From positions 1 to 26,385 of the IMG/VR virus record IMGVR_UViG_3300020182_000160: a stretch of DNA of 26,385 bases. One strand, given 5' to 3'. Made by a program: the position numbers and the translations under genes. The notes under the pieces were generated by a model. It ran no database searches and was not told the DNA's origin. It saw nothing but the letters and a program-made list of their open reading frames with translations. Positions 1-26,385 of the stretch are shown here, piece after piece; position 1 is the stretch's first letter; the number at the start of each line of letters is the position of its first letter. Origin of the DNA: a virus.

Positions 1-1300
1 GCCTTATAATCTTTGTCTTTATACCCGTGTCTTTCAGTAGTTCTGCGTTGACACGATTGTATGAGTTTTGTTCAGCGAGTTTAAACTTGTCTTCTTGTAA
101 ACCCTCTTTCTCTATTCTTAGTTTCTCTAGACCTTCGTTTGCTTCAGTCAGGTCTCCAGTATTATTTTCTATCTCTTGTATCTCGTTCTGTAGTCGAGTA
201 ATGTTAGTATTGATACGACCAATCTCTTGAGTGTTCGCATTGACTTTACTCTGCCATTCTCTCACTTCACTCAACTTAGTATTTACTTGTTCTAATAATA
301 AGTTAAGACTATCGCGTTTCTTCTCACCCATCTCCAGTGCATCTTTGATAGTTCCTGCCTTGGTCTTACATTCGGATAGGTGATGCTGTTTCGTATCGGC
401 ATCTATATCCTGTTCGCAAGTAGGACAGGTATCATTCTCGGAAAAGAACTTTGCCTGTTTCACTACGTTCTTCTGCTTAGTTTTAAACTGAGTCATAAAC
501 TTATCGAGTTCAGTAATATTACCAGATACCTTGTTGGACTCTTCATTCAGAGTAGGTTGGTTTGTTGTTATTTCAGAAGTAAGAGTTCCGTTGGAATCAT
601 TCAATGTTCGTATATCTTCTTGGAGATTATCAATAGTTTCCTGTTTCTCTTTCTTCTGAGCAGAAGTAATCGTAGTAAGGTCACGGAGGTATTTTTTCTG
701 AGCAAGTATCTTAGTATCAACAAGATTGATTTCGTGTGCGTTGTTATTGATTTTATCTTTAAGTATAGATGTCTGTTCTTTTAGGATACTATTCATCTTA
801 CTGAAAACATTAATATCAAGTAGGTCTTCTATCACCTCTCGCCTTGCACCTCCAGAGAGTTGCATAAAGGGTACGAAGGACGAAGACCCAAGAACCACTA
901 TTTGATGAAAGGACTTGTGGTTCAACTTGATAATGTTATTCTCAAGCATCGTCTGATATTCACGCGCATGAGAATTTTGATTCACCATATTACCGTTGAC
1001 CCATATCTCAAACTTATTAGGTCTGATACCACGGACAACTTTATAGTTAGATGAACCGATGCGAAACTCCACCTCTACAATAGTACCTTTACCATTGATT
1101 GAGTTTACGAGTTGCGTCTTAGAGATTTTTCTATGAGGTTTACCGAATATAGCAAACGATAAAGCATCTAGCATAGTAGACTTACCTGCTCCATTTTGAC
1201 CCACTATTAATGTGGTAGGTGTTTTCTCAAACTCAACTTCGGTGAAGTTATTACCTGTAGACAGGAAGTTTTTAAAACGTAGTTTCTCAAAATAAATCAT
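1..1300 (-). CDS. gp46: Recombination endonuclease subunit gp46 (SbcC/Rad50-like), 3' end cut by window edge
   Basis: Open frame on the minus strand from an ATG at 1300 running off the left edge; 433 codons are visible (T4 gp46 is about 560). The N-terminus reads MIYFEKLRFKNFLSTGNNF and then shows an ABC-ATPase Walker A, GQNGAGKST, at about residues 34-42. A Rad50-type zinc hook, CPTC, lies at residues 292-295 (around 416-427), flanked by long Lys/Glu-rich, coiled-coil-like stretches. The C-terminal Walker B half is outside the window. By family knowledge gp46 pairs with gp47 to resect DNA ends for T4 recombination-dependent replication. It sits directly downstream of gp47 with its own sigma-70-like promoter in the 57-nt gap and an AAGGA ribosome site 5 nt before the ATG. 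Confidence 0.95.
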   Translation of the reverse strand, partial: MIYFEKLRFKNFLSTGNNFTEVEFEKTPTTLIVGQNGAGKSTMLDALSFAIFGKPHRKISKTQLVNSINGKGTIVEVEFRIGSSNYKVVRGIRPNKFEIWVNGNMVNQNSHAREYQTMLENNIIKLNHKSFHQIVVLGSSSFVPFMQLSGGARREVIEDLLDINVFSKMNSILKEQTSILKDKINNNAHEINLVDTKILAQKKYLRDLTTITSAQKKEKQETIDNLQEDIRTLNDSNGTLTSEITTNQPTLNEESNKVSGNITELDKFMTQFKTKQKNVVKQAKFFSENDTCPTCEQDIDADTKQHHLSECKTKAGTIKDALEMGEKKRDSLNLLLEQVNTKLSEVREWQSKVNANTQEIGRINTNITRLQNEIQEIENNTGDLTEANEGLEKLRIEKEGLQEDKFKLAEQNSYNRVNAELLKDTGIKTKIIR

Positions 1301-1320
1301 ATAAGTCCTTTACAAATTAT

Positions 1321-1349
1321 ATTATAACATATTCGACTGAATAAGTCAA
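1321..1349 (-). promoter_or_regulatory. Sigma-70-like early/middle promoter for gp46
   Basis: On the minus strand TTGACT (1344-1349), a 17-nt spacer ending in TG plus one base, and TATAAT (1321-1326). The perfect -10 box is followed after about 20 nt by the gp46 ATG. It lies wholly in the gp47-gp46 gap. Confidence 0.8.
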
Positions 1350-1357
1350 GTAGAAAA

Positions 1358-2416
1358 TTAAACTATTTCCATACTTTGTGCTTCTTTCATTAAATCAGAA
1401 ATCTCTTTCTTTATCCTACCCTTATCAAGGTCGGTATTAACAGCGTCGATATAATCATATACAATCTGTTCAGTATCCTCTACAGATACTTTATCATCAT
1501 CTACATTGTCTCCAATGAAGTCTGAGAAGTCTTCTTGTATCTTGAGTTCGTGTATCTTCTGTGATTGTACTCTATCTACGAATCTTTCAAACTCATAGGC
1601 ATCACCCTTGTTCACAACAATAATCTTTACGAACTTCTCATCTAGATGTGACAGGTCTTGGAACTTGTTTAACTTCTCGTGGTCATAATATATCTTCTCA
1701 TAGATTGTGACAGGGTTACGAACAGCAGTCAGTTCTCTTGTTTCCGTATCAAGAATGTGGAAGTACTTGTCATCATTACAATCATTCCAGAAGAACTCCA
1801 TTTGCGAACCAAGGTAGTGTATGTTACCCATATGTGACTTAGCATGGAAGTGACCCGACAATACAGTCTCAAATCTCTCAAAGAGTTTAGGTGACATACC
1901 ATCTTGACAAGGTATACCTTTCTGCATATCAAAACCTTGTAGTTCTAAATGCGCACCAATAAAGTCTGCTTTACAATTCGCAATAAAGTCAAGACACTGT
2001 TCTTCATTCTCTTTACATATCCAAGGGACAAGACCAATCTTCAATCCTTCATAATCCATTACTGTTGGTTCCATAACAAGGTTGACTTCATTCATGTAGT
2101 GACCTTGAAGTTCTTTCAGAGCATTCAACTCATTAGTATTCTTGTAGTACACGTCGTGATTTCCTGGAATAATATCCATAACGATACCATACTCACGTAA
2201 CTTCTCTAGGAAGATTTTACGGTTATGACCTAGTGCCTTGAAGTTTACGGTCTTACGATTATCATAGTAGTCGCCAAGGTGAAGTATCTGAGTGATACCA
2301 TTTTCTCTTAGATAGGGGAAGAATACATCTCGGTAGAACTTCTCTTGATAATCCATAAAGATATCCGAGGAGTTACGTATACCCGCATGGGTATCATTCA
2401 GTATTGCTATTTTCAT
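1358..2416 (-). CDS. gp47: Recombination endonuclease subunit gp47 (SbcD/Mre11-like)
   Basis: 352 residues, close to T4 gp47 (339). The calcineurin-like metallophosphatase motifs appear in order: D8 and H10 in NDTHAG, D49 in HLGDYYD, N86-H87-D88 in GNHD, a GAH motif near residue 155, and GHFHAKSH near residue 187. These are the two-metal nuclease ligands of the Mre11/SbcD family, so the enzyme should be active. With gp46 it forms the end-processing complex feeding UvsX/UvsY recombination. The C-terminal part is acidic and Lys-rich, where Mre11 proteins contact Rad50. The ATG at 2416 is preceded by AAAGG, 7 nt upstream, within a leader nearly identical to that of uvsY. Confidence 0.96.
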   Translation of the reverse strand: MKIAILNDTHAGIRNSSDIFMDYQEKFYRDVFFPYLRENGITQILHLGDYYDNRKTVNFKALGHNRKIFLEKLREYGIVMDIIPGNHDVYYKNTNELNALKELQGHYMNEVNLVMEPTVMDYEGLKIGLVPWICKENEEQCLDFIANCKADFIGAHLELQGFDMQKGIPCQDGMSPKLFERFETVLSGHFHAKSHMGNIHYLGSQMEFFWNDCNDDKYFHILDTETRELTAVRNPVTIYEKIYYDHEKLNKFQDLSHLDEKFVKIIVVNKGDAYEFERFVDRVQSQKIHELKIQEDFSDFIGDNVDDDKVSVEDTEQIVYDYIDAVNTDLDKGRIKKEISDLMKEAQSMEIV

Positions 2417-2442
2417 TAGTCTGCCTTTCTCATATAACCTTT

Positions 2443-2471
2443 AGTATATACTACTTCAACTAAAAAGTCAA
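2443..2471 (-). promoter_or_regulatory. Sigma-70-like early/middle promoter for gp47
   Basis: TTGACT (2466-2471), 17-nt spacer, TATACT (2443-2448) on the minus strand, in the gap between the 60-residue ORF and gp47. Immediately downstream is the leader AAAGGTTATATGAGAAAGGC, which is repeated exactly downstream of the uvsY promoter. Confidence 0.8.
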
Positions 2472-2484
2472 GTACTATATTGGG

Positions 2485-2667
2485 TCATTCCCAAGGGTCA
2501 CTTTCAATATAAAAATCCAATGCCGCTTGTTGTTCGTCTAACCATTTATTATAGGTTACATTATCTTTGTGTAATAGTCTTGTTTCTGCGTCACCAAGAA
2601 CTTCTAAGTTCCAACCCATTAACTCAAGGTCTCGACCATGATATGTGAAATGTACATAATCACTCAT
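2485..2667 (-). CDS. Small conserved-looking protein downstream of gp55, function unknown
   Basis: 60 residues beginning MSDYVHFTYHGRDLELMGWN. I chose the ATG at 2667, which overlaps the gp55 stop codon by 8 nt (ATGAGTGA); a longer reading from a TTG at 2694 adds nine residues and is less convincing. The protein is acidic and aromatic-rich, ends DFYIESDPWE, and has no membrane segment or recognised motif. Its translational coupling to gp55 and shared promoter suggest co-expression with the late sigma factor, but no function can be assigned. Confidence 0.7.
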   Translation of the reverse strand: MSDYVHFTYHGRDLELMGWNLEVLGDAETRLLHKDNVTYNKWLDEQQAALDFYIESDPWE

Positions 2668-3259
2668 CAATAAATCCAGAGAGGTCACTATCAACTTTGA
2701 CTGTACGTCTTTTACGTTGTTTCTTTACAATCTCTTTCCACTCACTATCCTTGACCTTTACTTCATCAATACGAATCCGGAGTTGATCAACGAATGCTTG
2801 TGCCACTGTAGCACTCTGAGCATCACCTAATTCATTATCAAGGAAGTTCTCAATACCAGATTGATTAATATACTTCATCTTAATATCTTGTTGTTTCTTT
2901 TCTTTTTGTATACGTCTAAGGAAAGCATACCAAGATATTTGTGTGAAGTAAGCAAACGCATTCGGTCTACCTGTACGTGTTGCTGCTTCTAGATTATAGT
3001 TCTCTATTGCTTTGAGGCAGTTCTCTACTGCGTCCATTACCATCTCTTCACGATAGGTATATCTTACAAAGTTTGATTTATGGGAAAGTCCTTCACATAT
3101 TTTTAGGAAACAGGAAGCGATATAGTCGGGAACCTTTGGAAGTTGGTTTGCCTTTTTGTCACGTGCCTCATTCAGTATAGTAACATAGTCAACCACTGCT
3201 TGTGAGAACTGCGCGTTATTCACGTAGTGTGGTCTATCCTTTGGTTTTATTTTTGCCAT
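2660..3259 (-). CDS. gp55: Late-transcription sigma factor gp55
   Basis: 199 residues (T4 gp55: 185). The pattern matches T4 gp55 along its length: HYVNNAQF near the N-terminus, an ICEGLS block, YREEMVMDAVENCLKAIENY, then NAFAYFTQISWYAFLRRIQKEKK, the sigma region-2-like DNA/core-binding helices. The C-terminus, DSDLSGFIDE, resembles the hydrophobic-acidic tail (SLDFL type) by which T4 gp55 binds the gp45 sliding clamp. gp55 redirects host RNA polymerase to TATAAATA late promoters, and four such boxes are found in this window. It has its own promoter at 3296-3324 and an AGGA ribosome site. Confidence 0.95.
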   Translation of the reverse strand: MAKIKPKDRPHYVNNAQFSQAVVDYVTILNEARDKKANQLPKVPDYIASCFLKICEGLSHKSNFVRYTYREEMVMDAVENCLKAIENYNLEAATRTGRPNAFAYFTQISWYAFLRRIQKEKKQQDIKMKYINQSGIENFLDNELGDAQSATVAQAFVDQLRIRIDEVKVKDSEWKEIVKKQRKRRTVKVDSDLSGFIDE

Positions 3260-3295
3260 TATATAATTCCTATTAAATTAGTTTCTGTTATTTCT

Positions 3296-3324
3296 ATTCT
3301 ACTACATTTTAGTTGATAAGTCAA
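3296..3324 (-). promoter_or_regulatory. Sigma-70-like early/middle promoter for gp55
   Basis: TTGACT (3319-3324), 17-nt spacer, TAGAAT (3296-3301) on the minus strand. The start of transcription would fall about 30 nt before the gp55 ATG. It is arranged back to back with a plus-strand promoter at 3348-3376. Confidence 0.75.
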
Positions 3325-3347
3325 TACTAAAATAATTTATTTTTTAC

Positions 3348-3376
3348 TTGACTTTTATTGTGATTTATAGTATAAT
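3348..3376 (+). promoter_or_regulatory. Orphan plus-strand sigma-70-like promoter, antisense to the uvsW operon end
   Basis: TTGACT (3348-3353), exactly 17 nt, then TATAAT (3371-3376). It is as good a match as the promoters of known genes here, but points right, toward the 3' ends of minus-strand genes. No plus-strand coding region of useful length follows; the first ATG, at 3415, is immediately followed by TAA. RNA starting near 3383 would be antisense to the 155-residue gene. I see no clear terminator for it. Confidence 0.6.
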
Positions 3377-3411
3377 TAAAGTACTCTTTGGGGAAGGTGG
3401 TATATACTAGA

Positions 3412-3879
3412 TTAATGTAACGTTTTTGGGTCTATAAACGGTAACACGTTATCACCTGAATCATCATTCTTCTCTTCTTCTTCAATACTTTTTAAATGGT
3501 CTCTTAACTTCTGAGTCATTTCATTCACATCACCATTACCTGTTACGGTTGCCTGAGTTTCTCTACTCTCATACATCTCTTGCATACTAATAAGTGCTTC
3601 TTCGTATTGTATCAATATAGAATCAACAGGTTGAGCAACGCCAACAATATGTGCTGCATTTAATATAATAAAGTCTTGTAGGTTTTCTTGGTATACCATC
3701 CAAGGTCTAAAAGAATAATATCTATAACTACCACCTTCAGTTTCACCCATAACAAGTTTCATTGCCTTACGGACAACTATCTCTGTCTCATCATCCATAT
3801 TCCATTGGACAACTTCAGCGATAACTTCCTCACCTGATGTAAGTTTAAATTGTTTGGTCTCGTATAAATCTTTACTCAT
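3412..3879 (-). CDS. Sm-like (LSm-fold) hypothetical protein downstream of uvsW
   Basis: 155 residues. The N-terminal half (about residues 9-95) has the strand pattern of a small Sm-like barrel: FKLTSGEEVIAEVV, then IVVRKAMKLVMGE, then IILNAAHIVGVAQP. The rest is a Met/Glu-rich helical stretch and an acidic low-complexity tail ending in NVLPFIDPKTLH. The Sm-like reading is an inference from the GEEVIAEV motif and strand spacing, not a firm family assignment. If correct, RNA or nucleoprotein binding would be possible. It starts 14 nt after the uvsW stop and is the last gene of the uvsY-62aa-uvsW unit. An opposing promoter at 3348 fires toward its 3' end. Confidence 0.75.
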   Translation of the reverse strand: MSKDLYETKQFKLTSGEEVIAEVVQWNMDDETEIVVRKAMKLVMGETEGGSYRYYSFRPWMVYQENLQDFIILNAAHIVGVAQPVDSILIQYEEALISMQEMYESRETQATVTGNGDVNEMTQKLRDHLKSIEEEEKNDDSGDNVLPFIDPKTLH

Positions 3880-3893
3880 ATAACTATATAGTC

Positions 3894-5393
3894 TTACTTT
3901 AAATCTAATTTAAATATTTTATATGGGAACTGTTCTTTACTGTATATTTTAATACGTTCGCCACTATGCTTCAACGTAAAGTTCTTATGAGACTTTATAT
4001 GTAAATCGTCTGCTATATCATATAGTTTAGCAACGCTGCCATCATCACTCATTCGTAATGCTCTACCAATAGATTGTAATACTTTTACCTGAGACTTACT
4101 TGGAGATGCGAATATAATATTATGTAGGTTCCTTATGTTAATACCCGTGGAGAATGTGCCCAGTGATGCTACAATAATAGCATTTTTCTGCTTCTCTACA
4201 ATACCGCGTATTTGTTCCCTATCTTTTGCATCTACCTCCCCAGAGACGTAATATACGGGTCTCTCGCCTACTTTGTCGCGTATCATATCAAATAATGGTT
4301 TACCATGCTTTTCTACGAACTGAAATAATACCAGCGAGTTTCCCTTCTGGTCTGCCGCAAGATTAGTAATCAATCTATTGCGTTTCTCATTCGTGACAAT
4401 ATATTCTATTTCCTCTTGATAGGTCTTACCCTTCATCCAATGACATACGTCGTTATGATACCTTAATAATAGAATGGAGATATCTAACTTAGCAAGTGTA
4501 CCTTTCTCCTGTAGGTCTCTGGTCATCGTCACTCTTTTCGTTACACCAAATAATCCTTCAAGCACAAGTTTATTTGTTGCGGTTCCATCGAGTGTACCTG
4601 TCATACCAAATCTATATTCGGCATTGACACACTTATTCATAATACCCGAAAGAGACTTTGCCTTGAAGAGATGAACCTCATCACCTACTACGCAACCAAA
4701 GTTCTCATACCAATCTGGACTGAACTTGTAGATAGATTGCCAAGTCGATATGATAATAGGTTTGTCGGTGTTCTTATCCTTACCACTATAGATACGATGC
4801 ACATTTTCTTCTACATCAAATCCATACTCATCAAAGTCTTTATAGAGTTGTTCAACTAGACTTGTTGTAGGAACAACAATAAGTATCTGTCTGTCACCAT
4901 AGTTATCCATGTACCATTGTATCAGATTATAACAGATAAAGGATTTACCCGAACCTGTAGGGGATAATAAAATCGCGCGTTTTTTCTCTATGCCGTGTGA
5001 CACTGCTTCGTATTGATAATCGCGTAGGGGAAAGGGTAACTTCAAACTCTCTTGAAACTTTACAAGGGTTTGGTGGTCTACTTTATTTCTCTGCGCCGGA
5101 TGTCCGTAATCAGTTTCTTGTAATCGTAGGGGATACATTCGGTCACTACAAAACTTACGTAAGTGTTCATACAAACCCACATTGAGTTCGCGCGTGACCT
5201 GATTGAATAACTTGATTTTGCCGTCCCACTTTTTGTTCTTGTAGGCAGGGACATATCTATAGTTGGGTACAAAGAAAGAAAAGTATTCGCGTAGTTCTGG
5301 TATCTGATGCGCTTCCGCATCAACCAACATCATGCTATGATTCTTGAGTCCTACGGTTATTGTATTCGGCAATGTATTCTTTGTCTCGGGCAT
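3894..5393 (-). CDS. uvsW: UvsW RNA-DNA/DNA helicase (SF2)
   Basis: 499 residues (T4 UvsW 503). The N-terminal accessory domain aligns in pattern with T4 UvsW (ELREYFSF at 33-40, KKWDGKIKLF at 54-63). Helicase motifs: motif I SPTGSGKS at 144-151, motif Ia VVPTTSLVEQ near 173-182, motif II DEVH at 238-241, motif III FGMTGTLDG at 262-270, and motif VI QSIGRALR at 440-447. In T4 UvsW unwinds R-loops and branched recombination intermediates and switches replication from origin-dependent to recombination-dependent. I take the ATG at 5393 because homology extends upstream of Met21-Met22. This start overlaps the preceding 62-residue ORF by 59 nt. An internal start at 5333, one base after that ORF's stop, is the alternative. 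Confidence 0.95.
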   Translation of the reverse strand: MPETKNTLPNTITVGLKNHSMMLVDAEAHQIPELREYFSFFVPNYRYVPAYKNKKWDGKIKLFNQVTRELNVGLYEHLRKFCSDRMYPLRLQETDYGHPAQRNKVDHQTLVKFQESLKLPFPLRDYQYEAVSHGIEKKRAILLSPTGSGKSFICYNLIQWYMDNYGDRQILIVVPTTSLVEQLYKDFDEYGFDVEENVHRIYSGKDKNTDKPIIISTWQSIYKFSPDWYENFGCVVGDEVHLFKAKSLSGIMNKCVNAEYRFGMTGTLDGTATNKLVLEGLFGVTKRVTMTRDLQEKGTLAKLDISILLLRYHNDVCHWMKGKTYQEEIEYIVTNEKRNRLITNLAADQKGNSLVLFQFVEKHGKPLFDMIRDKVGERPVYYVSGEVDAKDREQIRGIVEKQKNAIIVASLGTFSTGINIRNLHNIIFASPSKSQVKVLQSIGRALRMSDDGSVAKLYDIADDLHIKSHKNFTLKHSGERIKIYSKEQFPYKIFKLDLK

Positions 5394-5523
5394 CTTCTTC
5401 TATAAACTTATATCTTAACGATTCGAATACTTCTTCACGTCGATTTTTATCAATGTAGTTATTATCTATAAGGAAGTTAACTCGTTCTTCTGCGAATGCT
5501 TTTGCGTTCTTTTCTACACTCAT
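5335..5523 (-). CDS. Small protein between uvsY and uvsW, function unknown
   Basis: 62 residues, MSVEKNAKAFAEERVNFLID at the N-terminus, highly charged (Glu/Arg/Lys/Asn) and predicted helical, with no membrane segment. Its ATG overlaps the uvsY stop as TAATG, a coupling signal used repeatedly in this genome, and its last 59 nt overlap the uvsW start in another frame. T4 also carries small genes beside uvsY, but I cannot show homology to them. The tight coupling on both sides suggests a helper of recombination proteins; that is inference only. Confidence 0.75.
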   Translation of the reverse strand: MSVEKNAKAFAEERVNFLIDNNYIDKNRREEVFESLRYKFIEEDARDKEYIAEYNNRRTQES

Positions 5524-5972
5524 TAGTATCCTGCCTCAAGTTGTCTTATTTTAATAATATTACCTATCGTCGTATGTCTCCAGTTAAGGTTGTTCATAAT
5601 ACTCTCAAGGGTTTCGACAATAGTTTTTAGATACTGAATGCGTATCTCGCTGTCCTGTATCTCTTGGTCGGCATCGTAGTAGTATTTCTCTAGGTCACCC
5701 TTCAATACTTTGAGTCCATTAAATGGGTCGGGTGACCAGTTCTTTGACTTCATAGTCTCTTCGTCCATCTTACCATTATACCATAACCACTTATCTTTCA
5801 ACAGAGACTTCTGAGAAAACTCTGCCTTCTTCAATCGTAGTTTGGTTAGGGATAGATATTCAAGATACTTGGCATGCATCTTGGGAGTGTCCATACTATT
5901 CTTATCGAGTTGACCTTCCTTTATAAGGGAGTCCTCTTTCCACTCTGCTAATATAGATTCTAAATTTATCAT
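5523..5972 (-). CDS. uvsY: UvsY recombination mediator
   Basis: 149 residues (T4 UvsY 137). The N-terminus MINLESILAEWKEDSLI, the central LRLKKAEFSQKSLLKDKWLWYNGK block (Lys/Arg-rich, ssDNA-binding in T4) and the C-terminal IKIRQLEAGY match the T4 UvsY pattern (which ends in AFEAGK). Family role: UvsY loads UvsX recombinase onto gp32-coated single-stranded DNA. It is the first gene of the unit uvsY-62aa-uvsW-155aa, all overlapping or nearly so. Its promoter and a 20-nt leader identical to that of gp47 lie directly upstream. Confidence 0.93.
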   Translation of the reverse strand: MINLESILAEWKEDSLIKEGQLDKNSMDTPKMHAKYLEYLSLTKLRLKKAEFSQKSLLKDKWLWYNGKMDEETMKSKNWSPDPFNGLKVLKGDLEKYYYDADQEIQDSEIRIQYLKTIVETLESIMNNLNWRHTTIGNIIKIRQLEAGY

Positions 5973-5998
5973 TAATGTGCCTTTCTCATATAACCTTT

Positions 5999-6027
5999 AT
6001 TATATATTATTCCACGCAAAAAGTCAA
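5999..6027 (-). promoter_or_regulatory. Sigma-70-like early/middle promoter for uvsY operon
   Basis: TTGACT (6022-6027), 17-nt spacer, TATAAT (5999-6004) on the minus strand. It is followed by AAAGGTTATATGAGAAAGGC, which carries the uvsY ribosome site and is the same 20 nt found at gp47. It is divergent from the late box at 6056. Confidence 0.85.
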
Positions 6028-6055
6028 GTATTATTTTTTTAGTATCTTTATTATA

Positions 6056-6063
6056 TATAAATA
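6056..6063 (+). promoter_or_regulatory. T4-type late promoter for the plus-strand tail-tube-like gene
   Basis: Perfect TATAAATA on the plus strand, followed by GAAGTA, 23 nt before the ATG at 6087. GAAGTA also follows the late boxes at 11914 and 16185. An AGGA-type ribosome site (TATAGGAATTAAG) precedes the ATG. Confidence 0.85.
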
Positions 6064-6086
6064 GAAGTACAGATATAGGAATTAAG

Positions 6087-6617
6087 ATGCCACAGAATGC
6101 TACAACATTAAAAACTCAAATAAAAGATGCTGAACTTACATCTAATATAAACTACTTACAACCCACAGGGTTTCGTATTAGTATTGACCGAAAAAGATAT
6201 CCTAACTTAGAATACTTTTGTCAACAAGTCATTCACCCCCAAACTTCAGTATCCTTGGCAACTTTTGATACACCAAGAGGTTCAGTTCCTATAGGTGGAG
6301 GAAAAATGACTTTCGGTAGTGTCGAATTTGCTATTCTTGTTGACGAAAATATGGAATCATATAAAGAAATGTTTAATTGGTTACAACGTCTTGTCAACGA
6401 GGGTACAGTATCTCCGGAACAAAGAAGAACTGCAATACCAACACATTCTGATATAACCCTTTCTATATTAACAAGTCATAACAATACTAGTTCTAAGGTT
6501 GTTTATCGTGATTGTATTCCGACTGCGTTAGGAAGCATAAATTTTCAATCTAATGGAGAGGGAGGTTATTTAACATTCGCTGCTTCATTTACTTATTCTC
6601 AGTTTGAGGTTTTATAG
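6087..6617 (+). CDS. Tail-tube-fold virion protein resembling the central domain of gp54
   Basis: 176 residues; the only plus-strand gene in the window. Its strand pattern follows the tail-tube fold: FRISIDRKRYPNL, then FCQQVIHPQTSV, PIGGGKMTFGSVEFAILVDE, ESYKEMFNWLQRL, DITLSILTSHN, and YRDCIPTALGSINFQSN followed by YLTFAASFTYSQF. The segment from FAILVDE to the end matches T4 gp54 (baseplate tail-tube initiator) in order and spacing: a WVNSV-like helix, ADIQVNLHSRN, then GCIPISVSAPELS and TFDVTFAYRV. It lacks the N- and C-terminal extensions of gp54, so it could be a reduced tube initiator, a tube-end protein (gp3-like position) or another baseplate protein. A late promoter precedes it, as expected for a structural protein. 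The last 29 nt overlap the cupin gene on the other strand. Confidence 0.85.
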   Translation: MPQNATTLKTQIKDAELTSNINYLQPTGFRISIDRKRYPNLEYFCQQVIHPQTSVSLATFDTPRGSVPIGGGKMTFGSVEFAILVDENMESYKEMFNWLQRLVNEGTVSPEQRRTAIPTHSDITLSILTSHNNTSSKVVYRDCIPTALGSINFQSNGEGGYLTFAASFTYSQFEVL

Positions 6618-6966
6618 AAGTTCCTATAGTACGTCTCTCGATATCATCGTGAGCAAACTCTGCCCAATATAATTCAAACGCAACACCATCTTGAACACCT
6701 TCAAACTGATGTATCTTTCCAGGTTTTACTTGACAGAAGTCTCCTGCGGTTAGTATTGTTTCATCAACAAGACCATCCTGTTCTCCGTCTTGCCATACAC
6801 GAACAATCATAATACCTCTTTCAACAAAGAAACCATTCCATTTATGTTTATGTAAATGTTCGGAACACTTGTATCCCTTTTTAAACTCGATACGATGAAA
6901 CTCTAATACACCATTTGCGTGTATCAGTTCTGTGTTTCCCCAAATCTTTCCTGCCTTAGTTCCCAC
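6589..6966 (-). CDS. Single-domain cupin protein, type II phosphomannose isomerase-like
   Basis: 125 residues from a GTG start at 6966, which overlaps the preceding small ORF as TAGTG; an AGAGGTGA ribosome site lies just upstream. Cupin motif 1 is visible as EHLHKHKWNGFFVERG (H37, H39, H41, E49) and motif 2 as GDFCQVKPGKIHQF (H86). The KIWGNTEL opening and the DDIERRTIG near the C-terminus recall the KPWG and DDIVR signatures of the ManC/AlgA C-terminal cupin. Metal binding and a sugar-phosphate or small-ligand role are therefore plausible but not proven; a 3,5-epimerase-like or regulatory cupin is possible. It is the last gene of the small early cluster and converges on, and overlaps by 29 nt, the plus-strand tail-tube-like gene. 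Confidence 0.85.
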   Translation of the reverse strand: MGTKAGKIWGNTELIHANGVLEFHRIEFKKGYKCSEHLHKHKWNGFFVERGIMIVRVWQDGEQDGLVDETILTAGDFCQVKPGKIHQFEGVQDGVAFELYWAEFAHDDIERRTIGTSIKPQTENK

Positions 6967-7121
6967 TAATCTTCACCTCTGAGATACATTTCTCTCTCTT
7001 CATCTTCTTCTTCAGTTGTCATAGCAGTATACCCGCCACAATCAATATCAACACTTGTCATAAAGACAAACAGTATGGTTCCAAAACCACCAATCATTAA
7101 TCCCAGAAAAAACTCAAACAT
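6966..7121 (-). CDS. Small single-pass membrane protein
   Basis: 51 codons, ATG at 7121, TAG at 6966-6968. The N-terminus MFEFFLGLMIGGFGTILFVF forms a convincing hydrophobic segment (about residues 2-22). It is followed by VDIDCGGYTAMTTEEEDEER and a charged tail ending in YLRGED. A GGAG ribosome site is 6 nt before the ATG, and the stop codon overlaps the cupin GTG start (TAGTG), so this fills exactly the gap between two neighbours. Small phage inner-membrane proteins often alter host envelope or exclusion functions, but nothing here identifies a specific role. Confidence 0.75.
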   Translation of the reverse strand: MFEFFLGLMIGGFGTILFVFMTSVDIDCGGYTAMTTEEEDEEREMYLRGED

Positions 7122-7124
7122 TAT

Positions 7125-7517
7125 TTACTCCACTTCTTTTATTCTTATAGGGCATTCATAATATGATTCACATTCCATAAATTCCCAACCATCATCAAAC
7201 AAAGGATTATCTTCAACTTCTTCCCCGTCATCATTTTCAATACTACTGTCATATGCACCTTCGCTACCTTCAAATAATATAACTTTAAAATCACTATCGA
7301 GTTCGAATGTTCCAGTAGTATCTTTCTTTATATAGTACTCTAATAACTCTGCTTCATCTTTATCTTGTATAGTGATAAATGCATCTACTGCTCTCCAAGT
7401 AGTAGTTGTGTATAGAAAATTGTAAGGGTCTTCTGTTTTTTGATACGTTTCGTACTCAGTGTATCCACCTTTCGGTACAGATATTTTATAAGTCTTACCT
7501 ATCTGCACTTTAGACAT
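7125..7517 (-). CDS. Hypothetical acidic protein in early gene cluster
   Basis: 130 residues, MSKVQIGKTYKISVPKGGYT at the N-terminus, aromatic-rich (many Tyr/Trp), with an acidic middle-to-C-terminal part (DDGEEVEDNPLFDDGWEF) and two closely spaced cysteines near the end (ECESYYECPI). No signal or membrane segment; no recognised family. The start codon overlaps the end of the upstream 64-residue gene by 8 nt. The small-barrel-like opening (IGKTYKISVPKGG) hints at a beta-rich domain, but no function is assigned. Confidence 0.75.
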   Translation of the reverse strand: MSKVQIGKTYKISVPKGGYTEYETYQKTEDPYNFLYTTTTWRAVDAFITIQDKDEAELLEYYIKKDTTGTFELDSDFKVILFEGSEGAYDSSIENDDGEEVEDNPLFDDGWEFMECESYYECPIRIKEVE

Positions 7518-7704
7518 TTACAATACGACCTTTATCAATCCACTCTAACTCTTCAAACTTATCTTCATAAGTACGACCAGAAACTGTGAACCCTTCGGCA
7601 TGCCTTTCTGCAAGGATATACTTAACTGCTTCCCTTGCTGTTCCGAATCGTTTCCAATCCTCGTTTCTTGTGTTCAACTTTAATTTTACTTCATATGCTT
7701 TCAT
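7510..7704 (-). CDS. Hypothetical small basic protein in early gene cluster
   Basis: 64 residues, MKAYEVKLKLNTRNEDWKRF at the N-terminus, then a short helix (AREAVKYILAERHAEG) and a beta-like end (FEELEWIDKGRIVNV). This looks like a compact alpha/beta domain, not membrane-associated. The ATG overlaps the previous stop (TAATG) and a strong AGAAAGGAA ribosome site lies upstream. Unrecognised; an interaction domain is a guess. Confidence 0.7.
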   Translation of the reverse strand: MKAYEVKLKLNTRNEDWKRFGTAREAVKYILAERHAEGFTVSGRTYEDKFEELEWIDKGRIVNV

Positions 7705-7916
7705 TATACATTTTCCTTTCTGTTTTGTATTTCTGTTGTCAAGTCTTTTATAAGTTTTGAGTTGTAACTACTAGTTCCATATTCCTTTAGAAACTCAAAA
7801 TCAAACCCATCAAATTTCTCCACGAGTTCTTTATATCTGCGCTCAAGTTCAAAAGAAGTATTAAAACATTCTTGTACAAACTCTCCCTCTTTCTTATATC
7901 CTAGTACAATTGCCAT
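7704..7916 (-). CDS. Hypothetical small protein in early gene cluster
   Basis: 70 residues, MAIVLGYKKEGEFVQECFNT at the N-terminus, then a charged, mostly helical sequence (FELERRYKELVEKFDGFDFEF). A GGAGG ribosome site lies close upstream and the ATG overlaps the preceding stop as TAATG. No motif recognised. Confidence 0.7.
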   Translation of the reverse strand: MAIVLGYKKEGEFVQECFNTSFELERRYKELVEKFDGFDFEFLKEYGTSSYNSKLIKDLTTEIQNRKENV

Positions 7917-8194
7917 TACGCACCTCCGGCAAAAAGAAGACTGGCAAGCATTGCTTCATCTTCGTATGAAGACTCAGACTCCGCCAAGAACTCTTCATAA
8001 GAATCCTCGATGTCCGCAATGCGTTCGTCTCTAGAAGTATTTTCTATTTCATTAACTGTCGCCTCGAACTTCAAGAAAGTTGGGTCATCAGAAAGGTCTT
8101 TAAAGAGTCCTAAAGTTATTCCTTCTTTGACTGATGCCTCAATCTGTTCTTCAAGGGTAGGTTCTTCTACATATTCGTAAGTTTCGTTTTTCAT
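7916..8194 (-). CDS. Hypothetical strongly acidic protein in early gene cluster
   Basis: 92 residues, very Glu/Asp-rich (EEPTLEEQIEASVKEG; IEDSYEEFLAESESSYEDE) with a short hydrophobic C-terminus, MLASLLFAGGA. An AGAAAGGAA ribosome site precedes the ATG. Small acidic early phage proteins are sometimes DNA mimics or inhibitors of host enzymes. That is only a possibility here; no family is recognised. Confidence 0.75.
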   Translation of the reverse strand: MKNETYEYVEEPTLEEQIEASVKEGITLGLFKDLSDDPTFLKFEATVNEIENTSRDERIADIEDSYEEFLAESESSYEDEAMLASLLFAGGA

Positions 8195-8212
8195 AATATT
8201 TCCTTTCTAATT

Positions 8213-8464
8213 CTAGTTTACGTAAGCAACAGCACCATAAACGGTTTCTACTATTCTTCTAAGATATTTTTTATCTTTAGTACTAAGTTTACTTAGTTTA
8301 GCATCACGATTTATAGTTTCAAGTATATACCCGTGAGTAACATGACTTTTAGGGTTTATCATATCAGGATACACATTTCGTGTTACTGATACACCACTAT
8401 CAGGGTCAAGCAAACCTATCAGTCTGTCGACGTTAGTTTTTGTTATAGTATTTAAATAGTTCAT
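8213..8464 (-). CDS. Hypothetical protein, first gene of early cluster
   Basis: 83 residues, MNYLNTITKTNVDRLIGLLD at the N-terminus, basic in its C-terminal half (LSKLSTKDKKYLRRIVETVY), with no membrane segment. It is preceded by a GAAAGGAA ribosome site and, about 40 nt upstream, by the early promoter at 8501-8529. It heads the run of small genes down to the cupin gene. Not recognised. Confidence 0.7.
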   Translation of the reverse strand: MNYLNTITKTNVDRLIGLLDPDSGVSVTRNVYPDMINPKSHVTHGYILETINRDAKLSKLSTKDKKYLRRIVETVYGAVAYVN

Positions 8465-8500
8465 AATAATTTCCTTTCATTTATTATTTCTTATATTACC

Positions 8501-8529
8501 ACTATACCATATTAAAACCAAAAAGTCAA
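8501..8529 (-). promoter_or_regulatory. Sigma-70-like early promoter for the small-gene cluster
   Basis: TTGACT (8524-8529), 17-nt spacer, TATAGT (8501-8506) on the minus strand. The downstream sequence GGTAATATAAGAAA is a relaxed version of the GGTTATATGAGAAA leader at uvsY and gp47. Confidence 0.8.
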
Positions 8530-8574
8530 CACTTTTCTTCACTTTTTTACAATTATTTTTCATTTATTTTTAGA

Positions 8575-8602
8575 CAAAAAAAAGGGAGACCGAAGTCTCC
8601 CC
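8575..8602 (-). terminator. Intrinsic terminator after gp23
   Basis: On the minus strand, stem GGGAGAC / GTCTCCC with a TTCG loop (8584-8601), followed by a run of eight T (8576-8583). This is a textbook UUCG-loop terminator, placed 40 nt after the gp23 stop, that separates the structural operon from the early promoter at 8501. Confidence 0.95.
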
Positions 8603-8641
8603 AAAAGAATAAATCTTTTAACAGTTTATTAGAGTTTTATC

Positions 8642-9967
8642 CTATGATAAGACGTTGTCAACTCTGAATATTCTGTAGTACTGGTTAGTTTTAACTGTAC
8701 CTAAACCAGCAGAAGAACCAGTTACATATGGGTTTGATGCCATACCATAACGAGTCTTGAAACCGATTTTCGGAGCAAAAGTTGCTTCTGATACTGCTTT
8801 AACCATTTGTAGTGGTACGTATGGACAATAGAACACACCTGAGTCATATGGGTTTGAACCTTTGTAACCTACTGTTACATAGTCTGCTTGTGCATATGGG
8901 TCGATGTATACTTTTGTACGTCCGTTTAATAGACCAGCAAAAGTGTTACCTGTGTCATCTACCTGTAGGTTAGATGCAAGAGCAGGTGAATAGTCAAGAG
9001 TTCCAGCAGCGGCGAGGGCAGTAGCAACATCGGATGAACAGATGATTACGTTACCTTTACCACGACGAGTTTCTTTAGCAATTACGTTTGCTTCTCTGTC
9101 GATTTGTACTGTGAGACCTTTATACTTCTCTGCACTCCAACGACCATCAGCGTCTGCTGCTAGGTCAAATATACCATTTTTGGTTATACCTGCTTGTAAG
9201 CAACCAGTTTTCGCTTGTGAGTTAATTGTTCTGATAACTTCGCGGTTAATTTCAGCAAGGATTTCAGTTGACAATATGTTTGCTAACTCTGTTTCAGCGT
9301 CTAGACCGTGGATTGCTTTAAGGTCTTGTGCGAGTTCTAAAGAGTACTCTGCTTTTAATGCACGTGACTTAGCAGTAACAGTTTGCTTTTCAATGGTGAA
9401 ACCCATTTCTTCAAACTCACCACCACCTGATGAACCTAATGCTTCAGCAGTTGCGGTAGTCATACCAGCAGCAGCAAGAGCAGTTAAACGCATAGCGTCT
9501 GCTGAGTCGCCTGATGGAGCAATACCATTGAAACCAGATGCGTTATCTGAGTCATGTGTACCTGCTTGGTTACCACCGAATTTAGTATCTGCTTCGTTGA
9601 AGAGTGCTTCTCTTGAAGAAGTAGTTACAGCACCACCAGCACCGTATCTTGCTTTCATAGCAAAGATAAGACCAGTTGGACCATTCATTGGTTGAACACC
9701 ACAAACGTCATATGCCATTAGGTTAGGCATTGAACGTCGCACTAATGAGATTAGTACTGGGTCAAAGTTGGCAGCATTGCCAGTTGAGTTAGCAGGTGCT
9801 GCTTCTGTTAAGAAACCGTGCATTGCTGAACGCTCTTCGTTCATTGCACGTTCTTGGTTTTCGAGGATAGCGGCAGTAACTTGACGACGGTGATGGTCTT
9901 TAATTGCCACGCCTTCGTTTAGGACTGGTGCCCACTTTTCGATTAAGTTGTCGTATGATTGTTGCAT
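8642..9967 (-). CDS. gp23: Major capsid protein gp23
   Basis: 441 residues (T4 gp23 521; marine T4-like versions are shorter). N-terminus MQQSYDNLIEKWAPVLNEGV. Recognisable blocks are DPVLISLVRRSMPNLMAYDVCGVQPMNGPTGLIFAMKARYG near residues 69-109 and the C-terminal KIGFKTRYGMASNPYV. A gp21-type cleavage site, L-T-E followed by Ala, lies at residues 53-56 (after E55), predicting removal of an N-terminal delta segment of 55 residues during head maturation. The gene has an AAGGAAG ribosome site, sits 12 nt after gp22, and is followed by a strong terminator. No late promoter box was seen directly before it, so it probably depends on upstream late transcripts. Confidence 0.98.
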   Translation of the reverse strand: MQQSYDNLIEKWAPVLNEGVAIKDHHRRQVTAAILENQERAMNEERSAMHGFLTEAAPANSTGNAANFDPVLISLVRRSMPNLMAYDVCGVQPMNGPTGLIFAMKARYGAGGAVTTSSREALFNEADTKFGGNQAGTHDSDNASGFNGIAPSGDSADAMRLTALAAAGMTTATAEALGSSGGGEFEEMGFTIEKQTVTAKSRALKAEYSLELAQDLKAIHGLDAETELANILSTEILAEINREVIRTINSQAKTGCLQAGITKNGIFDLAADADGRWSAEKYKGLTVQIDREANVIAKETRRGKGNVIICSSDVATALAAAGTLDYSPALASNLQVDDTGNTFAGLLNGRTKVYIDPYAQADYVTVGYKGSNPYDSGVFYCPYVPLQMVKAVSEATFAPKIGFKTRYGMASNPYVTGSSAGLGTVKTNQYYRIFRVDNVLS

Positions 9968-9979
9968 TTTGATACTTCC

Positions 9980-11023
9980 TTATTTTAATGCTGTTTTACG
10001 AATTGTAGAGAGATACGATTCCATTACATTAGATACTTCTGCTGTTTGAGCATTAGCGTCTTCTGCAATATCTTGTTGTACTTCTTCTTTGATAGTTTTA
10101 CTGAAATATGACTCTTTGATTGTGTTTACTTTTGTAATGAATGAATCTTCATCATCAAAGTCTACGTCTTCAACGAGTGTTTTTAGTTTTTCAACTTGTG
10201 TTTCAGCAAGGTCACGAGATGCTTCACGTATAATTGTGTTGCGCTTATAACCTTCTAGTTCTACTGTAGTGTCGATTACTTTCTGTGTTTGTTCGTTGAG
10301 TTTTGTTTCCAACTCATCAACGGACTCAGCAAGTTCATCAACTAGGTCAACTTTAGATTCTGGAACATCAATGTAAGACTCTGTGAAGAGGTCTTTCATT
10401 TTCTCCATGAAAGTTTCAGCAATCTCAGTACGCAGACCATTCTGCACAGCAAGTTTGTTGTCTTCCATCCAAGTTTCAACTACATAGTTGAGGTAGTTAT
10501 CCACTTTCTCTACAAGGTCAGATTTAGTTGAAGATACTTCTTCTGCTAAGTCTTCTTTGTATTGTGCTTCTAATCTGTCAACTTCTTCTGAAAGTTTTGA
10601 TTTTAGAGCAGTTTCAAAAAGTATTGCGGTTTTTTGCTTAAACTCTTCGGAAAGAGTTGCTTCAGACTCAACTAGCGCAGATAATTCAGATGAAGTATCG
10701 ATTGATTCTTTTACTTCTTCTTCTTCTTTATCTTGTTCCATTTTGTTATAACTAGCATACACGCCTTCAACGTCTGCTTTAGACATCTTTTGCATATCGC
10801 CCATCATTGCACTAATCATACCCGCTTTTGTTTTTGGGTGGACTTTCTTAATTTGGGGGGGAGCATCTTTTACTACCTTATCGACAGACGCCACTGCATC
10901 TTCGGGAGAAGTTGCGTCGGGGTCTTCTTTAGGAGCAGGTGCTTTACCATCCATTTCTTCGAGAGTTTGTTCAACGATTTCGTCTGTTACTACATCGTCG
11001 AGGTCTTCATGTTTTTCAGTCAT
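9980..11023 (-). CDS. gp22: Prohead core scaffolding protein gp22
   Basis: 347 residues, longer than T4 gp22 (269). Highly acidic and almost entirely helical/coiled coil, with repeated Glu/Lys heptads (for example LVDELAESVDELETKLNEQ). The block EFKQKTAILFETALKSKL and the NYLNYVVETWMEDNKLAVQ stretch are hallmarks of marine T4-like gp22. The N-terminal third (about residues 1-100) is an extra acidic, Pro-containing region with no T4 counterpart. gp22 forms the internal scaffold around which gp23 assembles and is then degraded by gp21. An AAAGGAG ribosome site precedes the ATG. Confidence 0.95.
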   Translation of the reverse strand: MTEKHEDLDDVVTDEIVEQTLEEMDGKAPAPKEDPDATSPEDAVASVDKVVKDAPPQIKKVHPKTKAGMISAMMGDMQKMSKADVEGVYASYNKMEQDKEEEEVKESIDTSSELSALVESEATLSEEFKQKTAILFETALKSKLSEEVDRLEAQYKEDLAEEVSSTKSDLVEKVDNYLNYVVETWMEDNKLAVQNGLRTEIAETFMEKMKDLFTESYIDVPESKVDLVDELAESVDELETKLNEQTQKVIDTTVELEGYKRNTIIREASRDLAETQVEKLKTLVEDVDFDDEDSFITKVNTIKESYFSKTIKEEVQQDIAEDANAQTAEVSNVMESYLSTIRKTALK

Positions 11024-11033
11024 AATGACTCCT

Positions 11034-11696
11034 TTACATATTAGATTTTAGTAACGAGAGGAAATTCTTAAACTCTCGAACACTTGTCTCATATAAGACA
11101 GTCTTCGGAGCATTCTTAATTTCAATCTCCATTTGTTCAATTACTTGAGGTTTAAGGACACCGTTATCCCAAATCCAATCAACACCTTCCATTATACCAT
11201 TAACAAAAGCATCTGGTGCTGATGGGTCTTGTACGATGTCAACCGTACTAAGAATAAAGTCGTCTTTCACGACCATTGCGTCACCCTTTTTCTCAAGACT
11301 ACCCATACCACGAGTTGACACACCTAGTTGTACACCACCATCGAGTAGACCTTTAACAATCCGTCCCATTGGAGTATCCAATATTTGTGCCTTTCCTACC
11401 ACATCAATTCCCTCTAACTTGAGGTCAGTGATTAGGTGAGAAACTTTATCCAAGTTAACAGTTGGTCCTTCGGGATGATTTAACTCACCGACTGCCCTCT
11501 TTTTACTAACTTGGGTATCCACGTACTGTTTAACTGCCCTCTCCATAATTGGTTTGGGGTAAACACGTCCGTTTCTATTCTTTTTATCTGCTTGTGCGAA
11601 AACGCCTTCTATAACGTATTTCTTTTCGCCATCTTCTTTCTTCTCTACGAGACACTTTAGTGTTTCGTTCTCTGTAAATTCTGTAATTAACTTCAT
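11034..11696 (-). CDS. gp21: Prohead core protein and protease gp21
   Basis: 220 residues (T4 gp21 212), U9/S78-like herpes-fold prohead protease. NRNGRVYPKPIMERAV at residues 40-55 is the family signature. GELNHPEGP carries the putative catalytic His (H74), GVSTRGMGS the nucleophile Ser (S127), and TVDIVQDPSAP follows with D153. The enzyme cleaves scaffold and capsid proteins after (L/I)-x-E, consistent with the site in gp23. The ATG overlaps the stop of the upstream 70-residue gene (TAATG), with an AAGGA ribosome site inside that gene. Confidence 0.97.
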   Translation of the reverse strand: MKLITEFTENETLKCLVEKKEDGEKKYVIEGVFAQADKKNRNGRVYPKPIMERAVKQYVDTQVSKKRAVGELNHPEGPTVNLDKVSHLITDLKLEGIDVVGKAQILDTPMGRIVKGLLDGGVQLGVSTRGMGSLEKKGDAMVVKDDFILSTVDIVQDPSAPDAFVNGIMEGVDWIWDNGVLKPQVIEQMEIEIKNAPKTVLYETSVREFKNFLSLLKSNM

Positions 11697-11908
11697 TAGG
11701 TCAATTCCTTTATAACTTTTTCGATTGCCTTCTGCGCATCCTTTAAACTATCATAGTGGTCTAAATGGTCGCCATCAACATACGCAACAAAACCTTTTTT
11801 TCCTTGAGTTACAAGTGCAGGAATTTTATTGATTGTCTTTTTAAAGACAACCTTTCCTTCTGGTTTACGACCAGCGAGTTCTGTTATGAGGTTTTTATAA
11901 GTTTTCAT
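11696..11908 (-). CDS. Small basic protein in the gene 68 position, predicted leaderless
   Basis: 70 residues, MKTYKNLITELAGRKPEGKV at the N-terminus, basic in its first half, followed by a compact beta-alpha element (KKGFVAYVDGDHLDHYDSL, then KDAQKAIEKVIKEL). It lies between gp67 and gp21, where T4 has gene 68, but it is half the size of T4 gp68 and I see no clear homology. A role in prohead assembly is inferred from position. A perfect late box, TATAAATA, ends only 5 nt before the ATG and there is no ribosome site. If transcription starts at the usual distance, the mRNA begins at or beside the A of ATG. Confidence 0.75.
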   Translation of the reverse strand: MKTYKNLITELAGRKPEGKVVFKKTINKIPALVTQGKKGFVAYVDGDHLDHYDSLKDAQKAIEKVIKELT

Positions 11909-11913
11909 ACTTC

Positions 11914-11921
11914 TATTTATA
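11914..11921 (-). promoter_or_regulatory. T4-type late promoter at the start of the gp21-22-23 block
   Basis: Perfect TATAAATA on the minus strand followed by GAAGTATG, where ATG is the start codon of the 70-residue gene. It probably supplies late transcripts for gp21, gp22 and gp23. Confidence 0.85.
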
Positions 11922-11949
11922 CAAATTTATTTCTTTAGAATTAATTATT

Positions 11950-12162
11950 TTATTCGATTTCTGCGACTATTTCTTCGTCAGATATCTCCATTTCGGCATC
12001 TGGAACTTGTCCATTAAATATTTGTCCTGCGACAGATATTCTTTGTGACTCTAATGCACTAGATTGTTTATCCTGTAATATAGAATTAAACATATCTTGT
12101 GCTTTATTTAACTCTCCATCACCTATTTGGTTTATCATATCTAAAATTGTTTCATTGCTCAT
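11950..12162 (-). CDS. gp67: Prohead core protein gp67
   Basis: 70 residues from the ATG at 12162, MSNETILDMINQIGDGELNK at the N-terminus. The ATG overlaps the gp20 stop by 11 nt; a longer open frame from 12240 adds a Lys-rich, low-quality N-terminus and was rejected. The arrangement of an N-terminal helix, then AQDMFNSILQDKQSSALESQ, then RISVAGQIFNG and an acidic tail (EMEISDEEIVAEIE) parallels T4 gp67 (ARKLFAEAMAARTIDL, then IAIARNFLIEG and an acidic tail). gp67 is an essential minor scaffold component affecting head shape. Its acidic tail is much shorter than in T4. Confidence 0.85.
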   Translation of the reverse strand: MSNETILDMINQIGDGELNKAQDMFNSILQDKQSSALESQRISVAGQIFNGQVPDAEMEISDEEIVAEIE

Positions 12163-13681
12163 TATCTTTACTTTCTTCTTTATCAGGAACTGCATTTTCA
12201 TTTTTAATTTGAGTTTGCATTTCTGTAATTGTTTCGTCATTCATCATCATGACATTCTTCATAACCCATTCACGTGAGAAGTATTCGCCAATATGGTCTT
12301 GTATATTATCTAGTTGACTAAGACGTTTACTTAATACTTCAGCATTCTTCAACTCTGTGAAATGGTTATCTCTTTGGAAGTCAACTTGAATGTTGTTTTT
12401 CCAACTTTCCCAATCCTGTTCTGTTATGAGGTTTTTAAGAAGAAGTTGCTTCTTCAATATACCTGTAAACAACATTGAAAATCTCTTACGTAATCTATCA
12501 ATAAACTTTTGGAACTTAACTTCTTCACGACTAATTTCTGATGCCATACCAAGAGTAAATGATTGGTCTTGCTCTAATCTATTGATAGGAACATTTAATG
12601 ACCTATACATTCTCTTTTGGAAATATACTACATCATCTAGTTTTCCGAGGTTCTCACCTCCTTGAAGTGTCGTAATCTCTGTGCCTCTGTTACCTTCACG
12701 TCTTGGTAACCAGAAGTCTTCTAGCATAGACATATGCTTACGGTCATCTTTCAGATTACCTGTATTCGCATCATAGACTAACTTGTTTCTATAACGTGAC
12801 ATTATGTCTTTCATATATGCTTCTGATTTATTACGTGGCATATTACCCACGTCAATATAGAATATTCTGCGCTCCGGCGCACGTGCGAGGCGATAGATAA
12901 CAAGACTATCTTCCATCATTCTTAATTGATTAATGGGTTTGAGTGCTTTATGTAAATATGATACAACCTGTTTCTTACTTGGGTCAAGTAAACCTGACGT
13001 CACGTAGGATACTGAGTCGGGTGAAAGTTTTATACCCTGAGTGCCGCTTGAACGTTCTTGGTAGATATAAAACTCTTTTACTTTATCTACAACTTCTGCT
13101 CCAGTAGATATATCTTTCTTCTTTGTTATTTGTCTTACTTTACGAACTTTTGCGGAATCAATAGGTCTTATGTCTTGTATGCCCAATTTGACATTCTTTT
13201 CGTCTACTATCAAATGAAAGTAAACACGACCATCTACATAGAATGAACGGAATATGTCGTGTCCTAAATCGTTAAACTTTAACATAGAACATACGTTCAT
13301 AAACTCTTCTTGCATGAGTTCTTTTATTTTATCTGCTGCTTCTATTTTATCTAGGTTTAGAGTCACAGGTGATTCAAGTTCACTTCCGACTATTGATTCG
13401 TTCACGATATCTTCAATCGCGGCATCTACTTCTGGATGAGCAGCAACACCTCTATACTTCATCACTAACTGATGATTGTCTTTTGCCTGTCCGCCATCCA
13501 TATCAACATATTGACCATAGTGTGAACCAGACGCTGTTACATATCCTGCGCCATCTTCATCAACAGGTGCAACTATTGAACGGAGTTTTTCTAATTTCTT
13601 ATCTTTTTCATTTTCTGAATTTGATTTTGCTCTTTTGAGTTCAAATCCAAATAGTTTTAAAATACTATTATCGTCTGCCAT
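12152..13681 (-). CDS. gp20: Portal vertex protein gp20
   Basis: 509 residues (T4 gp20 524). Diagnostic stretches: YVDGRVYFHLIVDEK near 147-161, LRMMEDSLVIYRLARAPERRIFYIDVGNMPR near 254-284, and NVPINRLEQDQSFTLGMASEISREEVKFQKFI near 370-401. These are the most conserved parts of T4-like portals and the region used for environmental gp20 surveys. It forms the dodecameric DNA entry channel, binds the terminase and initiates prohead assembly. The C-terminal end is an acidic, Lys-containing tail. The ATG is preceded by a TAGGA ribosome site; a GC-rich hairpin lies about 40 nt upstream. Confidence 0.98.
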   Translation of the reverse strand: MADDNSILKLFGFELKRAKSNSENEKDKKLEKLRSIVAPVDEDGAGYVTASGSHYGQYVDMDGGQAKDNHQLVMKYRGVAAHPEVDAAIEDIVNESIVGSELESPVTLNLDKIEAADKIKELMQEEFMNVCSMLKFNDLGHDIFRSFYVDGRVYFHLIVDEKNVKLGIQDIRPIDSAKVRKVRQITKKKDISTGAEVVDKVKEFYIYQERSSGTQGIKLSPDSVSYVTSGLLDPSKKQVVSYLHKALKPINQLRMMEDSLVIYRLARAPERRIFYIDVGNMPRNKSEAYMKDIMSRYRNKLVYDANTGNLKDDRKHMSMLEDFWLPRREGNRGTEITTLQGGENLGKLDDVVYFQKRMYRSLNVPINRLEQDQSFTLGMASEISREEVKFQKFIDRLRKRFSMLFTGILKKQLLLKNLITEQDWESWKNNIQVDFQRDNHFTELKNAEVLSKRLSQLDNIQDHIGEYFSREWVMKNVMMMNDETITEMQTQIKNENAVPDKEESKDNEQ

Positions 13682-13718
13682 TATATTTTCCTATTTCTAA
13701 GTTCCCTTCGGTATAAGA

Positions 13719-13737
13719 GACGGGGAATAACCCCGTC
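13719..13737 (-). other. GC-rich perfect hairpin between gp19 and gp20
   Basis: Stem GACGGGG / CCCCGTC (13719-13725 with 13731-13737) around a 5-nt loop. In the minus-strand transcript it is followed by TCTCTTATACC, not a U-run, so it is at best a weak terminator. It could instead be an attenuator or an RNA-processing or stability element separating the tail and head halves of the structural transcript. Confidence 0.55.
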
Positions 13738-13775
13738 CCTATTCATATACTTATAATCAGATTAACTATAACTAA

Positions 13776-14303
13776 TTATGTAGTTGTATCAGATTCCCAG
13801 TACTGGACTTGGAAGTCAACGGAAAATTCTTCCACGCCTTCTTCGGCGCTATAGTCCAATTCTATCGCAGATACTTCTGTCGGAAAACAACTTCTGTAGT
13901 TATACTTTTTAATGGTCTCGCCATCTCTACCTAACTGTTCAACAACCATGTCACATTGATAGTCTAACGGGTTTGTTAACCCTGTGTTAGCACTATGACC
14001 TGACATACCATTCATCCAACGCTCAAAAGCATTACGAATTGAAAAGTCTGTATCGTTAAGAATAGTAACTTTCCAAGTATCAAAGGTGCGATTACCAGCA
14101 AGAACAATTTCTCTTCCTCGGAATGGAACTTTGAATGAACCAATCTTTGACGCAGGAAGTGATGATGATTTACACAAGAAAGAGGTAAGTTCTACATCAC
14201 CGCCAGCATACGCTGGGAAGTTAACAGTTGCTTTAAAGAGATTAGCGCGTGCGCCACCACCTCTTAGTTTGGATTTAAAATCGTCTAATCCTAATATTGC
14301 CAT
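13776..14303 (-). CDS. gp19: Tail tube protein gp19
   Basis: 175 residues (T4 gp19 163). The tube-fold pattern is clear: ANLFKATVNFPAYAG, then FLCKSSSLPASKIGSFKVPF, AGNRTFDTWKVTILNDTDFSIRNAFERWMNG, YNYRSCFPTEVSAIELDYS and FSVDFQVQYWES. The NRTFDTWKVTILND block corresponds directly to DRTFDDWTVTVMND of T4. It polymerises inside the gp18 sheath. An AAGGAGA ribosome site precedes the ATG, 13 nt after the gp18 stop, so it is co-transcribed with gp18. Confidence 0.97.
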   Translation of the reverse strand: MAILGLDDFKSKLRGGGARANLFKATVNFPAYAGGDVELTSFLCKSSSLPASKIGSFKVPFRGREIVLAGNRTFDTWKVTILNDTDFSIRNAFERWMNGMSGHSANTGLTNPLDYQCDMVVEQLGRDGETIKKYNYRSCFPTEVSAIELDYSAEEGVEEFSVDFQVQYWESDTTT

Positions 14304-14316
14304 TGTCTATATCTCC

Positions 14317-16116
14317 TTAAACTGTGCCAACGACTTCTTCAAACTCGACGCCCGTTCTAACTGCAACAAAGTTAAGTGTTACGAAGTTAATTGAGTGTGA
14401 AGGTTTGACGAAGATATTCGCGACAAATCTGTTTGATTCAACGACACTAGGAGGATTGTTAGTCGCGTCGCATACAACACGGAAATCCGTGATACCGCGA
14501 CGACCTTTAATCTCACGTAGGAATGGTTCCACAATGTTCACAAACTCAGCACGAGTAAACTCGTCATTGAATTCAAACATTACGTTTCTTCCTGCCGCAC
14601 CTATTGCGCGTTCTATACCCAAGAACAACCTACGGACATTAATTCTATCGAATGCTGTCGGTCTTGCTGAGTTTGTCTTATCACCGAATAGAATAACTCC
14701 TTCTGCAGGAATATTTGCTATTGGGTTGATACCTACTTTATATAACGCATCTCTTTCTGCCTTTGTTGGAGACATTGAAATATCTACAATTCCGAGATAT
14801 CTACCACGTCTTGAACCAGCGGGTGAGAACCAAGGTGCCGCAACTAAGTCAGTTGCTGCCATAAGTCCTGCCGTAGATGATGCGGCGGGTATCTTGATGT
14901 ACTTATCGTTATACTTGTCATATACTTTCAAGTAGTTATTGTCTTGTACGAAGTATGTTGACTTGGTGTATGTATTGTTACATGTTAGAACAGCAGCGTT
15001 AGTGCCTGTTGTTACTGCAGCGAAACGTGATGGTGAAGCAACTGCAACACAATCTTTTCGTACTTCTGCTTTTGCAACTAAGTCGTTCACAACTGCGGTT
15101 GCGTCACTGTTTGAGACTGATTCTGGAGCAATCAAAAAGTCAATTTCGATATTATCGACATCAGCAAATTGGTCATAACCTCTTATTACATCTGCTTGTG
15201 CCAATGTTGAAGAAGTAACACCACCTTTGAAAGACCAATCCGATTGAGAAGTTGCCCAAGTGTGTGTAGATTTAAAATCTTCTGAAGCAGTAGTTGCATT
15301 AGTTCCCCAAAGTAATCCAGCAAAGTCAGAGTTTGAAGCAGAGTCGCCAGAAGAGAATCCTGAAGCAAGATATCCGTCTTTAATTCGTTTTGGATCTCCA
15401 GCATATATCCACTGAGACCTATTCTTTAATACGTCTTTATAGAAGTTTGATGAACCATCTGCATTCTTTGCGTTCTTTGCAACTGATAAGAATGGATATG
15501 TTTCTAGAACTGTATTTTTAACTCCGGATATAAGACCATCTTCGTCGATGACCGCAATATGGATTTCGTCATTCTTACCACCTAATGCGGATACGAATGA
15601 TGAAGTTTTTGGTGGGGCATCGAAGTTATCTTTATATGCCCAAGCATTAAAGTTTGCTGTTGCGTCGTCATTATCTGAACCGACTATAGAAACTTTTAGT
15701 GAGTTACCAACAACTCCAGGATATCTTGCGAGGAAGACACCGTCTGATGAGTCGATAGTTGCATTTTCAAATGCGTCTAAGTCATTTATTTTTTGAGTCG
15801 TTAGTGTACCTGATGTGGTATGGTTTGCTACGGAATTCCTTGCACTACTTTGCTGTTCACGAACAACAAATAGAGAGTTGGAATAACGTAGGAAATATGC
15901 GGCAGAATGAAAATCTACAGCATTATCGTCTGTGGGTGCAGAGAATGCAGAAACAAGACCGTTCTCATCTGAGATTAGTATTGGTTTGCCAACTGGACCC
16001 CATCCGAAATTCCCGACTATTGCCCCAGTTGAAGTTTGAACGTTCGGGACTGAACCCGTTAGGTCAATTTCTTTAACTGTTACAGCAGGGGAAGCAGAGG
16101 GTGTAAAAAGTGCCAT
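14317..16116 (-). CDS. gp18: Contractile tail sheath protein gp18
   Basis: 599 residues (T4 gp18 659). N-terminus MALFTPSASPAVTVKEIDLT; GAIVGNFGWGPVGKPILIS at about 32-50 and YFLRYSNSLFVVRE near 74-87 are classic sheath motifs. The C-terminal domain GINPIANIPAEGVILFGDKT through NVRRLFLGIERAI and FVVCDATNNPP-like FRVVCDATNNPPS carries the inner, contractile core fold. The shorter length probably reflects smaller outer protruding domains. An AAAGGA ribosome site is present and a perfect late promoter lies about 70 nt upstream. Confidence 0.98.
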   Translation of the reverse strand: MALFTPSASPAVTVKEIDLTGSVPNVQTSTGAIVGNFGWGPVGKPILISDENGLVSAFSAPTDDNAVDFHSAAYFLRYSNSLFVVREQQSSARNSVANHTTSGTLTTQKINDLDAFENATIDSSDGVFLARYPGVVGNSLKVSIVGSDNDDATANFNAWAYKDNFDAPPKTSSFVSALGGKNDEIHIAVIDEDGLISGVKNTVLETYPFLSVAKNAKNADGSSNFYKDVLKNRSQWIYAGDPKRIKDGYLASGFSSGDSASNSDFAGLLWGTNATTASEDFKSTHTWATSQSDWSFKGGVTSSTLAQADVIRGYDQFADVDNIEIDFLIAPESVSNSDATAVVNDLVAKAEVRKDCVAVASPSRFAAVTTGTNAAVLTCNNTYTKSTYFVQDNNYLKVYDKYNDKYIKIPAASSTAGLMAATDLVAAPWFSPAGSRRGRYLGIVDISMSPTKAERDALYKVGINPIANIPAEGVILFGDKTNSARPTAFDRINVRRLFLGIERAIGAAGRNVMFEFNDEFTRAEFVNIVEPFLREIKGRRGITDFRVVCDATNNPPSVVESNRFVANIFVKPSHSINFVTLNFVAVRTGVEFEEVVGTV

Positions 16117-16184
16117 TTACTTTTCCTTTATAGTTATCTAATTATAAGTTAATCATAATACGTTTTTATTAGTTTCAATACTTC

Positions 16185-16192
16185 TATTTATA
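16185..16192 (-). promoter_or_regulatory. T4-type late promoter for gp18-gp19
   Basis: Perfect TATAAATA on the minus strand followed by GAAGTATTGAAACTAATAA. The 13-nt stretch TATAAATAGAAGT is identical to that at the 11914 late promoter. It leaves a leader of about 60 nt before gp18. Confidence 0.85.
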
Positions 16193-16213
16193 CAAACAAT
16201 ATATTACAGAATA

Positions 16214-17815
16214 TTACCATTCATCTACGGGTTGCCAAATTGAATTTCTGTTTTCAGGGTCTTGAATAGATTCTATGGGTTCTATTCCATCATCAATATA
16301 CCCAACAGGGGGAACATCATCTTCTATTTCTTTCATTCTCTGAGCAAACATCATCTCTTTTAGATTTATATCTGTCATATCTGAGAAGTATTGGGTTGAT
16401 ACGAAGTAACCAAACATTACGAGGTTCATCATCAAGTCATCGTGGTTACCATCTGACGCGGCATACGAGTTCTTCCTTGAGGTGAATGTGGATATCTCCA
16501 GTATCGTATGTTCGTCTACAATCTCTAGTTTTTTGTGTTCAAGGATATCTTTGATTGCGGTACACCCAAGTCGCTTTACTTTACGGTTCATTTCAATCCC
16601 GATACGGTCTGCTTTGATAACACTCTCCATATGAATGTTATCGTATTCCATATCCTGATACAAACCATTACAAACTACTGTACCTTGGTCATTTGATTCT
16701 ACTACAACATAAGCATCATTGTAGCGGATAGCATACTTATATATAAGTGTAGGGAAGAGAAAAGGAGATATATTATTATTGCGATAAACAGCAACCTGTG
16801 AAAAAGGTCTTTTGCTAATGTCGATTACCGTAAAGGTAGAGTAGTCCTGCCCCCTTCCTTTCGCCACATCAACGGTCATGATGTATTCGTGACCATTGAC
16901 GGGTTTTTCATAGACCAATAGGTCGCCACCTTCAAGGACTTCTTTTGGTGGTTTCGCTCGGAATGATAACAGGGTTTCTGCATTTATAAGTGTGTCCCCT
17001 GTACCAAAAAACGTATTCCCAAATTCTTGATCAAACTGTAAAGAAGAAGTGTTCGCGATTGTCTGTCGTTTCCATTCCTCATCCCTTCCTGGAACATCGT
17101 ACCAATTTACGGTAAACGGAATAAACTCATTTGTCTTCTGTACCGCACCTTCCCATATCTTATGATACGTATTACCGATACCATTTGCGGTAGACGTGAT
17201 GATAACCTTAGTATCCTTACCCGCAGAGATAACAGGATATGTAGAAGTATAGAACTCGTTCGCCCTTTCCACAAACGCAAATTCGTCTAGGAACAATAGG
17301 TTCACTGACATACCACGAATAGAACTACCACTCGTAGCACTCGCAATGATACGAGAGTTATTACTAAATTCTATTGAACCTTTGTTGAGTGCTTTACATC
17401 CTGTTTGAAGAAAGAAAGGTAGGTTCTCTAACATAAGAGTAATTCGAGATAACATCTCCCTTGCCGTAGCACCTTTGTTCGCGAGTATTGCAATTGTTTT
17501 CTCACTATGAAAACAAGCATACCATAATATATATCCAACCGAACTGATTGACTTACCACTTTGTCTACAAGCAAGTACGACAGAAAAACGATTATTATTG
17601 AAGTGTTCGAACATCTTCTCTTGGTATGGATACAAGTCGAACGGGACTAGTCCTTCATCAAGGGATATTACTTTGAGATATTTCTTACAGAAGTAAACAG
17701 GGTCTTTAGAACACCTGACGTATTCTTTTACTTCTTCTTCTGTAAAATTATGTTGGACTCCATCTCGTTTAACATTTATGTTACCGAGATATGTGTCACT
17801 TTTCGGGTTCAACAT
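16214..17815 (-). CDS. gp17: Large terminase subunit gp17 (packaging ATPase and nuclease)
   Basis: 533 residues (T4 gp17 610). Walker A CRQSGKS at 83-89, Walker B LLFLDE at 173-178 and the coupling motif TSTANG at about 207-212 define the packaging ATPase. The C-terminal RNase H-like nuclease shows its first acidic residue, D316, in MTVDVAKGRGQDYSTFTVID, a later acidic residue in VVESNDQG, and a final acidic pair in GNHDDLMMN. It cuts concatemeric DNA and pumps it into the prohead through gp20. The start overlaps the gp16 end by 20 nt, typical of terminase pairs. Confidence 0.98.
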   Translation of the reverse strand: MLNPKSDTYLGNINVKRDGVQHNFTEEEVKEYVRCSKDPVYFCKKYLKVISLDEGLVPFDLYPYQEKMFEHFNNNRFSVVLACRQSGKSISSVGYILWYACFHSEKTIAILANKGATAREMLSRITLMLENLPFFLQTGCKALNKGSIEFSNNSRIIASATSGSSIRGMSVNLLFLDEFAFVERANEFYTSTYPVISAGKDTKVIITSTANGIGNTYHKIWEGAVQKTNEFIPFTVNWYDVPGRDEEWKRQTIANTSSLQFDQEFGNTFFGTGDTLINAETLLSFRAKPPKEVLEGGDLLVYEKPVNGHEYIMTVDVAKGRGQDYSTFTVIDISKRPFSQVAVYRNNNISPFLFPTLIYKYAIRYNDAYVVVESNDQGTVVCNGLYQDMEYDNIHMESVIKADRIGIEMNRKVKRLGCTAIKDILEHKKLEIVDEHTILEISTFTSRKNSYAASDGNHDDLMMNLVMFGYFVSTQYFSDMTDINLKEMMFAQRMKEIEDDVPPVGYIDDGIEPIESIQDPENRNSIWQPVDEW

Positions 17816-18137
17816 CTATCACTTTACTTTCATTCTGTATCAGTCTCTGTAGGTCTGTTGTTGTTCCTACAAAAAGATTATTAGTTACCGTCTTGGCATC
17901 CTGAACAATCTCTTCTTTATTGATGTCTTTGTTCTTCTTGTTCAAGTCCATCAACTTATCATTTACATCTGCGATACCTTTTATCATATTTGATAGGACT
18001 TCAAAGGCACGAGGGTGTTCACTCTCACGCGCAACTTCAATCATCAAGTCTAATGACTCCCGACCTTTTTCTATCAACTCATAATATGTATCACGCGAAT
18101 ATTCATAATCCGCCTTTATAGTTTTTTCTTCACTCAT
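17796..18137 (-). CDS. gp16: Small terminase subunit gp16
   Basis: 113 residues, shorter than T4 gp16 (164). Helical central domain of the T4 small terminase type: YSRDTYYELIEKGRESLDLMIEVARESEHPRAFEVLSNMIKGIADVN, followed by a Lys/Asn linker (LNKKNKDINKEE) and a hydrophilic tail. It lacks most of the terminal flanking regions of T4. Assignment rests on this pattern and its place between gp15 and gp17. It starts with the TAATG overlap onto the gp15 stop. Confidence 0.93.
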   Translation of the reverse strand: MSEEKTIKADYEYSRDTYYELIEKGRESLDLMIEVARESEHPRAFEVLSNMIKGIADVNDKLMDLNKKNKDINKEEIVQDAKTVTNNLFVGTTTDLQRLIQNESKVIDVEPEK

Positions 18138-18925
18138 TACAATCCATCGCTATCCATATAGGTTAATGTAAATCCAAAGTCACTATCAACACTGACAGAA
18201 TTAGGATTAGGTGTTATCTTTACTGTACTTATATATTCATCTGAGTCTTTAAGACCACTTTCTTTTAAGAAATAATTTGTACGAACATCACGGATAATTT
18301 TCTGTCCATCATCTGCTAGTGGACCATGTAAAAGAATATCCATATTAAATGCTAAAGTGTATATAATAGTTCTCTGTGAACCTAATGCTGGTGATTGTTC
18401 GTCTGATACAGAAACGCTAGACAAAGATATTGGAACATCTTCAAGTAATGTAGGTATGTCGGCAAAGGGTTTTACAGTCACAGTATATTGTGGAACAAAA
18501 TATGGTAGTATCTGCTCTACAACTTGTAAAGCATCGTCTTGATTCTTTGCGTATACATTTAATTGAAATCCTATAGTATAAGGAGTCGCAGAATAAAGTC
18601 TCTGTCTTGATATGACACTATTTTGAATTGCCTTTGACATAGTATTTATTTTTGGTAACTGTCTAGTTGGGTCATATGACATACTTGTAATCTCAAATGA
18701 CATACGAGGTAATTTAATTGCAAGTTTATATTCTGATTCACCTGTCCCCATATCTGAAATACGAGATAAAAAGTCTCTTCTTTTAGCATAAGATAAAGGA
18801 ACCTTTACCTGAGATATTACTTGATTAGAAGCATTCGTCCTAATTATATTAAGGTTGTTGAACAGAGAACCGAATACGGAAACCGCAGTTCTAATTCTCT
18901 TGTGATAAAAATGACCGCCAAACAT
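18137..18925 (-). CDS. gp15: Tail sheath stabiliser and completion protein gp15
   Basis: 262 residues (T4 gp15 272). The start MFGGHFYHKRIRTAVSVFGS, then LFNNLNIIRTN and KVPLSYAKRRDFLSRI, parallels T4 gp15 (MFGYFYN... LFSNIQIKR... RVPITYASKEHF). Also visible are PRMSFEITSMSYDPTRQLPK and the C-terminal TNYFLKESGLKD. It caps the completed tail and joins it to the head neck. A CGGAGA ribosome site lies in the end of gp14, whose stop overlaps this ATG. Confidence 0.96.
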   Translation of the reverse strand: MFGGHFYHKRIRTAVSVFGSLFNNLNIIRTNASNQVISQVKVPLSYAKRRDFLSRISDMGTGESEYKLAIKLPRMSFEITSMSYDPTRQLPKINTMSKAIQNSVISRQRLYSATPYTIGFQLNVYAKNQDDALQVVEQILPYFVPQYTVTVKPFADIPTLLEDVPISLSSVSVSDEQSPALGSQRTIIYTLAFNMDILLHGPLADDGQKIIRDVRTNYFLKESGLKDSDEYISTVKITPNPNSVSVDSDFGFTLTYMDSDGL

Positions 18926-19791
18926 TATTGCATATCTCCGAATGGGTTGCTCTCTGAGAAGTCTAAGAAGTCTGATTCAAAGTCATCAAAGATTTTATTC
19001 TGTGAATCACTTTGTATCTTTTGTAGTTCTTCAACAAGAGTAGGTGTTGCAGACTTGTTACTTGTATCACCCACCACAAGTTTAGTCGTACCAAACTCTT
19101 TGAAAGTTCCGTCCGTTGAACCTGCGTGAGCAATATGCATAACTTTATCGGAATCACTCCAACGAGTAATCTCACCCTTCATAGAGTATGTACTGAATGC
19201 TTGTGTAATAGTTTCACCTAATATGAAACCTGAACCTGAGTCTAATGTAAGTTTATATTGGAACGCACTTTCTGATTCAACAACATCTATGTTTGCAATA
19301 TTAGTATCGAAGTCCTCATCGTTGTACTCAAACAACTCACATGATAATTTGTATGTTGGGAGTTGACCGAGTTGGAAGAATGGGTCATAGTTGTTACACT
19401 TGGTTATCTGGAATATAGAGTTAGACATTGGAAGATATATCAAGTCGCCTTCACGAGGTCTAAAGTTATTCTCCGTGAGTTTACGACCAATTAATTCTCT
19501 CCATCTTTTTATGGAAACAACAAAGGTTGCCGTATCTCTTATTTCAATACCGAACTTAGCAAAGAGTTCTCCGTCTCCTTCAAACTGATTACCGTCAAGA
19601 TACATCTCAATCTTGTATGCTTCACCAAATCGTGAAGGTACATCATCAAGGAATATTTTATCCTTGTTGACTATCTCTCTCGGCAAGTAATATAGGTCTT
19701 GTCCATAGAACTGAAGTGACTCGATCACTAGACTTTCTACGAGTGACTGTTCTGACCTTACATTGTGCTTGAAATACTTACTAGTCGCCAT
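18925..19791 (-). CDS. gp14: Neck protein gp14 (head completion)
   Basis: 288 residues (T4 gp14 256). N-terminal signature: SLVESLVIESLQFYGQDLYYLPREIVN, then DDVPSRFGEAYKIEMYLDG and FAKFGIEIRDTATFVVS. The PREGDLIYLPMSNSIFQIT block follows near residue 117. The C-terminal part ends with a short acidic, Ser/Phe-rich tail (FDDFESDFLDFSESNPFGDMQ in form). gp14 with gp13 forms the neck that attaches tails to filled heads. It is separated from gp13 by only 3 nt. Confidence 0.95.
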   Translation of the reverse strand: MATSKYFKHNVRSEQSLVESLVIESLQFYGQDLYYLPREIVNKDKIFLDDVPSRFGEAYKIEMYLDGNQFEGDGELFAKFGIEIRDTATFVVSIKRWRELIGRKLTENNFRPREGDLIYLPMSNSIFQITKCNNYDPFFQLGQLPTYKLSCELFEYNDEDFDTNIANIDVVESESAFQYKLTLDSGSGFILGETITQAFSTYSMKGEITRWSDSDKVMHIAHAGSTDGTFKEFGTTKLVVGDTSNKSATPTLVEELQKIQSDSQNKIFDDFESDFLDFSESNPFGDMQ

Positions 19792-19794
19792 TGT

Positions 19795-20571
19795 TTATCC
19801 TACAAAGAAACTGACAGGAGTATCGTATGTCCCAATAAGTCTGTCTCGTATTACGTCTATTTCTTTTTGTGCTTCTTGTTTTATACCGCTACCGTCTAAC
19901 TTTACTCCTCCTGGAAGTGTAATACCATCAAACTTGGATATATTTTCTCCCCACTGTAATTTTATTAGTGCAGTTGCGTATTCTTTTACAAACATATCGT
20001 TATATACGTTCGCAAGAGCAGGTGATGTAGACACAAACATTTCTACCATAATCTTATCGCCCGCATTGAGTTCTCCCCCTGCACCAAGGTCGCCTTGGAT
20101 ATAGAGTTTTGAATCTATACGGTTGAAGTTAATCTGAGGATGACCTGTTAATTTCATATCAATAGTAGAAAGGAATTGTTCCATTTGTTCAAGATAGGCA
20201 AGGTCTCCGATACCTGTATGTAGGTCATTTATATCATTAAGTCTCATTTGATATTTTATATCAAAAAAGTTTACTGAGGTCGTATCGCTGTTAATTGGAA
20301 ATATTCGATATACACTAAGTATTCTATCATTGTATGCGCCACCAAATGCCGTATTCAAATCAATATACTTATTAGTAATCATTGCTTCTGTTATGGTTAC
20401 TGATTGAGCAATCCTTGAACTGCCATCACCATTATATTCCATCCATAACTGTAACGCATCGTCAAGTCGGTCTTCTATCTGTTCGTCATCAATATTAATC
20501 TCGATAACAGGGTGACCTAACCTACGAAGACAATAGTCTATCAGTTGGTTCCTTGACTGTGGTTTCGCCAT
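19795..20571 (-). CDS. gp13: Neck protein gp13 (head completion)
   Basis: 258 residues (T4 gp13 309). The N-terminal LIDYCLRRLGHPVIEINIDDEQIEDRLDDALQLWMEYN, then DRILSVYRIFPI near residue 80 and the C-terminal LIKLQWGENISKFDGITLPGG are the conserved T4-like neck blocks. Partner of gp14, bound to the portal. A GGAG ribosome site is formed by the end of the upstream 86-residue gene, 3 nt away. Confidence 0.95.
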   Translation of the reverse strand: MAKPQSRNQLIDYCLRRLGHPVIEINIDDEQIEDRLDDALQLWMEYNGDGSSRIAQSVTITEAMITNKYIDLNTAFGGAYNDRILSVYRIFPINSDTTSVNFFDIKYQMRLNDINDLHTGIGDLAYLEQMEQFLSTIDMKLTGHPQINFNRIDSKLYIQGDLGAGGELNAGDKIMVEMFVSTSPALANVYNDMFVKEYATALIKLQWGENISKFDGITLPGGVKLDGSGIKQEAQKEIDVIRDRLIGTYDTPVSFFVG

Positions 20572-20574
20572 TTT

Positions 20575-20835
20575 TTAACTCCAAATAGCAGTTGCTATTG
20601 TTTGAACGAACGCATCCTCACCACTCACATCAGTAGCAGCACCGCCATCCTCAACAAACTTATTTAATTTCATATCTCTGTGTCTGGATTCCCCTACTAC
20701 ACCATCTTCGGTATAGGTATCAAAATATGATACTACCATTACGGGATGTTTATCATTTGCGGTATCTTCTGCGGATGAATCTATTGCAGGTGTTACCACT
20801 ACTTGACTTAATTCGGTTGTTTTTGTTATTGCCAT
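20575..20835 (-). CDS. Small hypothetical late protein upstream of gp13
   Basis: 86 residues, MAITKTTELSQVVVTPAIDS at the N-terminus, beta-rich (HPVMVVSYFDTYTED) and ending FVQTIATAIWS. It is the first gene after a late box at 20867-20874, and gp13 follows 3 nt later, so it belongs to the neck/tail late operon. A minor virion or assembly role is inferred from context; I do not recognise the family. Confidence 0.75.
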   Translation of the reverse strand: MAITKTTELSQVVVTPAIDSSAEDTANDKHPVMVVSYFDTYTEDGVVGESRHRDMKLNKFVEDGGAATDVSGEDAFVQTIATAIWS

Positions 20836-20852
20836 TTTATTACTCTCTTAGT

Positions 20853-20987
20853 TTACTTTCTACTCTTATTTATACCAAAAATACCTTCGGAATATCGGTT
20901 TTCTTTTTCATTCTTTTCCCAGAACTTCTTATCGACTTCCTCGAATATCTCTTTATTATACTGTTGTTCTTGCGTATGCTTTGACAT
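20853..20987 (-). CDS. Possible 44-residue charged protein with a late promoter inside its 3' end
   Basis: ATG at 20987 and TAA at 20853-20855; N-terminus MSKHTQEQQYNKEIFEEVDK, very charged and helical, ending GIFGINKSRK. It overlaps the end of the upstream 282-residue gene by 32 nt and has a GGAG about 10 nt before the ATG. The late box TATAAATA at 20867 lies within its last codons. It fills an otherwise empty gap, which supports it, but its short length leaves it uncertain. Confidence 0.5.
   Translation of the reverse strand: MSKHTQEQQYNKEIFEEVDKKFWEKNEKENRYSEGIFGINKSRK
20867..20874 (-). promoter_or_regulatory. T4-type late promoter for the 86-residue gene and gp13 onward
   Basis: Perfect TATAAATA on the minus strand, followed by AGAGTAGAAAG, about 32 nt before the ATG at 20835. 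Confidence 0.8.
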
Positions 20988-21804
20988 GCGTTATAGTCTC
21001 CGATGTTGTATTGTAGACGCATCCCCATATAAACAACTTTGGTTCAATTGTATTGTCAGTTGTATCATAAGGAAAGGTGTACGAGTTTGTGGTACACCAA
21101 GACTTCATGACACTAGGGTCTGCCTGAAAATATACATCTACATTCTCATTTATATTACTTGACTTGTCGTGTATTCTGGCATAGAATTGATAACTATGAG
21201 GTGGTAGTAATGCGTTTATCTCATTATAGGTATCGACATCAACTCTCTTCATTTCTGATTCGGGTATCACAAACTTTGCGAGAACATCATTCGTTACAGT
21301 ATCAAACTTCAATCCATACCAATCTCTATATTCCTGATAGGTTGCCCCAAAACTATTCTTAATAGTATCGGTTGGAGCATCAAAGTTATAGAACGAGATA
21401 TTGTTGTTTACATTATAGGGTGGTCTCTGCGCAGTATATTCTCCGACAAGGTTCATAGTGTTGTTATCAAAAGAAGAGACTTCCCCTGAGAAGTCATCGT
21501 TTAATGTCGCAACGATTGCTTGCCCCTGAGTAGTCCCCACCGCATAGTCTGTTCTTGTCGCACTACCATTCAAGTATGTTGTATCTTTTACTTGAGTTGC
21601 GTTGATTGATAACGTTCTTTCGATTTGTGTTTTTACTGTTCTACTTTGATAGTAGAGACTTTCTGCTAACTTCTTAGAAAGAGTTTCATTAACACTATTG
21701 TCGGCATTTAACTTAGAACCAACTTCTACTAAACTTCCGTCTGAATCAGTAAGTGTAGTTAGGGGTATTGAGTCTCTTGTGATATGTGAATAAGTAAATG
21801 TCAT
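20956..21804 (-). CDS. Hypothetical virion/tail-region protein
   Basis: 282 residues from the ATG at 21804, MTFTYSHITRDSIPLTTLTD, which overlaps the upstream stop as TAATG. A longer frame from 21888 adds a Cys-rich N-terminus inside the upstream gene and is rejected. The sequence is Asn/Thr/Tyr/Asp-rich and beta-like with no long helix. Its middle holds NNNISFYNFDAPTDTIKNSF and EYRDWYGLKFDTV, and it ends TITHVKAYARTTV. Position among fibre genes and upstream of the neck genes suggests a fibre-attached or baseplate structural protein. No family recognised. Confidence 0.75.
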   Translation of the reverse strand: MTFTYSHITRDSIPLTTLTDSDGSLVEVGSKLNADNSVNETLSKKLAESLYYQSRTVKTQIERTLSINATQVKDTTYLNGSATRTDYAVGTTQGQAIVATLNDDFSGEVSSFDNNTMNLVGEYTAQRPPYNVNNNISFYNFDAPTDTIKNSFGATYQEYRDWYGLKFDTVTNDVLAKFVIPESEMKRVDVDTYNEINALLPPHSYQFYARIHDKSSNINENVDVYFQADPSVMKSWCTTNSYTFPYDTTDNTIEPKLFIWGCVYNTTSETITHVKAYARTTV

Positions 21805-22442
21805 TAAACTATTTCTATGAAGCAATTCTGTTGATGTGTCGAACCAAAGGCACTCGCAAAAGCAACAGTCTGATAAAGGTATGAACAAGAACCACTACTA
21901 GATTGAAAAGAAACACTAGAAGAATATGACCCTGCTCCTGTCCTTGGAAAAGTTGCGGTTGGTGTTCCACTATTATTTGATTGTCCTATCCATACTTTCA
22001 TAGTTGTCCATCCTGAGTTTGAGAATGTAGCACCACTTTTTGACAAAGCAAAAGTAAAATTATTGTTTACATTTTGAAGGGAAGTGATAGTAACACCAGA
22101 TTGTCCACAAATTGAATCGATAGAATCGTCACCAAGACTGTCTCCTGCCACTGATGTACCATATCCACTTATTGTAACATATTGTTGTGCGCTATACCCT
22201 GCAACCATTGTAGTTTCGTGTACGTTTGTAACCGCAGGAGTTCCATAAAAATCTGAAAATTTAATTGTACCACTAGAAGGAACTGCATTACCAAGTTCGT
22301 CTACCGTACCTGAAGGAACATGACTTCCTCCCGCGTAATAATCACTTAAATCAAAGGTCGAAAACCCAAACTCACTAGCAATGCTTCGGTTAGTTCCTGC
22401 GGTAGACCCCAGAGATATTGTTCCTGACGTAACAATCGGCAT
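21804..22442 (-). CDS. Hypothetical virion protein with SFSDFYG-type motif
   Basis: 212 residues, MPIVTSGTISLGSTAGTNRS at the N-terminus. Ser/Thr/Gly-rich, beta-structured. It contains VPSSGTIKFSDFYGTP (about residues 54-69), a motif I associate with structural proteins of marine T4-like phages. The C-terminal half is a probable beta-sandwich (TMKVWIGQSNNSGTPTATFP; SYSSSVSFQSSSGSCSYLYQ). Its ATG overlaps the fibre gene stop at 22442 and its stop overlaps the next gene (TAATG), so three fibre-region genes are translationally chained. A receptor-binding or fibre-tip role is inference. Confidence 0.8.
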   Translation of the reverse strand: MPIVTSGTISLGSTAGTNRSIASEFGFSTFDLSDYYAGGSHVPSGTVDELGNAVPSSGTIKFSDFYGTPAVTNVHETTMVAGYSAQQYVTISGYGTSVAGDSLGDDSIDSICGQSGVTITSLQNVNNNFTFALSKSGATFSNSGWTTMKVWIGQSNNSGTPTATFPRTGAGSYSSSVSFQSSSGSCSYLYQTVAFASAFGSTHQQNCFIEIV

Positions 22443-25400
22443 TACTTCATCTCCTCAATCTGTTTCTTGAGTTCATTAATCTGTTCTTGTTGTTCTTTTA
22501 CTGCTTCAATCAATAGACCTACCATGTTACCATAAGCAACTGTCTTAGTATCGTCTTCAGTTGTATTTACAACTTCGGGTAATACCTTTTCCACTTCTTG
22601 AGCAATAACACCAGCATATACTTTTTCTTTATCTTTTTGGTCATTTCTGGTATATGTAACACCTCTTATTTGTGATACTTTTTCAATCGCGTTTGGTATT
22701 ACTGTAATATTTTCTTTTAGTCTTTCGTCTGAGAATGCAGTAACATCACCTTCTGCAGTAAGGTTTCCGTTTTCTCCGCTTACAGTTAATGCTACTGTTG
22801 ATGTACCATTTCTGTAAATTTTGAAGTCAGCACCAGAACCGTTGTTGTTGTTTTTATCAAGCATAATATAAACAGCACCATATGATGAAATGTTTAAATC
22901 ATCTGCTACAGTACCAGCATTGTTACGAGAAGTGATAGAGTGTGATGCCCCTGCATCTCCATAGAAAGTTACACCACCACCTCTTGGTATATGCACATAT
23001 CTTGCCGTAGTGGTGTTACCATCTGCTCTTAAATCAACATTACCATTAACATTGGCGACACCATTCACGCCTAATTGCCCTTGGACAGTTACTTGTGAAT
23101 TATTAACTTCAAGTCTTTCAGTACCACCTGTCACAACTCTAAATTGGTCTGCCGCATGAAACTGCGTATATGTATCAGTATCGCCTGAATGTATAATTTT
23201 ATTTGGCGTGTATAGGTCTTGGTATATAATTGCACCAGTGTTGTTAAGGCGCAAACGTGTACTGCCACCTGTAACGAAATTTTGTGTATCTGTTGCAAAC
23301 TGCTTATAATTATCAGTGTCGCCATGATGGTATATCCTGTCACCTAAATATATGTGATTTACATTATCAATAATTTGACCACCCATTGCTAACGTACCTG
23401 CCATCGTCAACGTACCTGTAAAGGTATCACTTGTATCGCTTCTAAGAAATTGTGTGCTGTCAAGTCCATCTAAATTATCTGCTTGTTTTGCTCTATCAAC
23501 CCTAACACCATAAGTGTTAGTACCATTCCAACCCATAAGAGTTGGATAAGTTCCTGCCCAAGCAACACTAGGGTCTGAGGCATTGCACGAAGTTCCACTA
23601 GGTGTAGTACCTGCTGATGCGTCAAATATAGTATGATTATTGCCGTAGTTTTTCCATGCCAACTGACCAACAACATTACCTATAACTGCGGGTGATGTAT
23701 TCCAAGTTGTCCTAGTTTTTGCGCGTAAATAATCAGCACCTTGAACACCATCTAATGTATCAGCATCTAATCCAGAACCTGAACCATCGTTTTGGTCTGA
23801 CCACAGTTTCGCCCAAGAAGTGTTTGACCCACTACCACCGAATGTAGAACTATTACCACCTCTTATATACGCATTAGCGTTTCCGGCAAAATCGACATAC
23901 ATCTGGAAACCTGTATCACTTGCATTATTTGCAACGAGTAATGTACCATAACCACCCGCACCCGATGGTCCATTTGTGAAACCTGTGTTATATCGATAAA
24001 CTCCAGATTGTTGAGCAGTATTTAAATTTGAGTTACCAGTAGCATCTGTAATCATTAATGCACTTAAATGTTTACCATCTACTGTATCAGCATCTAACCC
24101 TGAACCAGAACCATCGTTCCCTCCGTGCCATACTGTATTACCACCATAAGTAAGAGTAGAATTTCCTGCACAACCAAGTAATGTTGTTTGTTGACCAAAC
24201 GCTATAAACCCACTTGCGTTACTTTGATTACCTTTTATTCTTATAGAATTAGCAACGTTGAAGTCTTCTATCCAACAATCGTCCCCAATTCTAACTTGGT
24301 CAGCAACTAATAAATTACCAACAACTGTTGTTGCAGAACCAGTAACTTCAAATCTTTCAACACCACCAGTTACAACTCTAAATTGGTCATTATTATGAAA
24401 CTCTATATAAGTGTTTGTGTCGCCGCTATGTTTTATTTTACTAGGAACTACTAATTCACCACCAAATGTTGTTGTACCACCTTCAAGTTGAACATTTAAA
24501 GTAGAGTCAGCACCATTATCCCTTGCGATTATTTCATTATTATCAATAATAAGATTTGCGCCACTTGTTGAACCAATTTGAAGTCCATGTCCCGTACTTG
24601 TGTTTGATGCGTCGCCTGTGCCTGTTACTCTAAGAGTAGGCATCGAAACCTGAGTTCCGAATGTTGCCAATCCACTAGCAATAGTTAGTTGGTTAGTAGT
24701 GTCTCCCACAGTCCTTCTGAGTTGCAAGTCTTCGTCGTATGATGAAATAATACCTTCATCAACTTGTAACTTTTTATTTATGTAGAACTGCGACCTATCT
24801 GTTGTGATGTGACAGTTACCTGTATTCTGTGGTCCAATATCAACAATACCACTAGGAGTAGTAACTCTTATACTATCAGCACTATTTTGAGCAATCTTAG
24901 TGTTGGTATCGGTAAAATAGAGGTCTGCTCCAACTGTTAAGTCTGCAGATAGGTCTACATCTCCACCACCTGTTACTGTCAGATAATCTGTTGATGCACC
25001 CTCACCAACAGTAAATAATGGGTCTGTGTCTCCATTTTTACCAAAGGAAATATACCCCATTAAGGTTGAGTCTACTTTACGTTGTATTCTGTGTTGTGCA
25101 GTTTCCCAACTTGTTCCAGCAGAAATACGTTTATGTTCTGTCAATAAATAGTCGTTGTTGGAACTGGTATAGTGAAGAGTTAGACCTGACGTAATGTCAC
25201 CTGATGAAGTTCCTAATGAAGTACTACTAGAACCTATAGTAACTCCACTATTTTCAATCATCAATCTCCTACTACCACCAGTAAAGAAAGTTTCTTTGTC
25301 GGTTTCAAAGTGAAGATAAGTGTTTGTATCGCCATGATGAAATATTTTATCTTTTAAATATATATCCAGAACATTGTCGATAGGATTACCACCCATTGCT

Positions 25401-26385
25401 AAAGTGCCTGCCATCGTCAACGTACCTGTAAAGGTATCATTAGCATCACTTCTAAGATATGAAGCACCTTGAACACCATCAAGTGTATCGGCATCTAATC
25501 CTGAACCTGAACCATCGTTAGCATCTGTCCATACTTTACGCCAAGAGTTCCAAGTATTACCGCCACTACCATAATATGTCCTAAAATACAGTTCTGGAGT
25601 AGAAGGGTGAAATGTTGAATATAGTTGTGTTACCCCTGCTGCTGATTTTTGTACTATTAAAGAACCAGCACGATTATCAGGGTAGTTATTTCCAGTCGTA
25701 TCAGTATTTGAAGTCTGATAGTAAAATCCTGCATCTGATTCTCCATCCAAGTCATTTAGGTCAACACTACTACTAAGTTCTGTTGCGGTAGCAGGAACTA
25801 CTGCGGCATCTATGTTAAGTGTAGCAGAACCTGAAGTAGCACCGCCACTTAATCCTGTTCCTGCAACTACAGCAGTAATATCACCTGAACCACCACCCGC
25901 ATTATTATCAATATATGCCTTAATGGATTGTTGTGTTGCTAACGCAGTGGCACTATTACTTGACATGTCATCTTCGTCAAGAATGTCAGTTACTGTAACA
26001 GCACCTGTACCAGACAAACCATCAAACTCTACTGTACCTGTTACATCTAGGTTGCCTGATGGTATACTAACATTACCACCCGTAGCAATCACTAATCTTT
26101 CTGATGCCGCCGCAGTCCCCTCACTGATTGTGAAAGATGTACCTAAGTTTCCTGATATACCTGCTTTCCATTCTGCTGTAGTTACATTGTTTCGTCCAAA
26201 CGTAACATTTGGCGCACCATTCCCTCTTAGATGAATACCCCTGTAGGCAGTAGAATTAATAACTTCTATACCACCTGTTACATCTATACCACCGCTATCA
26301 ATACGCATACGTTCTGTACCCGCACTGTTTACAAATAAATGGTCTGCTTCTACGGGACTAGCAGTAAAGGCACGATGTATCATTC
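22442..26385 (-). CDS. Long tail-fibre protein with C-terminal S74 self-cleaving chaperone domain, 5' end cut
   Basis: At least 1313 residues; the frame is open to the right edge, so the ATG at 26383 is probably not the true start. The body is a repetitive, Gly/Ser/Thr/Asp-rich beta fibre. It contains several GSGSGLDADT(L/V)DG units (around residues 289, 756 and 864), FTGTLTMAGTLAMGG units (about 316 and 985), HHGDTNTY-like units and (T)GG-x-R/E-R-L-x-(I/V)-x-N units. The last ~100 residues are a peptidase S74 intramolecular chaperone: SDERLKENI with the putative Ser-Lys dyad (S1218, K1223), YAGVIAQEVEKVLPEVV, then a coiled coil to the end. By family knowledge this domain trimerises the fibre and cuts itself off before the Ser. 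Predicted receptor-binding fibre; host range cannot be read. Confidence 0.92.
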   Translation of the reverse strand, partial: MIHRAFTASPVEADHLFVNSAGTERMRIDSGGIDVTGGIEVINSTAYRGIHLRGNGAPNVTFGRNNVTTAEWKAGISGNLGTSFTISEGTAAASERLVIATGGNVSIPSGNLDVTGTVEFDGLSGTGAVTVTDILDEDDMSSNSATALATQQSIKAYIDNNAGGGSGDITAVVAGTGLSGGATSGSATLNIDAAVVPATATELSSSVDLNDLDGESDAGFYYQTSNTDTTGNNYPDNRAGSLIVQKSAAGVTQLYSTFHPSTPELYFRTYYGSGGNTWNSWRKVWTDANDGSGSGLDADTLDGVQGASYLRSDANDTFTGTLTMAGTLAMGGNPIDNVLDIYLKDKIFHHGDTNTYLHFETDKETFFTGGSRRLMIENSGVTIGSSSTSLGTSSGDITSGLTLHYTSSNNDYLLTEHKRISAGTSWETAQHRIQRKVDSTLMGYISFGKNGDTDPLFTVGEGASTDYLTVTGGGDVDLSADLTVGADLYFTDTNTKIAQNSADSIRVTTPSGIVDIGPQNTGNCHITTDRSQFYINKKLQVDEGIISSYDEDLQLRRTVGDTTNQLTIASGLATFGTQVSMPTLRVTGTGDASNTSTGHGLQIGSTSGANLIIDNNEIIARDNGADSTLNVQLEGGTTTFGGELVVPSKIKHSGDTNTYIEFHNNDQFRVVTGGVERFEVTGSATTVVGNLLVADQVRIGDDCWIEDFNVANSIRIKGNQSNASGFIAFGQQTTLLGCAGNSTLTYGGNTVWHGGNDGSGSGLDADTVDGKHLSALMITDATGNSNLNTAQQSGVYRYNTGFTNGPSGAGGYGTLLVANNASDTGFQMYVDFAGNANAYIRGGNSSTFGGSGSNTSWAKLWSDQNDGSGSGLDADTLDGVQGADYLRAKTRTTWNTSPAVIGNVVGQLAWKNYGNNHTIFDASAGTTPSGTSCNASDPSVAWAGTYPTLMGWNGTNTYGVRVDRAKQADNLDGLDSTQFLRSDTSDTFTGTLTMAGTLAMGGQIIDNVNHIYLGDRIYHHGDTDNYKQFATDTQNFVTGGSTRLRLNNTGAIIYQDLYTPNKIIHSGDTDTYTQFHAADQFRVVTGGTERLEVNNSQVTVQGQLGVNGVANVNGNVDLRADGNTTTARYVHIPRGGGVTFYGDAGASHSITSRNNAGTVADDLNISSYGAVYIMLDKNNNNGSGADFKIYRNGTSTVALTVSGENGNLTAEGDVTAFSDERLKENITVIPNAIEKVSQIRGVTYTRNDQKDKEKVYAGVIAQEVEKVLPEVVNTTEDDTKTVAYGNMVGLLIEAVKEQQEQINELKKQIEEMK
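23381..23430 (-). repeat. Fibre gene DNA repeat, copy 2
   Basis: This 50-nt stretch is nearly identical (about three differences) to 25391-25440. It encodes the FTGTLTMAGTLAMGG fibre unit. The repeat continues at protein level into the following IDNV-x-x-IYL-x-D-(K/R)-I-(F/Y)-HHGDT segment. Confidence 0.9.
25391..25440 (-). repeat. Fibre gene DNA repeat, copy 1
   Basis: Partner of 23381-23430, about 2 kb apart in the same gene. It is flanked at 25471-25519 by one of three near-identical segments encoding the LDADTLDG unit; the others are at about 23750-23791 and 24081-24118. Confidence 0.9.

Follow-up and report, generated by a model that had tools for sequence, protein, structure and literature searches.

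An opposing promoter between the Sm-like and gp55 genes

The window, meaning the whole 26,385-nt stretch of DNA analysed here, comes from a marine T4-like phage; judged by capsid and gp55, the annotated relative closest to it is phage C48C1 (Kyanoviridae). Phages of this T4-like group occur widely in the sea, and both the timing of their transcription and the start of their replication are poorly known. On its minus strand the window carries uvsY, uvsW, a gene for an Sm-like protein, gp55 and gp47, and these genes surround a promoter that points the other way (Table 1). This orphan promoter, TTGACT-17 nt-TATAAT on the plus strand at positions 3348-3376, was found exactly as the first-pass annotation had described it. 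The coordinates agree with that annotation in three further respects: gp55 and the 155-residue Sm-like gene are separated by a gap of 152 nt, the -35 box of the divergent gp55 promoter begins 24 nt from the orphan -35 box, and no plus-strand gene follows for more than 2.6 kb, the next plausible one (6087-6617) lying ~2.7 kb downstream. The latter, a gene of the tail-tube family, sits amid minus-strand genes and has a late promoter motif of its own, TATAAATA, at 6056.

With its -35 and -10 hexamers at a spacing of 16-18 nt, the orphan promoter has the form of a sigma-70 early promoter, and such sites occur above chance: TTGACT-N16-18-TATAAT was matched three times in the window, against 0.02 matches expected from dinucleotide shuffles. 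Transcription start sites are predictions throughout. No plus-strand open reading frame of at least 15 codons begins within ~195 nt of the predicted orphan start in the window, nor was a plus-strand terminator-like site found before ~5.5 kb in the window.

The label "Sm-like" for the convergent gene holds by way of its homologues. The window protein matches PF16243 with E=1.4e-4, below the curated cut-off, whereas the P-RSM4 protein matches it with E=1e-43, so this neighbour of gp55 diverges very fast. One HMM trained on the family nonetheless finds the gene beside gp55 throughout, in 109/109 loci with at least 3 kb upstream.

Table 1 Features of the orphan promoter and its surroundings, in window coordinates
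Feature	Positions	Strand	Remarks
gp55 late sigma factor gene	2660..3259	-	
Divergent gp55 promoter, TTGACT-17-TAGAAT	3296..3324	-	TTGACT 3324-3319, TAGAAT 3301-3296
-35 hexamer TTGACT of the orphan promoter	3348..3353	+	TTGACA, TTGACT, TGTACA or TTTACA in relatives
-10 hexamer TATAAT of the orphan promoter	3371..3376	+	TATAAT in 114/181 distinct elements
Inverted repeat AAAG-TACT-CTTT, centred on the predicted start	3378..3389	+	Arms covary across phages; weak in the window alone
Predicted transcription start (A, 7th base past the -10)	3383..3383	+	Placed by sigma-70 spacing
Purine tract GGGGAAGG	3390..3397	+	Positions 18-24 past the -10 purine-rich across relatives
A+T-rich end of the noncoding leader	3398..3411	+	Reaches the stop codon of the convergent gene
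Sm-like protein gene (155 aa), convergent with the orphan promoter	3412..3879	-	
uvsW helicase gene	3894..5393	-	Any long read-through of the orphan promoter would be antisense to it

Conservation of the promoter in T4-like phages

We gathered gp55-encoding loci from IMG/VR and from cultured phages, a collection whose counts are lower bounds. Among the loci collected, an opposite-strand promoter was present in 379 of the 396 distinct intervals between the Sm-like gene and gp55. For short intervals the proportion was 95%, compared with 16-21% after dinucleotide shuffling; many loci are related, so these raw percentages are not independent and the cluster-based covariation test described below is the safest figure. 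Phages with the promoter infect cyanobacteria (P-RSM4, P-SSM7, S-PM2, S-CAM3 and S-SKS1), SAR11 (HTVC008M and Mosig), Stenotrophomonas (DLP6) and Sinorhizobium (phiM12), and C48C1 has it as well. Melnitz, a phage of Methylophilales, falls below the detection threshold of the interval count because its -35 box is weak, and Stenotrophomonas phage Marzo is without an opposite-strand promoter at its gp55 interval. That so small a noncoding element is kept in ~95% of intervals, in phages of hosts ranging from cyanobacteria to rhizobia, suggests that it is likely to matter to the phages.

The first-pass annotation had suggested checking whether the two boxes are conserved more than the bases around them, and we compared five relatives with ~95-99% identical gp55. 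In these closest relatives the boxes (5-6/6 matches at the -35, 5-6/6 at the -10) and the 13 nt past the -10 (13/13) have been kept, while the spacer (9-14/17) and the 40 bp of upstream DNA (15-26/40) have drifted.

The proposed competition with the gp55 promoter, on the other hand, does not stand as a general feature: the spacing between the two promoters varies widely, and inserted genes separate them. In intervals that have gained a gene between Sm-like and gp55, the element sits at the Sm-like stop codon in 52 cases, at gp55 in 23 and elsewhere in 8. The element is therefore autonomous. Two genomes, G001 and G002, have no other perfect TTGACW..TATAAT promoter in this orientation, and in them it opposes 25 and 23 others, respectively. 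No small open reading frame after the promoter is conserved across the phages. In Sinorhizobium phage phiM12 an annotated 50-aa open reading frame, SmphiM12_050 (L376 17748-17900, minus strand), follows the element, and this is the only clear coding product at the gp55 position.

An inverted repeat at the predicted start site

Across the phages, an inverted repeat with arms of 4-6 bp and a loop of 3-5 nt is centred 7-8 nt past the -10, the position at which sigma-70 transcripts begin. The stem begins 0-1 nt after the -10 and rarely at other nearby positions. Of 181 distinct elements, 89 have a stem centred in this way, where shuffles give 17.8 (maximum 25); among 118 other strong promoters from these genomes only 12 have one (p=4e-13). 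The arms also covary: over 123 clusters, cognate arms pair at 4 bp or more in 48% of cases and non-cognate arms in 15% (sd 3%). The palindrome overlaps the predicted start site, as an operator recognised in trans would. Although common, the dyad is not found everywhere, and around half of the elements have no clear stem. Its sequence takes many forms, among them AGGC-ATGT-GCCT in HTVC008M, TCAGG-TGTCG-CCTGA in DLP6, CAGGA-ATG-TCCTG in phiM12, and AGACT-ATGT-AGTCT and AACGG-TGT-CCGTT in IMG/VR records. When the window sequence is folded alone its hairpin is not unusual (z -0.3); the hairpin becomes visible only by comparison. We also considered an outer stem, formed by the flank of the -10 with a distal TATAC, which is convincing by eye in many phages. 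We rejected it, as cognate pairs (5.07) had no advantage in score over non-cognate ones (4.99, sd 0.09).

The repeat is followed by a purine tract. At positions 18-24 past the -10 the share of purines is 80%, compared with 62% at other strong promoters (p=5e-14). The conserved part of what would be transcribed is only about the first 25-27 nt, and the unit usually ends 25-40 nt past the -10, where the Sm-like gene has its stop codon. The whole element is ~65 bp long. The first-pass annotation, whose promoter and boxes have proved to be conserved, had missed the repeat at the start site, the purine tract that follows it and the further copies present in some genomes.

Additional copies of the element

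A single copy, linked to gp55, was found in 9 of the 12 long genomes scanned. In the others, and in some long contigs, there are two or three copies, and each repeat lies directly past a -10 and is of the same variant as the gp55-linked one. P-RSM4 has the AACACT variant twice (extra copy at 53,290), S-PM2 has AACTCT twice (extra copy at 162,765), and genome G007 has AACCAT three times (extra copies at 14,280 and 49,020). The pairs in G022 and G023 are identical, and that in G029 differs at one loop position. Genome G006 has a gp55 95% identical to that of the window and holds three copies of a 38-nt stretch that reaches from the -10 to about +26. One is at gp55; another, at 76.7 kb, is likewise antisense and lies between two genes; the third, at 32.5 kb, is in sense orientation and runs into the ATG of a small open reading frame. 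Two of the G006 copies also match upstream of the 38-nt stretch.

A pattern scan of IMG/VR yielded at least 80 copies of the cyanophage type; among the matches listed, 63 lie beside gp55 and 17 elsewhere. These 17 are mostly in sense orientation, before open reading frames that include CP12, CpeT, a PDDEXK-like nuclease and small ones.

The sharing of genome-specific variants fits a trans-acting factor, but would also fit duplication or gene conversion of promoter cassettes. Elsewhere in the window, the promoters of uvsY (5973-6004, minus strand) and gp47 (2417-2448, minus strand) have an identical 21-nt leader, AAAGGTTATATGAGAAAGGCA, directly past the -10. Promoter-leader cassettes thus recur in the window phage beyond the element studied here.

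Possible functions of the element

The comparative evidence strongly supports the view that the orphan promoter is a real control element and not a stray or chance promoter. The two roles put forward in the first-pass annotation, antisense control of recombination genes and an unrecognised small RNA, are possibilities. As to its role, we tentatively read the element as an ancient module of promoter and leader in T4-like phages, whose start-site palindrome would be recognised in trans and which would yield a noncoding antisense transcript. Transcription from a host sigma-70 promoter would start inside the palindrome and continue into a purine-rich leader of ~25 nt. At the interval between gp55 and the Sm-like gene the product would be no protein but a noncoding RNA running antisense to the Sm-like/uvsW operon at its 3' end. 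A putative trans-acting phage factor, with a specificity that drifts between phages, would recognise the palindrome and set when the promoter fires. What the comparison shows is the conservation, the position of the dyad, the covariation of its arms, the purine tract and the extra copies with their genome-specific sequence; that the promoter is active, where exactly its transcript starts, that such a factor exists and that expression of uvsW or the Sm-like gene responds are inferred. We favour a regulated promoter because a palindrome over the start is a classical control site and because its sequence is common within, and differs between, many genomes. If this reading is right, the element would define a regulon, which in some phages would include the host-derived metabolic genes cp12 and cpeT.

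The start-site operators of bacterial and phage repressors are palindromes of 12-16 bp that overlap +1. The palindrome of the element shares this size and overlap, but unlike those operators it changes freely between phages and is a single site in most long genomes. Several points weigh against the reading. A single copy in most long genomes is odd for a regulon. The shared leaders may simply be duplicated or converted cassettes: the 21-nt leader of uvsY and gp47 is shared although it has no obvious dyad, and the 38-nt identity in G006 extends well past the palindrome. The elements that lack a clear stem, about half of the total, also count against it.

Compared with the host-type early sigma-70 promoters of T4-like cyanophages, the element has the same -35 and -10 hexamers and spacing. 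Unlike them, it points against the remaining promoters of G001 and G002, has no downstream gene at gp55, and carries a start-site dyad and a purine tract. The CfrI transcript of cyanophage S-PM2, an RNA of ~225 nt that runs antisense to psbA and to the gene of a homing endonuclease (PMC2984593), resembles the transcript predicted here in being an antisense RNA of a T4-like cyanophage, and differs in that the element lies at gp55 and is present in nearly all relatives.

The main alternative, which we regard as possible but unlikely, is that the element is a replication origin of the R-loop type of T4 oriF and oriG, present in nearly all of the examined marine T4-like genomes and with secondary copies in some. 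The promoter would then make a primer transcript: the displaced non-template strand would fold at the start-site hairpin, the purine-rich RNA would stay on the template, and its 3' end would prime the leading strand. Several observations speak for such an origin. T4 oriF (ori(uvsY)) and oriG (ori(34)) each consist of a promoter with A+T-rich downstream DNA that acts as an unwinding element, the RNA serving as primer, and the promoter at oriE is an early one. T4 oriF is situated downstream of uvsW, with a transcript that heads toward the uvsW 3' end, an arrangement similar to the one here, and UvsW removes R-loops. An orphan promoter, a purine tract and an A+T-rich stretch fit an origin, the last within a genome that is A+T-rich overall, and the several origins of T4 parallel the two or three copies in some genomes. 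Cyanophage members of the group are without motA and asiA, the T4 middle-gene regulators, so a MotA box is not expected at the element. The oriF transcript, however, doubles as uvsY mRNA, unlike that of the element, and no start-site dyad is seen by eye in the oriF promoter region. GC skew keeps its sign across the element in all five genomes in which the element was located, whereas T4 has a strand-composition switch near oriE, oriF and oriG, though not at oriA and oriC. Several of the extra copies, moreover, look like ordinary sense promoters. An origin at this site would mark where these genomes begin replicating.

We think it rather improbable that the functional product is instead the RNA, as a leader or small RNA made up of a hairpin arm and the purine tract, which the Sm-like protein encoded next to it might bind and which would serve as a 5' UTR in the sense copies. 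The constant presence of the Sm-like gene at these loci, the element's frequent persistence at the Sm-like stop codon after gene insertion and the G006 sense copy, whose leader runs into an ATG, are consistent with such a role. A normal start, however, would put the 5' arm upstream of +1 and outside the RNA, and neither a match to Rfam covariance models at the element nor a conserved terminator was seen. Mismatches within the stems, which bear on the strand that forms the hairpin, are G.T:A.C 14:2, but composition alone predicts ~2.4:1 and the excess is not significant once this is allowed for.

More doubtful still is an insulator acting through transcription interference, in which polymerase at the orphan promoter would block late read-through from uvsW and the Sm-like gene into gp55 and the early region. 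The lone opposing promoter is near one end of the cluster of early promoters in G001 and G002, and the element sits just past the stop codon of the upstream operon, in keeping with this reading, but the covarying dyad and the sense copies before genes would be left unexplained. Finally, a functionless divergent promoter arisen by chance is refuted by the comparative data and hardly credible: the region is A+T-rich and some shuffled intervals do hold such a promoter, but chance would not account for its conservation across very different hosts together with a covarying dyad.

Further sequences near the additional copies

Cyanophage promoter copies with the start-site dyad precede host-derived metabolic genes, cp12 (PF02672) and cpeT (PF06206), at L560:14280, L645, L648, L683 and L693. 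About 100 nt downstream of the antisense motif copy at 76.7 kb of G006 (L737) there is a second, degenerate leader, AATACTGGAGAGGGTTAGATATACAT. In P-RSM4 and G007, a conserved stretch, CGGCCACTACCCTAACCTACAAAGGTTCCC, lies downstream of the small gene that the extra copy would drive (L358:13664-13700 and L562:9363-9392), and is possibly an untranslated RNA or a regulatory element.
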